DNA of 64,000 nucleotides from Nitrospirota bacterium (lineage in GTDB: Bacteria; Nitrospirota; Thermodesulfovibrionia; Thermodesulfovibrionales; UBA9159). The notes beneath the pieces were generated by a model, which was not told the DNA's origin, did no database searches, and saw only the letters and a program-made list of their open reading frames with translations. Numbering within the stretch: position 1 is the first letter of the stretch; each line of letters opens with the position of its first letter. The position numbers and the translations under genes are program-made. Location of the stretch: assembly GCA_021790195.1 (NCBI GenBank), contig JAJYIF010000010.1, positions 1 to 64,000 on the forward strand, written 5' to 3'. Below are positions 1-64,000 of the stretch, piece after piece.

Positions 1-71
1 CGTCATTCCCGCGAAGGCGGGAATCCAGGTTGAGAAGCATGGATGCTCGACTAAGGACCTCGGGCATGACG
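1..71. repeat. REP-like palindromic intergenic element
   Basis: The stretch opens with CGTCATTCCCGC and contains the perfect inverted pair ATTCCCGC / GCGGGAAT around a GAAG loop. An outer CGTCAT at 1-6 is mirrored by ATGACG at 66-71. This is the familiar form of a dispersed 'CGTCATTCCCGC' extragenic palindrome. It may continue left of the window. It codes for nothing I can see. Confidence 0.6.
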
Positions 72-144
72 GACGAAAGCCAAAAGTCTGTAAATATTAT
101 TTTGAGACTGTTAATATAATATTAGTCCGGCGGAGGGGAAAACA

Positions 145-306
145 ATGATCATGGTCCCTTATGATATCTGGACCCGATATGCGTCCATCCTTAACAACAA
201 AGTGTCGGATGTTTCCAGAGCTTCAGGCGACTTTCTTGACGAGTATCTCTTTGGCGATAGCGGGGTCGATGGCTATGGTCGTCTCGTCGATCTGAATGAC
301 GCATGA
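145..306 (+). pseudogene. probable remnant of a tyrosine recombinase (integron-type integrase) N-terminus
   Basis: A 53-codon frame starts at an ATG preceded by a good ribosome site (GGAGGGG, 131-137). Its first 19 residues, MIMVPYDIWTRYASILNNK, resemble the start of the SAM-like domain of integron-type integrases (IPxxxWxRYxxxLxxK). After about position 205 the likeness stops and the frame merely runs antisense into the gene at 223-876. The normal continuation (a KWLRYYLDFC-like block) is absent. I read it as a truncated fragment abutting another gene. The match is short and from memory, so a small unrelated peptide gene remains possible. Confidence 0.35.
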
Positions 307-876
307 AGGCATCTTCTGCAGGAGTCTTATTGTGCTGCCTGGAGCTATCCCGATCGAGCTGAGCCTCCCGAGCCTCGCCGCTTCGGAGGGGATGATAAAG
401 ACTATCCTCGCCCTTGAGCCGACCTCAAAGTCCGAAAGCCGGGTGACTACCGGCTGCACCTCGAGTTTATACTTCTTGCAGCATTCTCCTTTTGGAATGG
501 GCTTGCCGTGCGGGCATGTCGGGGGATGTCCAAGAAATGTGCAGACGCTGTCCGTCAATTCCTCGCTCAATATATGCTCCATCCGGCAGGCGTCGGCTTC
601 CACCGCCTCGTCCTTCATCTCAAAGACATCCATAAAGAGCCTTTCGGCCAGACGGTGACGCCGGATCAGTCCTCTCCCAAGAAGAGTCCCTTTTTCCGAA
701 AGATGGATAATCTTCCCTTCAGTGACAACGAGAAACTCCTCCTTTAATGCGGTCAGCAGCTCGTCTACATCCGGGTCGTCGGAGCTCAACCTGAAACGCT
801 CCAGCTCCGAACGGCCTTCCTCCTGCAGCATCCACAGGAGCTCGAGTGCCTCGTCTATGCGTTCCTTATCTATCAT
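223..876 (-). CDS. DtxR/MntR-type metal-dependent regulator with C-terminal FeoA domain
   Basis: A 217-residue protein. The N-terminal half looks like a DtxR-family winged-helix and dimerisation region, with the family signature RRHRLAERL (about 73-81) followed by an acidic and cysteine/histidine-rich metal-binding stretch (EADACRMEH, FLGHPPTCPHG, GECC). The C-terminal 75 residues form an SH3-like FeoA domain. Such proteins repress iron or manganese uptake when metal is bound. The recognition helix is less clear than in typical members, so DNA binding is inferred from architecture. No feoB lies beside it. It is the last gene of the minus-strand block that begins near ffh, 22 nt after rnhB. 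Confidence 0.75.
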   Translation of the reverse strand: MIDKERIDEALELLWMLQEEGRSELERFRLSSDDPDVDELLTALKEEFLVVTEGKIIHLSEKGTLLGRGLIRRHRLAERLFMDVFEMKDEAVEADACRMEHILSEELTDSVCTFLGHPPTCPHGKPIPKGECCKKYKLEVQPVVTRLSDFEVGSRARIVFIIPSEAARLGRLSSIGIAPGSTIRLLQKMPSCVIQIDETTIAIDPAIAKEILVKKVA

Positions 877-897
877 ATCTACTCTCTATCCAACAAG

Positions 898-1509
898 TCA
901 CAACGGCAGCTCCATGGTCAATACCTTTTCGAAACTTCTCCTGTGAATGGGGCATGGCCCGTGAAGAAGAATCTTCTCGACATGCTCCCTTGTGGAATAT
1001 CCCTTGTGTTTTGCAAAACCGTATTCCGGATATTTCACGTCAAGGTCGCGCATGATGCCGTCTCTGACGACTTTTGCTATGATCGAGGCCGCGGCAATAG
1101 AGGCGCTCCTAGATTCGCCCTTTGTCCACGAGACCTGCTCGATGTCGAGCTGCGGCAATTTAACGGCGTCGATAAGCAGGAGATCAGGTCTCGATGAAAG
1201 GTCTTTCACTGCGATTTCCATGGCAAGCTTAGTGGCCCTGAGGATATTGATCCTGTCAATGGTCTCCGACTCCACAATCCCGACGCCTATGTCCGTAGCA
1301 CAACAGAGGAGTTCTCGGAAAAGCGACTCTCTTTCCTTCTCCGGAACTGTCTTCGAGTCCCTCAGTCCCTCTATCTTCTTCATGGAAGGCAGGACAGCAG
1401 CGGCGGCAACGACAGGTCCGGCGAGAGGTCCTCTTCCCGCCTCATCGATACCGGCAATGCGCTGAAATCCCCTGCGTCTGAAGGATTCATCCTGCCGGTA
1501 GATGTCCAT
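898..1509 (-). CDS. rnhB: ribonuclease HII
   Basis: A 203-residue protein, usual length for the family. It degrades RNA in RNA:DNA hybrids and removes misincorporated ribonucleotides. The N-terminal signature IAGIDEAGRGPLAGPVVAAA (about 18-37) carries the first catalytic Asp-Glu pair. Further acidic residues lie at LLIDAVKLP and in the SIIAKVVRD segment, where a conserved Lys also sits. It starts 4 nt after the rplS stop, so the two are surely co-transcribed. A separate ribonuclease HI gene lies at 19999-20460, giving both RNase H types in one window. Confidence 0.96.
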   Translation of the reverse strand: MDIYRQDESFRRRGFQRIAGIDEAGRGPLAGPVVAAAAVLPSMKKIEGLRDSKTVPEKERESLFRELLCCATDIGVGIVESETIDRINILRATKLAMEIAVKDLSSRPDLLLIDAVKLPQLDIEQVSWTKGESRSASIAAASIIAKVVRDGIMRDLDVKYPEYGFAKHKGYSTREHVEKILLHGPCPIHRRSFEKVLTMELPL

Positions 1510-1513
1510 CTGT

Positions 1514-1882
1514 CTATGCTTCTTTCGGCTGCTCCGCCAACACCCTCTCTCTTTCCTTTATCCTCGCCGCCTTGCCCTTCTTGCCTCTCAGATAGTAAAG
1601 CTTGCCCCTTCTCACAGCGCCTTTCTTGAGCACCTCTATCCTGTCGAGCGCCGGGGAATGAAGAGGGAATATCCTTTCAACGCCGATGCCGTAAGAGATC
1701 TTCCTTACCATAAAGGTCCCTCTTATGCTGCTGCCGCACCTCGCGATCACAACGCCTTCGAAGGGCTGGATCCTTTCCTTGTCGCCCTCGACAACTTTGA
1801 CAAAGACCTTGACCGTGTCCCCCACGCGAAAGGCGGGCACCTCTTTCTTGTATCCTTCCTCTACTGCATTGATCAAATTCAT
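1514..1882 (-). CDS. rplS: 50S ribosomal protein L19
   Basis: A 122-residue protein matching bacterial L19. It shows the [20 protein letters not shown] block near the N-terminus, then [11 protein letters not shown] and [21 protein letters not shown]19 lies at the interface of the ribosomal subunits. The ATG overlaps the trmD stop codon (ATGA), so translation is coupled in the conserved trmD-rplS order. The C-terminal tail, rich in Lys and Arg, is normal for the family. Confidence 0.98.
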
Positions 1883-2616
1883 CTCTCTTCCTCCTTGATT
1901 TTCGCTAATAATCTTCGATCTTCGTCACTAAGCGGCGACCTCTCCAGGAGATCCGGTCTCCTGTGAAGCGTTCTCCTCAGCGCCTCCTTCCTTCTCCACC
2001 GGGATATCTCCCTGTGGTTTCCGGAAAGGAGGACCTCCGGGACCTTAAGCCCCTCGAACTCCGGGGGTCTTGTAAAGTGAGGATAGTCCAGCAGGCCCCA
2101 TGAAAAAGACTCTTCCCTTGCCGAGCCCTCGTCGCCAAGCGCTCCAGGAAGGAGTCTGACAATGCCGTCTATTATAACCAAACACGGCAGCTCTCCGCCA
2201 GTCAAAACGTAATCGCCTATGGAGATTTCTTCGTCTACGAGGGCGTCCCTGACACGCTCGTCGATAGCCTCGTACCTGCCGCACAGAAACAGGAGTCTTC
2301 TTTGTTCTTTTGACAGCCGAAGCGCGGTGTTCTGGTCGAAGCGCTTTCCCTGCGGGCTGAGCATTATAGTGAGCGTGTCAGCGCCATCCGATTTTATCGC
2401 CCTCACGGCGTCAAAAAAAGGCGCCGCCTTCATCACCATGCCCGGACCGCCTCCATACGGAGAATCATCCACCGTCTTATGTCTGTCCTTCGTAAAATCC
2501 CTGAGATTGTGGACCTTTGCCTCAAAGATCCCCTTTTGGATCGCCCTTTTCAGAATGCTCTCGGACAAATACGCGTCGAAGATTGCTGGGAATATGGTTA
2601 TTATATCGAACTTCAT
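1879..2616 (-). CDS. trmD: tRNA (guanine37-N1)-methyltransferase
   Basis: A 245-residue SPOUT-class methyltransferase. It uses S-adenosylmethionine to form m1G37 next to the tRNA anticodon, which keeps the reading frame. Diagnostic parts are [13 protein letters not shown] at the N-terminus, [25 protein letters not shown] and the deep-knot loop [20 protein letters not shown], then [19 protein letters not shown]. Its stop overlaps the rplS start. Upstream, rimM, which normally precedes trmD, is missing and a hairpin-bearing gap of about 150 nt stands in its place. Confidence 0.98.
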
Positions 2617-2718
2617 CGGCTGATTCTCTGCGGGAACATCTTCAATGCCCTATAGTATCATAAAGACGGGAACGACTCCCCCTGGAGAACTGAACAATGG
2701 CTTGTTTGATATATGCCG

Positions 2719-2756
2719 CGTTTGGAGTCGGGACCTCTCAGCCCAAACTCCAAACG
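2719..2756 (-). other. hairpin in the khpA-trmD gap, possible attenuator or terminator
   Basis: A perfect 10-bp stem (2719-2728 with 2747-2756, arms CGTTTGGAGT and ACTCCAAACG) is extended by GGG/CCC after a small bulge. It lies 12 nt past the khpA stop and about 100 nt before trmD. There is no U-run on either strand, so intrinsic termination is uncertain. It could set the ratio of rpsP-khpA to trmD-rplS transcripts or stabilise mRNA 3' ends. Confidence 0.5.
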
Positions 2757-2767
2757 GTTATGATAAA

Positions 2768-2998
2768 TTACTCGAGGATCTCAAGCACACAGCGCTTGCC
2801 GATCTTTGTGCCCGCAGCCCCGAGAATGGTCCTCATTGCACGCGCGGTCTTTCCCTGCTTTCCTATCACTTTTCCGAGATCGGTGTTAGCCACTCTTAAT
2901 TCGAAAACCGTGGTCTTTTCGCCTTCCACCTCTTTGACGCTCACTTCTTCCGGACTGTCAACAAGAGCTCTCGCCATCGCCTCAACCAAATCTTTCAT
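2768..2998 (-). CDS. khpA: KH-domain RNA-binding protein KhpA
   Basis: A 76-residue single KH domain. The GxxG-type loop is in the segment [16 protein letters not shown] (about 44-59). The order rpsP-khpA-(rimM)-trmD is conserved in many bacteria and fixes the identity. KhpA binds RNA, often with KhpB, and is linked to cell-size control and ribosome biogenesis. The start is a plain ATG 32 nt after the rpsP stop, with a GGAGGTGG-type ribosome site just upstream. Confidence 0.93.
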
Positions 2999-3029
2999 CT
3001 TCAGCCACCTCCGTCGGAATTATAGACCG

Positions 3030-3266
3030 CTACACCCCGGCCCTCTGCAAAAGCTTTTTCGCAATAACTGTGGGTTGCGCGCCATTCTGCAGCCAATACT
3101 TGGCCCTATCGGAATTGATCTTCGTTTCGGATGCGCCTTTCTGTGGATTATATGTTCCGAGGATCTCTATAAAAGGCCCGTCCCTTCTCGCCCTTGAATC
3201 GGTTACCACAAGGCGATAGAAAGGCTTCTTGTGGGCTCCCAACCTTGTCAGTCTGATCTTAACCAA
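3030..3266 (-). CDS. rpsP: 30S ribosomal protein S16
   Basis: A 78-residue S16, with [20 protein letters not shown] at the N-terminus and the [15 protein letters not shown] block. The start codon is TTG (3264-3266), supported by a strong ribosome site, AGGAGGTGAG, a few nt upstream and by the exact N-terminus expected of the family. It is the first ribosomal gene after ffh, about 65 nt away in the same direction. Confidence 0.98.
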
Positions 3267-3331
3267 AGACTCACCTCCTGAAATTTCTTTTGTATTGGAA
3301 TTTTAATATATTTCGGCGCTAAAGTAAAGGA

Positions 3332-4651
3332 CTAAAACGGCAGGAACTTAGGCAAGCGCATGCCTTTCTTGCCCTTGAACATCTTGAGCATCTTCTTCAT
3401 CTCGACATACTGTTTCATCACGCGGTTGACGTCCGTGACCGTTGTGCCGCTCCCCTGGGCGATCCGTCTTCTCCTGCTGCCGTTTATGATATGGTGGTTC
3501 CTTCGCTCCCCGGGCGTCATGGAATTGATTATCGCCTCGATCTTCACAAATTCCCGCTCATCCACGGACACGTTCTTGATCTTGCCCATGCCCGGTATCA
3601 TCCCGAGGAGATTCTCTATCGGTCCCATACTGCGGACCTTCTTGAGCTGGTCCCTGAGGTCCTCAAAGGTAAAGGACTCCCCGAGGATCTTTTCCTGAAG
3701 TTTCTCCGCTTCCTTCCTGTCGTACGCCTCCTGCGCCTGCTCTATGAGGGTCAGCACATCGCCCATGCCGAGGATCCTCGAGGCGACCCTGTCGGGATGA
3801 AAGGCCTCGATCATCTCGATCTTTTCGCCGGTCCCGATAAACTTGATCGGTCTTCCGGTAACGGACCTTATGGACAGGGCCGCTCCGCCCCTCGCGTCAC
3901 CGTCCATCTTCGTCAGTATGATCCCGTCTATGCCGATGTCCTCATTAAACTTCTTGGCTATGTTGACCGCATCCTGCCCTGTCATGGCGTCGGCGACAAA
4001 CAGGACCTCTTTCGGACTCACCTTCGCCCTGATCTCCCCAAGCTCCTTCATAAGACTTTCGTCTATATGCAGTCTGCCTGCCGTATCGAGGATCATCACG
4101 TCGCGAGCCTCGGTCTTCGCCTTCCTTACCGCCTCATCGCAAAGGGACACGGGGTCCCTGGCTCCGTCCATATAGAAAACCGGCACGTCTATCTGCCTGC
4201 CCAGGGTCTTCAGTTGCTCGACCGCGGCAGGGCGCTGAAGGTCCGCGGCCACAAGCATCGGCCGCCTGCCCTCTTTCTTGAAAAGTCTCGCAAGCTTTGC
4301 GGAGGTCGTGGTCTTTCCGGATCCGTGAAGACCGACCATCATGATTATCGTGGGGGGATTCGGCGCCAGGTGGATTTTTGCGCTTGCGCCTCCGAGCAAT
4401 CCGCAAAGCTCGTCGTGCACAATCTTCACCACCTGCTGACCCGGAGTGAGGCTTTCAAGCACCTCCTTGCCCACCGCCTTTGCCCGGACGCTCTGAACAA
4501 AGTCCTTCACTACCTTAAAATTTACATCGGCTTCCAGGAGGGCAATGCGCACTTCCTTAAGAGCCGCATCGATGTCCTCTTCCTTAAGAATGCCTCTGCC
4601 CCTCAGTTTCTTGAATACTGATTCGAGTTTCTCGCTAAGCGCCTCAAGCAT
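3332..4651 (-). CDS. ffh: signal recognition particle protein Ffh (SRP54)
   Basis: A 439-residue GTPase that, with 4.5S RNA, delivers ribosomes making membrane proteins to FtsY. The order is an N helical bundle (1-85), a G domain with the P-loop GLHGSGKTTTSAKLA (about 108-122), AADLQRPAAVEQL, DTAGRLHIDE and TKMDGDARGGAAL, then a methionine-rich M domain (GMIPGMGK, MTPGERRN, SRRRRIAQGSG, MKKMLKMFKGKKGM). The length is slightly short of the usual 445-455 residues but all parts are present. The start overlaps the stop of the upstream thioredoxin-fold lipoprotein gene. Confidence 0.98.
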   Translation of the reverse strand: MLEALSEKLESVFKKLRGRGILKEEDIDAALKEVRIALLEADVNFKVVKDFVQSVRAKAVGKEVLESLTPGQQVVKIVHDELCGLLGGASAKIHLAPNPPTIIMMVGLHGSGKTTTSAKLARLFKKEGRRPMLVAADLQRPAAVEQLKTLGRQIDVPVFYMDGARDPVSLCDEAVRKAKTEARDVMILDTAGRLHIDESLMKELGEIRAKVSPKEVLFVADAMTGQDAVNIAKKFNEDIGIDGIILTKMDGDARGGAALSIRSVTGRPIKFIGTGEKIEMIEAFHPDRVASRILGMGDVLTLIEQAQEAYDRKEAEKLQEKILGESFTFEDLRDQLKKVRSMGPIENLLGMIPGMGKIKNVSVDEREFVKIEAIINSMTPGERRNHHIINGSRRRRIAQGSGTTVTDVNRVMKQYVEMKKMLKMFKGKKGMRLPKFLPF

Positions 4652-5196
4652 CAGAGAAGCCCCTCAATCTCTTTCGAAAGGCTTTCGGAAAGTCCGGGCA
4701 TAAGACCCACGTACTTCCTGGCGATCTTGCCTTGCTTGTCGACGACAAATACAGCAGGTATGTTCGTCACGCCGAAAGCGGCGCTTGTCTTGTCGTCGTC
4801 CATCAGCACAGGATAACCGATCCCCTGTTCCCTGGCAAAAGACGTCACATCGGACAAGGCGCTGCCGCCCTGGTCCAGCGATATGCCGAGCAATTCAAAG
4901 TCCTTACCCTTGAATTTTTCATAAAGGCTTTTCATCTCCGGCACCGATTCCCGGCACGGCGGACACCATGTGGCCCAAAATTCCACAACGACGACCTTCC
5001 CCCTGAAATCCGCGAGGGTCACCTTACCGCCGTTAATGTCCGATAGGGTGAAGTCGGGCGCCTGACCTTCCCCGACGACCGCCTTCTGACGGCCCTTGCA
5101 GGAAACAACTGCAAGAAGCAGCACCAACGCGCAAACTACTGAAACGAGCATCTTGAAACGGGCGACGTTCATCATCGATCTTTCCGAACTCAGCAT
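4651..5196 (-). CDS. TlpA/ResA-type thioredoxin-fold lipoprotein
   Basis: A 181-residue protein. A hydrophobic N-terminal helix ends in a lipobox (LAVVSC, Cys about 33), so it should be a membrane-anchored periplasmic lipoprotein. The AhpC/TSA-Redoxin domain follows, with the redox motif WATWCPPC (about 72-79). Relatives reduce apocytochrome c or other periplasmic disulfides, which suits the two c-type cytochromes at 7180-7852. In-frame Met codons at residues 8, 9 and 16 are alternative starts; an AAAGA-like site precedes residue 8. Confidence 0.88.
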   Translation of the reverse strand: MLSSERSMMNVARFKMLVSVVCALVLLLAVVSCKGRQKAVVGEGQAPDFTLSDINGGKVTLADFRGKVVVVEFWATWCPPCRESVPEMKSLYEKFKGKDFELLGISLDQGGSALSDVTSFAREQGIGYPVLMDDDKTSAAFGVTNIPAVFVVDKQGKIARKYVGLMPGLSESLSKEIEGLL

Positions 5197-5220
5197 AGTA
5201 TTAAGACGGAATCTCCCTGA

Positions 5221-5553
5221 TCAGGAGGCAAGGAGGGAATCTATCTTTGCCTTCAACTGCGGCTTTGGGACTGCGCCCACGATCTGGTCGACTTTCTGAC
5301 CATCCTTAAAAAAGATTATGGTAGGGATACCCATTATCTTGAAGCGGCTTGCTATATCGGGATTTTCGTCTGTATTGAGTTTTGCGACCTTTACCTTTCC
5401 GGTATATTCTTTTGCCAATTCCTCGACCGAGGGCGCTATCATCCTGCACGGACCGCACCATACGGCCCAGAAGTCCACCATCGCAAGTCCCTTACTCTGC
5501 GTGATCTCTTTATCCCATGTCGACGTGGTCACATCAACAATCCCTTCTGCCAT
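5221..5553 (-). CDS. trxA: thioredoxin
   Basis: A 110-residue cytoplasmic thioredoxin with the canonical active site WAVWCGPC (about 30-37) and the cis-Pro motif GIPTIIFF. I chose the ATG at 5551-5553 because AGGAGG sits 6 nt upstream and the protein then starts like its family. A longer frame exists in the same phase, up to 5634, but it would run through a near-consensus promoter (5581-5610), which argues against it. The next gene upstream in the same direction is a small membrane protein at 5649-5858. Confidence 0.96.
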   Translation of the reverse strand: MAEGIVDVTTSTWDKEITQSKGLAMVDFWAVWCGPCRMIAPSVEELAKEYTGKVKVAKLNTDENPDIASRFKIMGIPTIIFFKDGQKVDQIVGAVPKPQLKAKIDSLLAS

Positions 5554-5580
5554 AAGAACCTCCTGTAGTTTATTGATCAA

Positions 5581-5610
5581 ATTATATTTCTTATTACATG
5601 CCTTTGTCAA
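5581..5610 (-). promoter_or_regulatory. sigma70-type promoter of trxA
   Basis: On the minus strand TTGACA (5605-5610) is followed by an 18-nt spacer and TATAAT (5581-5586). Both hexamers match the consensus fully. It lies 28 nt before the trxA start chosen here. Confidence 0.85.
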
Positions 5611-5648
5611 TGAATCGGGGCCCGAGAGCGACAAGGCACCTGAAGATT

Positions 5649-5858
5649 TTATCCCGGTCTCCTCAACTCGGTCAGGCCGGAATAAGCGTAGTAAAACGCA
5701 AGTACCGCAAAGAAGAGAGCGCCGGCGCAGATCAACAGGAAGTACAAGGCCTTAGGTATATTTTTCATCTGCAGGTATTTCAAGACCCGGCAGGCAAGGT
5801 TAAGACTGCCGAATAGAAGCATCAGGCCGATGAGGACCTGTGTGATGATTCTTACCAT
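5649..5858 (-). CDS. small membrane protein with two transmembrane segments
   Basis: A 69-residue protein I do not recognise. Two hydrophobic stretches (about 5-24 and 37-59) are separated by a short basic loop (KYLQMKNIPK) and it ends in RRPG. The layout suggests a helical hairpin in the inner membrane. No clear ribosome site is visible. It reads in the direction of trxA and is separated from the divergent molybdoenzyme gene by about 125 nt. Codon use looks normal, but a protein this small without homology evidence stays tentative. Confidence 0.5.
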   Translation of the reverse strand: MVRIITQVLIGLMLLFGSLNLACRVLKYLQMKNIPKALYFLLICAGALFFAVLAFYYAYSGLTELRRPG

Positions 5859-5983
5859 AAGAAAACTCTAACCCAGGAGGACGACCAAAAGCAAACAAAA
5901 CTGTGGATCAGCCAAATCTGCCCGGGACTTGCAGATCGCTGTTTTTCGTGATATGAATTGATTATGCGGGAAAGGAGAACCTC

Positions 5984-7171
5984 ATGCTTCAGAAAAAAGT
6001 AAACAGAAGAGATTTTCTGAAGACTGCGGGGACGCTCACGGCGGCCGCCGCGCTGGGAGGGATTCCGGCCTCTCTATTTGGGGAAGAAAAGAGGATGGCT
6101 AAATTCCCGGAAAAGACTGATTTGATCCTTCTCACTTCCAGGCCGCCCCAGCTCGAAACCCCGCTGAGTTTCTTCAAGCAGCTCATCACGCCGAACGACG
6201 CCGTCTTCGTGAGGTGGCACCTCTCCCGGATACCCACCTCCGTGGACCTGAGAACGTGGCGGTTGAAAGTCGGCGGCAACACGGAGAGAGAGCTGCAGCT
6301 TTCCATGGAAGACCTGAAGAGTTTCGAGAAAGTTTCTTATACGGCGGTCATTCAGTGTTCTGGAAACGGAAGGAGCTTCTTTGAACCGAGGGTCCTGGGC
6401 GGACAATGGGGGAACGGTGCCATGGCAAATGTCACCTGGTCGGGCGCGCGCCTCAAGGACATACTCGACAAGGCCGGTGTCAAGCCCGGCTCGGTGGATG
6501 TGTCCTTTGACGGTCTCGACAGCCCGCCCCTGCCCTCGGTGCCCGACCTCGTTAAAAGCCTCCCCCTCGACAAGGCGCTGGAGGACGACATTATTGTCGC
6601 GTATGAGATGAATGCATCCTACCTCCCCATGCTCAACGGTTTTCCTGCAAGGCTCGTCGTCCCGGGATGGTACGCGACATATTGGGTCAAGTCCCTGTCT
6701 CAGATCACAGTGTTGCCCAGGCAGTTTCAGGGGTTCTGGGTGAAGAGCGCTTACAGGATACCGGATACGCCTTGCGGGTGTGTTGCGCCGGGCAGCGTCC
6801 CGGGTAAAACGGTCCCGATCAACAGGATGACTACCAGGTCCCTCATTGTCGAGCCGTCCAATGGGAAGCGCATTAAGGCAAACGGGCTTTATCAGATCAT
6901 GGGGGTCGCCTTCTCCGGAGGATACAGCATAAAGGAGGTTGTCGTCTCTATCGACGGTGGGAAGTCCTGGGGAGAAGCGCTCCTCGGGCCGGACAAGGGA
7001 AGGTATTCCTGGGTCCAGTGGTTCTATCCCTGGAAGCCGAAGGCAGGGAAGTATACACTAATGGCAAAGGCGACAAACAGCATCGGAGAGTCACAGCCTT
7101 TTGAGGGCCTGTGGAACCCCGCGGGCTATCTCTGGAACAAGGTCCAGAAGATCGAAGTGGTGGTCGAATAG
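5984..7171 (+). CDS. sulfite-oxidase-family molybdopterin oxidoreductase, Tat-exported
   Basis: A 395-residue protein. A twin-arginine signal (NRRDFLKTAG, 7-16) precedes an Ala-rich helix, so the enzyme is exported folded. The molybdopterin domain contains the expected Mo-ligand Cys (about 125) in VIQCSGNGR. A C-terminal dimerisation domain (about 275-395) has the YSIKEVVVSIDGGKSW motif. The ribosome site AAAGGAG precedes the ATG. Two c-type cytochromes follow at once, as in SorAB-type sulfite dehydrogenases, so sulfite oxidation in the periplasm with cytochrome c as acceptor is the best guess. Other substrates are possible in this broad family. Confidence 0.88.
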   Translation: MLQKKVNRRDFLKTAGTLTAAAALGGIPASLFGEEKRMAKFPEKTDLILLTSRPPQLETPLSFFKQLITPNDAVFVRWHLSRIPTSVDLRTWRLKVGGNTERELQLSMEDLKSFEKVSYTAVIQCSGNGRSFFEPRVLGGQWGNGAMANVTWSGARLKDILDKAGVKPGSVDVSFDGLDSPPLPSVPDLVKSLPLDKALEDDIIVAYEMNASYLPMLNGFPARLVVPGWYATYWVKSLSQITVLPRQFQGFWVKSAYRIPDTPCGCVAPGSVPGKTVPINRMTTRSLIVEPSNGKRIKANGLYQIMGVAFSGGYSIKEVVVSIDGGKSWGEALLGPDKGRYSWVQWFYPWKPKAGKYTLMAKATNSIGESQPFEGLWNPAGYLWNKVQKIEVVVE

Positions 7172-7179
7172 GGGCAAAC

Positions 7180-7503
7180 ATGAAAACAACAATAATATTG
7201 ATGACGGTCTTTATATTGGCAGCCGCAGGCTTTGCCTATGCTGCGCCTGAAGAGTCTCTGCACACCATTGTGCTTCCCGAGCTCAGGGTCGAATTGAAAG
7301 CGGGGGGAGGAAAAGACAGGACCGAAATCCTGTGCAACGTCTGCCACAGCCTCGATTACATAACCACCCAACCCAGGGTCCCGCGCGCGCAGTGGACGGC
7401 TACCGTGAACAAGATGATAAAGGTTATGGGAGCGCCGATAAACGAAGAGGACGCAAAAAAAATAATCGACTACCTTGTTGCAAATTATGGAACAGGGAAT
7501 TAA
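7180..7503 (+). CDS. c-type cytochrome subunit, SorB-like
   Basis: A 107-residue protein with a Sec signal peptide (about 1-21, ending FAYA-A) and one heme c motif, CNVCH (52-56). A Met in KVMGAPI (about 84) is the likely sixth ligand. The start at 7180 was preferred to an upstream in-frame ATG at 7111 because it gives a clean signal peptide and lies 8 nt past the molybdoenzyme stop; the earlier one lies inside that gene. It likely takes electrons from the molybdenum enzyme. Confidence 0.9.
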   Translation: MKTTIILMTVFILAAAGFAYAAPEESLHTIVLPELRVELKAGGGKDRTEILCNVCHSLDYITTQPRVPRAQWTATVNKMIKVMGAPINEEDAKKIIDYLVANYGTGN

Positions 7504-7522
7504 GAGAAAAGGAGAAGAGGAT

Positions 7523-7852
7523 ATGAAAAGAGCAGGTCTGGTTGTTGTCTTGATTGTCTTTGCACTATTTGCAGTCGCAGTTCAGGGGTTTGCTAAGAAA
7601 GCTGGAACGCGGTCGGGCGCCGCATTGTTCAAACAGAATTGTTCACCCTGTCATCCGGACGGAGGCAATATAATCAACCCGCAAAAGACGCTCCACAAGA
7701 AGGACCGCGAAGCGAACAACATTAAGAAACCGCAGGACATCGTTAATAAAATGAGGAACCCGGGGCCCGGTATGACAAAATTCGACGAGAAGACGATCCC
7801 TTACAAAGAAGCCCTGAAGATAGCCAAATATATACTGAAGACCTTCAAGTAG
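7523..7852 (+). CDS. small monoheme cytochrome c
   Basis: A 109-residue protein with a signal peptide (1-24) and one heme site, CSPCH (40-44). A candidate axial Met lies in GPGMTKFDE. The ATG at 7523 is preceded by AAAAGGAGAAGAGG. An in-frame start at 7475 would overlap the previous gene and spoil the signal peptide. Lysine-rich and basic, it is a plausible soluble carrier that moves electrons from the SorAB-like pair onward. A strong hairpin closes the operon 10 nt downstream. Confidence 0.88.
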   Translation: MKRAGLVVVLIVFALFAVAVQGFAKKAGTRSGAALFKQNCSPCHPDGGNIINPQKTLHKKDREANNIKKPQDIVNKMRNPGPGMTKFDEKTIPYKEALKIAKYILKTFK

Positions 7853-7861
7853 TCCTCTCTT

Positions 7862-7900
7862 GTTTCCGTTATGGCGGTCGCTGACCGCCATAACGGAAAC
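7862..7900 (+). terminator. long perfect hairpin after the cytochrome operon
   Basis: An 18-bp perfect stem (7862-7879 with 7883-7900) has only a 3-nt loop, GCT. It begins just past the last cytochrome stop codon. No U-run follows, so it may be a Rho-assisted terminator, an mRNA-end stabiliser or a small mobile palindrome. Confidence 0.65.
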
Positions 7901-7903
7901 GAC

Positions 7904-7951
7904 GGCGAAGCCATCTCTGGAACATTTCTCCTGAAAGGAGATTGCTTCGCC
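7904..7951. other. second nested hairpin, unassigned
   Basis: GGCGAAGC (7904-7911) pairs with GCTTCGCC (7944-7951). Inside it TCTCCT (7927-7932) pairs with AGGAGA (7936-7941) around GAA. With the stem at 7862-7900 this makes about 90 nt of nearly continuous secondary structure between the cytochrome operon and the next gene. It could be a small RNA or part of a repeat element. Confidence 0.45.
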
Positions 7952-8024
7952 TGCCGCATCAACCATCTCAATATTGCAACGGTCCTCCAATTGACAAGAT
8001 CGCCGGATTAGGCAATTATTTAGT

Positions 8025-9182
8025 ATGGAACCGGCCTTCGAAAAAGCTCCTATCGAAAAGATATCCGGATGCAATTTTACGGATGGAAACAGGGTGGAGC
8101 TTCTGTATAAGGGACGCGAATCTTTTGATGCGATCTTTGATCGCGTTAGGGAGGCAGAGAGCTTCGTATGCCTTCAGTTCTACATCTTCCGCAATGACGA
8201 GACCGGATCGGAGCTTGCCGGGATAATCAAGAAGAAGGCGAAAGAGGGGGTAAGGGTCTTTATCATATACGACCACTTCGGCTCTTTCGGGACCCCGCGC
8301 TCATTCTGGCGCGACCTCCGACACGCGGGCATAATAATCAGGGCGTCGAGGCCCTTTAAATGGACCTCCCCCCTCAATTATCCCCACAGGGACCACAGGA
8401 AGCTGATCATCATAGACGGAATCATGGCATTCACCGGGGGGCTGAACATTGCCAATGAGTATCGCGGTTTTCACTTGAGATCAAAAGGCGTATGGAGAGA
8501 CACCGGCATCATACTCGAAGGCCCAATCGTTTCTGAGCTCTACGCCGCCTTCAGACAAGCCTGGCGGACCTGGGGCGGAGAGCCGCTGCCTGGTTCCACC
8601 ACGGCGCTCCCCGGCAGACTGTCGCCGAAAAGCTCGTTGCCCGTGATGCCCATCTTCGCCTCGTCCGCAAAGGGGAGAAGAAAGATGCGCAAGCTGCTCT
8701 ACTACAGCATACATAATGCGCGCAAGAGCATCTTTCTTACAACCGCATATTTCACTCCGAGCAGGAGGATGATCGACTCCCTGGAAGAAGCTGTGAACAA
8801 GGGAGTAGATGTCCGACTGCTGCTGCCGGGAAGGAGTGACGTGCCTGTGGCCCAATATGCAGGGAGGGCCTTTTTTACGCGGCTTCTGAGAAGGGGAGTG
8901 AGGATATTCAACTACCAGGGCATCATGCTGCACGCCAAGAGCTATGTCTTCGACGGCTGCTGGAGCATCGTCGGCTCCGCAAACCTCGACTTCCAGTCGC
9001 TCAGGTGGAATGACGAAGGCAATGTGGGGATACTGGATGAGGAGTTCGCCGCGGAGATGAGCGGCGTGTTCGAGGAAGACCTTAAAAACTCCGAGGAGAT
9101 AAAGTTAGATGACTGGACACAAAGGTCTTCCCTTGAAAAAATCAAGGAACGTTTTTCGGTCATCTTCAGGAGAAGGCTTTAG
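8025..9182 (+). CDS. cls: cardiolipin synthase, phospholipase D family
   Basis: A 385-residue protein with two HKD motifs: HRKLIIIDG (124-132) and HAKSYVFDGCWSIVGSANLD (about 304-323). Each gives the His, Lys and Asp of the bipartite active site that joins two phosphatidyl groups. It lacks the N-terminal transmembrane pair of ClsA and so resembles the shorter ClsB-like enzymes. The ATG has no visible ribosome site; a TTGACA at 7991-7996 with an A/T-rich box just before the start suggests a very short leader. Confidence 0.9.
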   Translation: MEPAFEKAPIEKISGCNFTDGNRVELLYKGRESFDAIFDRVREAESFVCLQFYIFRNDETGSELAGIIKKKAKEGVRVFIIYDHFGSFGTPRSFWRDLRHAGIIIRASRPFKWTSPLNYPHRDHRKLIIIDGIMAFTGGLNIANEYRGFHLRSKGVWRDTGIILEGPIVSELYAAFRQAWRTWGGEPLPGSTTALPGRLSPKSSLPVMPIFASSAKGRRKMRKLLYYSIHNARKSIFLTTAYFTPSRRMIDSLEEAVNKGVDVRLLLPGRSDVPVAQYAGRAFFTRLLRRGVRIFNYQGIMLHAKSYVFDGCWSIVGSANLDFQSLRWNDEGNVGILDEEFAAEMSGVFEEDLKNSEEIKLDDWTQRSSLEKIKERFSVIFRRRL

Positions 9183-9265
9183 CAGCCGGCAAGCGGATAG
9201 TGAGCGTCCGGCTATAGACATTCCCGGCCACGGCAATGCATACTTGCGCTCTTTTCCCCCGGTTA

Positions 9266-9274
9266 TGCTATAGT
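9266..9274 (+). promoter_or_regulatory. possible extended -10 element before the sigma-factor gene
   Basis: TGCTATAGT at 9266-9274 matches an extended -10 (TGnTATAAT) except for one base. A weak TTGCGC lies 19 nt upstream. Transcription would start only about 4 nt before the ATG at 9285, which has no good ribosome site. Confidence 0.35.
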
Positions 9275-9284
9275 CAGAAAGCTT

Positions 9285-9989
9285 ATGGACCCGCAAGCGG
9301 ATACAAGCCGCAATATATCACTTGACGATATCGCCGAACATTATGGGAAGCTTGTCTCTTCCGTTTGCCGCAGAATGATAATGGACGAAGACCTCGCGCG
9401 GGACGCCGCGCAGCAGGTCTGGGTCGAACTCGTAAAAAGCTTCCCTTCCTTTCGCGGTGAATCAAAGATCTCCACATGGATTTATACGATCGCACGACGC
9501 GTCGCTGCGGACTACGCAGTCAACGAGAAGACTTATTCCATGCGTTTCGTCAGGGACTATTTCAAGACGGGAGACATCGATCCGCCGGACAACACCGACC
9601 TCGATAAAACGATATGGGTCAAACAGATGTGCGACAAATGCGTCACCGCCATGCTCCACTGCGTGGACAACGAGACCCGTCTGGCGCACATCTTCAGAGA
9701 CGTCGTGGAACTGGAATACGAAGAGATAGCCGGTATCCTAGATAAAGAGGAGGCTGCGGTCCGGCAGATGACATCGAGAAGCCGGAAGAGGATCAATTCA
9801 TTTCTCAGGGACAACTGCATCATCTATAACCCAAAGGCGTCTTGCCGCTGCAGAATAAGAAAGCATGTCCGGGAAGTAAATCTCGCCAAAGAATACGAGA
9901 AGGTCGACAAAATAATCAGCCGCGTCAGTTTCTACAAGAAGTCAGAACTTGTCCTCCCCCAAAGGGATTACTGGGAAAATCTCCTTTGA
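9285..9989 (+). CDS. ECF-like RNA polymerase sigma factor with a cysteine-bearing C-terminal extension
   Basis: A 234-residue protein. Region 2 is seen in EDLARDAAQQVWVELVKSFP and KISTWIYTIARRVAADYA (about 36-82). Region 4 is seen in ELEYEEIAGILDKEEAAVRQ (about 144-163) followed by a basic helix. After the usual end come about 60 more residues starting NPKASCRCRIRKHV, a CxC motif that might bind metal or sense redox. No anti-sigma gene adjoins it. A second Cys/His patch (KQMCDKCV, MLHCVD) lies between regions 2 and 4. Which genes it controls cannot be told from sequence. Confidence 0.85.
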   Translation: MDPQADTSRNISLDDIAEHYGKLVSSVCRRMIMDEDLARDAAQQVWVELVKSFPSFRGESKISTWIYTIARRVAADYAVNEKTYSMRFVRDYFKTGDIDPPDNTDLDKTIWVKQMCDKCVTAMLHCVDNETRLAHIFRDVVELEYEEIAGILDKEEAAVRQMTSRSRKRINSFLRDNCIIYNPKASCRCRIRKHVREVNLAKEYEKVDKIISRVSFYKKSELVLPQRDYWENLL

Positions 9990-10062
9990 GCTGTCACAAA
10001 TATCGCCCGGGACCCACTCATATGCCAAAAGGGCTTCAACCATATGAAAAGAGGAGGTTATT

Positions 10063-10509
10063 ATGTCAGCTCAAAGAACGCCTTTTTTGAACGTAGCCGC
10101 CGTCATCTGCGCATTTCTTCTCTATAGCTTGCAGCTCGTTTCCAATTCATATGCGGCCGACTTTGAAGTGATCGATACGGCGCGACTCCATTCGCTGGTA
10201 GTGGACAATGCGTATGAGCTTGAAGGCGGGCGTAAGAGACTGCTTGCGGTTATCGATGCAAGACCAAAAGCGGAATACGCTAAGGTCCATATCTTCAGTG
10301 CGATCAATATCCCGGAAAATGCTTTTGAGGCGCTCACAAATCTTCTTCCGAGAGATAAGGGCGCGCTCCTTGTGGTTTACTCTGATCAGTCTGGAACGAG
10401 CAGAAGATGGGCCGAGAAAGCAAGAGCCGCCGGATACACGAGCATCCTTATATATTCAGAAGGCTTAACGGCCTGGAAGGTGAAAGAATTGCCTGTCGCG
10501 CCGCTATGA
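10063..10509 (+). CDS. exported rhodanese-domain protein lacking the catalytic cysteine
   Basis: A 148-residue protein with an N-terminal signal (about 1-31, ending SYAA-D) and one rhodanese fold: VIDARPKAEYAKVHIFSAINIP, then VVYSDQSGTSRRWAEKARAAGY. The active-site loop normally begins with Cys (YCxxGxRS); here that position is Ser-Asp, so sulfur transfer is not expected. Such inactive copies usually bind or signal. The ATG has a fine ribosome site (AGAGGAGG). It follows the sigma-factor gene by 73 nt and could share its transcript. Confidence 0.82.
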   Translation: MSAQRTPFLNVAAVICAFLLYSLQLVSNSYAADFEVIDTARLHSLVVDNAYELEGGRKRLLAVIDARPKAEYAKVHIFSAINIPENAFEALTNLLPRDKGALLVVYSDQSGTSRRWAEKARAAGYTSILIYSEGLTAWKVKELPVAPL

Positions 10510-10530
10510 GAGACTGAGAGAAATTCTGCC

Positions 10531-10559
10531 GGGACACCAAGAAAGTCTTTCTGTGTCCC
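10531..10559 (+). terminator. hairpin after the rhodanese gene
   Basis: GGGACAC (10531-10537) pairs with GTGTCCC (10553-10559), and AGAAAG with CTTTCT inside. It is placed between the rhodanese stop and the lysS promoter, where a terminator is expected. The following bases are only mildly T-rich. Confidence 0.6.
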
Positions 10560-10571
10560 TGTGTCCGCTTC

Positions 10572-10601
10572 TTGACTTACCCGAAAATTAACCTTTATAC
10601 T
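10572..10601 (+). promoter_or_regulatory. sigma70-type promoter of lysS
   Basis: TTGACT (10572-10577), an 18-nt spacer and TATACT (10596-10601). The predicted transcription start is near 10608, only about 5 nt before the lysS ATG at 10613, and no ribosome site fits, so the message may be nearly leaderless. Confidence 0.7.
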
Positions 10602-10612
10602 TTTGTACTCTC

Positions 10613-12085
10613 ATGGAAGAACTCAATGAGCAGATAGAACAGCGCCTGAAGAAACTCGAAGAGTTGAAGAAGGCCGGAATAGAGCCCTTCGGCGGGCCTT
10701 TTGAGGCGACCCACAAGGCGGCGGAAATCCTGGCCCAATACGGCGAGACCCCAAAGGAGGAACTCGAGGCGAACGCCGTCAACTGCGTCATTGCCGGAAG
10801 GATTGTCGCGATGCGCGACTTTGGAAAAGCGGCCTTTGCGCATGTTCAGGACTCCTCCGGCAGGATCCAGGTCTATTTCAGAAAGGACGTCCTTGCAGAG
10901 AACTACTCGATCGTCAAGAAGCTCGACGTCGGTGATATTGTGGGTGTCGGAGGCAAGCTCTTCAGGACTAGGACGAACGAGCTCACCCTGGAGGTCGCGG
11001 ATTTCAAGCTTCTTACCAAATCACTCAGGCCTTTGCCTGAAAAATGGCACGGCCTGCGCGACATAGAGACACGGTATCGTCAGAGATACGTCGATCTGAT
11101 TGTCAATCCAGAGGTGCGGAGGTCCTTCGAAAAGAGGAGCGCCATCATTAAGGCCCTCCGGGATTTCCTCGAGTCCAAGGGATTCATCGAGGTCGAGACC
11201 CCCATGATGCACCAGATACCAGGCGGCGCGGCTGCAAGGCCTTTCATGACGCATCACAACGCCCTCGACATAGACCTATATCTCAGGATAGCCCCTGAGC
11301 TTTACCTCAAGAGGCTTCTGGTAGGGGGCTACGAACGCGTATACGAGCTGAACAAGAACTTCAGGAACGAAGGAATTTCCACAAAGCATAATCCCGAGTT
11401 CACCATGCTGGAGTTCTATATGGCATACAAGGACTATAACTACCTGATGTCTTTTACCGAAGAGCTCATCCCTTACATAGCCCGGAAGGCCATCGGCTCT
11501 TTAAAGGTCGCATTCGGAGACGTTGAAATAGACTTCACCCCGCCCTGGCCGAAAATACCGATACTCGACGCCCTCTCAAACAGCGGAGTCCCTTCGGACA
11601 TATTGGGAGACGCGGCGAAAGCGAAGGCTTGGGCCGGGTCGAACGGAATAGAGACCGAACCGGGCGCTTCTCTGGGAAAGATATTAGACGAGATTTTCAA
11701 AGAGAAGGTCGAGCCGGGATTGATACAGCCTACGTTCATCATAGATTATCCCGTTGAGCTTTCGCCTCTTGCAAAGAGAAAACATCAGAACCCGGCACTC
11801 GTTGAGAGGTTCGAGCTCTTCGTGATGGGCAGGGAGATCGCAAATGCATTCTCCGAGCTGAACGACCCCATGGACCAGAAGGAGAGGTTTCAAAGACAGG
11901 TCGAGGCAAAGGAAAAAGGAGATGAGGAGACCATGTGGATGGACGAGGACTTTATCCGGGCGCTCGAGTACGGGATGCCGCCTGCGGCCGGAGAAGGGAT
12001 CGGCATAGACAGGCTGATAATGCTGCTCACAGGCGCTTCTTCCATAAGGGACGTCATACTCTTTCCGCAGTTGAAGCCGGAATAA
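10613..12085 (+). CDS. lysS: lysyl-tRNA synthetase, class II
   Basis: A 490-residue class II synthetase that charges tRNA-Lys. The OB-fold anticodon-binding domain covers about 50-150 (VAGRI-type strand, AFAHVQDSSGRIQVYF). Motif 1 is near FLESKGFIEVETPMM, motif 2 is YELNKNFRNEGISTKHNPEFTM split over two blocks (about 244-265), and motif 3 is GEGIGIDRLIML near the C-terminus. The length fits the family. The TMP-like insert typical of class II LysRS is present. It sits alone between a terminator hairpin and a repeat tract. Confidence 0.98.
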   Translation: MEELNEQIEQRLKKLEELKKAGIEPFGGPFEATHKAAEILAQYGETPKEELEANAVNCVIAGRIVAMRDFGKAAFAHVQDSSGRIQVYFRKDVLAENYSIVKKLDVGDIVGVGGKLFRTRTNELTLEVADFKLLTKSLRPLPEKWHGLRDIETRYRQRYVDLIVNPEVRRSFEKRSAIIKALRDFLESKGFIEVETPMMHQIPGGAAARPFMTHHNALDIDLYLRIAPELYLKRLLVGGYERVYELNKNFRNEGISTKHNPEFTMLEFYMAYKDYNYLMSFTEELIPYIARKAIGSLKVAFGDVEIDFTPPWPKIPILDALSNSGVPSDILGDAAKAKAWAGSNGIETEPGASLGKILDEIFKEKVEPGLIQPTFIIDYPVELSPLAKRKHQNPALVERFELFVMGREIANAFSELNDPMDQKERFQRQVEAKEKGDEETMWMDEDFIRALEYGMPPAAGEGIGIDRLIMLLTGASSIRDVILFPQLKPE

Positions 12086-12089
12086 CAAT

Positions 12090-12178
12090 ATGGTGCAAGA
12101 TGCAGGATGCAAGATGCGAGATCTCATACACAAAATCATCGGATCATGTGCCGTGTATCGTGAATCATGTATCATGAA
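12090..12178. repeat. degenerate short-unit repeat tract
   Basis: Variants of GCAAGATGC / GCAGGATGC / GCGAGATC (12098-12125) are followed by variants of ATCATG / GTATCGTGAATCATGTATCATG (12140-12178). It fills the lysS-lolC gap and codes for nothing. Similar low-complexity tracts are seen at 30023-30050, 30281-30378, 50646-50718 and 52040-52085. Confidence 0.6.
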
Positions 12179-12193
12179 TCGATTTAATCTTCA

Positions 12194-13423
12194 ATGAACC
12201 TTCCCTACCAGCTTTTCATAGCCCTGCGCTACCTGAAGTCGAAGAAGAAGCATAAGGGCATATCCTTCAACGCTGCGATATCCATAGGCGGTGTCGCGCT
12301 CGGCGTGATGGCCCTCCTCGTCGTTCTTTCGGTCATGAGCGGTTTCCAGCTGGACCTTCAGAGAAAGATACTGGGAGTGAATGCACACATAGTCGTCCTC
12401 GACTACAAGGGCGGCATTGACAATTACGGGGAAGTGATAGACAAGATCAGGAGCGAAAGGGAAGTCGTATCTGCGGCCCCCTTTGTCCTCGGTCAGGTCA
12501 TGGTGTCCTTTGGAAACAAGGGTCAGGGAGTTTACCTGCGGGGCATCGATCCGTCGGGAGAGACGAAGACCACCGACATAGCGAAGTATATGAAGGAGGG
12601 GACCCTTGAAGCATTGAACACAAAAGACGGATTGCCGGGGATCATCATCGGCAGGGAGCTCGCGAACAGACTCGGCGTATTCCTGAATGACAAGATAAGC
12701 ATCCTTTCTCCCACGGGCGAAATAGGGCCTCTCGGAATGCTCCCGAGGGTGAAGTCCTTCAGGGTCGTCGGCATATTCGAGGTCGGCATGTTCGAGTATG
12801 ACTCGAATCTTGTGATGACGGGTCTGAAGCCCGCCGAGGAGTTCTTCGGACTCAATGATTCCGTCACGGGGATCGAGGTAAGGGTTTCGGACATATACAA
12901 GGCCGGCTCGGTCAGAGAGCACATCCAGAGTCTTCTCGGATATCCCTATCGCGTGCGGGACTGGATGCAGATGAACAAGAACCTCTTTTCAGCCCTCAAG
13001 CTCGAAAAGTTCGCCATGTTCATCATCCTGATATTGATCATCTTCGTCGCCTCCTTCAACATCGTCAGCACCCTCATCATGAACGTTATAGAAAAACAGA
13101 GGGAGATCGCCATCCTCAAGACAATGGGCTCGACCAATAAGGGGATAATGGCGATCTTCATGTTCCAGGGCTTTATAATAGGGCTCTTCGGGACCGTCAT
13201 CGGACTGACCGGCGGATATGTCCTCTCGTATATCCTGAACACGTACCAGATCATAAAGCTCCCTCCGGACATTTATTATCTGAGCCATCTCCCGGTGAAG
13301 ATGAATCTCTCGGACTTCGTCTCGGTGTCTCTGTCCGCCATCATCATCAGTTTTCTATCGACCATCTACCCGGCCTGGCAGGCCGCGAAACTGAACCCGG
13401 TCGAGCCCCTGAGATACGAGTGA
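12194..13423 (+). CDS. lolC: lipoprotein-releasing ABC transporter permease LolC/LolE
   Basis: A 409-residue inner-membrane protein of the MacB/FtsX-like class. The first helix lies at about 25-50 ([20 protein letters not shown]), then a large periplasmic domain (about 50-270), then three helices at about 275-300, 320-345 and 375-395. The N-terminal signature [12 protein letters not shown]...[14 protein letters not shown] is typical of LolC/E. It moves outer-membrane lipoproteins to LolA. The ATPase LolD is not in this window; the single gene probably serves both LolC and LolE roles. Its TGA overlaps the next start. Confidence 0.92.
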
Positions 13424-13749
13424 TGAAGAAGTGCCCTTATTGTGCTGAAGAGATCCAGGACGCCGCGATAAAGTGCAAGCACTGCGGCGAGTTCCTCGAT
13501 GCGTCCGCGCGTCCGCCACGCAAAGAGGAGAATGTCAGATGGTATTTCAAGAAGTCCTTCATTGTCTTTGCGCTCTGTTGCGTTGGACCTTTGGCGTTGC
13601 CGCTGATCTGGTGGCGTCCAGATACGTCTCGTGCCTGGAAGATCGCGCTTACAATTGTGATACTCGTCCTGAGCTGGATACTCTTCAAACTAACGCTCAA
13701 CTCCATCCATACAATAATAGATTATTACAAAATGCTTAATTCGATCTGA
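13423..13749 (+). CDS. zinc-ribbon membrane protein of unknown function
   Basis: A 108-residue protein. An N-terminal zinc ribbon ([19 protein letters not shown], two CxxC pairs) is followed by a basic linker and two hydrophobic segments (about 38-60 and 68-90). The ATG at 13423 overlaps the lolC stop (ATGA in phase +1), so the pair is translationally coupled; a GTG one codon earlier is an alternative. This ribbon is common in small bacterial membrane proteins and does not define a function. The link with lolC suggests an envelope role at most. Confidence 0.72.
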
Positions 13750-13890
13750 CAAGCCCCTTTTCGCCTATCTCTATAATCTACTGGCCGCCGTAATATGCCA
13801 TTGATAGAGTAGGCAAACTGGGGACACTGAACCTGTCTAAAAACTCCGCCGATGACTTGTAGACTGACAGGTGAGCGCCTGTGACGGAGG

Positions 13891-15048
13891 CTAAAGCGAA
13901 TGTCTTTCCAGCGCAGCTAAAACAGCTTCTCTTATGTCTTTGTGCGAAGGCATGTCCACAAGATACTTCCCGTTGTCCATAACCGGAATGAGTATGTCCT
14001 CGAAAACCCCACCGCACTCGCAGACATGCTTCTCGCTGTCGTAAGGAATAATCTTCCTTCCACCGCACTGCGGACATCTCAGCACCCTCTTGGTCCCTGA
14101 CCATTTTCCGCGCTTGGCAACCGCCCTCCCCTCCACTTCCATAATGTCCATGGCATAGTCCACAACAGGGGCATTGCTGATCGACGTGCCGATGCCGTAA
14201 CCGTGCACAAGCGGATTTAGTCTTGGGACATCCTCTTCCTTAATGCCGCCGCTTACAAAGAACTTCACGTTCGAATGTCCCCTCATATCGAGCTCCCACC
14301 TGCACTCTTCGAGTATCCTGTAAAAGTCGCCCCTTCTCGACGACGGCGTATCGAATCTCACCGCAAAGAGCCTTTCCCCCATTGCCCCGGCCACATTCAG
14401 ACACTCAAATTTCTCATCAAGGAACGTATCGATAAGCGCGACCCTTTTTGCCCTGGGCTCCAGCACCTCGTCATAGGCCCTGATCGCCTCAACTGTGGAA
14501 CCCATGCAGATAATGAGGGCGTGGGGCATTGTACCCATAGGGTCTTCCCCGATCACCTCGCCGGATTTCACAACAGAGACCCCGTCACAGCCGCCGATAT
14601 AGGCGTTTCTCTCTATCATGGGCGCAAGGGCTGGATGCATCCTTCGCGCGCCGAAGCTTATCACCTGTCTGCCTTCTGCCAGTTTCTTGAAGCGGGCCGC
14701 CTTGGTCGCAACTCCGGAGGCCTGGCATATCAGTCCGAGGAGCGCAGTCTCGAATACACAGAAGTCCTGATATCTCCCTTCCACCTCCATCACGGACTCA
14801 AAAGGATAAAAGAATGTTCCCTCTTTGAAAGCCCTGACCTTTACAGGGAGGCTCCTCATCAGATACAGCGCCTCGTCGAGACCGGCGAATATCGCCCATG
14901 GCCATCCGTCGGGCAGGGCCTTCGCAATGAACTCGGCCTTGACGACCGGGTTGATGCCCTTTGCCTTCAAGATCCTGATGGTCCTGTCGAAATAGACATC
15001 TGTGATTTTGCCTTCAAGGATGTGGTCCGGTTCGGCAGTGTGAAACAT
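13891..15048 (-). CDS. pncB: nicotinate phosphoribosyltransferase with C-terminal zinc ribbon
   Basis: A 385-residue enzyme that makes nicotinate mononucleotide from nicotinate and PRPP in NAD salvage. It resembles the shorter archaeal-type NaPRTases: VFETALLGLICQASGVATKAAR, FGARRMHPALAPMIERNAYIGG, DPMGTMPHALI and HGYGIGTSISNAPVVDYAMDI, the last for PRPP phosphate. After about 310 a zinc ribbon (CPQCGG...CECGG) and a short tail follow. A nicotinamidase-like gene lies at 22487-23521. Upstream (15049-15085) is a short gap to the kinase operon on the same strand. Confidence 0.93.
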   Translation of the reverse strand: MFHTAEPDHILEGKITDVYFDRTIRILKAKGINPVVKAEFIAKALPDGWPWAIFAGLDEALYLMRSLPVKVRAFKEGTFFYPFESVMEVEGRYQDFCVFETALLGLICQASGVATKAARFKKLAEGRQVISFGARRMHPALAPMIERNAYIGGCDGVSVVKSGEVIGEDPMGTMPHALIICMGSTVEAIRAYDEVLEPRAKRVALIDTFLDEKFECLNVAGAMGERLFAVRFDTPSSRRGDFYRILEECRWELDMRGHSNVKFFVSGGIKEEDVPRLNPLVHGYGIGTSISNAPVVDYAMDIMEVEGRAVAKRGKWSGTKRVLRCPQCGGRKIIPYDSEKHVCECGGVFEDILIPVMDNGKYLVDMPSHKDIREAVLAALERHSL

Positions 15049-15085
15049 CTCCTTCTCCCTCTTCTTCCCGCCCAGTTCACTAAGA

Positions 15086-17173
15086 TCAGGCTTCTTCAGC
15101 TATTACCGAGCGGAGCGCTTCACTGATTTCCTTGATCGTGTATGGTTTCACCACAACACCCCTGAAACCGTACTCTCTGTGGTTTGCCATGATGGAGTCA
15201 TTGGAATATCCGCTTATAACAAGCGCCTTGACCTTCGGGTCCATTGCGATAAGTCTCTGCACCGTCTCTCTCCCGCCCATGCCGCCTGGAACAGTAAGGT
15301 CAAGCAGGACGGCATCAAACGGCGCACCGGAATTCATCGCCTTTTCGTAGCGCCTGACAGCCTCCTCGCCGTCTACGGCAAACTCGACGGAATAACCGAT
15401 CTTATTCAATACATTCCCCGCAACGACCCTCACCATCTCCTCATCGTCCATGACCAGGACCCTTCCCAGCCCGGCCATGGGCTTCTCCTCCTCTTTTTCT
15501 AAACCCGGCTCCGTTACGCACGCGGGAAGATATATATAGAAAGTGGTCCCGGCTCCTATATGCGACTCCACCGTAATAAAGCCGTTGTGGTTCTTTATAA
15601 TGGAGTAGGCGGTGGCCAGCCCGAGCCCGCTGCCACCCTCACCCGTCGTAAAATAAGGGTCGAATATCTTGCCGAGATGTTCCTCCGCAATGCCCGGACC
15701 TTCATCCCTGAAGACAATCTTTATATAGCTTCCGACGCTGAGCGGGAAAACATCTTCCTGCCTGACAGTCACATTCTCCGCACCCACATAGACCTTCCCG
15801 CCATTTGCTACCGCCTCACACGCATTCACAGTCAGGTTGTTCATGACCTGCCGTATCTGCCCCTCGTCGATTTCAGCGCGCCACAGGTCATCAGGAATAG
15901 AGATTTCGCAGGCCACAGACGAACCGACTATTGCATTGCCGACCGCGTCCCTGATCAGACGTCCGATATCGGACACCTTCTTGATCGGCGTGCCTCCAGT
16001 AGAGAAAGTCAGCAACTGCCTTGCCAGGTCCTTCGCCCCTATCGTGGCCTTTTCCGCCTCATAAAGCCGTTCGTCAATCTCCTCTCCCGGCTCCGAGTAC
16101 ATCCTGATCAGAGAGATGTTCCCGAGGATGACCGTCAACAGGTTATTGAAGTCGTGGGCAATGCCGCCGGCCAGAAGGCCGACCGATTCGAGTTTTCTCG
16201 CCTTCAGCAGTTCCTCTTCCATCTTCCTCTTCTCTGTGATGTCCCGGAAAATGCCCTGGTAGCCGACGATGCTACCGTCACGGGCCTTTCTGAGGGTGGA
16301 AGTAAGCAGACAATCGATAATTCTTCCATCCTTCCGGCAGAATCTCACTTCATAATCCCTCACAGATCCTTTTTGCTCGATCTCGTTTCTGAACCGCTCC
16401 CTGTCGGCCGGGTCTGCATACAATTGTGCGACCCCGAATCCCGCCATTTCCTCTCTCGTATAACCGAAAAGCTCCAGCGCGGCCTTGTTCATATCGACAA
16501 AACTTCCGTCTCTGCCGGTAATATAGATGGCGTCCCTCGATTCCTCGAAAAGAGACCGGTATCTCTCTTCGCTGTCTCTCAGCGCCTCCTCGGCCTGAAT
16601 CCGCTCTCCTATTTCTGCCTGGAGCCTTTTATTGGCGGCCACAAGCTCTGAAGTGCGCTCCTTCACCCGCAGCTCCAGTTCCCCCCTCGCCGCCCTCAGG
16701 TCCTCCTCAACCCGTCTTCTGGCGTCTATCTCCTTGAGCGCCTGATCACACACGCTCTTATAGTCATGAATGCGCCGGGTAAGGTCGCTGACATCCTGAA
16801 CGGCAAAGAGCGCGTAAAAATCCTCGCCCCCAAAAGCCCGGACCGGAGTGACCGTAACATGCTGCGAACGCAACTGTCCGTCCCGCAGCGCCGCCGGAAT
16901 CACACACCCGTGGAGCTGCGAAGAAAAAATCGTCGGGGGGCCTCCGTCGAAGATATCGCGCAAACGCATGGAGTATTTGGGGCTGTTCAGATGGGAGAAA
17001 TGAGCGTCGATCTTTGCGCCTACGATATTGCTCCTTGCTATCCCGGTCCAGTTCTCAAGGCACCTGTTCCAGAAGAGCACCACAAAGTCCCTGCGGACCA
17101 CGCATACCCCCACCGGGATATGGTCGAAGACCTCGAACTCCTTTTCTGCCCTTTCGATCTCGGTCACGCTCAC
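15086..17173 (-). CDS. hybrid sensor histidine kinase (PAS-PAS-HisKA-HATPase-receiver)
   Basis: A 695-residue protein without a transmembrane segment, so a cytoplasmic sensor. The order is PAS (about 12-130), a coiled coil (about 135-205), PAS (about 205-320), HisKA with the phospho-His in GGIAHDFNNLL (about 350), an HATPase with DEGPGIAEEH and GGSGLGLATAY (about 440-555), and a receiver with phospho-Asp in VLLDLTVPGG (about 575-690). The start is GTG, overlapping the cheC stop (GTGA). It forms an operon with CheC and a lone receiver and probably feeds a phosphorelay; its signal is not visible. Confidence 0.93.
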   Translation of the reverse strand: MSVTEIERAEKEFEVFDHIPVGVCVVRRDFVVLFWNRCLENWTGIARSNIVGAKIDAHFSHLNSPKYSMRLRDIFDGGPPTIFSSQLHGCVIPAALRDGQLRSQHVTVTPVRAFGGEDFYALFAVQDVSDLTRRIHDYKSVCDQALKEIDARRRVEEDLRAARGELELRVKERTSELVAANKRLQAEIGERIQAEEALRDSEERYRSLFEESRDAIYITGRDGSFVDMNKAALELFGYTREEMAGFGVAQLYADPADRERFRNEIEQKGSVRDYEVRFCRKDGRIIDCLLTSTLRKARDGSIVGYQGIFRDITEKRKMEEELLKARKLESVGLLAGGIAHDFNNLLTVILGNISLIRMYSEPGEEIDERLYEAEKATIGAKDLARQLLTFSTGGTPIKKVSDIGRLIRDAVGNAIVGSSVACEISIPDDLWRAEIDEGQIRQVMNNLTVNACEAVANGGKVYVGAENVTVRQEDVFPLSVGSYIKIVFRDEGPGIAEEHLGKIFDPYFTTGEGGSGLGLATAYSIIKNHNGFITVESHIGAGTTFYIYLPACVTEPGLEKEEEKPMAGLGRVLVMDDEEMVRVVAGNVLNKIGYSVEFAVDGEEAVRRYEKAMNSGAPFDAVLLDLTVPGGMGGRETVQRLIAMDPKVKALVISGYSNDSIMANHREYGFRGVVVKPYTIKEISEALRSVIAEEA

Positions 17174-17781
17174 TCGCCCGTTGCTGAATATGCGGAGCTG
17201 ATGGCGGAGATGAGGGCGTCAAACGAGCCGACTTCAAAGAGCAGCAGCACATCTCCCTCGATATGAAGCTGATGGACCGTAAAACGCGTCCTCACCAACA
17301 GGACGGTCGGGTCCTGCCCCGCCTCATTACCCGCAAGCATCTTGTCGATCGTGTCCTCCATATAGTCCGGAAGCGAGTAACTTATGCGTTTCTTGAGAAG
17401 GTTCCCTATGGACCCCATCACCCCGTTTATAACAATGTTCCCCACCTCGGTCAGCGTCCCGGCACGCACCGAGTCCATGTCGGGGGTACCCGGCTCTTCT
17501 CCGGTGAGGACAGAAACCAGTTTAGAGGCGCTGTCGGGAGGGAAGACCAGGGCCGCGGTCCCGAAAAAAGGGCCCTTGAAAGCGAGTCTCACAGCCGCGA
17601 CCCGATACCTGCCCATGGACTCCATCTCCTTGCGCAAGTCCGACAGCGAAAGTATCTTGACAAACGGCACCTGAAGGAGCACGCGGAAATGGACCATTTC
17701 ATTCAGCACCCCGGCCGCGCGTCCGACGCCGATATTGATCAGTTCTTTCAATATGTCGGTCTGCTCGGGTGTAAGGTCCAT
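17170..17781 (-). CDS. cheC: CheC-family phosphatase
   Basis: A 203-residue protein. The start MDLTPEQTDILKELINIGVGRAAGVL carries the CheC/CheX/FliY helix with the conserved Glu and Asn (ELINIG), and a second copy lies in LTEVGNIVINGVMGSI (about 110-125), where E and N are again present. These pairs dephosphorylate CheY-type receivers. I chose the ATG at 17779-17781, which has AGGAGGTGACG before it; a longer frame to 17886 runs through the receiver gene. Its target is probably the receiver just upstream (17784-18155). Confidence 0.9.
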   Translation of the reverse strand: MDLTPEQTDILKELINIGVGRAAGVLNEMVHFRVLLQVPFVKILSLSDLRKEMESMGRYRVAAVRLAFKGPFFGTAALVFPPDSASKLVSVLTGEEPGTPDMDSVRAGTLTEVGNIVINGVMGSIGNLLKKRISYSLPDYMEDTIDKMLAGNEAGQDPTVLLVRTRFTVHQLHIEGDVLLLFEVGSFDALISAISSAYSATGE

Positions 17782-17783
17782 CG

Positions 17784-18155
17784 TCACCTCCTGTTCCTCG
17801 CTTCGATAATCTTCTTTACGGTGTCCCGGAGCACCTCTTCCTTCGGGGGCTTGTTGATGAATCCGCTTGCCCCCAACTTCAGGCACTGTTCGCGAACGCT
17901 CTCCTGGATGTCTGCTGTAAGCACTATCACAGGGACATTCGACATCTCTTCGTGGAGAACATTGAGCACCTTCAGGCCGTCAATGCCGGGCATGATGAGG
18001 TCCACGAGGACGCAGTCCGGCATGGCGGTCTTCACCATCTGCAGTCCCTTAAGCCCCTCATCCGCCTCCACAATCTCGTAGCCGTCGGCATTCAGAATGC
18101 CCCGGATGATTCGTCGCATATAAGATGAATCTTCAATTATAAGTACCTTTGACAT
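17784..18155 (-). CDS. CheY-like single-domain response regulator
   Basis: A 123-residue receiver with no output domain. The acidic pocket is IIEDSSYMRR (Asp about 8-9), phospho-Asp in CVLVDLIMPGIDGL (about 54), the Thr in VIVLTADIQE and Lys in FINKPPKEE (about 103). The start has TTAGGAGAG upstream. On the minus strand an extended -10 (TGCTATAAT) lies near 18201-18209. It precedes cheC by 2 nt and then the hybrid kinase, so all three form one operon controlling a response other than flagellar chemotaxis proper, as no che or fli genes adjoin. Confidence 0.93.
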   Translation of the reverse strand: MSKVLIIEDSSYMRRIIRGILNADGYEIVEADEGLKGLQMVKTAMPDCVLVDLIMPGIDGLKVLNVLHEEMSNVPVIVLTADIQESVREQCLKLGASGFINKPPKEEVLRDTVKKIIEARNRR

Positions 18156-18220
18156 TTATCTCTCCTAATTCACCGGCAAAAGCGGAATTATATACGATCA
18201 ATTATAGCAGACTTCACCCT

Positions 18221-18595
18221 TCATTTCTTCTTGTGCAGACCGCTTGCGCGTACGCCCAAGAGCCTAACCGGCTTTTTTATCTCTACCCTCCCGAAGCAGT
18301 CAAAGACGGTCCTCCAGCGAGTCCGTAGGCGCCGCAAGGCTCTTTGCCCTCGTCAACGTCCTGAAGTCATTGAATCTCAGCTTCAGGATAATGGTCCTGG
18401 CCGCGTACCATGTATGCTTCATATTGTTCAGAACGTCCCCACTAAGTTCCGCGATCACCTTCGCGTCTTCCTGGATACGACCCCTCTCTTTGTGGGATCG
18501 CCGTCCCCGCCAGGTTTGCCGATGAGGATAGGCCTTCTCTTCTGCTCAACGGCAGCAAAAAAGGCGTCCATATCGATGTGAAGAATGCATCTCAT
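18221..18595 (-). pseudogene. dinB: remnant of DNA polymerase IV (dinB) with internal deletion and frameshifts
   Basis: On the minus strand the frame from 18595 begins [18 protein letters not shown], the start of Y-family polymerases, and soon reads DPTKRGVVS. It then jumps, in another frame, to little-finger-domain text: ARTIILKLRFNDFRTLTRAK, SLAAPTDSLEDRL, and in a third frame FDCFGRVEIKKPVRLLGVRASGL before a TGA at 18221. About 200 codons of palm and thumb are lost, including the catalytic SIDE motif. This is a dead gene. It fills most of the 545-nt gap between the receiver gene and rarA. Confidence 0.85.
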
Positions 18596-18700
18596 GAGAT
18601 AATTTTAGCATACAACAGGGGAAGAGGAAGAGAGTCTGTAAAGATCGTTCTGTCCCGGCCCCAGCTGGACATATAACTGACAAAACCGTTAAATTGTAAT

Positions 18701-19933
18701 ATGGATCTCTTTACAAGAGAAACGATAAAGGAACCACTTGCTTTCAGGATGGCACCGCGTACGCTTGAAGAGTACGTGGGACAGGAGCACATCCTGGGTG
18801 AGGGCAAACTCCTCAGAAGGGCGGTCGAGGCCGACGGGATCACCTCGATAATCCTTTACGGACCCCCTGGCACAGGAAAGACCGCCCTCGCCAGGGTAAT
18901 CGCAGCCAAGACAAAGGCTTACTTTGAATGGCTCAACGCAGCCACAGCGGGCCTTGACGACCTCCGCAAGGTCATCCAGGCTGCCCGCGCGAGAAAGGCG
19001 AAGGGCGTTTCAACCATCCTCTTCCTTGATGAAATACACCGCTTCAATAAACTCCAGCAAGACGCCCTGCTCCCGGACGTGGAGGAGGGCAATATAATAT
19101 TGATCGCTGCAACTGTCGAGAATCCCTTCTTCTATGTCAACAGCGCCTTGCTTTCGAGAAGCCAGGTGTTCGAGCTGAGACCGCTTTCGCAGGATGACCT
19201 AGTAAAGATCCTGCGTTTGGCGATCGACGATAAGGAGCGCGGTCTCGGAAATATGAGGATAGAGGCGGAGGAGAATGCGCTCAGCCACATAGCAAGGATG
19301 TCCGACGGGGACGCGAGAAAGGCCCTTTCTTCCCTTGAAATTGCCGCTCTTACAACGAGGCCTGTCGAAGACGGGACGATAACGATTACTGTCGCTATCG
19401 CCGAGGAGTCCATTCAGAAAAAGGCGATAGTCTACGACAAGAAAGGGGATCAGCACTACGACACAATCTCAGCCTTTATAAAAAGCATGCGGGGCTCGGA
19501 TCCGGATGCCGTGGTCTATTATCTCGCGAAGATGCTCTATGCTGGTGAAGATCCCCGTTTTGTAGCGAGGAGGATAGTCATCTGCGCATCCGAGGATGTG
19601 GGAGAGGCTGACCCCATGGCGCTGGTTGTTGCCACATCCGCCCTCAGGGCCGTTGAATTCATCGGCATGCCGGAGGCGAGGATACCCCTTGCCCAGGCGG
19701 CCATTTATATAGCAAAAGCGCCCAAGAGCAATGCCTGCTACAGGGCGATTGAAGCTGCCATGGAGGACATCAAGAACGAAGCCACATTAGAAGTGCCTGA
19801 CCACCTCAAGGACACCCACTACCCCGGCGCTAATAAACTTGGACACGGAGAGGGATACAAATATCCGCACGATTTCGGAGGATATGTGGAACAGGATTAT
19901 CTCGCCAAAAAGAAGAAATATTACAACCCGTAA
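18701..19933 (+). CDS. rarA: replication-associated recombination protein A
   Basis: A 410-residue AAA+ ATPase acting at stalled forks. The Walker A is [12 protein letters not shown] (about 53-64), Walker B is [13 protein letters not shown] (about 107-119), sensor 1 is AATVENPFF, and the arginine finger is in LLSRSQVF. C-terminal helical tetramerisation blocks ([23 protein letters not shown]-like and [12 protein letters not shown]) follow, ending with the [12 protein letters not shown] block typical of MgsA/RarA. The start ATG has no evident ribosome site. It is read away from the dinB remnant. Confidence 0.96.
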
Positions 19934-19998
19934 TTCTGCGGTCAGGGTGCTGCCTAAGCGTTCACGGTCCTTTTATTGCTTTCTCTTCTTACCACCAT

Positions 19999-20460
19999 TC
20001 ACTTTCCACTTTTTTTGCACTTGTTTATCTCTTCCTTCGCCAGATTATCGCACCTCTCATTTTCGCGGTGACCATTGTGACCTTTTATCCAGGACCACTC
20101 GATATCGTGAGGCTCTGAAGCCTTGAGAAGCCTTTCCCACAGGTCCCTGTTGAGCACCTCTTTCTTCTGGGAGGTCTTCCAGCCCTTCTCCCTCCACGCA
20201 TGTATCCATTCGCTCATGCCCTTCACTACATAATTTGAATCCGTTACAATCCGGGCCCTGCATGGTTTCTTCAGGGCCTCGAGCGCCGCTATCACCGCGG
20301 TCAGTTCCATACGGTTGTTCGTTGTCATCTCCTCGCAGCCGGAAACCTCCTTCTCTTTCTTGTCATGGCGCAGTATGGCGGCGAACCCTCCGACGCCGGG
20401 GTTTCCACTGCAGGCCCCGTCGGCAAAGATCTCCACGAATGGTTTCAGCGTCTTTTTCAT
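19999..20460 (-). CDS. rnhA: ribonuclease HI
   Basis: A 153-residue enzyme. The four catalytic acids are in [12 protein letters not shown] (Asp about 14), [11 protein letters not shown] (Glu about 52), [12 protein letters not shown] (Asp about 74) and [11 protein letters not shown] (Asp about 139); the handle region with [13 protein letters not shown] and the GHNGHRENE loop are present. It cuts RNA in hybrids. It converges with rarA across about 65 nt that show no clear terminator. Confidence 0.97.
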
Positions 20461-20524
20461 GGTATAGTTATATTACATTTTTTCGGACGGAATTCCAAAA
20501 ATACTCCAGCTATAAGAAAGAACG

Positions 20525-20613
20525 TTTGCCACAGAGAACACAGAGCGCAGAGAAAAGATTAGGGCCTCTGATAAAGAATACTTTTCTCGTACTCTGTGTC
20601 CTCTATGGCAAAA
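20525..20613. repeat. imperfect 33-bp inverted repeat (CACAGAG family)
   Basis: The left arm, 20525-20557 (TTTGCCACAGAGAACACAGA then GCGCAGAG...), is mirrored by 20581-20613 (CTTTTCTCGTACTCTGTGTC then CTCTATGGC...) with a few mismatches and a 23-nt loop. It lies between rnhA and the peptidase. The 'GCCACAGAGAACACAGAG' text is of a dispersed intergenic type and could fold into a long hairpin in RNA. Confidence 0.7.
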
Positions 20614-20640
20614 ATGTATTTTTTCGAGAAAGGAACTCAG

Positions 20641-22446
20641 ATGAAACAGATTACATGGAACCTCAAATCTCTCTTCAAAAGCGATGACGATCCGGAGATA
20701 GAGGGAAAGCGGAAGGTTGTCGAAAAAGAAGGCTATAAGTTCATAAACAAATGGAAAGACCGCAGCGACTATCTTGAAGATCCCGCTGTGCTCAAAGAAG
20801 CGCTCGATGAGTACGAGGCCTGGAATAGATACTGCGGCACGGATGGTGACGAGGGCTATTACTTTATGCTCAGGACCCAGCAGGACGAGACCGGTCCCAA
20901 ACTCAAGGCCAAGTATAACCAGGTTGAGGAATTCGGGAAGAAGATACAAAACGACATCCAGTTTTTTCATCTCAGGCTCGGAAAGATACCGGAGGAAAAG
21001 CAAACGCTCTTTCTCGGCTTCGCAGGGTTGAGGCCATACAGGCACTTCCTTGAGCGCCTCTTTGCTGAATCCAAATACCTCCTCTCAGAACCGGAGGAAA
21101 GGATAATGAACCTGAAGTCCTCTGCCTCGTACTATAACTGGGTGAAGATGACGTCTGGTTTCCTTTCCAAGGAGGAGAGGCTGGTGTTTTCCGAGAAAGG
21201 GAGGAAGGAGAAGAAGAACTTTTCCGAGATCCTGAGCCTTATGAACAGCAAGAGCAGGAAAGTCAGGAATTCGGCTGCTGCCGCGTTCAACAATGTCATG
21301 AGCGAATATGCGGAGGTGGCGGAGGCTGAGATCAACTCCATCCTGGCAAACAAGAAGGTCGACGACCAGTTGCGCAAGATGGAGAGGCCCGATCTGGGAA
21401 GGCACATCAGCGACGATATCGAGAGCGAGGTCGTAGATTCTCTTCTGACCGCCGTGGCGGGAAGATTTTCGGTCTCCTCCCGTTATTACGGACTTAAGGC
21501 AAAGCTCCTCCGCGTGGAAAAGCTTAAGTATCATGAGAGGAATGTCGAATACGGAGATATCGCAAAGAGGTATTCCTTTCCCAAGTCAGTAGAGTTGATC
21601 GGGAAGGTCTTTCAGAACCTTGACCCGGAATTCCACGACATCTTTACGGGGTTCCTGAAAGATGGAAGGCTCGACGTTTACCCGCGCAAGGGAAAGGCCG
21701 GAGGGGCCTTCTGCGCCCACCACCTGCTTTCGCAGCCCACTTACATTCTCCTCAATCACACCGAGAAGCTCCATGACGTGCTGACCATCGCCCACGAGTC
21801 CGGACATGGGATCAACAACGAGCTGATGCGCCAAAAGCAAAATGCCCTGAACTTCGGCGCCCCTCTCTCTACCGCCGAAGTCGCAAGCACCTTTATGGAG
21901 GACTTCGTGCTGCAGGAGCTCCTTAAGGAGGCAGACAATGAATTGCGTCTTGCGGTCATGATGAACAAGCTCAACGACGATGTATCTACAATATTCAGGC
22001 AAGTGGCCTGCTACCGGTTCGAGCAGGACCTGCATCGCGAGTTCAGGCAAAAAGGATATTTGCCGAAAGAGGAGATCGGAAAGCTCTTCAGAAAGAACAT
22101 GGCCGCCTACATGGGCAGGTTCGTAGAACAATCTCCCGGGTCTGAAAACTGGTGGATCTACTGGGGACACATCCGCCACTTCTTCTATGTGTACTCATAT
22201 GCCAGCGGTCTGCTGATTTCGAAGTCGTTGCAAAACTCCGTCAAGAAAGACCCTTCGTTCATAAATAACGTTAAAGGTTTCCTCTCTGCGGGCACGTCGG
22301 ATTCCCCCAGAAACATTTTTGCAAACATGGGGATAGACATAACAGACAAGGAATTCTGGGAGAAGGGACTGGATGAGGTCGAAGACCTATTGCGCGAGAC
22401 CACCGCATTGGCCCGGAAGCTGGGAAAGCTGAAGCGGAGACTTTAA
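20641..22446 (+). CDS. pepF: M3-family oligoendopeptidase (PepF-like)
   Basis: A 601-residue zinc metallopeptidase that cuts small peptides in the cytoplasm. The zinc motif is TIAHESGHGINNE (HExxH, about 381-385), with the third-ligand Glu in STAEVASTFMEDFV some 25 residues on. The start MKQITWNLKSLF at 20641 follows a GAAAGGA ribosome site and matches the family's normal beginning; a longer frame from 20596 adds 15 residues coded by the repeat at 20525-20613 and is unlikely. The protein is close to normal length and shows no break. Confidence 0.93.
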   Translation: MKQITWNLKSLFKSDDDPEIEGKRKVVEKEGYKFINKWKDRSDYLEDPAVLKEALDEYEAWNRYCGTDGDEGYYFMLRTQQDETGPKLKAKYNQVEEFGKKIQNDIQFFHLRLGKIPEEKQTLFLGFAGLRPYRHFLERLFAESKYLLSEPEERIMNLKSSASYYNWVKMTSGFLSKEERLVFSEKGRKEKKNFSEILSLMNSKSRKVRNSAAAAFNNVMSEYAEVAEAEINSILANKKVDDQLRKMERPDLGRHISDDIESEVVDSLLTAVAGRFSVSSRYYGLKAKLLRVEKLKYHERNVEYGDIAKRYSFPKSVELIGKVFQNLDPEFHDIFTGFLKDGRLDVYPRKGKAGGAFCAHHLLSQPTYILLNHTEKLHDVLTIAHESGHGINNELMRQKQNALNFGAPLSTAEVASTFMEDFVLQELLKEADNELRLAVMMNKLNDDVSTIFRQVACYRFEQDLHREFRQKGYLPKEEIGKLFRKNMAAYMGRFVEQSPGSENWWIYWGHIRHFFYVYSYASGLLISKSLQNSVKKDPSFINNVKGFLSAGTSDSPRNIFANMGIDITDKEFWEKGLDEVEDLLRETTALARKLGKLKRRL

Positions 22447-22486
22447 ATGAGGAATACTCGTAAGGCCCGGGTTTACGTCGGTGGAA

Positions 22487-23521
22487 CTAGAGTCTGATCC
22501 CGGGCCAGGTGTCGATAGGATCTACAGAACGGACTATGTGCATACCTGCATCGGCAAATCTCCCGAACGCCGTGTCCGCCTGTTCCGTATAGTCCATCAC
22601 GCCCGGCACGACAACGGGAGACGTGCAGTCTTCAAGGAGATACACCTTCTCGACCAGACTCCTGTCCTTTGAAAGGATGTCCTCAAGAAGGTCGTCAATG
22701 GTCCAGGCTACACAATGACTCTTCGCCTGGCCCGCGATGACCACCGCATCGAAGTCGAGCAGCTTCCTGAAGAACTTGTCGCTCTTCCGGCCGATGGCTT
22801 CGCCCCCGGGCCCTTCGAGCACCTCGGGGCCGAGGACTGAATAATGCTCGGTAAAAGGCCTGTCGCCCTTGACATGGAAGTCCGTCTGACTGAACCGTGC
22901 CACGCAATGAAAAAAAATCGCCTCCTCCACCGCCGCCACAAGGGCATGGCCTATGCCCCCGAGCATCCCGTGGTAGGGCCATACCGTAAGGTCGTATTTG
23001 CCCCCTTCCCTCAGTTTCCTCGTATAACGCAGGAGATGTCTCTGTCCGTACTCTCCGTCGACCTGCAGGCTGAAACCGAGTTCCGGATTAAACCTCCAGA
23101 CGCCTTTTTCGACATCCTCTTCTGATATAAGGGTAAAAGGCGCTGGATGCTCGCCCTTGCCGTTCACAAGATAGAGGGAATGAAATATCTGCATCGCCTG
23201 ATGGGTGTCCATCGTGGGACAGATCTGTGTGATTACGTCAAGGTTCCTGTAGATAAATTCAGAGAGCCGTCTGTTGTCGTCGACAGCCCCGGTGCCGCTC
23301 CGTCCTCCCACATACAACTCAAATCCGGGAATACAGAATGTGTTTTGTACATCGACCGCCACGAGGCAGATCCTGAATGTGTCTTTGGAGGCGGGCCCGA
23401 TGCTGTACTGCCTCGCCCACATCCCGGCCTCTTCCAGCCTCTTCTGGTACTCTACCCTCCATACCTCGCCCGTCTTATTCGGATCGAAATGGGACGGAAG
23501 GGGAAGCTCTTTGCGGGCCAC
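22487..23521 (-). CDS. nicotinamidase/isochorismatase-superfamily cysteine hydrolase, large form
   Basis: A 344-residue protein, longer than the 180-220 residues usual for the superfamily. It keeps the catalytic Asp in VAVDVQNTF (about 57), a metal-site-like [10 protein letters not shown], the [12 protein letters not shown] loop and a nucleophile Cys in [10 protein letters not shown] (about 268). These features resemble nicotinamidase, which releases nicotinate for pncB (13891-15048), but the N-terminal 45 residues and a middle insertion are extra. The start is GTG, 10 nt after the coaD stop. Substrate unproven. Confidence 0.8.
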
Positions 23522-23530
23522 GGGATATTC

Positions 23531-24016
23531 TCACTTGCCTGAACTGAACTTGTTTCTGAGTGCGGCTTCCACCACGTCGGGCACAAGCCCCTTCACAGAT
23601 CCTCCAAAAGAGGCGGCCTCCTTGACGATCGTAGAGGTAATAAAGGAGTGCTCCTCGGAAGGCATCATAAAGACCGTTTCCACGCTCATATCAAGCCTTC
23701 TGTTCATAAGCGCCATCTGGAGTTCATATTCAAAGTCCGAGACCGCTCTCAGGCCTCTTATTATCGCAACGCCGCCTTTCGACTTCACGTAATCCACAAG
23801 AAGACCGTCGAATGCCTCTACGAGGACGTTCCTGTAACCGGCGACGGCCCCCTTTATGAGCTCCAGCCTTTCACCTATACCGAACAGGGGCTGCTTCTTG
23901 GGATTAAGAGCCACTGCTATTATTATCTCATCGAATATCCGCAAACCCCTCTGAACCAGGTCGAGATGACCGTACGTGATCGGATCGAATGTGCCCGGAT
24001 AGATGCCCCTCTTCAT
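23531..24016 (-). CDS. coaD: pantetheine-phosphate adenylyltransferase
   Basis: A 161-residue nucleotidyltransferase making dephospho-CoA from ATP and 4'-phosphopantetheine. The signature YPGTFDPITYGHLDLVQRG (5-23) has the T/HxGH-type site, and RGLRAVSDFEYELQMALMNR and EEHSFITSTIVKEAA are characteristic. The start overlaps the rsmD stop (ATGA at 24013-24016), a common rsmD-coaD pairing. Confidence 0.98.
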   Translation of the reverse strand: MKRGIYPGTFDPITYGHLDLVQRGLRIFDEIIIAVALNPKKQPLFGIGERLELIKGAVAGYRNVLVEAFDGLLVDYVKSKGGVAIIRGLRAVSDFEYELQMALMNRRLDMSVETVFMMPSEEHSFITSTIVKEAASFGGSVKGLVPDVVEAALRNKFSSGK

Positions 24017-24609
24017 CGCGCAATCTCCTCGGGCATCCTCATCTTTCCATAAACGCTCAACATTGTGTCTCCATATTTATAGCTCCTTATGAGCCGGAGC
24101 CCCTTGATATCTTCGGGGAGTCTTGTCTTAGAGAAATGCTCGGCCACCACCAGCCCGTCATCTTCAAGGATACAGCCTTCTCCGATAAGAGGCAATACCT
24201 CCACCAGCTCATCCGACCGGTAGGGCGGGTCGAGAAAGACGATCCGGTATCTGTGCCCTCTCCCCTCCTCTTTCCTTAAGAACCGATAACCGTCCGAGTT
24301 CACGGCGACAGCCCTGTCCAGAAAATTGAACTCTGCGAGGAACTGCCGTATCATCTTCACCCTCAATCTGTCCGCATCAACGAAGACCACCCTTGAAGCA
24401 CCCCTGCTCAGGGCTTCTATCCCGACGCCTCCGGTCCCGGCGTAGAGGTCCAGAAAGGACGTGCCCCTGACCCTGTCTCTTAGGATGTCAAAAAGCGCTT
24501 CTCTGACCTTTGAAGAGGTGGGCCTTAGCTCCTCGCCTTCGTCCCTCTTCGCAAACGCCTTTCTAAACCCAATCCTTCTTCCCTTTGCAGTGCCGCCGGA
24601 TATTCTCAT
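24013..24609 (-). CDS. rsmD: 16S rRNA (guanine966-N2)-methyltransferase
   Basis: A 198-residue methyltransferase. It starts MRISGGTAKGRRI, then LRPTSSKVREALFDIL, the SAM loop FLDLYAGTGGVGIEALSRGA (about 50-69) and catalytic VFLDPPYRSDEL. The start at 24607-24609 gives the standard family N-terminus; an in-frame ATG at 24661-24663 would add 18 residues (MYRIGLRCAA...) unlike the family and enter an inverted repeat. No strong ribosome site is visible. Confidence 0.95.
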   Translation of the reverse strand: MRISGGTAKGRRIGFRKAFAKRDEGEELRPTSSKVREALFDILRDRVRGTSFLDLYAGTGGVGIEALSRGASRVVFVDADRLRVKMIRQFLAEFNFLDRAVAVNSDGYRFLRKEEGRGHRYRIVFLDPPYRSDELVEVLPLIGEGCILEDDGLVVAEHFSKTRLPEDIKGLRLIRSYKYGDTMLSVYGKMRMPEEIAR

Positions 24610-24660
24610 AGACAATTTCGCGTTGCAAACAACCGCCGCGCACCGAAGGCCGATGCGGTA

Positions 24661-24790
24661 CAAAATCTTTTATCGCGATACCTATAGACGGTTAGTCAAC
24701 TGCAGAACAATTTCCGCCCAACTTCACGAAATGTTAACTCCCTTATTCACTCTCATTCTATAATGTCCCATCGCATTATAAAAGATTTTG
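24661..24790. repeat. 130-bp intergenic segment bounded by 13-bp inverted repeats
   Basis: CAAAATCTTTTAT at 24661-24673 and ATAAAAGATTTTG at 24778-24790 are perfect complements. They frame most of the rsmD-purN gap. Inside, on the minus strand, TTGACT (24694-24699) may serve as a -35 for rsmD. The arrangement could be a tiny MITE-like element, a regulatory palindrome pair, or chance in A/T-rich text; no target duplication is evident. Confidence 0.45.
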
Positions 24791-24836
24791 AGCCGTGTCC
24801 GACTTCCGTCTATCGCAGATACGGTATCAAGAATAT

Positions 24837-25490
24837 CTAAATCAGCGGCGGGTTTACAATATGTCCTTCCGGCGGGCGGTATCCTGTAATCTTCACCGTC
24901 CTCCCTTCGACCCTGAGTCTCCCTTCGGAATAGAGCCTTATGGCCTCTGGATATATCTTGTGCTCAAGCTTCAATATCCTCTCTGAGAGCGAGTCTTCGG
25001 TATCCTCCGGCGAAACAGGTACGGCAGCCTGGATTATCACAGGACCGGTGTCCATCCCCTCATCGACGAAATGCACCGTGCAGCCGCTTATCCTGACTCC
25101 GTAATCCACAGCCTGCCTCTGACCATGAAGCCCGGGGAAAGAAGGCAGAAGCGCAGGATGTATATTCAATATTCTGTAAGGAAAGGCATCAATGAGCGGC
25201 TTGCGGACGATGCGCATAAAGCCCGCCAGGACCACGAGCTCAACACCCCTTGTCTTCAGCTCCCCCGCGATCCTCAAAAAAAAATCGTCCTTCGACTGGA
25301 ACTCGCCGGGAATCAGACAGAGATTCTCTATTCCTTGACGCCTGGCCCTCTCGATCGCGTAAGCTTCCACGTTGTCGACGATAAGAAGCCTTATTTCGGC
25401 GTCGAGCCTACCGGCGTCTATCTCATCTATGATCGCCTGGAAGTTCGAACCCCGTCCGGAGGCGAGGACCCCGAGTGTCAGCTTCGACAT
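24837..25490 (-). CDS. purN: phosphoribosylglycinamide formyltransferase
   Basis: A 217-residue enzyme of purine synthesis that uses 10-formyltetrahydrofolate. It has LGVLASGRGSNFQAIIDEI at the N-terminus for GAR phosphate, VLAGFMRIV, the HPALLPSFPGLHG block with catalytic Asn-His nearby (LNIHPALLPSF), and the catalytic Asp in VDEGMDTGPVI. It lies 2 nt after the SurA-like gene on the same strand. Confidence 0.97.
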   Translation of the reverse strand: MSKLTLGVLASGRGSNFQAIIDEIDAGRLDAEIRLLIVDNVEAYAIERARRQGIENLCLIPGEFQSKDDFFLRIAGELKTRGVELVVLAGFMRIVRKPLIDAFPYRILNIHPALLPSFPGLHGQRQAVDYGVRISGCTVHFVDEGMDTGPVIIQAAVPVSPEDTEDSLSERILKLEHKIYPEAIRLYSEGRLRVEGRTVKITGYRPPEGHIVNPPLI

Positions 25491-25492
25491 GA

Positions 25493-26464
25493 CTACAGTC
25501 TCACCTCGACAAACGCCCTCTCCCTCAGACCCCTTATCCAGTTCCTGTACGCTTCATTGAACTTCTTCTCGAAAATCTTCTTCTTGGCGATCTCCCTGTA
25601 TTCGGCCACATTACTCGGGTCCGATTTCTCCTCTAGCTGAACTATGTGAAGTCCCTTGTCCGTCCAGAACGGAGCGCTGACCTCCCCTATAGCCAGATGA
25701 GAAATGGCATCCAAGAACTCCTTGCCAAGGTCCTCCTTCTTTATAAAACCCAGGTCGCCGCCGGACCTCGCCGAAGCGTCTTCGGAGTAAGTATATGCGA
25801 GCGTAGCGAAGTTCTCTCCGCTCTTCAGTTTCTGCATTACTTCATCCGCCTTCGCCTCGAAGGCCTTCTTGTCGAAGTCCCCTGCGGGCTTCTTGAAAAA
25901 GATCTGCCTGATCCTGTATTCGTCGTTCTTGTTCTGTGCAATATAGTCCGCGATCTCCTGGTCCGAAACCACGATCTTGTTCCTCACCTGCTGGCCAACA
26001 AGCTTGCTCAGGATTATCTGGTCCGAAAGGCGCTTCTTGTATTCGTCCATACTGAGGCCTTCCTTCTTCAGAGACTCCTCGAAGGTCTTTTCATCCATGT
26101 TGTATTTCTTCTTGATGGTGCCTATTGCATCGGCTATCTCCTCATTGCTCGCACCGATAGCCAGGGCCTTTGCGGCCTGCAGCTCGAGCTTGGTGTCCAC
26201 CATGTTGTCGAGGAAACGTCTCTCGTTTTCAGCGAATATCTTCTTCCTCTCCGCCTCGCTGAGTGACTTCATCCCGCTGGCCGCGTCAAATTCCATCGCC
26301 TTGTAGAGCTCACTCCACGTTATGACGTCCTTGTTCACCACCGCCACGACCTTGTCGAGGAGCGCCGTAGAGTGGGCAACCCCTGTGAAAGAAGACAAGA
26401 AAACAACCGTCCAAAGAAGCATAACAGGCTTTTGACAAGCCCTGACCTTCGATACGGAAATCAT
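25493..26464 (-). CDS. SurA-like periplasmic peptidyl-prolyl isomerase/chaperone
   Basis: A 323-residue exported protein. A signal segment (about 8-33) precedes the SurA N-terminal motif VVAVVNKDVITWSEL, then a helical chaperone region, then one parvulin rotamase domain (EYRIRQIFF to GLHIVQLEEK, about 187-285, with DLGFIKKEDL) and a basic C-terminal helix. It would help outer-membrane proteins fold. The ATG at 26462-26464 has GGGAGG before it. SurA of E. coli has two parvulin domains; this one has one, as in many non-proteobacterial relatives. Confidence 0.9.
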   Translation of the reverse strand: MISVSKVRACQKPVMLLWTVVFLSSFTGVAHSTALLDKVVAVVNKDVITWSELYKAMEFDAASGMKSLSEAERKKIFAENERRFLDNMVDTKLELQAAKALAIGASNEEIADAIGTIKKKYNMDEKTFEESLKKEGLSMDEYKKRLSDQIILSKLVGQQVRNKIVVSDQEIADYIAQNKNDEYRIRQIFFKKPAGDFDKKAFEAKADEVMQKLKSGENFATLAYTYSEDASARSGGDLGFIKKEDLGKEFLDAISHLAIGEVSAPFWTDKGLHIVQLEEKSDPSNVAEYREIAKKKIFEKKFNEAYRNWIRGLRERAFVEVRL

Positions 26465-26592
26465 GTTCAGTACCTCCCGCAAATGCATCTTAACTTTAAA
26501 ACTATATTAATCCGCTACAAAATTTCAATAGGAAAATGACGTTTTGGCCTTTGGGCAGAATCTTGTTATTTTCAGCGCTGGGGCTTTAAACT

Positions 26593-26814
26593 ATGGAAAT
26601 GAGGTTATTTCGCGCGATGCTGTTCGTCGTTGCCGCCTTCTTGGCGGGTTCGGTTTTCCTGGCCGGAAGACGCTCCCCTAAAGCTTCTCGCTTCCTTGTC
26701 ATTGCCTTTCTACTTATGGTCTCGGGGACCCTTCTCGTCGTGATAGGTAAGATAGCACTTTTCCTCGCCTTTATAACTCTCGCGACCCTGTTCCTTTCGT
26801 CGAAAAGAACTTAA
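26593..26814 (+). CDS. small membrane protein, unknown
   Basis: A 73-residue hydrophobic protein, with helices at about 6-25 and 34-68 (one long or two short), a short basic loop (GRRSPKASR) and a polar SSKRT tail. The family is not recognised. It stands alone between a leftward SurA-like gene and the leftward hyp cluster, on the opposite strand. No firm ribosome site is visible. It may be real, as the frame is clean and its hydrophobic pattern consistent. Confidence 0.45.
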   Translation: MEMRLFRAMLFVVAAFLAGSVFLAGRRSPKASRFLVIAFLLMVSGTLLVVIGKIALFLAFITLATLFLSSKRT

Positions 26815-26826
26815 CAAAAATCCGAT

Positions 26827-27834
26827 TCAGCATATCCTCGGAAGCTGCTCCCCCTGAAGCATCTCGATTATCCTGTTCCCGCCGATACGCGTTTGGAGCA
26901 GCACCATAGATTCCGCGGAATCCTCGACCTCTCCTATGATCCTTGTCTCCGTCCCATGGGCATGCCCCCTCATGGAATTCACTATCGCCTCGGCAGACCC
27001 TGGAGATACAAATGCAACGAGCGCCCCTTCGTTTGCCACATAAAGCGGGTCCAGACCGAGGAGATCGCACGCTCCCTTTACCTGAGGGGCTATGGGAAGA
27101 GACGTTTCCCTGATCCTTATGTTTTTCCGGGATTCGAGGGCGGCTTCTTTCAGTGTCGTAGCGAGTCCTCCCCTCGTGGGGTCTCTCATGAAATGCACGT
27201 CTTCCCCGAACTCGCGGATCGATCTTACTATTCCGTTTAGCGGTCTTGTATCACTCACGACCGGAGGATCGAAGCAAATGCCGTTTCTTTCAGATATCAC
27301 CGCAATCCCGTGATTGCCGATCTCGCTGTTGATCAGGACCTTGTCCCCTTTCCTTATCCTTAACGGCGATATCTCCATCCCCTCGTGAAGAACGCCTATG
27401 CCCGCTGTGTTAATGAAAACCCCGTCTCCTTTGCCCTTGTTGACCACCTTTGTATCGCCTGCAACGATCTTGACTCCGGCCTCTTTCGCGGCCCGCGCCA
27501 TGGACAGGACAATGTCTTTCAGCCGCTCGATAGAGAACCCCTCCTCTATAATAAAGCCCGCGCTAAGGAAGAGTGGTTCGGCCCCTGAAACCGAGAGGTC
27601 GTTCACCGTACCATAGACAGCGAGATCGCCTATATTGCCGCCGGGGAAGAAAAGCGGCGAGACAACATAGGAATCGGTGGTAAACGCCAGTTTCCGAGAA
27701 TCAACGTCAAGTATTGCTGCGTCACTGAACCCTTCAATGCCGAAGGAAGGCCCGAAATGCTCTCTTATCAGTTCGTGCATAAGCTTGCCGCCGCTTCCGT
27801 GACCCAGGAGTATCTTATCCACGATAAGCCCCAT
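26827..27834 (-). CDS. hypE: hydrogenase maturation protein HypE
   Basis: A 335-residue protein that dehydrates its own C-terminal thiocarboxamide to make the cyanide ligands of the [NiFe] active site. It has the AIR-synthase fold with LGHGSGGKLMHELI, TTDSYVVSPLFFPGGNIGDLAVYGTVNDL in two parts, DPTRGGLATTLKE, and the essential C-terminal Pro-Arg-Ile-Cys. It overlaps hypD by 20 nt. A GTG at 27820-27822 (five codons in) is an alternative start. Confidence 0.98.
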   Translation of the reverse strand: MGLIVDKILLGHGSGGKLMHELIREHFGPSFGIEGFSDAAILDVDSRKLAFTTDSYVVSPLFFPGGNIGDLAVYGTVNDLSVSGAEPLFLSAGFIIEEGFSIERLKDIVLSMARAAKEAGVKIVAGDTKVVNKGKGDGVFINTAGIGVLHEGMEISPLRIRKGDKVLINSEIGNHGIAVISERNGICFDPPVVSDTRPLNGIVRSIREFGEDVHFMRDPTRGGLATTLKEAALESRKNIRIRETSLPIAPQVKGACDLLGLDPLYVANEGALVAFVSPGSAEAIVNSMRGHAHGTETRIIGEVEDSAESMVLLQTRIGGNRIIEMLQGEQLPRIC

Positions 27835-28879
27835 ATTTGTAGTATGCCGAACAACTTCCCTCAGTGCTGACCATGCACGCGCCCACCGGGCTTTCAGGCG
27901 TACAGGCCGAACCGAACATCCCGCATTCCGGAGGCGTCTTGATCCCTCTCAGGACGTCGCCGCAGGAGCACGCGGCAGGCTCGGGGTTATCGGGGACCCC
28001 GGGGCGGAGCTTTAACAGCGCATTAAACCTTTTGTATTCCTCCCGCAGCCTTAGGCCGCTACCCGGAATCGTGCCGATTCCCCTCCAGTGAGCGTCGCAG
28101 GGCTCAAAACACCGCTCTATAACAGACACGGCAGCCGGATTGCCCTCTTCTCTCACCACCTTTGAGTACTGTATCTCCACTTCAGACCTGCAATCGTAGA
28201 TCTGTTTGACCAGCATAAATATGCCTTCGATTATCTCCTCCGCCTCAAACCCGGTTATCACCCCCGGCTTCTTGTATTGAGAGGAGATGAACTGATAAGG
28301 TTTGCTGCCGATGATAGTGCTCACATGTCCGGGAAGGATGAAGCCGTCCACCATGACATCGGGAGAATCGAGAAGCGCCTTCAAGGCAGGAGGAACGAGC
28401 TTGTGGGTCGAATAGATCGAGAAGTTATCGACGCCCCTCCGCTCAGCTTCCGAGACCGTCGCCGCGATGAGTGGGGACGTGGTCTCAAAGCCCGTAGCAA
28501 AAAAAACAACCTCTCTCCCTTTCTCCTCCATCGCTGTCCTAAGCGCATCCATGGGAGAATAAAAGATCCTGATATCCGCGCCCTCGGATCGGGCGTCGTT
28601 AAGGGACTGCTCTCCGCCTGGGACCCTCATCATATCGCCGAAGGTCGCAAGGATGACACCCGTCATCTTAGACATGGAGACGGCAGCGTCCACGTCCTTG
28701 ACGGAAGTGACACAGACCGGACAGCCGGGCCCGCTCAGGAGAGCGGTCTCTTTAGGGATCACATCCCGTATGCCGTGCCTGAATATGGCCACCGTGTGCG
28801 TGCCGCAGACCTCCATCAGCCTCAGAGGTCTTTTGATCAGGCCGGTCATCCGCTTCAGTTCATTCAGGATCGCCTTCAT
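27815..28879 (-). CDS. hypD: hydrogenase maturation protein HypD
   Basis: A 354-residue iron-sulfur protein that, with HypC, is the scaffold on which Fe(CN)2CO is built. Conserved parts are LMEVCGTHTVAIFRHG, LSGPGCPVCVT (the CxxC), FFATGFETTSP, IVTGHVSTIIG-like HVSTIIGSKPYQF, and the four-Cys cluster region (CSCGDVLRG, PPECGMFGSACTPESPVGACMVSTEG). The ATG at 28877-28879 matches the family start MKAILNELKR; the frame extends 27 codons further into hypF, which is unlikely to be used. HypC itself is not in the cluster. Confidence 0.97.
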   Translation of the reverse strand: MKAILNELKRMTGLIKRPLRLMEVCGTHTVAIFRHGIRDVIPKETALLSGPGCPVCVTSVKDVDAAVSMSKMTGVILATFGDMMRVPGGEQSLNDARSEGADIRIFYSPMDALRTAMEEKGREVVFFATGFETTSPLIAATVSEAERRGVDNFSIYSTHKLVPPALKALLDSPDVMVDGFILPGHVSTIIGSKPYQFISSQYKKPGVITGFEAEEIIEGIFMLVKQIYDCRSEVEIQYSKVVREEGNPAAVSVIERCFEPCDAHWRGIGTIPGSGLRLREEYKRFNALLKLRPGVPDNPEPAACSCGDVLRGIKTPPECGMFGSACTPESPVGACMVSTEGSCSAYYKYGAYRG

Positions 28880-31349
28880 TCCCTTTAAGTCTTTCCCTGC
28901 AGAGGTATGCCTGCCCAAGCGATATCCCTGCATCATTGCACGGCGCCTTCTGGTTGACATATACGTCCATCCCGGCGCTTCTCAGCATTCTTACGGTCCT
29001 CTCAAGGAGATAAAGGTTCTGGAAAGTTCCGCCGGATAATACCACGTCCCTCAGTGCATAAGTCTCGCCAATCCTCACGGCCACCCTTAGTATAACATTG
29101 CAGACAGTGTTATGAAACTTAGAGGAAATGACGCCCCTCTCCAGGCCCTTTCCCAGGTCATTGAGGATCTCTGTTATCGTCGGAGAAAAATCAACGGTCA
29201 GCGACTCTCCGGCCGTTATATTGACCGGGTAGTCGTCCTCAACTCTCTCCGCTATGACGGATTCAAGGGCCATGGCCGCCTCTCCCTCAAAGGTGTTCGT
29301 GTCGCAGACGCCTATAAGAGAGGCGACCGCATCGAACAACCTTCCCGCTCCGGAAGAAAGGGGGCAAAACTCCGCCGAGCTCATCAGCTTCAGAATATTC
29401 TCTATATTATCTCTGCCGTAGCGCCCGAGGAAACCAATCTCTCCCAGACGCTCCATTACCTCGTCCCCGGCAGCCTCCAGCAGATAACTTATCCCGGTCC
29501 TCCACGGTTCGCGTATTGAGGCCTCTCCTCCGGGCAGGGGGATGTATTTGAAATGTCCGACCCTCTCAAACCCTTTAACATCCGCCAAAAGGAATTCCCC
29601 GCCCCACAGCTTTCCGTCGCTGCCGTATCCCGTGCCGTCCAAGGCTATTCCGATTACTCTTTTCTTGAGACCGCACTCTGCCAGGACAGAGCCGATATGC
29701 GCGTAATGGTGCTGAATTGCAACCTTAGGCAAATCCTGCCTCAGCGCCCATTGAGTTGACATGTAGTCCGGATGCAAATCATGGGCGCAGGCCACAGGCT
29801 TCACCCGATAGACTTCCTTCATCTTCCCGAGGCATTCCTCAAAGAACCTCAAAGTCTGGTAATTCTCCATGTCGCCGATATGCTGGCTCGGGATCGCAAA
29901 GCTTCCCTTGGTGAGGGTGAAGGTATTCTTTACGTCCGCGCCGCACCCGAGGACCTCAGGACCGGCTCCACGAAGGGCGACCGCCTCGGGCGCATACCCC
30001 CTCGAACGCCGAATAAATGACAGTGACGGGTGACGGGTGACGGGTGACGGGTTCAAATCCCGGCCTTCGGTCTGAAGCTCAATGTCTCCATTCTTCCTCA
30101 TAACTCGCATCCTGTCACTTGTTACTCTGACGACAGAATCATCCACCCTCGTGAAAATGTCTCTGTCGTGGAGAAGGACGGCATCAGCAAGTCCTGAAAG
30201 TTTATTCAGCGCTTCATCGTTGTCCTTCACTATCGGCTCTTCCGATATATTACCGCTCGTCATTACAAGGGCCTTAAAATGAGTCACAAGTGACGAGTGA
30301 CAAGCGGCATGCTGAGAATTCTGAATCCCGGTACAACCCGTAACTCGCAGCTCCTTACTCGTTGCCGGTACGGAGGACGGGTGACAGAACAGCAGATAGT
30401 GAAGCGGCGTATAGGGCAGCATGAAGCCGATGCAGCGGTTACGCGGAGAAACACTGTCCGAAACGAATGAAGTCATCTCTTTCTTCTTTCTCAGAAGCAC
30501 TACCGGTCTTCTATGAGATACAAGCAGTGCCTCCTCTTCCTCCGAGACATCGCAGAATTTCTTTATCGTATCTACGTCCGGGGCCATCAGGGCAAAAGGT
30601 TTATTGTTCTTCCTCTTGCGGTCCCTGAGTCTTGCGACCGCTTCGTCGTTTGCGGCATCGCATGCGATGTGAAAACCGCCGAGGCCCTTTATAGCGATAA
30701 TTCCGCCCTGTTTGAGCAGATGAATTGCCGTTTCCACAGGGTCGTCGTTTTTATCCATTTTGAATTCTGTATTTTGAATCTTGAGTTCTACCCTGGGACC
30801 GCATTTCGAACACGCGTTGGGCTGTGCGTGAAACCTCCTGTCCTTCGGGTCATTGTACTCAGAGGAGCACTCGCCGCACATGCGGAAGGCGGCCATAGTC
30901 GTATTCGGCCTGTCGTAGGGGACCCCTTTCGTTATCGTATAGCGGGGTCCGCAGTTGGTGCAGTTGGTGAATGGATACAAATAACGCCGGTTGTTGGGGT
31001 CGAGCAGCTCTTTCAGACAGTCCTTACAAACCGAGACGTCCGGAGATATTAGTGTGAAGGGCTCAGGGCCTTCATCGTCGCTGCTTTCGATTATGCGGAA
31101 ATCGGGATATCCGAATTCCAGCATCGGCTCTATGGCGATATCTTCTATGCGGGAAAGAGGAGGCGCTTCTCTCGGCAGTCTGCGGAGGAATTCCGATACG
31201 TTCCCGCCCTCGATGTCGATCGTGACACCTCCGGCGGTGTTTCTCACATACCCTCTCAGGCCGAGGGATTCAGCAAGGCAATATACATACGGCCTGAACC
31301 CTACCCCCTGGACAATGCCTCGGACCGTTAATTTAGCCCGTTCAACCAT
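28860..31349 (-). CDS. hypF: carbamoyltransferase HypF with three unusual in-frame insertions
   Basis: An 829-residue protein that activates carbamoyl phosphate and transfers it to HypE. The order is acylphosphatase (GIVQGVGFRPYVYCLAESL), zinc fingers (CKDC...CTNCGPRYT, CGEC...CSKCGPR), a YrdC-like domain (AIKGLGGFHIACDA, LVMTSGNISEEP) and a Kae1-like domain (HDLHPDYMST, QHHYAHIGSVLAE, VLSGGTFQN). Three extra stretches are not in the family: KIQNTEFKMDKND, a roughly 30-residue block before ALVMTSGN, and a block ending NPSPVTRHPSLSF. Each is coded by repeat-like DNA (see the repeat entries). The frame stays open, so the protein is probably made. Confidence 0.95.
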   Translation of the reverse strand: MVERAKLTVRGIVQGVGFRPYVYCLAESLGLRGYVRNTAGGVTIDIEGGNVSEFLRRLPREAPPLSRIEDIAIEPMLEFGYPDFRIIESSDDEGPEPFTLISPDVSVCKDCLKELLDPNNRRYLYPFTNCTNCGPRYTITKGVPYDRPNTTMAAFRMCGECSSEYNDPKDRRFHAQPNACSKCGPRVELKIQNTEFKMDKNDDPVETAIHLLKQGGIIAIKGLGGFHIACDAANDEAVARLRDRKRKNNKPFALMAPDVDTIKKFCDVSEEEEALLVSHRRPVVLLRKKKEMTSFVSDSVSPRNRCIGFMLPYTPLHYLLFCHPSSVPATSKELRVTGCTGIQNSQHAACHSSLVTHFKALVMTSGNISEEPIVKDNDEALNKLSGLADAVLLHDRDIFTRVDDSVVRVTSDRMRVMRKNGDIELQTEGRDLNPSPVTRHPSLSFIRRSRGYAPEAVALRGAGPEVLGCGADVKNTFTLTKGSFAIPSQHIGDMENYQTLRFFEECLGKMKEVYRVKPVACAHDLHPDYMSTQWALRQDLPKVAIQHHYAHIGSVLAECGLKKRVIGIALDGTGYGSDGKLWGGEFLLADVKGFERVGHFKYIPLPGGEASIREPWRTGISYLLEAAGDEVMERLGEIGFLGRYGRDNIENILKLMSSAEFCPLSSGAGRLFDAVASLIGVCDTNTFEGEAAMALESVIAERVEDDYPVNITAGESLTVDFSPTITEILNDLGKGLERGVISSKFHNTVCNVILRVAVRIGETYALRDVVLSGGTFQNLYLLERTVRMLRSAGMDVYVNQKAPCNDAGISLGQAYLCRERLKGNEGDPE
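30023..30050. repeat. four tandem 7-bp repeats inside hypF
   Basis: GTGACGG occurs four times in tandem with no gap. It codes, in hypF, for part of an insertion (NPSPVTRHPSLSF) that ordinary HypF proteins lack. The 28-bp length (not a multiple of 3) means copy-number slippage by one or two units would shift the frame. Confidence 0.85.
30281..30378. repeat. degenerate repeat-like insertion inside hypF
   Basis: The segment is built from variants of AAGTGACGAGTGACAAG and CGTAACTCGCAGCTCCTTACTCG, like the intergenic tracts at 12090-12178 and 52040-52085. It adds about 30 residues between LHYLLF and ALVMTSGN, which are nearly adjacent in ordinary HypF. A third, shorter one with GAATTCTGTATTTTGAATC lies at 30756-30788. 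Confidence 0.65.
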
Positions 31350-31969
31350 TCAATCCATTTTTCGAGTCCTTGTCCCGTTCTGCAGGAGACCTCAAAGATC
31401 TTCAGGGCCGGATTGAGAGAGACGGCGTCCCGTTTGAGCTTGTCTATGTCCACGTTCACATAGGGCAGAAGATCGATCTTGTTGACCACAAGCGCCGACG
31501 ATTCCTGAAACATAAGGGGATACTTGAGGGGCTTATCATGTCCTTCAGAAATGCTCAGGACCATCGCCTTCATGTCCTCTCCGACCTTGAACTCGGCCGG
31601 ACATACAAGGTTCCCGACGTTCTCGACTATCAGCAGGTCCAGTTCGCCGAGCGGGACATCCGGCAGGACCTCGCTTATCATATTCGCATCGAGATGACAG
31701 GCGCCCCCGGTATTGATCTGCACCACGGGGACCCCGGTGCTGTTTATTCTTTCCGCATCGTCCGTGCCGGCGATATCACCCTCAATCACCCCGATCCTCT
31801 TTCTGTTCTTCATCCCCTCGATGGTCTTCTCCAACAAAGATGTCTTCCCGGCACCGGGCGCCCCCATGAGGTTCATGACAAAAACTCCGGACTCCCTGAA
31901 CTTCCTTCTGTTCTCTTCCGCCAGCCTTTCGTTGGCCTCCAGGATCCTCGTTACAACCTTAACCTTCAC
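31328..31969 (-). CDS. hypB: hydrogenase nickel incorporation GTPase HypB
   Basis: A 213-residue SIMIBI GTPase that delivers nickel to the hydrogenase precursor. The P-loop is LMGAPGAGKTSLLEKT (about 34-49), then GDIAGTDDAERI, the metal-site region TGGACHLDANM (Cys, His), ENVGNLVCPAEF and VVNKIDLLPYV. It has no His-rich nickel-storage N-terminus. The start is GTG, with GGAGG upstream, overlapping the hypA stop (GTGA). It overlaps hypF by 22 nt. Confidence 0.97.
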   Translation of the reverse strand: MKVKVVTRILEANERLAEENRRKFRESGVFVMNLMGAPGAGKTSLLEKTIEGMKNRKRIGVIEGDIAGTDDAERINSTGVPVVQINTGGACHLDANMISEVLPDVPLGELDLLIVENVGNLVCPAEFKVGEDMKAMVLSISEGHDKPLKYPLMFQESSALVVNKIDLLPYVNVDIDKLKRDAVSLNPALKIFEVSCRTGQGLEKWIEWLNGLN

Positions 31970-32310
31970 TTGACCTCCATTTCAACGATCTCCATTTCAT
32001 AGCCTCTTTCGATCTTGAAGTCGGCGGACCCGCAAAGAGGGCAATTGAGCACATAGGCGTCTTCAGCCTCGAAATTTCCTCCGCATCTGACGCAATACCC
32101 CCCCAGAGGGACGATATCTATGACCAGCTCGGCGTCCCTTGCCAGCGTGTCATGTTTTGCAGCGTCAAAGGTAAAAACAAGGGCCTCAGGCATAATACCT
32201 GCGGCCCTGCCGATCTTAAGCCTGACAGACTCTACTGTGCTGTATCCTTCGGCATTGCACCTCTCCGAAATAACGTCCAGGATGCTGAGGGCAATGGAAG
32301 CCTCGTGCAT
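31966..32310 (-). CDS. hypA: hydrogenase nickel incorporation protein HypA
   Basis: A 114-residue nickel metallochaperone. The N-terminal MHE gives the nickel-binding His2, and a zinc site is formed by CVRCGG and CPLCGS (about 73-76 and 90-93). It hands nickel to the large subunit with HypB. It is the first gene of the hypABFDE run, and its ATG touches the stop of the YtxH-type gene upstream (32310), so these may share a transcript. Confidence 0.97.
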   Translation of the reverse strand: MHEASIALSILDVISERCNAEGYSTVESVRLKIGRAAGIMPEALVFTFDAAKHDTLARDAELVIDIVPLGGYCVRCGGNFEAEDAYVLNCPLCGSADFKIERGYEMEIVEMEVK

Positions 32311-32627
32311 TAATGCTCTTTTGCCAGCCTTTCCTTTTCCTTCTCGTACGCTTCCCTGCCGGCCTCGACCGCAGTCGTAATAATGGATTTCTTCTCGTCG
32401 ATAAAGCCTTTGCCCTTTTCAAATGTGGACATCACCTTGCTCTTAGTCTCCTCAACATAGTCCTCGGCCTTGTCCCTCATGTCGCCTGCAAGCTCCCTTA
32501 TGCGCCGCCTTGTCTCTTCGCCGGACTTGGGCGCAAGCAACAGCGCAACCCCTGCACCCATGAGTCCTCCAAGAACAAATGAAAGAAACAACGAACCGGC
32601 CCCATAACCTTCTTCATCGCATCTCAT
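32310..32627 (-). CDS. YtxH-domain protein
   Basis: A 105-residue protein with one transmembrane helix with small residues (about 12-30, FVLGGLMGAGVALLLAP), the motif APKSGEETRRRIRE that defines YtxH, and then a charged amphipathic helix of about 65 residues that may form a coiled coil. Family members are small membrane-anchored stress or envelope proteins of unclear role. The ribosome site GGAAAGGAG precedes the ATG. It adjoins hypA but also resembles the partner of the DUF948-type gene next upstream. Confidence 0.88.
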   Translation of the reverse strand: MRCDEEGYGAGSLFLSFVLGGLMGAGVALLLAPKSGEETRRRIRELAGDMRDKAEDYVEETKSKVMSTFEKGKGFIDEKKSIITTAVEAGREAYEKEKERLAKEH

Positions 32628-32706
32628 CTCAATTCTCCTTTCCCGTTGCCCTCTGGCAGATTTAGTTTAATTGGAATATCAATATGGCGCATCAATATTC
32701 TTGAGT

Positions 32707-33102
32707 CTATGTACGCTTCCTGAACAGGTTTCTCAGAAGGACTTCAATAGCGGCGTTGATGCCCGCCTTCAAACCTGAGACCCTGCCGACCGTAAGGGAA
32801 GTGACATCTTCGACAAGCTCACTGACGTGCTTCACCTTTTCGCCCACGTCCTTAATGGAACCCGAAAGCTCCCTGACGTCCCCTGCCACGCCGTTGATAT
32901 TCTCAGTCACATCTCTCACGCTCTTGAGGGTCAGCTGCAATTCCTCAAGGGTCGGCTTAAGCGGAGCACAGGAACACTCGGTTGTCTTTATAAGGTCTTT
33001 GACCGCCCTGACCGCCGTCCTCAGCTCGAGCATCACGACTACAAAAACTATTACGGCAGCAACAACGGCTGCAGTAATGATGCCAAACAGCGCAGTATTC
33101 AT
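32707..33102 (-). CDS. DUF948-type membrane-anchored coiled-coil protein
   Basis: A 131-residue protein with an N-terminal transmembrane helix (about 5-25), then a long amphipathic heptad-like region (LQLTLKSVRDVTENINGVAGDV, SIKDVGEKVKHVSELVEDV) and a basic tail. The layout is that of DUF948 proteins, often found beside YtxH genes as here. Function unknown, probably envelope-linked. A lone CSC lies near 44. A divergent gap of about 115 nt separates it from ribD. Confidence 0.82.
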   Translation of the reverse strand: MNTALFGIITAAVVAAVIVFVVVMLELRTAVRAVKDLIKTTECSCAPLKPTLEELQLTLKSVRDVTENINGVAGDVRELSGSIKDVGEKVKHVSELVEDVTSLTVGRVSGLKAGINAAIEVLLRNLFRKRT

Positions 33103-33182
33103 TCGCCCTCCTTAAAAGTATACCACCGCAATGCCGAAAAAGAAGCCGGCATCCATTTACCATGTATTGTATTAGGATTTCT

Positions 33183-33212
33183 TTGTTAAGTAAAGGCTTT
33201 TTGTGGTATTTT
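33183..33212 (+). promoter_or_regulatory. probable promoter of ribD
   Basis: TTGTTA (33183-33188), an 18-nt spacer and TATTTT (33207-33212). Transcription would begin at or next to the GTG start at 33218, suggesting a leaderless message; no ribosome site is present before that codon. Confidence 0.5.
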
Positions 33213-33217
33213 AGACC

Positions 33218-34306
33218 GTGCCTGACAAGTCGTTTATGAAACGCGCCATTCAGCTTGCCTCCAGGGCTAGGGGCATGACAAGCCCTAATCCAATGGTCGG
33301 AGCGCTCCTGGTGAAGAATGGCCGGGTCGTAACGGAAGATTATCATCGGAAGGCCGGGACGCCACATGCCGAGGCCCTCGCAATAGAAAAGGCGGGCGTC
33401 AAAGCCGCGTCGTCCACCCTGTACGTGAGCCTTGAGCCCTGCTGCCACACGGACAAAAGGACCCCTCCATGCACAAAAGCGATAATAAGGGCCGGAATAA
33501 AGCGCGTTATAGTTGCCATGAGAGACCCCAACCCCAAGGTTTCAGGAAAAGGCATAAAAGAGCTGGAGGCAGCAGGCATAGAAGTTGTCACCGGCGTTCT
33601 TGAAGAGGAAGCGAGAAGACTGAACGAGGCTTACATAAAATATATCAGGACCAAGAAACCGTTCGTGGTCCTCAAGGTGGCAATGACACTTGACGGGAAG
33701 ATAGCTACTCAGGAAGGGCAGTCAAAGTGGATTACCGGAGAAAAGTCCCGCCACATGGTGCACAGACTCAGAAGCGGTGTCGATGCTGTCATGACTGCAA
33801 TAGGGACCGTGAAGGCTGACGACCCTCAGTTGACCGCAAGGATCAGGGGCGGCAGGGACCCCAGGAGGATTGTAATCGATCCTGAACTTCAGATCCCCTT
33901 GAATTCTCGCATTCTGCGCGTTCCGCCCGAAACCATCATTGTCGCGAAAGAGACCGGACACCCGGACCCGGAGAGAACTGCTAAGATTAATTATATCGAA
34001 TCTTTGGGTGGTTCCATATTGTTCTTTAAAGGACAACTTGAACTTAATTGGCTTATGGAAAGACTGGGAGAAATGCAGATCACATCCCTCATGATTGAGG
34101 GCGGCTCCTCCCTGAACGCGCACGCGCTCGAAGACGGCATCGTAGATAAGGTCCTATTTTTCATAGCCCCGAAGATCATAGGAGGACGAGAGTCTTATCC
34201 TTCCGTAGGCGGGAAGACATCCAGGAGCCTTGAATCGGCTTACAGGCTCAAAGACATAACAGTCAGGCGTTTGGGAGAAGATATACTCCTCTCGGGGTAT
34301 CTTTAG
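33218..34306 (+). CDS. ribD: bifunctional riboflavin biosynthesis protein RibD
   Basis: A 362-residue two-domain enzyme. The N-terminal zinc deaminase has HAEALAIE (His and catalytic Glu) and PCCHTDKRTPPC. The C-terminal reductase (about 148-362) has VAMTLDGKIAT, SKWITGEKSR, IVIDPELQIPLNSRI and LMIEGGSSLNAHALED. It carries out the second and third steps of riboflavin synthesis. The start is GTG at 33218, giving PDKSFMKRAIQLA, the expected family alignment; the next ATG (33236) would cut into the first helix. No other rib gene follows; the window instead has converging DNA. Confidence 0.96.
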   Translation: MPDKSFMKRAIQLASRARGMTSPNPMVGALLVKNGRVVTEDYHRKAGTPHAEALAIEKAGVKAASSTLYVSLEPCCHTDKRTPPCTKAIIRAGIKRVIVAMRDPNPKVSGKGIKELEAAGIEVVTGVLEEEARRLNEAYIKYIRTKKPFVVLKVAMTLDGKIATQEGQSKWITGEKSRHMVHRLRSGVDAVMTAIGTVKADDPQLTARIRGGRDPRRIVIDPELQIPLNSRILRVPPETIIVAKETGHPDPERTAKINYIESLGGSILFFKGQLELNWLMERLGEMQITSLMIEGGSSLNAHALEDGIVDKVLFFIAPKIIGGRESYPSVGGKTSRSLESAYRLKDITVRRLGEDILLSGYL

Positions 34307-34329
34307 ATCTCTTTCGTCCCGGCACGATC

Positions 34330-34599
34330 TTAATATGGAATTATTACGTCGTAGGCGGCAAGCGCTTTAGCTATTTCTTCCGTAGTCTTCTGCTCGAAAC
34401 TATTCTCCGGAGTATTGCTGAATATCTTAGTGCCCATGTCGCCAAGCGTCTCGACGTTAAGGTCATTGGCCTCGTTGGATGCGACCTTCCTGTCCATGAT
34501 AAAAACGTTTACTTCATCATCGGCAAGCGTGAGGCCGACCGCCATCCTCAGGGCTTCATCCTGTCTGTCTCTTACGAGCACTGCGATCCTCTTTGCCAT
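34330..34599 (-). CDS. small DsrE-like protein
   Basis: An 89-residue protein that begins MAKRIAVLVRDRQDEALRMAVGLTLADD, with the Rossmann-like start and helix of DsrE/TusD-type folds, and ends DVIIPY. There is no Cys, so it cannot carry sulfur as the active members do. The ATG at 34597-34599 has GGAGGGACAA before it, so the five-codon upstream extension is rejected. It converges with ribD. Role unknown. Confidence 0.7.
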   Translation of the reverse strand: MAKRIAVLVRDRQDEALRMAVGLTLADDEVNVFIMDRKVASNEANDLNVETLGDMGTKIFSNTPENSFEQKTTEEIAKALAAYDVIIPY

Positions 34600-34678
34600 T
34601 TGTCCCTCCTCCAAATTCGTTGGTCTATTCTTTCACAAACAGGCTGTGTAGTCAAGAGTAGATTCCGGCATATGGAAT

Positions 34679-35695
34679 ATGAATACGCTCTTGATTCATA
34701 ATATAGGTGTGAATAAATCCGTTTCTGTGGTCATCCCTAATTACAACGGCGGCCCCACTATAGGCAGATGCCTTGAGGCCCTATTTATGTCAGACTATCC
34801 CGAGTTTCAGGTCATAGTGGTAGATGATTGCTCCACTGACGATTCGGCCGGGATAATACAGCGTTTCCCCTGCGAACTTGTCAGGCTGAAGAGGCGCTCC
34901 GGCGCTTCCTTTGCCAGAAATGCAGGTGCAAAGAAGAGCAGCGGTGAAATCCTGTTCTTTATTGATTCGGATTGCCTCGTCCTCGAAAACACTATCTCCC
35001 GTGCGGTCGAAACCATCGCAGGGAAGAGAGAACTTATTGTCGGCGGAACATACACATGTGCCCCTGCCGACAACCGTTTCTTCAGCTTCTTTCAATCGGT
35101 ATTCATACACTACTCTGAGACAAAGAACGAGCGGCCCGATTATGTCGCCTCTCATGCCATGGCCATTCATCGCAGCCTCTTCGAAACAAGCGGCGGGTTC
35201 CCTGAGGATTTTCTACCGATCCTTGAAGACGTGGAATTCAGCCATAGGCTTCGAAGACTCGGCTGCACACTCACGATGAACCCCGACATCCTCGTCCGCC
35301 ATATATTCAACTTCAAGCTGACAGGATCACTTAGAAACGCCTTCAGGAAGGCCAAGTTCTGGACCATCTATTCGCTGGGGAACAAGGACCTGACTAGCGA
35401 TTCAGGAACCGCCTCAAGAGAACTCAAGATAAACGGGACGTCTTTCCTGATCTCTGCCGCCATGTTGCCCCTTTTCTTCTTCTCGGGCAAAAGCATTTTT
35501 TTGCTTCTTCTATCGGCCGTCTTTTTTTTCAACATTTTTCTCAGCAGGAAATTGATCGCTGCCTTTTACCGCACGAAAGGGTTCGTCTTTGCCGGCGCTG
35601 CGACAATGTATTACATGACGTTATATCCACTCGCTGCGGGAATAGGGGCCCTCGCAGGCGTTCTGGGATACAAAAACTCTTTTTTAAGAAAATGA
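34679..35695 (+). CDS. family 2 glycosyltransferase, membrane-associated
   Basis: A 338-residue protein. The GT-A fold starts VSVVIPNYNGGPTIGRCLEAL (about 15-35), with VVDDCSTDDSAGI, the metal-binding FFIDSDCLVL (DSD, about 100) and LEDVEFSHRLRRLG. After about 255 come hydrophobic helices, so it lies on the inner membrane and probably adds a sugar to a lipid-linked acceptor. The ATG at 34679 lacks a clear ribosome site; a GTG at 34709 (VNKSVSVVIP) is an alternative. Its stop overlaps the next gene's start. Confidence 0.9.
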   Translation: MNTLLIHNIGVNKSVSVVIPNYNGGPTIGRCLEALFMSDYPEFQVIVVDDCSTDDSAGIIQRFPCELVRLKRRSGASFARNAGAKKSSGEILFFIDSDCLVLENTISRAVETIAGKRELIVGGTYTCAPADNRFFSFFQSVFIHYSETKNERPDYVASHAMAIHRSLFETSGGFPEDFLPILEDVEFSHRLRRLGCTLTMNPDILVRHIFNFKLTGSLRNAFRKAKFWTIYSLGNKDLTSDSGTASRELKINGTSFLISAAMLPLFFFSGKSIFLLLLSAVFFFNIFLSRKLIAAFYRTKGFVFAGAATMYYMTLYPLAAGIGALAGVLGYKNSFLRK

Positions 35696-36774
35696 TGTAT
35701 TCGCCTTTCAGACATTACGGCTCGATTTTCCGGAAGAGGAGGGTCATCCACCTGACCTTCTTCCTGACGAGGAAGTGCAACCTCGCCTGTCCGTTCTGTT
35801 TCTACTTGACCGCCAAAGACAAGCCTTCAGCTCCGGCAGGCGAACTCGATCTCCACGAGATCGAAAGAATCTCGCGCTCGATGGGAAGTCTCCTCTGGCT
35901 TGCCTTTTCCGGCGGCGAGATATTTCTCAGAAAGGACCTCGTGGATATTAGCAAGGTCTTTTACACTAACAATAGGCCGGTCATAATGCTCTTCCCGACA
36001 AACGGCATGCTTCCAGATGTGATCCGAGACAAGACCGAAGAGATACTGAGCCTGTGCGAAAAAAGTGTAATAGCCGTCAAATTGTCTATCGACGGTCCGG
36101 CCGAGCTGCATGACAGACTCCGAAACAGGAAGGGATCTTTCGAAAGAACGATCGCGACCTATCATGAGCTCGGAGAATTGCTTGGCAGGTTTCCGAATTT
36201 CGAGCTCGGCGTCAACACGGTCTTCTGCTCGGAGAACCAGAATGCCATGGACGAGGTGATCGATTTTGTCAGTGGTCTGTCGAATATCAAGACGCACACG
36301 ATCTCGCTGGTCCGCGGGAACATTTCGCAAGAGGGCTATAAGAAAGTAGATTACGAAAAGTATGATAACGCGGTGAAACGGCTTGAGAATAATTTGAAGG
36401 ACGGGACCTCGGGCACATATCGTTTCAGGGGCGCTCGCATCAAGGCCGCCCAGGACATCTTGCAGCGCCGCCTGATACACCGTACTTCACTCGAAGGAAA
36501 AAGACTGATTCCATGTTATGCGGGGAGATTGAATCTCGTGCTGGGCGAGACAGGCGACGTCTACCCCTGCGAGATTCTTACGGATCCCCTCGGAAATGTC
36601 AGAGATTTCGATTACGACATGAACAGTCTTGTCCGCACGGACAGGGCCAAAGAGATTCTTCATTCCATATCAGATAACAAATGTTTCTGCACTCACGAAT
36701 GCTTCTTCATGACGAATATACTTTTTAATCCGAAGCTTTATCCTGAACTCGCAAAGGAGTATCTCCAGATATGA
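35692..36774 (+). CDS. radical SAM protein with a C-terminal cysteine-rich region
   Basis: A 360-residue enzyme. The SAM cluster motif is CNLACPFC (CxxxCxxC, about 26-33), followed by LAFSGGEIFLRKD and LSIDGPAELHDRLR. A C-terminal SPASM-like region has CYAGRLNLVLGETGDVYPCE and NKCFCTHECFF, enough cysteines for a further cluster. Such enzymes modify peptides, sugars or lipids. Start choices ATGATG overlap the glycosyltransferase stop; its own stop overlaps the PHP gene (ATGA). Substrate unknown. Confidence 0.9.
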   Translation: MMYSPFRHYGSIFRKRRVIHLTFFLTRKCNLACPFCFYLTAKDKPSAPAGELDLHEIERISRSMGSLLWLAFSGGEIFLRKDLVDISKVFYTNNRPVIMLFPTNGMLPDVIRDKTEEILSLCEKSVIAVKLSIDGPAELHDRLRNRKGSFERTIATYHELGELLGRFPNFELGVNTVFCSENQNAMDEVIDFVSGLSNIKTHTISLVRGNISQEGYKKVDYEKYDNAVKRLENNLKDGTSGTYRFRGARIKAAQDILQRRLIHRTSLEGKRLIPCYAGRLNLVLGETGDVYPCEILTDPLGNVRDFDYDMNSLVRTDRAKEILHSISDNKCFCTHECFFMTNILFNPKLYPELAKEYLQI

Positions 36775-37409
36775 AATTCAGAATCGATCTTCACGTCCAC
36801 TCGAAGTACAGCGGGGACAATGGTTCCGAGCCCGAGGAGATGGTCCTTCAGGCCATCGAGCGCGGCCTCTTCGGAGTCGTCTTTACCGAGCACTATTCGT
36901 ATGAGGCATCATCGCCCGTCGAGAAGTTAAAAGACAAATATGGAGATCAAATCAGGATATTCAGGGGAGTGGAATTCTCAGCGCTGGAAGGGCACTGCCT
37001 TATCTTCGGAGTAAACACGGATTTCTTGCCCATAAAGGACTCGCCGCTGAAGTACATTACGAGGGTCGTCACAGAGTCGGGAGGCGTCGTGGTCCCTTCC
37101 CATCCTTACAGAAAAGGGAACGGTATGGGCGACACAATCAAAGAAGTGCAAGGCATATGCGCTGTTGAAGGATATAACGGATGCAACATGCCGGCATACA
37201 ACGATATGGCGGTCGCAGCGGCCGAGAGCCTGAACCTGCCCATTACCGGCGGCTCCGACGCCCATTATCCGCAAGAAGTCGGATTGTGTTTAACCGAATT
37301 CGACGAAGAAGCGACCCATGACAATCTAGTCGATCTTTTGAGGACTGGGAATTATCGCGGCGTTGACAACCGGAAACATCTTTATTCTTACAGGCCGATG
37401 CAGAAGTAA
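36771..37409 (+). CDS. PHP-domain metal-dependent phosphoesterase
   Basis: A 212-residue protein with the four PHP motifs: DLHVHSKYSGDN (6-17), VFTEHYS (about 37-43), PSHPYRKGNG (about 108-117) and GGSDAHYP (about 163-170). These His and Asp residues bind metal ions for phosphoester cleavage. It is the last gene of a tightly overlapping trio with the glycosyltransferase and radical SAM genes, so it probably acts on a phosphorylated intermediate of the same pathway. The family includes histidinol phosphatases and nucleases, so the exact reaction is open. Confidence 0.9.
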   Translation: MKFRIDLHVHSKYSGDNGSEPEEMVLQAIERGLFGVVFTEHYSYEASSPVEKLKDKYGDQIRIFRGVEFSALEGHCLIFGVNTDFLPIKDSPLKYITRVVTESGGVVVPSHPYRKGNGMGDTIKEVQGICAVEGYNGCNMPAYNDMAVAAAESLNLPITGGSDAHYPQEVGLCLTEFDEEATHDNLVDLLRTGNYRGVDNRKHLYSYRPMQK

Positions 37410-37451
37410 AGACGTTTTCTTCGCAGGTTCCGGCGATTAGCCTGGCAAAGA

Positions 37452-38876
37452 CTATACCGCTCCTCCGCCCAGCACCTTATAGAGCGTCACCAGATTTGTG
37501 AGTCGGGAGAGGCGAACGGTGATCAGTCCCTGCTGCGCGCTGTAAAGGGAGCGCTGCGAGTCCAGGACGTCCAGGTAGCTTGCTACACCTTTCTCGTAGC
37601 GCGCTTGCGATAAGCGATAGGCGGCGGCGGTTGCGTCCGTCAGCGATTGCTGGGCCTCCAGTTGATCGCCAATGGTCCCACGCTGGGCAAGCGCGTCGGC
37701 CGCTTCTCTGAACGCGCTCTGGATCGCCTTTTCATATTGGGCCAGAAAGATTTCACGGTCAACTTCCGACACCTTCAGGTTGGCGCGGTTTCGTCCCGAA
37801 TCAAAGATCGGCAGGGTGATCTGCGGCGCAAAGCTCCATGTTCCGGTTGACCCCTTAAAAAGCCCCGTCAGTTGATCGCTTGAGAGACCTACGCTCGTTG
37901 TAAGGGTTATGCGCGGGAAGAAAGCAGCGCGTGCCGCTCCGATGTTGGCGTTAGCGGCCTTGAGAAGGTGTTCGGCCTGCATAATGTCGGGGCGGCGCTG
38001 CAGTACGTCCGACGGCAACCCTGTGTTCAGTTCTTTCAACGCGGCGATCTCGCCCAGCCCTGAAGGCAAAAGATCTTCCGGCACGGGCGAGCCGATAACA
38101 AGCGCAAGGGCGTTTTCGTCCTGTGCCACCTGACTCGTGAAGCGGGCGATATCCACCCTCGCGGAATCAACACTGGTTTGCGCCTGGCGAACGTCCAGCT
38201 CCGAAGATGCGCCGGCTTCGAAACGACGCTTGATAAGCTCGAACGATGTCTGCTGGCTCGCGAAGGTGTCCTGGGCGATCTTAAGGCGCTCATTGTCCGC
38301 GGCGAGGGTCAGGTAGTCGCTCGCTACCTCTGCCACCAGGCTGATCTGTAAACTTCTGCGCGCCTCATCGGTTGCAAAATATTGCTCGAGCGCCTGGTCA
38401 TCGAGGCTTCTTATCCGGCCGAAGAAATCGATTTCGTAAGCGCTGAAACCGAGGTTCACGCTATATTGGTGTGTCGTCAGTGCCTGCCCGGTGCCCGAGA
38501 GCACGCCGGGTGTCCTCGCTTCCACGGCGCTGCCAGAGGCGTTGACCGTAGGGAAGAGATCGGCACGCTGGATTTGATACAGGGCCCGGGACCTTTCAAT
38601 ATTGAGCGCCGCTATTCGCAGGTCACGGTTGTTCTCGAGGGAGAGAACGATCAGCTTTCGCAGCTGCTCATTAATGAAGAACTCCTTCCACGAAATGTCA
38701 CCGACTCTGCGCTCCCCTGGTTTGACCGCGCCGCCCTTGTAAGCAGGGCCGCCCGGCCATTCTGACGGAACAGGCGCTTCAGGGCGGGTGTATTTCGGCG
38801 CCATGCTCGCACAGCTGGAGAAGACAAGCAGCAGAAACGCAAGAGTTACACGCCGAAGAGCAAGCCGTCTTTTCAT
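37452..38876 (-). CDS. outer-membrane efflux lipoprotein, OprM/NodT family
   Basis: A 474-residue TolC-like channel. The start [12 protein letters not shown] is followed by a lipobox (LVFSSC) for outer-membrane anchoring, then [14 protein letters not shown] typical of OprM. Two repeated outer-membrane efflux domains are seen (around [24 protein letters not shown] and [20 protein letters not shown], with [12 protein letters not shown]). I chose the ATG at 38874-38876, 1 nt after the pump stop; an upstream frame lies inside the pump gene. It is the third gene of the tetR-regulated pump operon. Confidence 0.95.
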
Positions 38877-38877
38877 A

Positions 38878-41800
38878 TCACTGTCCCTCCACGTCAGTCG
38901 CAACAGCAGAAGCTGCAGCCTTCTGTTTATATTTTTTCCGGGCAAACAGCCGCGACACCAGGACAAAGAAAAATGGAATGAAGATCAGGTCGATGAAGGT
39001 GGCCGAGAGCAGCCCGCCGTCGACAGCGGTGCCGATCGCGTTCTGCGCCCCTGCGCCGGCGCCCTTCGTAAGGAAAAGCGGCAGGGTGCCGAAGAAAAAG
39101 GCCATTGAGGTCATGATCACCGGGCGGAGCCGGATCCTGATCGCATTGAGGGTCGCCTCGACCAGTTCACGGCCCTCATGCAGCTGCGCCTTGATGAATT
39201 GAATGATAAGGATCGCGTTCTTGGTCGAAAGCCCTATGGTGGTGAGAAGGCCGATCTGGAGATACACATCATTCGGGAGCCCGCGAAGAGTGACCATCGT
39301 GACCGCTCCCACCAGGCCCAGCGGCAGCATCAAAAGGTTGACAAAGGGGATTGTCCAGCTTTCATATAATGCTGCAACCGACAGAAAGACGACCAGGAGC
39401 GAGATCGCGTATAGCGCGGGCGCCTGGGCGCCGGCACGTTTCTCCTCGTACGAAAGACCCGTCCACTCGTACCCGATTCCCGGCGGGAGCTGGGCAGCCA
39501 TCTTCTCCATCTCGGACATTGCCTCGCCGGTGCTCACGCCCGGGGCCGCCTGCCCAAGGATCTCGACCGAGGGCAATCCGTTATATCGCTCCAGACGGGG
39601 GGAGCCGTACTGCCAGCGGGCGGTCGAAAAAGCGGAGAAAGGCACCATCTGGCCGTCCTTATTGCTGACGTACCAGCTGTTGATGTCCTCAGGCAGCATC
39701 CGGTAGCGGGGATCGGACTGGAGATAGACCTTCTTCACCCGCCCGTTCTGGATGAAATTGTTAACGTAGCTGCTCCCCCAGGCGGTGGAAAGAACGTCGT
39801 TTATATTACTCAACGAGACCCCGAGAGCGCCGGCGCGGACATCATCGATATTGAGCTTGAACTGGGGAGAATCGTCCTGGCCATTAGGGCGCACCGCGGT
39901 CAGTTTCGGATCCTTCATTGCCATGCCGAGCAGCTGGTTACGCGCCTCCATCAGCTTCTCATGCCCCACGCCTCCCCTGTCCTGCAGCTGGAAGTCGAAG
40001 CCGTTGGCCACACCCAACTCCAGCACAGCCGGCGGGGCGAAGGCAAAGGCAAGGCCGTCCCGGATCTGAGAAAACGCCTTCATCGCCCGCGCCGCAATGG
40101 CAGGGGCCTTCAGGTCCGGGGTTTGGCGCACCTTCCAATCCTTCAGCCTCACCCATGCAAGCCCCATATTCTGGCCACGGCCGGCAAAACTGAACCCGGC
40201 CACGGTGATGATTCCCTCCACAGTCTTCTTCTCGTCCTGCAAAAAATGCCGTTCCATCTGCTTCAGGGATTGCAGGGTCCGTTCCACGGTGGCGCCGGGG
40301 GGGAGCTGGAGCTGGCAGATCAGGAACCCCTGGTCCTCGTCAGGCAAAAACGAGGTGGGAAGCCGATGGAAGAAGAACGCCATCGCGGCGACAATGCAGC
40401 CGTAGATTGCGATATAACGCACCGGCTTTCCGAACGAACGGCCTACGATCCCCTCATATTTATTCCGGCAGAAGTCGAATGCCCGGTTGAAATAACGGAA
40501 GAACCAGGCGAACCAGCCGCTCTCGCCGATACGATGTCCCATTGCGACAGGCTTCAGGATGGTGGAGCAGAGGGCCGGGGTCAGGATCTGGGCCACCAAG
40601 ACCGACAGGATCATGGCCGAGATTATGGTGACTGAGAACTGGCGATAGATAACGCCGGTAGATCCGCCGAAGAACGCCATCGGCAGGAAGACTGCGGTCA
40701 GGACAGTCGCAATGCCCCAGAGGGCGCTCGTAATCTGGCCCATGGATTTGATGGTTGCGTCATGCGGAGAAAGTCCCTCCTCATGCATGATACGCTCGAC
40801 GTTCTCTACCACGACGATCGCGTCGTCAACCAGAAGGCCGATGACGATGACCAGGGCGAACATGGTAAGGGTATTGATCGAGAAGCCTGCGGCCGCCAGC
40901 ACTCCCATCGTCCCCAGGAGCACCACCGGCACCGCGATAGTCGGAATCAATGTCGCCCGGAAGTTCTGGAGGAAAAGGAACATAACAATGAAGACCAGGA
41001 ATACTGCCTCGATCAATGTGCGGACCACCTCTTCAATGGAGATCTTCACGAAGGGGGTGGAGTCATAGGGATAGACCACCTTAATACTCGGCGGGAAGTA
41101 CTTTGAGAGCTCCGCCATTTTTGCCTTGATCCGGTTTGCGGTCTCCAGGGCATTGGCCCCGGCCGCCAGCCGGATCGCCAACCCTCCAATCGGCTTGCCG
41201 TTATAAAATGACTGAATATCGTAATTCTCCGTCCCGATCTTGGATTCGGCTACATCCTTGAGCTTTACCGTAGAGCCGTCGGGGTTGGTGCGCAGAATGA
41301 TACCGTTGAACTGTTCCGGCGTCTGGAGCAATGTGCGCGCCGTAATCGTCGCGTTCAGCTGCTGACCATGAACGGCCGGAGTGCCCCCGAACTGGCCGGC
41401 CGATACCTGAACGTTCTGGGCCTGCACCGCCTTGATAACGTCATTCGTGGTCAGGTGGTAGTTGTTCAGCTTTGCGGGGTCCACCCAGATCCGCATGGCA
41501 TTCTGGGTCCCGAACACCATCAGCTCCCCGACCCCGTCGAGTCGGCTGACTATATCCTGGACATTCGAGACCAAATAGTCGGTCAGCGCGTTCCGGTCCA
41601 TGGAGCCGTCTTCGGATACGAGCCCCACGATCATCAAAAAGTTCCTCGTGGACTTGACCACCTGAATCCCCTGCTGCTGCACGACCTGAGGGAGAAGCGG
41701 CATGGCCAGCTGCAGCTTGTTCTGCACCTGCACCTGGGCGATGTTCGGGTCGGTACCCGCCTTGAAGGTCAGGGTAATGCTCACCGCCCCGGCCGAATCG

Positions 41801-42045
41801 CTGGTAGATGCCATATAGATGAGGTTATCGATCCCGTTCAGCTTCTGTTCGATCACCTGGGTTACCGTATCCTGCGCCGTCTGGGCCGAGGCGCCCGGAT
41901 AGGTGGCGTTGATGGCGATCTGTGGCGGCGCGATCGGCGGGTACTGAGAGACCGGCAGTGTCTTGATCGCCAGCAGGCCTGCCAGCATGACCATGATGGC
42001 GATTACCCAGGCAAAGATAGGACGGTTTATAAAGAATCTGGACAT
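38878..42045 (-). CDS. RND multidrug efflux transporter, AcrB/MexB type
   Basis: A 1055-residue inner-membrane pump, normal length for the HAE1 family. It begins [20 protein letters not shown], has the proton-relay Asp pair in [18 protein letters not shown] (TM4, about 405-422), the porter domain, and the second half with [21 protein letters not shown] and RLRPVIMTS. It is driven by the proton gradient and exports amphipathic drugs through the OprM-like channel. The gene overlaps nothing and sits 10 nt after the adaptor gene. Confidence 0.97.
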
Positions 42046-42055
42046 GAACTCTCCT

Positions 42056-43285
42056 TTAGTTCTTCGCTGCTTCGGCGGTCTTCACTGCGTCTGCCTGAGC
42101 GATGTTTCCCTTACTCCCAAACGCAACGGCCTTTACGGTTGTTCCCGGTCGCGCCTTCTGAAGTCCGTCTAGGATCACACGGTCACCGGCCTTCAGCCCG
42201 TCGCTGACCAGCCAGTTGTCGCCGATGGTGCGGACGACCTTGATGACACGCGGCTCGACCTTTTCGCCGCTTCCTACCACCATAACCATAGCGTCGCCCG
42301 CGGGGTTACGGGTCACACCTCTCTGAGGGACTAGTATCGCATGTTCATTGACCCCTTCCTCAATTACCGCCCGGACAAACATGCCCGGAAGGAGGGTCTG
42401 CTTCGGGTTTGGGAAGACAGCCCGTAGCGTAATCGAGCCTGTGCTCTGGTCAACCGTTACTTCGGAGAATTTGAGGGTACCGGTCAAAGGATAGGCGCTG
42501 CCATCCTCCAGAAGGAGTTTCACCCGAGTCTGGGCTGCGCCGTTGTTTTTGAGAAGGCCGCTGGCAAGTTCCTGCTTCAGGCGAAGCATTTCAACGCTGG
42601 ACTCCGTGACATCAACATAAATCGTGCTGATCTGCTGGATCGTGGCCAGTGCAGCGGGCTGATTCGCGGTCACGAGGGCGCCGGTGGTCACCGACGACCG
42701 GCCGATCCGTCCGGAGATCGGGGCAGACACTTTTGTGTAAGCCAGGTTGATCCGGGTGGTTTCAAGCGCCGCCTTTCCTGCCTCTACATCAGCCTCGGCT
42801 TGCTTTAGAGCCGCGCTTGCATCGTCATAGTCCTGCTTACTTACCGCGTTGATCTTGACGAGATCCTTGTAACGCTCCGATTTGAGCCGTGCCGGCATAA
42901 GATTCGCCTCTGCCCTGTCAAGCGCTGCCTTTGCGCTGTTGTATGCCGCCTGATAACTGGCAGGATCAATCTGGTAGAGCACATCACCAGCTCTTACATA
43001 ACCGCCTTCCGTAAACAGACGTTTCTGGATGATGCCGCTCACCTGCGGTCGCACCTCCGCAATGAGATAGGCGGAGGTCCGGCCGGGAAGCTCGGTAGTA
43101 AGCGAGACCCTTTGCGGCTGGATAGTAATAACGCCGACCTCAGGCGTAATACTCGGCGTCTTTGTGACTGCGCCGCTCTGTTTTCCGCAGCCGGACACAA
43201 AAAGGTATCCGGCAAGTATTACTGTGAAAGCCACGATTCCGGTTTTCTTGCTCCTCATTTGGCGATACATCACTCCGAACGACAT
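42056..43285 (-). CDS. RND efflux periplasmic adaptor, AcrA/MexA type
   Basis: A 409-residue membrane-fusion protein with a lipoprotein signal (lipobox LFVSGC, Cys about 33). A barrel-sandwich and hairpin follow: [44 protein letters not shown] and [20 protein letters not shown], then [14 protein letters not shown]. The ATG at 43283-43285 has GGAGGAAGTAAGA before it; two upstream Met codons (43318 and 43351) are alternatives with weaker context. It joins the pump to the OprM-like channel. Confidence 0.94.
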
Positions 43286-43365
43286 TCTTACTTCCTCCAG
43301 ATCTTTAATGATACGCATCGATTCACTCCCGTTGTTTTGATTCCTTCGCAACCTTTCTCAAGCCT

Positions 43366-43974
43366 CTATTTCTGCAACCCACGGAACAAGACGTCGACCA
43401 TCGCACGGACCGCCTTGCCGCTTCTCTTTTTCAGAAAATCTGCGCAATATATATTCTTGGTCACCACGCCGTGAGATGCGATCGTGAGAGTGTCGACGAT
43501 TACATCCGCCTCAGTCTCTTTCATTTTGCCGGCGTCGATGCAGTCCTGCACAATCTCCCTGAATACGAAGTAGGTGTTTCGCGCCATAGATTCCTTTTCG
43601 ACCAATTCTTCGCGTGTCCCGTACACGCTCTTCGTAAAGAAAATCAGTTTGTATTGATTCGGGTTTTTGAGTCCGAAATTCATTAAGTAGAGAACGACCT
43701 TGCGGAGAGTCTCGATCGGGTCACGGGAAACCGCCCTTATGTGGTTCAACTGATCGGAAAAATGCCCGAAAAACTCTTCGCAGATAGCAAAGAGCAGGTC
43801 GTCCTTGTTTTTGAAATAGAGATAGATAGTGGTCGGAGAATATTCTATTTTTTCAGCGAGCTTTCGCATCGAAAAGTTCTCGTAGCCCTCGTTGATGAAA
43901 AGCTCCCGGGCCGCATCGAGAATATCCCGGCGGAACTCCTCTTTATATTTGGCTCTTTTCTCCTTGACTCCCAT
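43366..43974 (-). CDS. TetR-family transcriptional regulator of the efflux operon
   Basis: A 202-residue regulator. The N-terminal HTH is ILDAARELFINEGYENFSMRKLAEKIEYSPTTIYLYF in two parts (about 18-54), followed by a ligand-binding helical domain. It is the first gene of the pump operon, read in the same direction, with the adaptor 80 nt downstream. A perfect inverted repeat covering its own promoter lies just upstream (43976-44015), so it most likely represses itself and the pump until a ligand binds. Confidence 0.94.
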   Translation of the reverse strand: MGVKEKRAKYKEEFRRDILDAARELFINEGYENFSMRKLAEKIEYSPTTIYLYFKNKDDLLFAICEEFFGHFSDQLNHIRAVSRDPIETLRKVVLYLMNFGLKNPNQYKLIFFTKSVYGTREELVEKESMARNTYFVFREIVQDCIDAGKMKETEADVIVDTLTIASHGVVTKNIYCADFLKKRSGKAVRAMVDVLFRGLQK

Positions 43975-43975
43975 C

Positions 43976-44015
43976 TATCCTAACACCGTTATCCATACTT
44001 AACAGTGTTAGGATA
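43976..44015. promoter_or_regulatory. TetR operator palindrome
   Basis: TATCCTAACAC (43976-43986) and GTGTTAGGATA (44005-44015) are a perfect 11-bp inverted repeat with an 18-nt centre. It begins 1 nt before the tetR start, and its right arm holds the -10 of the tetR promoter. The spacing is typical for two TetR-type dimers or one long operator. Confidence 0.8.
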
Positions 44016-44039
44016 ATTGATAGAGTTGAGGTTTGTCAA
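44010..44039 (-). promoter_or_regulatory. promoter of the tetR-efflux operon
   Basis: On the minus strand TTGACA (44034-44039), an 18-nt spacer and TATCCT (44010-44015). The -10 is embedded in the right arm of the palindrome, so operator binding would block it. Confidence 0.65.
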
Positions 44040-44165
44040 CCATGCGAATTGCTATAACCAGATCTGGAACTCTGCCTGCTACCAATTCAGATAAGGGAAT
44101 ATAGCCTACATTATTCATAAAATATGGGCATGCAACGAATTTCATGAATGATAAAGCTCTCACTC

Positions 44166-45464
44166 TTAATACTTCCTCTTATCTATTACCCTCTTCGCCT
44201 TGCCCTCGGCCCTTTCGAGGGTCTTTCTTTCGACCAATTTCACCTCCACCGAAATGCCGAGTTCGGAGGCGAGCCTCCTCTTGATGAGGTCCACAAATTC
44301 ATTCTGCTTCTTCATCTCGTCAAAGAAGATGGACTCCGAGACCTCGATGAGGACCGTCGCGTCATCGAGATTCCCTTCCCTCTCAACCATAATCTGGTAG
44401 TGGGGCTCCGTGCCTTCGATGTCGAACAATATCGCCTCGATCTGGGAGGGGAAGACATTCACGCCTCTCACAATCAGCATATCGTCCGTTCTTCCCATCA
44501 CCCTTCCCATCTTTACGAGCGTCCTGCCGCAAGGGCAAGGCTCCGTGATGAATCTTGTAAGATCCCTCGTCCTGAAACGTATCACAGGAAACGCCTCTTT
44601 TGTAAGGGTCGTAACGACCAATTCACCGACCTCTCCCACCGGTACCGGTCTCAAAGTCTCAGGATCCACCACTTCGACCAGAAAGTGGTCCTCATTCACA
44701 TGGAGCCCTTGGCGCTCAAGGCACTCACCGGCAACTCCCGGCCCCATAACCTCGCTCAGGCCGTAATTGTCCGTCGCGACGATCTTCAGCCTCTCCTGAA
44801 TCTCCTGGCGCATCCTCTCAGACCACGGCTCCGCTCCGAAGAGGCCGTACTTCAGCGAGAGAGAATTTATGTTCACTCCGGCCTCCTTGAGCGCGTCGGC
44901 TATCAAAAGCGAGTAGCTCGGCGTGCAGATCAGGGCAGTGGTCTTAAAATCCTGCATTATCTTTATCTGACGCCTCGTGTTCCCGCTCGAAATCGGGATG
45001 ACCGAGGCCCCCACTCTTTCAGCGCCGTAGTGGATGCCGAGCCCTCCGGTGAAGAGTCCGTAATTAAATGCGATCTGCACAACATCGTCTTTTGTGATTC
45101 CACCCGCGGAGAGTACTCTGGCAACAAGATTGGACCAGGTCTTTATGTCGTTCTTTGTGTATCCCACAACGGTGGACATCCCTGTTGTGCCCGAGGAAGC
45201 GTGGATCCTCACAACCTCTCTCAGGGGAACAGCGAACAGGCCGTATGGATAGTTGTCCCTGAGATCGTCTTTTGTGGTGAAGGGCAGCCTCTCTATGTCC
45301 CTGAGCGATGTGAAATCGTCGGGATCGATCCCCTTCGCGTCGAACTTCCTCCTGTAAAAGGGCACATTGAGGTAAACTCTGTGCAGATTGGCCTGGAGCC
45401 TCTCAAGCTGAAGCTGCTGAAGCCCTTCCCTGTCCATGCACTCATATTCCTGCTCCCAATACAT
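44166..45464 (-). CDS. paaK: phenylacetate-CoA ligase-type enzyme (copy 1)
   Basis: A 432-residue adenylate-forming enzyme joining an aryl acid to CoA with ATP. The P-loop is [19 protein letters not shown] (about 87-105); also [45 protein letters not shown] and the C-terminal Lys in [10 protein letters not shown] prefer the second ATG (45462-45464), because the ribosome site GGAGG touches the first ATG and sits 6 nt before the second. It ends the Liv operon. A paralogue lies at 50713-52014. Confidence 0.93.
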
Positions 45465-45477
45465 AGTCATCCTCCAA

Positions 45478-46215
45478 TTATATCTTCATCTCCACATCCA
45501 GGTCCCTGCCGAGATAGGCCCTCTGGACGTCCTTGTTCATGAGCAATTCCTCGGACGTGCCCTGAAGGACGATCCTGCCTGTTTCGAGGACGTATCCCCT
45601 GTCCGCAATCGCAAGTGAGGCCTTTGCATTCTGCTCCACAAGCAGCACCGTGTTCCCCTCCTCCCTCAGTCTGACGATAATCGAGAATATGTTTTTGACG
45701 ATCAGGGGCGCAAGCCCCATAGAAGGCTCGTCCATCATTACAAGTCTGGGCTGCGCCATAAGAGACCTGCCGATTGCGAGCATCTGCTGCTCGCCCCCCG
45801 AGAGCGTCCCGGCGAGTTGTTTTTCCCTCTCCATCAGTATGGGGAAAAGCCCGTACACCTTTTCGATTCCTGCCTTCATCGCCCCTTTTCTCTCTCTCCT
45901 TTGTCTGATGTAACCGCCCAACAGAAGGTTCTCCTTGACCGTCATCGACGCGAAGACTTGTCTGCCCTCGGGCACAAGAGAACATCCCAGAAAGACCACT
46001 TTCTCTGCGGGAAGACGGCTGATATCCCGATTGTCAAAGATGATTTCACCCTCTCTCGCCCTCAAAAGGCCGGCTATCGTGTTGAGCAGGGTCGTCTTTC
46101 CAGCGCCGTTAGCGCCGATGATCGTGACGATTTCCCCGGGCGCGATATGCATCGATACCTTTCTGAGGACCTTCAGCCTGCCGTAACCCGAATCAAGGTT
46201 TCTGATCTTCAGCAT
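45478..46215 (-). CDS. livF: branched-chain amino-acid-type ABC transporter ATP-binding protein LivF
   Basis: A 245-residue ATPase with Walker [15 protein letters not shown] (about 35-48), the [15 protein letters not shown] signature and Walker [14 protein letters not shown]. It begins [17 protein letters not shown], right after the livG stop; a longer frame up to 46272 lies in livG and is rejected. With LivG it powers uptake through LivHM. Confidence 0.96.
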
Positions 46216-46216
46216 C

Positions 46217-46978
46217 TCACTCTTCTTCTCCAAGGTAGATGCGGACGACCTCCTTGTGCTTCTGGACCGCAAGAGGCGTGTCGTCCGCCACTTTCTCTCC
46301 GTAGTTCAGGACAACGATCTCGTCCGATATATTCATAACAAGAGACATATCGTGCTCTACGATCAGGATTGCAATGCCCTTATCTCTCACCTTTGATATC
46401 ATAGAAGCCATCTCGGCGGTTTCGCGCATATTCAGCCCGGCCGCCGGCTCATCGAGCAGAAGCAACCCCGGTTCGCAGGCAAGCGCCCGCGCCAGCTCTA
46501 CGAGCCTCTGTTGCCCGTAAGAAAGACTCGTGGCCTCCTGATCAGCGAGCCCGGAGATGCCGAGGAATTCCATCACCTCGAGCGACCTCTCTTTTGCCCC
46601 GCGGTCTTCCCTCCATATCCCCGGCAGGCCGAGCATGGCCGAAACAAAGCCGGTCTTGCCGTGAAGATGCCTGCCGATCATTACGTTTTCTATCGAGGTC
46701 ATCTTCGGGAAGAGCCTGATATGCTGAAAGGTCCGCGCAATCCCTCTTCTGGCGATCTCATAGGGTCTCAAACCCTGAATGGGCCGCTCATGAAACAGAA
46801 CGGCCCCGGTATCCGGGGTCAGGAAGCCGGAGATGAGATTGAAGAGGGTCGTCTTTCCGGCGCCGTTGGGACCTATCAGCGCCTTGATGGCCCCTTCACT
46901 CACACCGAAGCTGACGCCGCTCACGGCCTGCAGTCCGCCGAACCTCTTGCTTAAACCTCGTACGTCAAGGAGCCGCAT
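46217..46978 (-). CDS. livG: branched-chain amino-acid-type ABC transporter ATP-binding protein LivG
   Basis: A 253-residue ATPase with Walker [15 protein letters not shown] (about 37-50), the family-specific RGIARTFQHIRLFPKMTSIENVM in the Q-loop region, the signature LSYGQQRLVELARAL and Walker B LLLLDEPAAGLN. Its ATG touches the livM stop. Confidence 0.97.
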   Translation of the reverse strand: MRLLDVRGLSKRFGGLQAVSGVSFGVSEGAIKALIGPNGAGKTTLFNLISGFLTPDTGAVLFHERPIQGLRPYEIARRGIARTFQHIRLFPKMTSIENVMIGRHLHGKTGFVSAMLGLPGIWREDRGAKERSLEVMEFLGISGLADQEATSLSYGQQRLVELARALACEPGLLLLDEPAAGLNMRETAEMASMISKVRDKGIAILIVEHDMSLVMNISDEIVVLNYGEKVADDTPLAVQKHKEVVRIYLGEEE

Positions 46979-48051
46979 TACACCGCCTCCTCGTCTCTTC
47001 CGGACAGCAACGCCTTAAGGTCACGGACTATGTCCATGTGGAGAAGCCCCCGGGGGACAAAGAGCATAATGACTATCAAAATGGCTCCGAAGACCGCGTC
47101 GTCATAGGTTCCGAAGTAGCCCCGCAGAGAGAGGAAGTTCAGAAGCGTTCCCATCACGACCGCGCCCCATAGATTCGCCATGCCTCCGACCGCCACTATC
47201 GCCACATAACGCACCGATTTCATAATAGATGCCTCAGACGGTCCTATACCGCCGTTATAGTGGGTCAGGAACACCCCGGCCACCGACGCAAAGGCCGCGC
47301 TCAGTACGAAAGTATAAAGCTTGTATCTTGCGGTGTCGATACCCATCGCATTCGCTGCATCTTCCGCACCGTGGATGGATCGAAGCGCCCTTCCTATGCG
47401 CGAGTGAATAAGGTTAAGCGACAGAAAGACAGCAACGACCACGAGGCCCCATGCTATGTAATAATTTTGCACCCTGTCGGACATCTCCCCGCTCACCTCA
47501 AGGAACGGCAGGATCTTAAACGGAGGGACATCCGAAAGGCCGTCTGCGCCGCCAAGCGCTGTCATGCCGAGGACGATTCTGTATACAATGGTCCCGAAGC
47601 CGAGGGTGGCCATAGCAAGATAATGTCCTTTCAGTTTAAGGACCGGACCTCCGATGACATACGCGATAAGGACCGCCGATAGAACTGCGGCGATACATGC
47701 GGCCCATGGCTGGAAGATCAGCATCTGCCCGCCGTAAAGGTCTTCCCTCGTCCACAGGAATCCGGCCTTCGCCAGGAAAGAAATGATCCTATCGTCTTTC
47801 ATCGGCGTGAGGTCATACGTAGTAAGAAAGGCCGAGAGATAGCCGCCGATAGCGAAGAAGCCCGCATGGCCGAGAGATATCTGCCCGGCGTAACCGATCA
47901 TTAGACAGAGCCCGACAATGACCAGACAATAATAGGCAGCCATCGTGAGCTGGGTAAGATAATACGCCGTGCCGGTATAAGAGGTGATCTGCTGCACACC
48001 TATAAGGGCCGCAATAAAAATAAGAAGCGGAAGATAAATACGGCTCCGCAT
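46978..48051 (-). CDS. livM: branched-chain amino-acid-type ABC transporter permease LivM
   Basis: A 357-residue inner-membrane permease with about ten helices. Family hallmarks are GYAGQISLGHAGFFAIGGYLSA and the coupling-loop stretch SRIGRALRSIHGAEDAANAMGID in part, then GGMANLWGAVVMG. Its ATG overlaps the livH stop. Confidence 0.96.
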   Translation of the reverse strand: MRSRIYLPLLIFIAALIGVQQITSYTGTAYYLTQLTMAAYYCLVIVGLCLMIGYAGQISLGHAGFFAIGGYLSAFLTTYDLTPMKDDRIISFLAKAGFLWTREDLYGGQMLIFQPWAACIAAVLSAVLIAYVIGGPVLKLKGHYLAMATLGFGTIVYRIVLGMTALGGADGLSDVPPFKILPFLEVSGEMSDRVQNYYIAWGLVVVAVFLSLNLIHSRIGRALRSIHGAEDAANAMGIDTARYKLYTFVLSAAFASVAGVFLTHYNGGIGPSEASIMKSVRYVAIVAVGGMANLWGAVVMGTLLNFLSLRGYFGTYDDAVFGAILIVIMLFVPRGLLHMDIVRDLKALLSGRDEEAV

Positions 48052-48941
48052 CAGAACTCCTTGAGCCTTGCTGTTTCAGCGCTGCCGAAGATACCGCTCG
48101 GTCTAAGGAAGAGGATGATCAGAAGTACCGAGATCGAGACCACATCCTTGTATGCGGCAGGCAATACCCAGATACTGAAAGATTCGAGTATGCCGAGCAC
48201 GAGACCAGCCGCCACCGCAGCAAAGCTGTTGCCGAGTCCGCCGAGGATGGCGACAGTAAACCCCTTGATGGCGAGAGGAGTTCCGCTGTCATATTGGACA
48301 TAAGTTATGGGAGAGACGATACATCCGCCCAGTGCCCCGATTGCGGCGCTCAGCATAAATGAAAGAGTTACCATGTTTCCGGCGTTGACACCGCATAGCC
48401 TCGCTGCCTGCTGGTTTGCGGAGCAGGCGCGCATCTGCCTCCCGGTAAGAGTATGGCCGAAAAAGATGTTCAAGGCGGCAACCATCAGCGCGGTGATCCC
48501 GGCGACCCACAGGACCTGGGGCGAGATAAAAACCCCTCCGAGCCTGACCGATGTCACCGAGGTGCCGGTGAAATAAGGCAGGGCTCTCACACCTTCTCCC
48601 CATATGTGCATGGCGGCCTCCCTGATGATGATCGATAAACCTATGGTAATGATTATCACCCTGAGGACGGAGGGTCTTCGGAGCCAGCGGATAAAAAGTA
48701 TCTCTATCAACCCGCCTACGGCCGTTGTGATGACGACGGCCGCAATAATCGCAGCGTACAACGGCAGAAAATGATGGAGGGTCACGGCGGTCATGCCGCC
48801 GAGCATCACGAATTCTCCCTGGGCGAAATTGATTATGCCCGTGGCATTGTATATGATGTTGAACCCTATTGCCACGACTGCGTAGATCGCCCCGTATGTG
48901 ACGCCTGCAACTATATACTGGAAAAAGAGATCGATATTCAT
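48051..48941 (-). CDS. livH: branched-chain amino-acid-type ABC transporter permease LivH
   Basis: A 296-residue permease with about eight helices: YGAIYAVVAIGFNIIYNATGIINFAQGEFVMLGG (read in two blocks), TGRQMRACSANQQAARLCGVN as coupling loop, and GFTVAILGGLGN. It follows the substrate-binding protein gene after a strong hairpin (48954-48988). Confidence 0.96.
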   Translation of the reverse strand: MNIDLFFQYIVAGVTYGAIYAVVAIGFNIIYNATGIINFAQGEFVMLGGMTAVTLHHFLPLYAAIIAAVVITTAVGGLIEILFIRWLRRPSVLRVIIITIGLSIIIREAAMHIWGEGVRALPYFTGTSVTSVRLGGVFISPQVLWVAGITALMVAALNIFFGHTLTGRQMRACSANQQAARLCGVNAGNMVTLSFMLSAAIGALGGCIVSPITYVQYDSGTPLAIKGFTVAILGGLGNSFAAVAAGLVLGILESFSIWVLPAAYKDVVSISVLLIILFLRPSGIFGSAETARLKEF

Positions 48942-48953
48942 GCCCAGTCAAAC

Positions 48954-48988
48954 AATCGGGAGTATCCGCATAGCGGGTACTCCCGATT
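48954..48988 (-). terminator. hairpin between livK and livHMGF
   Basis: AATCGGGAGTA (48954-48964) pairs perfectly with TACTCCCGATT (48978-48988), and CCGC/GCGG pairs inside. On the minus strand it follows the livK stop by 17 nt and precedes livH by 12 nt. It probably attenuates read-through so that the binding protein is made in excess over the membrane parts. Confidence 0.75.
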
Positions 48989-49005
48989 TAACCTTCGACA
49001 CCCGG

Positions 49006-50151
49006 TTAGTTTCCGAGAATTGCGAATTTGCCTTTCCTGACCGTCAGCATGACAAAGGAATCCATGGAGAGGCCGTTATGGTCCTGAGGTGAGAAATTGA
49101 ATATGCCGCCCGTACCCACGACCCCTTTCAGGGTCTCGATAGCATTGCGCACGGCCGCCGAGTCGGTGCTGTGCGCCTTCTCGATCGCCCTGGTGAGAAT
49201 GGTCATCGCGTCGTAGGCATGGCCACCGAAGGTGCTCGCGTCCTCTTTGAATTTGCGCTCATAGTCTCTCTTATAACTCATGAGAACCGACTTCTGCGGA
49301 TTGTTGGCCGGAAGCACATCCGCCACAAGCAGCCTGCCCGCCGGGAAAATCACGCCTTCCGCTGCAGGTCCTGCAGCCGCCACATACTTGATGTTGCCGA
49401 AACCGTGGCTCTGGAAGATCCGGCCTTTAAAGCCGATCTGACGGGCGTTCTTGATGACAATAGACTGCGCCGGCTCTATTGACCAGTTGAGAAGGGCCTG
49501 GGCGCCCGAGGCCTTGGCCTTTGTCACTTCTGCGGTAAGGTCTGTGGCAGACTTGTCGTAAACCTCGTTGCTCACGATCTGGATATGGTGTTCGGGGGCG
49601 AGTTTTTCGATCTGGACTTTTCCCGCCTGCCCGAAGCCGGTATTGCTCGAAAGGACCGCGATCTTCGATATCTTCATCTTCTTCATCTCGTCAAAGATCT
49701 TGATCACCGCGAAACTGTCATTCTGAGGCGTCTTAAAGACATACTTTGCCACGGGGTTCACGATCACTTCGGCCGCGGCGCACGAAAGCAGGATCGTATT
49801 GCCTTCTTCCGCCAGATTCTTGATCTTCATGGTCTCGCCGGTCGTGGAAGGGCCGATAATGGCAAGGACCTTATCTTCTTCTATCAACTGCTTTGCAAAG
49901 GACAGGGCTTTTTCCGGACTTGCGCCGGTGTCCTTGATAATGAGCTCTATTTTTTTGCCCATTATGCCGCCTCTTTTATTGATCTCGTCGGTCATCATCT
50001 CGAGCGTTTTCGCCTCAGGCGCGCCAAGAAATGATGCGGGGCCGGTCACTGCCAGCAAGGCCCCCACCTTTATCGTGTCCTTTGCCGCAGCCGGGGTGAC
50101 TGTCACCGCCGCAAATAGCAGCATTACTGCAAGAAACCGTACTATCCTCAT
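49006..50151 (-). CDS. livK: branched-chain amino-acid-type ABC transporter substrate-binding protein
   Basis: A 381-residue periplasmic protein. A signal peptide (about 1-24, ending PAAA-K) precedes the ligand-binding fold: IKVGALLAVTGPASFLGAPEAK, INKRGGIMGKKIELIIKDT and GPSTTGETMKIKNLAEEG. The ATG at 50149-50151 has AAGGAGGATGCT before it, so the extra ten residues of the longer frame are dropped. The true ligand may be an aromatic or aryl compound, given the neighbours. Confidence 0.95.
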   Translation of the reverse strand: MRIVRFLAVMLLFAAVTVTPAAAKDTIKVGALLAVTGPASFLGAPEAKTLEMMTDEINKRGGIMGKKIELIIKDTGASPEKALSFAKQLIEEDKVLAIIGPSTTGETMKIKNLAEEGNTILLSCAAAEVIVNPVAKYVFKTPQNDSFAVIKIFDEMKKMKISKIAVLSSNTGFGQAGKVQIEKLAPEHHIQIVSNEVYDKSATDLTAEVTKAKASGAQALLNWSIEPAQSIVIKNARQIGFKGRIFQSHGFGNIKYVAAAGPAAEGVIFPAGRLLVADVLPANNPQKSVLMSYKRDYERKFKEDASTFGGHAYDAMTILTRAIEKAHSTDSAAVRNAIETLKGVVGTGGIFNFSPQDHNGLSMDSFVMLTVRKGKFAILGN

Positions 50152-50196
50152 AGCATCCTCCTTGTGAAAGATATTAACCAAAAAAGCACTTCTCGG

Positions 50197-50628
50197 TCAA
50201 AGTGAGTAGACCTCCTCCCCCTTCAGTATCCTGATCCCAGCCTTCTGAAGAACGTCAATCGCCTTTTCGAGTCCGTCGATGCGGAATATGATAATGGCGT
50301 TATTTCCGCTCTTCTGGACAAAGGCGTACATGTACTCTACATTAATCCCTCCGCCGTTCAACACGTTGAGTATGCCGGCAAGTCCGCCGGGACGGTCCGA
50401 AACTTCCACGGCGATCACTTCGGTCTTTCCGACGGTGAAGCCGCCCTCCTTGAGCACCTGTTTCGCCTTTTCCGTTTCTTTCACTATGAGCCTCAGTATG
50501 CCGAAATCAGCGGTGTCGGCGAGAGAGAGGGCCCTTATGTTAATACCCGAGCGGGCCAAAATCTCCGCCACCTCAGCAAGCCTTCCCGATTTGTTCTCAA
50601 GGAATACGGATATCTGCTCGACCTTCAT
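50197..50628 (-). CDS. tandem ACT-domain amino-acid-binding protein
   Basis: A 143-residue protein of two ACT domains and nothing else: [32 protein letters not shown] read in two blocks (about 3-34) and [29 protein letters not shown] (about 72-100). ACT domains sense amino acids. It lies between livK and an arylacetate-CoA ligase and is typical of such operons, so it may report amino-acid level to the pathway. AGGAGG precedes the ATG. Confidence 0.92.
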
Positions 50629-50645
50629 AAAAACCTCCTGTATCT

Positions 50646-50718
50646 AGGTTAAGGCTGAGATTAAGGTTGAGGAAAACCTGCGCATATAGTCCTTAACCTT
50701 GACCTCAACCTCTCAGAG
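50646..50718. repeat. degenerate repeat tract with inverted halves
   Basis: AGGTTAAGGCTGAGATTAAG plus GTTGAGG (50646-50672) is mirrored by CCTTAACCTTGACCTCAACC plus TCTCAG (50691-50716). It fills the gap between the ACT gene and the second ligase and reaches the ligase stop codon. It can fold as a long imperfect hairpin. Confidence 0.65.
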
Positions 50719-52014
50719 CTTCCTCCTGTCAATCACCCTTTTCGCCTTGCCTTCGCTTCTCTCTATTGTCCTGGGCTCCACGAGTTTGACCTTTGCAGAT
50801 ATGGAGAGGACCGATGCGATCTCTTTTCTGATCTTCTCCTCGAGCACCTGCAACTTCCTAACCTCGTCGGAGAAGACCTTCTCCTCCACCTCAACAAGGA
50901 TCTCGAGCTCGTCCATCTCGCCCGCCTTCCTGTCGACAATAAGCTGGTAATGCGGCTGGGTCCCTTCGATGGCCAGAAGCACATGCTCTATCTGCGAGGG
51001 GAAGACATTTATTCCTCTCACCACGATCATATCGTCCGTCCTCCCCCTGATCTTGCTGATCCTCGGAGAGGTCCTCCCGCACCTGCATTTCTCGTGCGTA
51101 ATACTCACGTTGTCCCTCGTACGGTAACGTATGAGAGGGATGCCGCTCTTAGTGAGCGTGGTTATCACAAGCTCCCCGGCCTCGCCTTCTCCCGCCGCTC
51201 TGCCCGTCTCGGGATTGACAACCTCCGGATAGAAAACGTCCGACCAGATATGAAGACCGTCTTTGTGCCGGCATTCCTGGGCGACGCCGGGGCCTATGAT
51301 CTCGGAGAGTCCGTAAACATCAGTGGCCAGCATGTTCCATGTCGCCTCTATCTCCTTACGCATGGAATCGCTCCACGGCTCGGCGCCGAAGATGCCGATT
51401 TCCCAGCTGCTCTCCCTGGGATCTAGCCCGATCTCACGGGCCTCGTCCGCCATGTATAGGGCGTAGCTCGGAGTGCATCCAAGTATCCTCGGCTTAAAGT
51501 CTGTCATCAGCTTCAGCTGTCTCTTGGTCTGTCCGGAAGAGGCGGGTATGATCGTCAGTCCCATCTCAAGGGCGCCGTAATGAAAACCCAGCCCCCCGGT
51601 GAAAAGACCATAGCCGTACGCGATCTGTATCCTGTCCCCGGGCTCGGCGCCGGCGCAGCAGAGAGATCTCGCCATGACCTCGGACCAGAGCTTCAGGTCT
51701 TTCTTCGTATAGCCTACGACTGTGGGGTTTCCGGTGGTGCCGCTCGAAACATGTATCTCCTTTACCTCTCCTACAGGAGAAGAAAAAAGCCCGAAAGGAT
51801 AACTGTCGCGCATGTCGTCCTTGACGGTGAACGGCAGTTTCTGAACGTCTTTTATGCCCTTTACATCTGAGGGCTTGACTCCCGAAGAATCGAATTTTGC
51901 CTTGTAGAGGGGACAATTCCTATAAACATAAGAGACTATCTTCTTCAGACGCTGGGACTGGATTTCCTGCATGTTTTTCCTGCCCATGCACTCCATCTCT
52001 TTATTCCAGATCAT
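50713..52014 (-). CDS. paaK: phenylacetate-CoA ligase-type enzyme (copy 2)
   Basis: A 433-residue paralogue of the ligase at 44166-45464. Key blocks are HVSSGTTGNPTVVGYTKKDL (about 90-109), [54 protein letters not shown] and [12 protein letters not shown] with the catalytic Lys. Cysteines in CRCG may bind metal. It lies just downstream of iorB, which suggests it activates the arylacetates that iorAB uses or makes. Confidence 0.94.
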   Translation of the reverse strand: MIWNKEMECMGRKNMQEIQSQRLKKIVSYVYRNCPLYKAKFDSSGVKPSDVKGIKDVQKLPFTVKDDMRDSYPFGLFSSPVGEVKEIHVSSGTTGNPTVVGYTKKDLKLWSEVMARSLCCAGAEPGDRIQIAYGYGLFTGGLGFHYGALEMGLTIIPASSGQTKRQLKLMTDFKPRILGCTPSYALYMADEAREIGLDPRESSWEIGIFGAEPWSDSMRKEIEATWNMLATDVYGLSEIIGPGVAQECRHKDGLHIWSDVFYPEVVNPETGRAAGEGEAGELVITTLTKSGIPLIRYRTRDNVSITHEKCRCGRTSPRISKIRGRTDDMIVVRGINVFPSQIEHVLLAIEGTQPHYQLIVDRKAGEMDELEILVEVEEKVFSDEVRKLQVLEEKIRKEIASVLSISAKVKLVEPRTIERSEGKAKRVIDRRKL

Positions 52015-52072
52015 GGTTCGCTCTCCTTCCTTCCATTACAAGATAAAGGCTGCATACTACGCACTTCGCACG

Positions 52073-52675
52073 TCACGAGTTCCGCATTCTGACGATTGCT
52101 TCCCTTCCTTCGAGAAACGCTGCCTTATTCACCATAAGGAACCTTTCAGGGACCCGCTCCGTTATCACATCGACAAAGGCCTTTTCGCCAATAGGCAAGA
52201 ATATGGAGAGCGCCCCCACCAATACCATGTTGACGGCCTTTATCTCACCGAGAGCCTTCGCCATTTCGAACGCGTCGACCGGAAATACGGAAAGGCCCCT
52301 TGTGCGAAGTTCTTCGACTATGGCCTCAGGGTATCTTTCCGTCCCTGTCGCAACTGAGGAAGGCAATATCCTTTGGGTATTCACAACGACCTTGCTCTCC
52401 CTGCCGAGATAGGGAATATACCGCAATGATTCGAGCATCTCAAAGGCAAGCTCGATATCCGCGGTCCCCGGCTCAATGAGCGGAGAATATACCTTCTCCC
52501 CGTACCTCAGGTGCGCGACAACAGATCCTCCCCTCTGCGCCATTCCGTGGACCTCGCTTTTCTTTACATCAAACCCTGCCTTCAGCAGGGCCAGAGAAGT
52601 GATCTCGCTCGCCAGGAGTATGCCCTGACCGCCGACCCCGCAGAAAATGATATTACCGCTTTCCACGTTCCTCAC
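52073..52675 (-). CDS. iorB: indolepyruvate:ferredoxin oxidoreductase, beta subunit
   Basis: A 200-residue subunit of the gamma-domain type: NIIFCGVGGQGILLASEITS (about 8-27), EVHGMAQRGGSVVAHLR and VNTQRILPSSV. With IorA it oxidatively decarboxylates aryl pyruvates to aryl-CoA, reducing ferredoxin, or runs the reverse. It overlaps the iorA stop by 23 nt. The end of the gene runs into repeat-like DNA (52040-52085). Confidence 0.95.
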   Translation of the reverse strand: MRNVESGNIIFCGVGGQGILLASEITSLALLKAGFDVKKSEVHGMAQRGGSVVAHLRYGEKVYSPLIEPGTADIELAFEMLESLRYIPYLGRESKVVVNTQRILPSSVATGTERYPEAIVEELRTRGLSVFPVDAFEMAKALGEIKAVNMVLVGALSIFLPIGEKAFVDVITERVPERFLMVNKAAFLEGREAIVRMRNS

Positions 52676-54482
52676 CGCTCAACACAATCGAGTTGAATTT
52701 GCAAACACTCACGCACTGACCGCATCCGTCGCAGAGCACCGCATTTATCCTTGCATATCCCTTCTGCTTCTCTTTGAAGCCGAGCTTCTTTGCCTCCTGT
52801 TCGCTCAAGGGCACCCATTCAATCGCAGGACATCCGAGCTTCAGACATGACCTGCAGCCTGTGCATCTTTCCGGGATTATCAGATAAAGGGGTTTCTCTT
52901 TCCTCTTCCTCATCTCCGGAAGAAGGACACAGGGGTGTCTCGTAATTACCACGGAAGGCTCCGGGCGCCCGATCTCGGTCTTAAGGAGTTTATAGGTAGC
53001 CTCTATATCATTGGGATCAACGGTATGGACATGCTTTACCCCGACAGCCCTGCACAGGGCCTCGATATCTATTACAGCGCTGTAATCCCCTGTGATGGTC
53101 GTTCCCGTGGCTGGATGAGGCTGATGGCCGGTCATCGCCGTCGTTCTGTTGTCGAGGATTACAACAGTTGTGAATCCCCTGTTATAGACGATATCGATCA
53201 GTCCGGTAATCCCCGAATGTATAAAAGTAGAATCTCCTATGACGGCTATCGTCTTCCCGAGCGCCTCTTTGCCGAGCGCCTTTTCCATTCCAAGGGCATT
53301 GCCGATGCCGGCCCCCATGCAGACACACGAATCCATGGCCGAAAGTGGCTTGAGCGCCGCGAGCGTGTAGCAGCCTATATCTCCCGCGACAAAGGCGCCA
53401 AGCCTCGAAATGGCATAGAAGACCCCCCGGTGCGGACATCCGGGGCATAAGTTAGGCGGCCGCTGAGGTATCTCTACAGGCTCAAAGCGGCTTCCCTCTC
53501 CTCCTTCAATTGCCTTCCTCAGAATATTTGAATTGAGCTCACCGGAAGAAGGGATGAGCTCTTTCCCTTTGCATTTTATGCCAAAAGCCTTTACGCGGAG
53601 TTCGATGAAGGGGTCTAGCTCTTCAACTACATACACTTCCTCCACGGCGTCGGCAAAGTCCTTTATAAGTTTCTCCGGCAGCGGGTATACCATTCCGAGC
53701 TTCAACACCGAGGCCTGCGGAAAGACTTCCTTAACATAGAGATATGAAACTCCCGATGTTATAAACCCTCTTTTCTTGTCTCCCTGTTCGATCCTGTTTT
53801 CCGGAAAGGTATCAGCAAAGGAGCGGAGCCTCTCCATCCTGATTCCGAGCTCTCTTCTCCTCTTCCTCGCATTAGCCGGAAGCATTACAAACTTCTCCGG
53901 TATCTTCTCGATGCCGGCCTTTACTTTCGACGACTCGCGCTTTCCCGGAAGCACAATGCCCTTGACATGTGAAACCCTGGTCGTCGTACGAAGAAGGACC
54001 GGCGTATCGAAATCCTCGCTTATCCGGAACGCGATCTTGACGAATTCCTTGGCCTCTGCCGGGTCAGAAGGCTCCAGCATCGGGACCTTTGCGGCAAAGG
54101 CATAGTTCCTGTTGTCCTGCTCATTCTGGGAGCTGTGCATCTCCGGGTCATCAGCCGTGACAATGACCAGTCCGCCCCTCACGCCTGTGTAAGCCGCCGT
54201 AAAGAGCGGGTCTGCGGCAATATTGAGACCGACGTGCTTCATGGAGGCCATGGCCCTCACGCCGGCAAACGAAGCGCCCAGGGCCACTTCCACAGCTACT
54301 TTCTCATTCGGGGACCATTCCGCATACACACCTTTGTATTTCGAGATGTTCTCGATTATCTCGGTTGAAGGCGTTCCGGGATATGCGGATGCGACCCTGA
54401 CCCCTGACTCATATGCGCCGAGGGCTATCGCTTCATTCCCGGAAAGAAAAACTCTTTTCTCAATATCTGTTTTAGATTTCAT
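52653..54482 (-). CDS. iorA: indolepyruvate:ferredoxin oxidoreductase, alpha subunit
   Basis: A 609-residue protein. The N-terminal pyrimidine-binding domain has FLSGNEAIALGAYESGVRVASAYPGTPSTEI in two blocks, and TPP binding is in CVCMGAGIGNALGMEKA and VIGDSTFIHSGITGLIDIVYN. The C-terminal ferredoxin domain carries CTGCRSCLKLGCP and CDGCGQCVSVCK for two 4Fe-4S clusters. The true start is probably the ATG at 54480-54482; the codon two before it is TTG. It is an oxygen-sensitive anaerobic enzyme. Confidence 0.96.
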   Translation of the reverse strand: MKSKTDIEKRVFLSGNEAIALGAYESGVRVASAYPGTPSTEIIENISKYKGVYAEWSPNEKVAVEVALGASFAGVRAMASMKHVGLNIAADPLFTAAYTGVRGGLVIVTADDPEMHSSQNEQDNRNYAFAAKVPMLEPSDPAEAKEFVKIAFRISEDFDTPVLLRTTTRVSHVKGIVLPGKRESSKVKAGIEKIPEKFVMLPANARKRRRELGIRMERLRSFADTFPENRIEQGDKKRGFITSGVSYLYVKEVFPQASVLKLGMVYPLPEKLIKDFADAVEEVYVVEELDPFIELRVKAFGIKCKGKELIPSSGELNSNILRKAIEGGEGSRFEPVEIPQRPPNLCPGCPHRGVFYAISRLGAFVAGDIGCYTLAALKPLSAMDSCVCMGAGIGNALGMEKALGKEALGKTIAVIGDSTFIHSGITGLIDIVYNRGFTTVVILDNRTTAMTGHQPHPATGTTITGDYSAVIDIEALCRAVGVKHVHTVDPNDIEATYKLLKTEIGRPEPSVVITRHPCVLLPEMRKRKEKPLYLIIPERCTGCRSCLKLGCPAIEWVPLSEQEAKKLGFKEKQKGYARINAVLCDGCGQCVSVCKFNSIVLSGEERGKR

Positions 54483-54527
54483 ATACAAAAAATCCGGAGA
54501 TTAGGTTATCACACCAACCCGTCATTT

Positions 54528-55331
54528 TCAACCGCCGGCCGACCTTAGCAGATTGTCGGCATTCCCGCTCAGAATCAGACCTTCCAGCTCCTCTCCGAGA
54601 TCAAGTCCCCTGAGAAGGGACAAGGTCTTGCCCTGGTCCGTCCAGGGGGAATCGGTCCCGAAAAGAATATAGCCGGGGGGATGGCCAAGGATCATCTTCT
54701 TAGCCCTGTCCCCGGGCAGATACTCAAGGGAAAAAGATATCTCCATAAAGACCGGTTTCCCTATCAATAATTCTTCCACCTCCTGCCACTGTTCCCACGA
54801 GCCGAGATGGGTCGTCACCAATTTGAGCTCGGGGAAGGCATCTTTGACTTTCACGATCTTCAGGGGGTCCGCCTTCTTTATCCTCGGAAAGGCGAAGTCG
54901 AAGCCGGTGTGGACCACCATGATCAGGTTTTCTTTGCTTATCCCTTCATATATAGGGAAAAGCCGCTCATCGTCGAGATTGAAATCCTGATAATACGGAT
55001 GAAATTTCACCCCCTTGAACCCCTCGCCCTTTATCTGCCGGACCCTCTCCCTGAACTTGGAATCTGACGGATGAAATGAAGGGAACGGTATGATCCTGTC
55101 CGATTTGACCTTCACAGACCATGCGAAGATCGGCTCAAATTGGGACGGCTTTGTCGCGATTGAGCAGACCACACTCCTCCCGATACCGTAACGGTCCATA
55201 GAACCCAGCAATGACGCTATCTTTCCATTAAGGCAGGCATTGACTCCGCCTTCCCTTTCCAGTGTCTTCATCGCTCTTTCCGCCAGGTCATCGGGGAAGG
55301 CATGGGTATGAAAATCCACAATTCCTCTCAC
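54528..55331 (-). CDS. amidohydrolase-superfamily (TIM-barrel) metal-dependent hydrolase
   Basis: A 267-residue protein with IVDFHTHAFPDDL (metal HxH, about 3-15), GVKFHPYYQDF, MVVHTGFDF, VTTHLGSWEQW and LFGTDSPWTD. The motifs fit the PF04909-type amidohydrolases that include aryl-acid decarboxylases and lactone hydrolases. It is the first gene of the iorA operon, so it may process an aryl or amino-acid-derived compound, but no substrate is evident. Confidence 0.88.
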   Translation of the reverse strand: MRGIVDFHTHAFPDDLAERAMKTLEREGGVNACLNGKIASLLGSMDRYGIGRSVVCSIATKPSQFEPIFAWSVKVKSDRIIPFPSFHPSDSKFRERVRQIKGEGFKGVKFHPYYQDFNLDDERLFPIYEGISKENLIMVVHTGFDFAFPRIKKADPLKIVKVKDAFPELKLVTTHLGSWEQWQEVEELLIGKPVFMEISFSLEYLPGDRAKKMILGHPPGYILFGTDSPWTDQGKTLSLLRGLDLGEELEGLILSGNADNLLRSAGG

Positions 55332-55432
55332 AGCTTGAGTATTATATGACAGTCTGGACGCGTTTTAAAAGACAGGCGGCGTACAAAGCGAGATTTATTA
55401 ATTATATTTATAAGCCGATTAGGAAAATATAC

Positions 55433-55462
55433 TTGAACTGCATGTTCCCTAACGCTTATTAT
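55433..55462 (+). promoter_or_regulatory. probable promoter of the porin gene
   Basis: TTGAAC (55433-55438), an 18-nt spacer and TATTAT (55457-55462). It gives a leader of about 80 nt before the ATG at 55550, which has AAAAGGAGGAGAAGC before it. The rest of the 218-nt gap (55332-55549) is A/T-rich and shows nothing else. Confidence 0.55.
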
Positions 55463-55549
55463 TTCGGCGGGTGGAGAACGCTTTCCTAAACAGAGCGCAG
55501 AACGAAAAACCGTGACATTTAATCTATTTCAATTAAAAGGAGGAGAAGC

Positions 55550-56938
55550 ATGAAGAAGTATCTCTTAAGGGCTTTCTTATTAGCAGCCGTAAGTATTGTT
55601 TTTGTCGCAAACGCCTACGCCGAGATCAAAGTTGACTACGGTGCGGCCTTCAGACTCAGGCAGGAGATATGGGACGATGCCGTGGATTTGGGCACCAGCC
55701 AGGCCGACAGGAATTTTATCCGTCTCAGAACCTCCGTATGGGGCAAAGCCGACTTTACGCCGGACCTGGGCGCATACTTGAGACTCACTAACGAAGCAAA
55801 GGATTACGCCTTAGGCCCTTTTAAGGCATATAAAACGAATCCGAACAGGGACAACCTCGATCCTGACGAGCTTGTCATCGACAACCTTTATGCCGATGCC
55901 AAGAATGTATTCGGTCTTCCTGTAGATCTCAGGATAGGCAGGCAGGATTTTATAGGCGTCTATGGCGAAGGGTTCCTCTTTATGGACGGCACACCCGGCG
56001 ACGGATCCAGGACATTTTATTTCAACGCGGCAAGGGTCAACGTCAAGGTGAATCCCTGTTTCAATTTCGATCTGACCTATATCACCGACCCGAAGACGGA
56101 TATTTATATGCCGTCCATACATCCGGCGGTGCGCGGCCCTTTATATGTCGACAATAAGAAACTCCTGACCGGCTCCAACGAGCAGGCATTTCTTGTCTAT
56201 GGCAGGGGCAAGTTGCTGGACAATCTCACAATCGAGCCTTATTACGTGTATAAGACAGAGCAGCCCATAAACGGCGGAATCGACCTCACGAAGCTTAAGC
56301 TGAACACGATCGGAGCAAGGGCCCTTTATTCGATCAACTCCTGGAATTTCGGAGGGGAATTTGCGCACCAGTGGGGCGAGTACGACAGCGGAAGAGACAG
56401 GACCGGCAACGGCGGCTACGTCTTCGTGAACCGCAAATACGATGCCATAACCTGGAAACCGGAATTTGATCTTCGCTATGTGTACCTTTCCGGCAACAAG
56501 AGCAGTTTTGACGTGGCCCATCCGGGCAACGACAAGGTTAACACATGGGACCCCCTCTTCTCCAGAAACCCGTACTGGAACGAGCTCCTCATTTACACCC
56601 TCGTCGGAGAGACCGCGAAGTTCGGCGGGCCGATCCCCGGATACTGGACAAACATGGAGATAGCGAAGGCGACGTTCAAACTGAACTTCACTCCTACTAC
56701 GAATCTTGCTCTCGCGTATCAGTATCTCTGGGCTCCCGAAAGCACGAAGGGTCTCAATCCGGCTTTGTTCTCCAACAGCGGCACCTCGAGAGGACATCTT
56801 CCGACCGCCATTCTGAATCACGCATTCTCTAAGAATATCGACGGGATGCTTCAGCTCGAATACTTTGTGCCCGAGGGATTCTACGCAGTTAAGGACAATG
56901 CTACGTTTTTCAGGTGGCAGCTGCAGTTCAGGATATAA
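55550..56938 (+). CDS. alginate-export-family outer-membrane beta-barrel porin
   Basis: A 462-residue protein with a signal peptide (about 1-25, ending NAYAE). The rest is a repeating pattern of amphipathic strands with many aromatic residues (VDYGAAFRLRQEIWD, FIRLRTSVWGKADFTPDLGAYLRLTNEAKD, AFLVYGRGK, WQLQFRI) and ends in the aromatic-flanked terminal strand ending in Ile. It resembles AlgE-like porins (PF13372). A strong hairpin follows. The substrate is unknown; nothing in the neighbourhood is about alginate. Confidence 0.85.
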   Translation: MKKYLLRAFLLAAVSIVFVANAYAEIKVDYGAAFRLRQEIWDDAVDLGTSQADRNFIRLRTSVWGKADFTPDLGAYLRLTNEAKDYALGPFKAYKTNPNRDNLDPDELVIDNLYADAKNVFGLPVDLRIGRQDFIGVYGEGFLFMDGTPGDGSRTFYFNAARVNVKVNPCFNFDLTYITDPKTDIYMPSIHPAVRGPLYVDNKKLLTGSNEQAFLVYGRGKLLDNLTIEPYYVYKTEQPINGGIDLTKLKLNTIGARALYSINSWNFGGEFAHQWGEYDSGRDRTGNGGYVFVNRKYDAITWKPEFDLRYVYLSGNKSSFDVAHPGNDKVNTWDPLFSRNPYWNELLIYTLVGETAKFGGPIPGYWTNMEIAKATFKLNFTPTTNLALAYQYLWAPESTKGLNPALFSNSGTSRGHLPTAILNHAFSKNIDGMLQLEYFVPEGFYAVKDNATFFRWQLQFRI

Positions 56939-56952
56939 TCTCCTTTCAATAT

Positions 56953-56993
56953 CTCAGGGAGAGAGACCGCATTTCGCGGACTCTCTCCCTGAG
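56953..56993 (+). terminator. strong hairpin after the porin gene
   Basis: CTCAGGGAGAGAG (56953-56965) pairs perfectly with CTCTCTCCCTGAG (56981-56993), with inner CCGC/GCGG. It begins 15 nt after the stop codon. No U-run follows, so termination may need Rho. Confidence 0.7.
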
Positions 56994-57163
56994 AATACCG
57001 CAAGAATCCTCCTTCATTCCATTTCGAATCCAAACCGTTAATGACCTATTCGGAGGCCTGAAAAGGGGGACCACCGTATAGCGCAAGCCCGCTCTTTATC
57101 AAAAGGCCGCATTCGGGTTAAAATGTTGTCCTGATAACCAGATTAGCTTTGTCCTCGAAAGAG

Positions 57164-58459
57164 ATGGAAAAGCCAGATGACCTCCCCGATATGATGTCCG
57201 GCCCGGGTACCAGCCCAAGAGGGACTCGCCCGATGTCGGTCTGGTCGGTCCTAATCGGCGCCATTGCCGTCGTACTCATAACCGCAATCACCATATATGT
57301 TCTTCGTCAGCAGGCCGACAAGAGCCAGAAGACAGTGGCCTTCCTTGTCCGTCTTCAGGGAGACCTGAACCAATTGAATACATTGGAGTGGCAGATCGTA
57401 GGCGCCAAGAGAATCTCTCCGAGGACCTCGATCGAGATGCAGAAGGCAGGCGACCAGGCGAGACTCACATTAAGTGAATTGAAGCTTGTCAATCCCGATG
57501 AAAAAAGGGTCCAGGATATTATCGAGGCATACAACGAGTATGAGACTACTCTCCGTGAGGAGTCGCAAACCATTGTTGCGCGCCTGTTCGAGCAGTCAAG
57601 GGTGGTGGACCGCGTGCGTGTGGACCCTGCTTTCCAGAGACTTAACGAAACGGTTGCGCGTGCCATAGTAATATACGGTCTTCAGGAGAAGCAAAAAGAC
57701 AACTCGGCGTTTCTGGTCTCCATACTGATCTTTGTTGTTGCCGCTGTGCTGGTCAGTCTGCTGTTCCGGCGGTTCGAAAAGGCCCGCCTGACAGTCGAGC
57801 TGATGAATGCCGAGAGAAAGGTGTTGCGCAGCCTTTCGGCGCATCTCGAAAGCGTCAGGGAAGACGAAAGAATGAGGATCGCCCGTGAGATCCACGACGA
57901 GCTGGGTCAGGTACTGACGGCCCTGAAGATGGACCTTGCCTATCTGACGGTCAAGAAGGCGGACCCCTCCCTCGATGAGAAGACGAAACCGATGCTCGAA
58001 ATGATCGATTCCACAATCCAAACAGTGAAAAGGATATCTTCGGAATTGAGGCCCGGAGTGCTGGACGACCTGGGACTCATCGCAGCAATAGAATGGCAGG
58101 CGTGCGAGTTCCAAAAAAGGACCGGGATCGAGTGTGCGGTAAGCTTCAGCCCCAAGCACATTATTCTGGATAGGGACCGCGCCACCGCAATATTCCGCAT
58201 CTTTCAGGAGGCCGTGACAAATGTGATCCGCCATGCGGAAGCGACAAGAGTCGATATAAGGCTTGAGGAAAAAGATGGACAGATAGTGCTTTGCGTCAAC
58301 GACAACGGCAAGGGTGTCACCGAGGAGCAGATATCCAGCCCCTCGTCGTTCGGTCTCGTGGGGATCCGGGAGAGGGCCTACTTTGCCGGCGGGAAGGTCA
58401 AGATCAGCGGCGTACCGGACAGAGGGACGTCTTTAGAAGTGGTTATACCAAGCGTGTGA
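57164..58459 (+). CDS. NarX/DegS-type sensor histidine kinase, orphan
   Basis: A 431-residue kinase. There is a transmembrane helix near 22-45 and another near 185-205, so a periplasmic four-helix sensor loop lies between. A coiled coil leads to HisKA_3 with the phospho-His in IAREIHDELGQVLTALKMDL, then an HATPase with VNDNGKGV and FGLVGIRERA. It signals to NarL-type regulators, but none adjoins. I chose the ATG at 57164; a TTG at 57149 would add five codons and has no better ribosome site. The gene after it converges. Confidence 0.92.
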   Translation: MEKPDDLPDMMSGPGTSPRGTRPMSVWSVLIGAIAVVLITAITIYVLRQQADKSQKTVAFLVRLQGDLNQLNTLEWQIVGAKRISPRTSIEMQKAGDQARLTLSELKLVNPDEKRVQDIIEAYNEYETTLREESQTIVARLFEQSRVVDRVRVDPAFQRLNETVARAIVIYGLQEKQKDNSAFLVSILIFVVAAVLVSLLFRRFEKARLTVELMNAERKVLRSLSAHLESVREDERMRIAREIHDELGQVLTALKMDLAYLTVKKADPSLDEKTKPMLEMIDSTIQTVKRISSELRPGVLDDLGLIAAIEWQACEFQKRTGIECAVSFSPKHIILDRDRATAIFRIFQEAVTNVIRHAEATRVDIRLEEKDGQIVLCVNDNGKGVTEEQISSPSSFGLVGIRERAYFAGGKVKISGVPDRGTSLEVVIPSV

Positions 58460-58476
58460 CGGCGCACACATTCCTC

Positions 58477-59457
58477 TCACCATCTGATCAGCGCCGATGC
58501 CCAGGTGAGTCCGCCCCCGAAGGCTTCGAGGAGGATATAATCTCCGTCCCTCACCCTTCCACACCTTACGGCTTCGTCGAGAGCAAACGGTATTGAGGCG
58601 GCGGAGGTGTTTCCATAGCGATCGAGATTCACTGCGACTTTGTCCATCGGGAGGCCTATCCTACTGGCAGTTGCCTGAATTATCCTGAGATTTGCCTGGT
58701 GCGGCACAAGGAGAGCAAGGTCCGCTGGCTTCAGCTTGTTCTCGTCGAGGGTTTCGAGGACAAGACCTTCCAGCGTCCTTACGGCGATCTTGAACGTCTC
58801 ATTGCCTTTCATCTTTATGAAGTGCTGCTTCTTCCTGAGCGTTTCTTTTGAGGCCGGATACCTCGATCCGCCCCCGGGCGTGTGCAGAAGGTCCCACATG
58901 CTGCCGTCGGAATGTATCTTCGTGCACAGGATCCCCCTGTCTTCGTTGACGGCCTCCAATATCGCCGCACCGGCTGCGTCCCCGAAAAGCACGCAGGTCG
59001 TCCTGTCCTCCCAGTCGGTAAACTTTGTGAGAACCTCCGCGCCGACTACCAGCACCCTCCTATATGCCCCGCTCTTGATGAAGGCGTTGGCGACAGACAG
59101 GCCGTATATGAAGCCGGAGCAAGCGGCATTTACGTCGAAGGCGGCCGCCCTCTTCGCCTCGAGCCTGTCCTGCAATATGCACGCAGTGGCCGGCAGCGAC
59201 ATGTCCCCGGTCACTGTTGCAACTATGATCAGCTCGATGTCCCTGGCCTTCAGTCCTGAACCCTTGAGCGCCTCCCTCGCGGCCACATACGCAAGATCGG
59301 AAGCTGCCTGCTTCTCATCCGCAATCCTGCGCTCCTTGATGCCGGTCCTCTCGGTGATCCATTCGTCGGATGTATCGACCATCTTCTCAAGGTCGAAATT
59401 CGTGAGGACCTTTTCGGGAGCGTACGAGCCCGTGGCTATGATCCTCGCCCGTATCAT
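58477..59457 (-). CDS. fabH: 3-oxoacyl-ACP synthase III
   Basis: A 326-residue thiolase-fold enzyme that starts fatty-acid synthesis from acetyl-CoA and malonyl-ACP. Catalytic Cys is in VNAACSGFIYGL (about 112), His in VPHQANLRII (about 247) and Asn in YGNTSAASIP (about 277). Its start overlaps the plsX stop. Order yceD-rpmF-plsX-fabH is widely conserved. Confidence 0.98.
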   Translation of the reverse strand: MIRARIIATGSYAPEKVLTNFDLEKMVDTSDEWITERTGIKERRIADEKQAASDLAYVAAREALKGSGLKARDIELIIVATVTGDMSLPATACILQDRLEAKRAAAFDVNAACSGFIYGLSVANAFIKSGAYRRVLVVGAEVLTKFTDWEDRTTCVLFGDAAGAAILEAVNEDRGILCTKIHSDGSMWDLLHTPGGGSRYPASKETLRKKQHFIKMKGNETFKIAVRTLEGLVLETLDENKLKPADLALLVPHQANLRIIQATASRIGLPMDKVAVNLDRYGNTSAASIPFALDEAVRCGRVRDGDYILLEAFGGGLTWASALIRW

Positions 59458-60467
59458 ACCGACCCCGGCCTGACTTGATAAGCCTCGATTTCTTCCGTTA
59501 TGGCCCCGTATACCTTCTTCCTGGAAAATTCCGAAGCCACCTTGAGAGCATTTCTTATGGCCTTCGAAGAAGACCTCCCGTGGCTGATTATGCAGGTGCC
59601 GTTTATGCCGAGGAGGGGCGCACCGCCGTATTCCGCATAATCTGTCTTCTTCTTGAAATTCTTCAGGGCGGGCTTCATCAAGAGATAGGCGATCCTCCCG
59701 GCGGCTACCTCAGCTATCTCCCTCTTGAGCATCTTCATAATGACCTCAGCCAGGCCTTCGCTGGTCTTGAGAACTATGTTCCCTATAAAGCCGTCGCATA
59801 CTACAACGTCGGCGTCGCCGGAAAAGATGTCCTTACCCTCTATGTTGCCGATAAACCGCATCTCTGAATCCTTCAGGAGCTTAAACGTCTCCTTTGTGAG
59901 AAGGTTGCCTTTTGTGTCCTCTTCGCCGATGCTCAAAAGCGCAACCTTCGGCTCTGGATTGCTGAACATCGCCCTGCAGTAAGCGTTCCCCATCAAGGCG
60001 AACTGGAGGAGGTTTTTCGGCGCGCAATCGACATTTGCTCCTGCATCTACCAGAATAAAAGGTCTCTTTAGCGTCGGCATTAGAGTAGCAATAGCGGGCC
60101 GTTCGACTCCCTTTGACGCCCCGAGAAGCAAAAGAGATATTGCCATCGCGACTCCGGAATGGCCCGCGCTCACGACCGCGTCGGCGTCCTGGCTCCTGAC
60201 AAGCTCCACCGCCTTCCTTATGGAAGAATCCTTCTTCTTTCTTACGGCGGCCAGGGCTGGTTCATCCATCCCCACGGTCTGGGACGCATGCTTTATATGA
60301 AGTCTGTTAAGCGGGAATCTCTTCCCGGAAAGTTCTCTCTTTATGGAAGGTTCATCGCCGACAAGAACGATATCAATATCTTCACTCTCATTGATCGTTT
60401 CAACGGCCCCCTCGACGGTAACAGCGGGGGCAAAATCGCCCCCCATAGCATCAAGGGCAACTTTCAT
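59454..60467 (-). CDS. plsX: phosphate acyltransferase
   Basis: A 337-residue enzyme giving acyl-phosphate from acyl-ACP for phospholipid synthesis. It begins MKVALDAMGGDFAP; further parts are SAGHSGVAMAISLLLLG, DAGANVDCAPKNLLQFALMG and ICDGFIGNIVLKTSEG-like VVCDGFIGNIVLKTSEG. Its start overlaps the rpmF stop. Confidence 0.98.
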   Translation of the reverse strand: MKVALDAMGGDFAPAVTVEGAVETINESEDIDIVLVGDEPSIKRELSGKRFPLNRLHIKHASQTVGMDEPALAAVRKKKDSSIRKAVELVRSQDADAVVSAGHSGVAMAISLLLLGASKGVERPAIATLMPTLKRPFILVDAGANVDCAPKNLLQFALMGNAYCRAMFSNPEPKVALLSIGEEDTKGNLLTKETFKLLKDSEMRFIGNIEGKDIFSGDADVVVCDGFIGNIVLKTSEGLAEVIMKMLKREIAEVAAGRIAYLLMKPALKNFKKKTDYAEYGGAPLLGINGTCIISHGRSSSKAIRNALKVASEFSRKKVYGAITEEIEAYQVRPGSV

Positions 60468-60649
60468 TCCTTCTCGACGATTTCGAGAATCTTGCGCCCG
60501 TCATAAGAGCCGCAGCTCTGACAGACCCTGTGGGACTCCTTCAGCTCCTTGCACTCCGGACAGGCGCTGAGATTGGGCATCTGTCCCTTCCAGCTTGCCC
60601 TCCTCTTGTCCCTTCTTGTTCTCGTATGTCTATGCGTAGGATTTGCCAC
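60464..60649 (-). CDS. rpmF: 50S ribosomal protein L32
   Basis: A 61-residue protein beginning MANPTHRHTRTRRDKRRASW, the normal N-terminus of L32. Two CxxC pairs (CPEC, CQSC) form a zinc ribbon. The gene touches plsX and lies 3 nt after the DUF177 gene, the standard arrangement. Confidence 0.98.
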   Translation of the reverse strand: MANPTHRHTRTRRDKRRASWKGQMPNLSACPECKELKESHRVCQSCGSYDGRKILEIVEKE

Positions 60650-60652
60650 TTC

Positions 60653-61165
60653 TTACTCCTTTCCTTTATCGAAGAATTTCTTTAAAACAGCCAATCTCGG
60701 GTCAGGTCCGTTCGACGCACATGAGCATGCCCCGACGTTCAGGTCCGCGCCGCACCGTGGACACAGCCCCTTGCAGGACTCACTGCATAGCGGTTTCATG
60801 GGAACGGTGAGGATTATCTGTTCCGTGACCAGTTCCTCAATGTCCAGCTCGTCCCCTTTATAAAATCCCATATCGAGTTCATCTTCCTTGACCTCATGTT
60901 TGTCTTCTCCCTTGAGCTCTTCCACAGGGTGATAAACTACATTTACACTTGCCTCAATTTCCTTAGGGAACCTGGCCAGACATCTGCTGCACTGTAGCTC
61001 AACGCCCGCGACAATGCCGCCCTTCACAAAGACCTCGGGACCCGCCTTCTCGATCCTCAGTTTAGTCCTGACGGGAGTCAATAACTGGATGGCGTTCGAT
61101 GCGACCGTCTCTTCGAAGTCAAGATCAAGCCCCTCATCGGTTATTTCGGACAACACTATCTTCAT
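60653..61165 (-). CDS. yceD: YceD/DUF177-family protein
   Basis: A 170-residue protein with the motif LQCSRCLARFPKEIEASVNVVY and a C-terminal cysteine cluster (CSESCKGLCPRCGADLNVGAC). The family lies with rpmF in nearly all bacteria and is linked to 23S rRNA accumulation. A near-consensus promoter (61190-61220) lies just upstream and probably drives yceD-rpmF-plsX-fabH. Confidence 0.95.
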   Translation of the reverse strand: MKIVLSEITDEGLDLDFEETVASNAIQLLTPVRTKLRIEKAGPEVFVKGGIVAGVELQCSRCLARFPKEIEASVNVVYHPVEELKGEDKHEVKEDELDMGFYKGDELDIEELVTEQIILTVPMKPLCSESCKGLCPRCGADLNVGACSCASNGPDPRLAVLKKFFDKGKE

Positions 61166-61189
61166 TATGAAAGACCATCCAAGACTGTA

Positions 61190-61220
61190 ATTATAACAGA
61201 AAATTGAAAGAGGTTGTCAA
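61190..61220 (-). promoter_or_regulatory. sigma70-type promoter of yceD-rpmF-plsX-fabH
   Basis: On the minus strand TTGACA (61215-61220) and, after 19 nt, TATAAT (61190-61195), the latter in extended form TGTTATAAT. It lies 25 nt before the yceD start. Confidence 0.8.
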
Positions 61221-61310
61221 ATTTCGCAGCGCCCTGACGGTAGGAAGATACGAGATTTAAGGACCGCAGCAGACAAAAATAAAGAACTCTCATAATACTA
61301 TAAATATTCC

Positions 61311-61339
61311 TTGACATGGTATATATGTTTTGATAACAT
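61311..61339 (+). promoter_or_regulatory. sigma70-type promoter of the hydrogenase operon
   Basis: TTGACA (61311-61316), a 17-nt spacer and TAACAT (61334-61339). It leaves a leader of about 125 nt before the hydrogenase ATG. The divergent gap 61166-61471 (306 nt) holds this promoter, the yceD promoter and AGGAGG-like text at 61361-61366 followed only by an 11-codon TTG frame that I do not claim as a gene. Confidence 0.7.
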
Positions 61340-61471
61340 TTTGTCAGAAAGAAGGAGATTAGGAGGATTGAAGGCCTGTCCGAACGGTATGGTCTTTATT
61401 TAAGTATAGCGCAACGAGGGTTATGGGCTTTTCTCGCGATGAATGTTTCAAAACCACGGAGGTGAATCTTC

Positions 61472-62560
61472 ATGAGCACTGTCAGAGATGACCAAAGTAT
61501 CTGGGAGGGACTTTCGAAGAAAGGCGTTTCGAGAAGAGACTTCATGAAGTTCTGTTCAACCATGGCTGCCACGCTGGCACTGCCATCCAGCTTTGTCCCC
61601 CGGATTGCAGAGGCGCTCGAGAAGAAACAGAAGCCGTATGCCGTATGGCTCGAATTCCAGGACTGCGCGGGAGACACCGAGTCCATCTTGCGCGCAACAA
61701 AACCTACCATTGCTCAGATAGTCCTTGATGTGATCTCTTTGGAATATCATGAGACGATCATGGCAGGCGCGGGAAAAGCTGCGGAAAAGGCTAGGGACGA
61801 CGTAGTAAAGAACCAGAAAGGCAAGTATATCGCCATCGTCGAAGGGGCCATTCCGACAAAAGACGGCGGCATCTACTGCACTATAGCAGGCAGGACGGCA
61901 CTCGACATTGCAAAGGAAGTCTGCGGCAACGCTGCCTTCACTATTAACGTCGGCTCCTGCTCCTGCTGGGGCGGCGTTCCGAGCGCAAATCCGAACCCCA
62001 CGGGGGCGGTGGGCACCGGCGAGGCGGTATCGGGAATAACCTATGTGAACATCCCGGGCTGCGCACACAATGTTGAGAACGCAACCGCCACGATAGTCCA
62101 CTATCTGACTTTCGGATCTCTCCCGCCCGTAGACAGCCACCACCGTCCGCTCTTCGGCTATGGCAAGAGGATCCATGACAACTGCGAGAGACGCGCACAC
62201 TTCGATGCGGGCCAGTTCGTGAGGAAGTGGGGAGACGAAGGCCACAGGCGCGGCTGGTGCCTTTACGAGATGGGCTGCAAGGGGCCGGAGGCCTATTACA
62301 ACTGCCCCACCGTGAAATATAATTCCGGAACATGCTGGCCTGTCCAGGCCGGACATCCCTGCATGGCCTGCGCGGCAGATCATAACTGGGACGCCTTCGG
62401 ACCGATCTACAAGAGACTCGAGAATGTTCCAGGAGCAGGTTATCAGACATCTGCAGATAAGATAGGTCTTGGTGTTGCAGCGGTAGCGGCAGCCGGTGTC
62501 GCAGCCCATGCAATTGCAAGGGCTGTAAAGGGCAAACCCAAAGACGAGGAAGATAAATAA
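61472..62560 (+). CDS. [NiFe] hydrogenase small subunit, Tat-exported, proximal-cluster Cys replaced by Asp
   Basis: A 362-residue protein. The Tat signal is SRRDFMKFCST (20-30). It carries electrons away from the active site through three Fe-S clusters. The distal cluster ligands are His235, Cys238, Cys263 and Cys269; the medial ones Cys278, Cys297, Cys300. For the proximal cluster, Cys65 is present in QDCAGDTES, but the second Cys of the usual CxxC (CTGC) is Asp68. Cys163 or Cys165 (GSCSCWGG) and Cys197 (NIPGC) complete it. This recalls group 1h enzymes, where an Asp is reported as the fourth ligand. A C-terminal hydrophobic helix (about 333-352) may anchor it. GGAGGTGAATCTTC precedes the ATG. 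Confidence 0.95.
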   Translation: MSTVRDDQSIWEGLSKKGVSRRDFMKFCSTMAATLALPSSFVPRIAEALEKKQKPYAVWLEFQDCAGDTESILRATKPTIAQIVLDVISLEYHETIMAGAGKAAEKARDDVVKNQKGKYIAIVEGAIPTKDGGIYCTIAGRTALDIAKEVCGNAAFTINVGSCSCWGGVPSANPNPTGAVGTGEAVSGITYVNIPGCAHNVENATATIVHYLTFGSLPPVDSHHRPLFGYGKRIHDNCERRAHFDAGQFVRKWGDEGHRRGWCLYEMGCKGPEAYYNCPTVKYNSGTCWPVQAGHPCMACAADHNWDAFGPIYKRLENVPGAGYQTSADKIGLGVAAVAAAGVAAHAIARAVKGKPKDEEDK

Positions 62561-62576
62561 ATAAAGGAGGATTGGA

Positions 62577-64000
62577 ATGGCTAAGATCGCGATTGACCCC
62601 ATCACGAGGATTGAAGGACATCTAAGAATCGAGGCCCAGGTCGAAGGCGGCAAGGTCACGGACGCATGGTCATCCGGGACCATGTTCAGAGGAATCGAGA
62701 TCATCCTGAAGGGCAGGGACCCGAGGGAGTGCTGGGCGTTAACCTCGCGAATATGAGGGGTTTGAACAACGGTCCACGCACAGAGCTCCGTGAGAGCCGT
62801 GGAAAATGCAGTAGGCGCAACGATTCCTGATAACGCAAGGATCATAAGAAATCTTATTAACGGCATTCAGTACGTCCAGGACCATGTCATACATTTTTAC
62901 CACCTCCATGCCCTGGATTGGGTGGACGTGGTCAGCGCACTGAAGGCCGATCCTGTGAAAACAGCCGCGCTGGCCCAATCCATATCGGACTGGCATAATT
63001 CGAGCCACAGTTATTTCAAGGATATTCAGACCAGGATCAAGACATTTGTGGAAAGCGGCCAGCTCGGTCCCTTTGCAAGCGGCTATTGGGGACATCCCGC
63101 ATACAAGCTGCCCGCCGAAGCGGACCTTATGGCAGTGGCCCACTATCTTGAAGCCCTCGACTGGCAGAAAGACGTCATAAGGATGCAGGCGTTACTCGGT
63201 GCCAAAAACCCTCATCCGCAGACATGGCTTGTAGGCGGCATGGCCATACCGGTCGATCCCAACAGCCAGAATGCCATTAACGCCGGAAGCATCGCGTTCA
63301 TGAAGGAGCTTTCGAAGAAGGCCCTCGCGTTTGTCGAGAAGGTCTATATCCCGGATTTGCTTGCCGTGGCCTCCTTCTATAAAGAATGGGCCACTGTAGG
63401 GGGCGGAGTAGGTAACTATCTCAGCTACGGAGAGTTCCAAAACGACAATGTCAGCAACACAACGAACTGCTGGCTCCCGCAGGGTTTCATAAGGAACAAG
63501 AACCTGGCAAAAGTCGAGCCGGTCGATCAGATAAAGGTCGCCGAAGACGTGGCCCGTGCCTGGTATAAGTACAGCGGCGGAGACCAGAAGGCACTGCACC
63601 CTTATGAAGGAGAAACGAATCCGGACTATACCGGCCCCAAGCCGCCCTATGAATTCCTTGACACCGACAAGAAGTACAGCTGGGTCAAGGGAGTGGGATA
63701 TGACGGCCTCAGGACAGAGGTTGGGCCGCTTTCGAGAATGCTCGTCGCATACGGCTCAGGTCACAAGAGGATCAAGGAAGTGGTGGACATGGTTCTCCAG
63801 AAGCTCGGCGTTGGACCAGCGGCCCTTTTTTCGACTCTCGGCAGGACTGCTGCGCGGGGCGTAGAGACGCTGGTTACAGCGGAAATGCTGCCGGTATGGA
63901 TTGACGACCTTGCGGCGAAGATCAAGAGCGGAGACCTCCGCATTCATAACAACGATAAATGGGACCCTTCGACATGGCCGAAGGAGGCCAAAGGATACGG
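62577..64000 (+). CDS. [NiFe] hydrogenase large subunit, partial at window end, two in-frame TGA (candidate selenocysteines) in the L1 motif
   Basis: The frame from 62577 (AAAGGAGGATTGGA before it) reads MAKIAIDPITRIEGHLRIEA, keeps the conserved RIEGH, and stays homologous to group 1 large subunits for 474 codons to the window edge. It has only two stops: TGA at codon 60 (62754-62756) and codon 63 (62763-62765), reading RI*GV*TTVHAQSS. Ordinary enzymes have RICGVCTTVH, whose two Cys bind nickel. Cys elsewhere (codon 53) is coded TGC, and TGA ends many genes here, so recoding would be local: insertion of selenocysteine. A SECIS-like hairpin follows at 62773-62803. The C-terminal L2 motif lies beyond the window. 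A pseudogene or sequence error is less likely but not excluded. Confidence 0.85.
62773..62803 (+). promoter_or_regulatory. candidate bacterial SECIS element in the hydrogenase large-subunit gene
   Basis: TCCACG (62773-62778) pairs with CGTGGA (62798-62803); inside, GCTC (62785-62788) pairs with GAGC (62794-62797) around the apical loop CGTGA (62789-62793), with a 6-nt bulge on the 5' side. The loop starts 23 nt after the second TGA and 32 nt after the first, within the 16-37 nt commonly given for bacterial SECIS elements, and it has a G in its first two bases. One element could thus serve both codons. The inner stem is short, so folding must be tested. Confidence 0.5.

Follow-up and report, generated by a model that had tools for sequence, protein, structure and literature searches.

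A group 1 uptake hydrogenase is encoded near the end of the window (i.e., the whole stretch of 64,000 nucleotides analysed here) by an uncultured Nitrospirota bacterium, and two kinds of ligand position are altered in it. Its large subunit is, as comparison with relatives supports well, a di-selenocysteine (di-Sec) protein (RI-U-GV-U-TTVH), while its small subunit has Asp68 where a Cys usually holds the proximal iron–sulfur cluster. As a whole, the locus is probably best explained as a di-Sec group 1 uptake enzyme whose proximal cluster is held by three Cys. In the predicted proteins, the pair formed by Asp68 and the di-Sec motif is conserved over many species, and it is undescribed in the literature that we searched: no earlier description of the pair was found, the search being thin on subscription journals, and the N-terminal di-Sec motif is absent from the reviews of prokaryotic selenoproteins of 2022 and 2026. 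UxxC motifs in Sec-containing Ni-ligand subunits are described by both reviews, the 2026 one considering such subunits confined to sulfate reducers and methanogens.

The bias and the oxygen tolerance of hydrogenases can be studied or tuned through ligand changes at two places, the Ni site and the first electron relay. Here, both sites have been altered by nature in one lineage and intermediates survive (UU, CU and CC at the Ni site; Cys, Asp and Asn at the relay), so that the effect of each change can be tested with natural pairs. A Cys-to-Sec study of E. coli Hyd-1 (PNAS 2021) is cited in PMC11212049. Gene callers reading UGA as a stop would truncate these large-subunit genes.

The small subunit and the class of the enzyme

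The small subunit is 362 residues long (its sequence contains LEFQDCAGDTESILRATKP), with the twin-arginine signal GVSRRDFMKFC and the proximal motif DCAGD, which includes Cys65 and Asp68 (Table 1). In phmmer alignments with the small subunits of D. vulgaris Miyazaki and E. coli Hyd-2, Asp68 falls in the column of the second Cys of the proximal CxxC (CTGC). The sequence-only reading had claimed both this change from CTGC to CAGD and the retention of all distal and medial cluster ligands; the former was confirmed by the ORF translation and the phmmer alignments, the latter by alignment with relatives, in which the distal (His235, Cys238, Cys263 and Cys269) and medial ligands (Cys278, Cys297 and Cys300), intact in the window protein, are conserved, Pro290 beside the medial cluster being retained as well. 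Two residues ahead of this Pro, Cys288 (NSGTCWPV, 62333-62335) is found in the window protein only, its relatives having Ser or Asn. The AlphaFold monomer, which we used for the fold, is of moderate confidence (pLDDT 71.7), with a clear fold (Z 26.8 and rmsd 3.6 over 250 residues against 4u9h_S).

Table 1. Features of the hydrogenase locus (window positions).
Feature	Position	Strand	Evidence
[NiFe]-hydrogenase small subunit, TAT signal (SRRDF) and C-terminal hydrophobic helix	61472..62560	+	ORF; TIGR00391 424 bits; TAT_signal_seq; PF14720/PF01058; fold Z 26.8 to 4u9h_S
Cys65, first ligand of proximal cluster, codon TGC	61664..61666	+	Cys in all readable Sec-family rows
Asp68 (GAC), replaces second proximal-cluster Cys	61673..61675	+	ORF translation; phmmer alignment; alignment of relatives
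Cys163 (GSCSCWGG), proximal ligand	61958..61960	+	Invariant in relatives
Cys165, extra Cys near cluster, unconserved (7/54 Asp rows)	61964..61966	+	Alignment of relatives
Cys197 (IPGCAHN), proximal ligand	62060..62062	+	Invariant in relatives
Hydrogenase large subunit, 569 aa with both UGAs as Sec; continues beyond the window to contig position 64286	62577..64000	+	PF00374 761.8 bits, 2 TGA inside
UGA, first Sec of UGVU (N-terminal Ni-ligand motif)	62754..62756	+	ORF; profile match; comparison of relatives
UGA, second Sec of UGVU	62763..62765	+	ORF; profile match; comparison of relatives
SECIS-like hairpin, apical stem GCUC-cGUGa-GAGC	62773..62803	+	CTC.GTG.GAG across UU, CU and CC genes (counts in the text)

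Group placement relies on PDB match scores and on trees of relatives. The small subunit matches those of D. vulgaris Miyazaki (1e-92) and E. coli Hyd-2 (8e-91), with 5AA5 (1e-17) the weakest of the 43 PDB small-subunit matches, while the best match of the large subunit is A. vinosum 3MYR (1.5e-212), compared with 2.5e-44 for 5AA5. HucS (7uur) scores 4.7e-28 against the small subunit, far below group 1, which speaks against an affinity with Huc and group 2a. The features of group 1 respiratory uptake enzymes are present, i.e., the subunit families (TIGR00391 at 424 bits, PF00374, PF14720), the TAT domain, the distal cluster with His and three Cys, the medial one with three Cys and Pro, and a cytochrome b and a maturation protease in the operon. 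The usual four-Cys proximal cluster is missing owing to Asp68; four proximal Cys are, however, no condition of group 1 membership, since subgroup 1h already lacks them. The Asp itself is a trait of group 1h (CDGD of 5AA5 aligns with CAGD), but membership of that group was rejected because of the weak similarity to 5AA5 (HofKG) in both subunits, and in sequence the enzyme is not 1h-like, being much closer to ordinary group 1. Downstream of the large subunit lie genes for a cytochrome b561, a HycI-type maturation protease and HypC (PF01292, PF01750 and PF01455), a layout which, by sequence, is that of a quinone-linked uptake hydrogenase. The predicted product is a TAT-exported, membrane-anchored, cytochrome-b-linked group 1 uptake hydrogenase.

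Two in-frame UGA codons in the large subunit

Both UGA codons replace Cys of the N-terminal Ni-ligand motif (LTSRI-U-GV-U-TTVHAQS), whereas the C-terminal motif DPCMAC uses Cys codons, so that two of the four Ni-binding Cys positions are encoded as Sec. Sec is thus encoded at Ni-ligand positions, but at positions other than in classical [NiFeSe] enzymes, where it belongs to the C-terminal CxxC. A DNA pattern for U-G-V-U-T matched at least 119 stretches in species-level GTDB genomes; among the matches listed, most are the large-subunit gene in Nitrospirota and Chloroflexota (Anaerolineae, Thermoflexia), amounting to at least about 100 UGVU loci, and about a dozen are unrelated chance matches. 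A few contigs labelled Deltaproteobacteria or Proteobacteria fall within Nitrospirota rows.

The pattern left free the bases of a hairpin just downstream, as well as those of the Val codon that starts 27 bases past the start of the second UGA. This codon is GTG in 118 of the 119 distinct UU segments listed (GTDB pattern matches and genome searches combined) and only once in 14 homologues that have Cys codons in place of both UGAs. The whole CTC.GTG.GAG hairpin, with G and U in the loop, is found in 105 of these 119 segments, in all four single-UGA genes (CGVU) and in none of the 14 Cys/Cys homologues, although part of this contrast may be due to composition, because the Cys genes come mostly from one genus of lower G+C. 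Judged by such codon-level counts, which are the informative test for a SECIS here, the hairpin behaves as a bacterial SECIS would, its synonymous sites being conserved only where insertion of Sec is predicted. RNAalifold recovered only three pairs over the SECIS region, because the lower stem is variable; UU and CC genes could not be told apart by single-sequence folding z-scores over the whole region, and Rfam gave no match at the hydrogenase locus.

In the same genome, selB is present (377 bits, G000:C45), and two matches to tRNA-Sec exceed the Rfam gathering score (G000:C10:1221-1314 and G000:C36:66663-66753). Nearly the whole order carries selB, so its presence is no guide to whether a hydrogenase is of the Sec or the Cys kind. 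The possible di-Sec active site of the sequence-only reading is therefore well supported comparatively, by the loci, the hairpin, selB and tRNA-Sec. The partner subunit, with two stops in frame, could also be taken for a pseudogene or a misassembly, and Asp68 for a product of decay; yet the same two UGA positions recur in these loci of two phyla, where the flanking protein is intact and the hairpin is kept at synonymous sites. This conservation refutes the pseudogene reading, to which we give next to no credence. In the four large subunits with one UGA (L230 and L201-L203; CGVU), the SECIS-like hairpin is retained, and all four of the corresponding small subunits have Cys165.

Position 68 and the proximal cluster

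Among the readable Sec-type relatives (one or two UGA), position 68 is Asp in 54 of 104, Asn in 36 and Cys in 14, without any other residue, which leaves 90 of 104 with Asp or Asn. Because named contigs and numbered genomes overlap, only non-identical small subunits were counted, and the sequences are mostly MAGs. In Nitrospirota, all readable Sec rows carry Asp or Asn, among them 22 class-level rows that were added afterwards (partly copies of contigs already counted), and Cys68 is limited in this phylum to Cys enzymes. In the tree, the 14 Sec-type rows with Cys68 all bear the label Chloroflexota; most Sec enzymes of this phylum retain four proximal Cys, and four of its rows have Asn. Since 22 other Nitrospirota group 1 small subunits (about 40-50% identity) all have Cys68, the change belongs to the Sec-hydrogenase lineage. 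A mirror-image ligand change occurs in a separate Nitrospirota group 1 lineage (CGVCPTSH; rows L038, L218, L219, L267, L268, L275-L277, L279-L282, L284, L287 and L288), where the first proximal Cys has become Asp ([SC]D[ST]GC) and Cys68 is kept.

Two trees of the quick kind were computed with the trait columns masked (115 rows under LG+G4 and 76 rows under a mixture model). In both, a Nitrospirota clade having UU with Asp or Asn leaves the Chloroflexota rows (UU, four Cys) outside. Within this clade, Sec was lost several times: L226/L227, L199 and L204 are CC with Asp, L230 and L201-L203 are CU with Asp, and genus g15, probably Thermodesulfovibrio, is CC with Cys68 and nests beside the CU and CC rows with Asp. 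The AU test rejected a topology that unites every Sec row to the exclusion of every Cys row (p-AU 0.00027), but not one uniting the Nitrospirota Asp/Asn rows without g15 (p-AU 0.24). Both trees favour a regain of Cys68 from Asp in g15 and, given the latter value, such a return is likely, not proven.

All four combinations exist (Sec without Asp/Asn, Asp without Sec, both, neither), so the two traits are separable, and the earlier suggestion of two separate changes is borne out by the Chloroflexota enzymes with Sec but without Asp/Asn and by some Nitrospirota enzymes with Asp but without Sec. An obligate coupling, in which two selenolates require Asp or Asn at position 68, would account for the distribution within Nitrospirota, down to the Cys at both places in g15, but Cys68 is kept in the 14 Chloroflexota Sec rows and Asp was retained in five lineages after the loss of one or both Sec. 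We hold such a coupling to be very improbable, and its strict form is refuted by the Chloroflexota rows with Sec and Cys68 and by the CC rows with Asp; an independent-pairs test of the coupling had too few events to be informative.

Cys65, Cys163 and Cys197 are invariant in the alignment of the Sec family, and an ordinary four-Cys cluster does not fit most of the predicted proteins at all. The explanation that we favour starts from a hydrogenase lineage that encodes the N-terminal Ni-ligand CxxC as UxxU and that, among Nitrospirota, has Asp or Asn instead of the fourth Cys of the proximal cluster; the three other Cys would then hold the cluster. This could be [3Fe-4S], by analogy with Huc and its Asn in the same column, or a [4Fe-4S] cluster whose fourth ligand (Asp, water) is weak or exchangeable. 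Such a cluster, as the first electron acceptor next to a Ni site with two selenolates, would have a raised potential, favouring H2 oxidation toward the cytochrome b and quinone chain. The residue, the pattern of its conservation, the gene context and the Sec recoding signals are observed in the sequences, and from them we infer the cluster type, the potential and the direction of catalysis.

On the two trees, Asp and Asn replaced one another 9-10 times, so a carboxylate is not strictly needed, and this repeated exchange fits a three-Cys cluster better than an obligatory Asp ligand. That only Asp or Asn occurs, rather than any residue, nevertheless suggests a specific role, possibly true ligation. 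By analogy with group 1h, the cluster might be a true Asp-ligated [4Fe-4S] with the same working and oxygen tolerance, the Asn members being a derived weakening: Asp is the commonest residue (54/104), and both the Asp of 5AA5 in the same column, described as Asp-ligated, and Asp60 of FrhG are likewise placed. We consider this rather doubtful in view of the Asn that replaces Asp in many separate branches and of a sequence far from 1h. Of the Asp-ligated proximal cluster put forward by the sequence-only reading, the replacement of a ligand Cys by Asp thus stands, while ligation by that Asp is not established, Asn being common in close relatives.

Another residue (Cys165 in GSCSCWGG, or Cys66 or Asp166 in some relatives) might instead serve as fourth ligand of a near-ordinary cluster. 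The window protein does have Cys165, and an extra Cys66 (DCCGN) appears only alongside Asn68 (10/36 Asn rows, 0/54 Asp rows), with about 5-6 gains on the trees; it follows that some members may re-make a four-ligand cluster, and Cys66 with Asn68 hints at partial compensation, a paired phylogenetic test (independent pairs) having too few events. However, Cys66, Cys165 and Asp166 are all absent from 44 of the 54 Asp rows and 17 of the 36 Asn rows, and Cys165 is also present in Cys68 rows, which makes a substitute ligand improbable as the general solution. Cys165 and Cys288 were rejected as general replacements, the former being sporadic and the latter window-only. Asp166, near the ligand Cys163 (CAWDGG), is found in a subclade comprising L072, L164, L027 and their relatives, mostly with Asn68 (16/36 Asn rows, 3/54 Asp rows).

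The N-terminal CxxC of [NiFe] hydrogenases provides one terminal and one bridging Ni ligand. Returning to the three-Cys explanation, its most specific form, in which a Ni(Se2S2)Fe site (one Sec terminal, one bridging) would be wired to a high-potential three-Cys [3Fe-4S] proximal cluster, is put forward tentatively, as a possibility that we rate a little short of even. We know of no characterised hydrogenase that has this combination.

Comparison with known hydrogenases

The window enzyme has the same TAT signal and three-cluster small subunit as the group 1 uptake enzymes (D. vulgaris Miyazaki F 1H2A, E. coli Hyd-2, A. vinosum 3MYR), the same distal His/Cys and medial Cys ligands, the large-subunit C-terminal DPCxxC, and the cytochrome b and protease of the operon; it differs from them by Asp for the fourth proximal Cys and by UxxU for the N-terminal Ni-ligand CxxC. 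With group 1h (5AA5, HofK), it shares the Asp column (CDGD, with a mycobacterial 1h protein aligned to 5AA5), but the similarity is remote only in both subunits and 1h enzymes are without Sec. The sequence-only reading was right that an Asp-ligated proximal cluster is reported for group 1h, this Asp being cited as a ligand of the proximal [4Fe-4S] (PMC7174314).

Huc, of group 2a (7UUR/7UTD), also has a non-Cys residue in the column, i.e., Asn (CSGN, from the alignment), which is the second commonest residue in the Sec family. It differs in belonging to another subgroup, in lacking Sec and in having three clusters, all of the [3Fe-4S] type, whose potentials are given as about 250 mV above those of [4Fe-4S] (PMC10017518). 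Elsewhere in the genome of the window lies the gene of another hydrogenase, Huc-like (group 2a), with a proximal CGGD in place of the CSGN of Huc (L002:117-1043; G000:C21:52972-53898).

Sec as a Ni ligand is common to the window enzyme and the classical [NiFeSe] hydrogenases (D. baculatum 1CC1, D. vulgaris Hildenborough), but the latter have a single Sec, placed in the C-terminal motif, whereas in the former both Sec lie in the N-terminal motif and the C-terminal motif has Cys. Finally, in FrhG of the group 3a F420-reducing hydrogenase, Asp60 replaces a Cys at the proximal position (PMC3591093), as does Asp68 here, though in a complex that is cytoplasmic and archaeal, with a ferredoxin domain.
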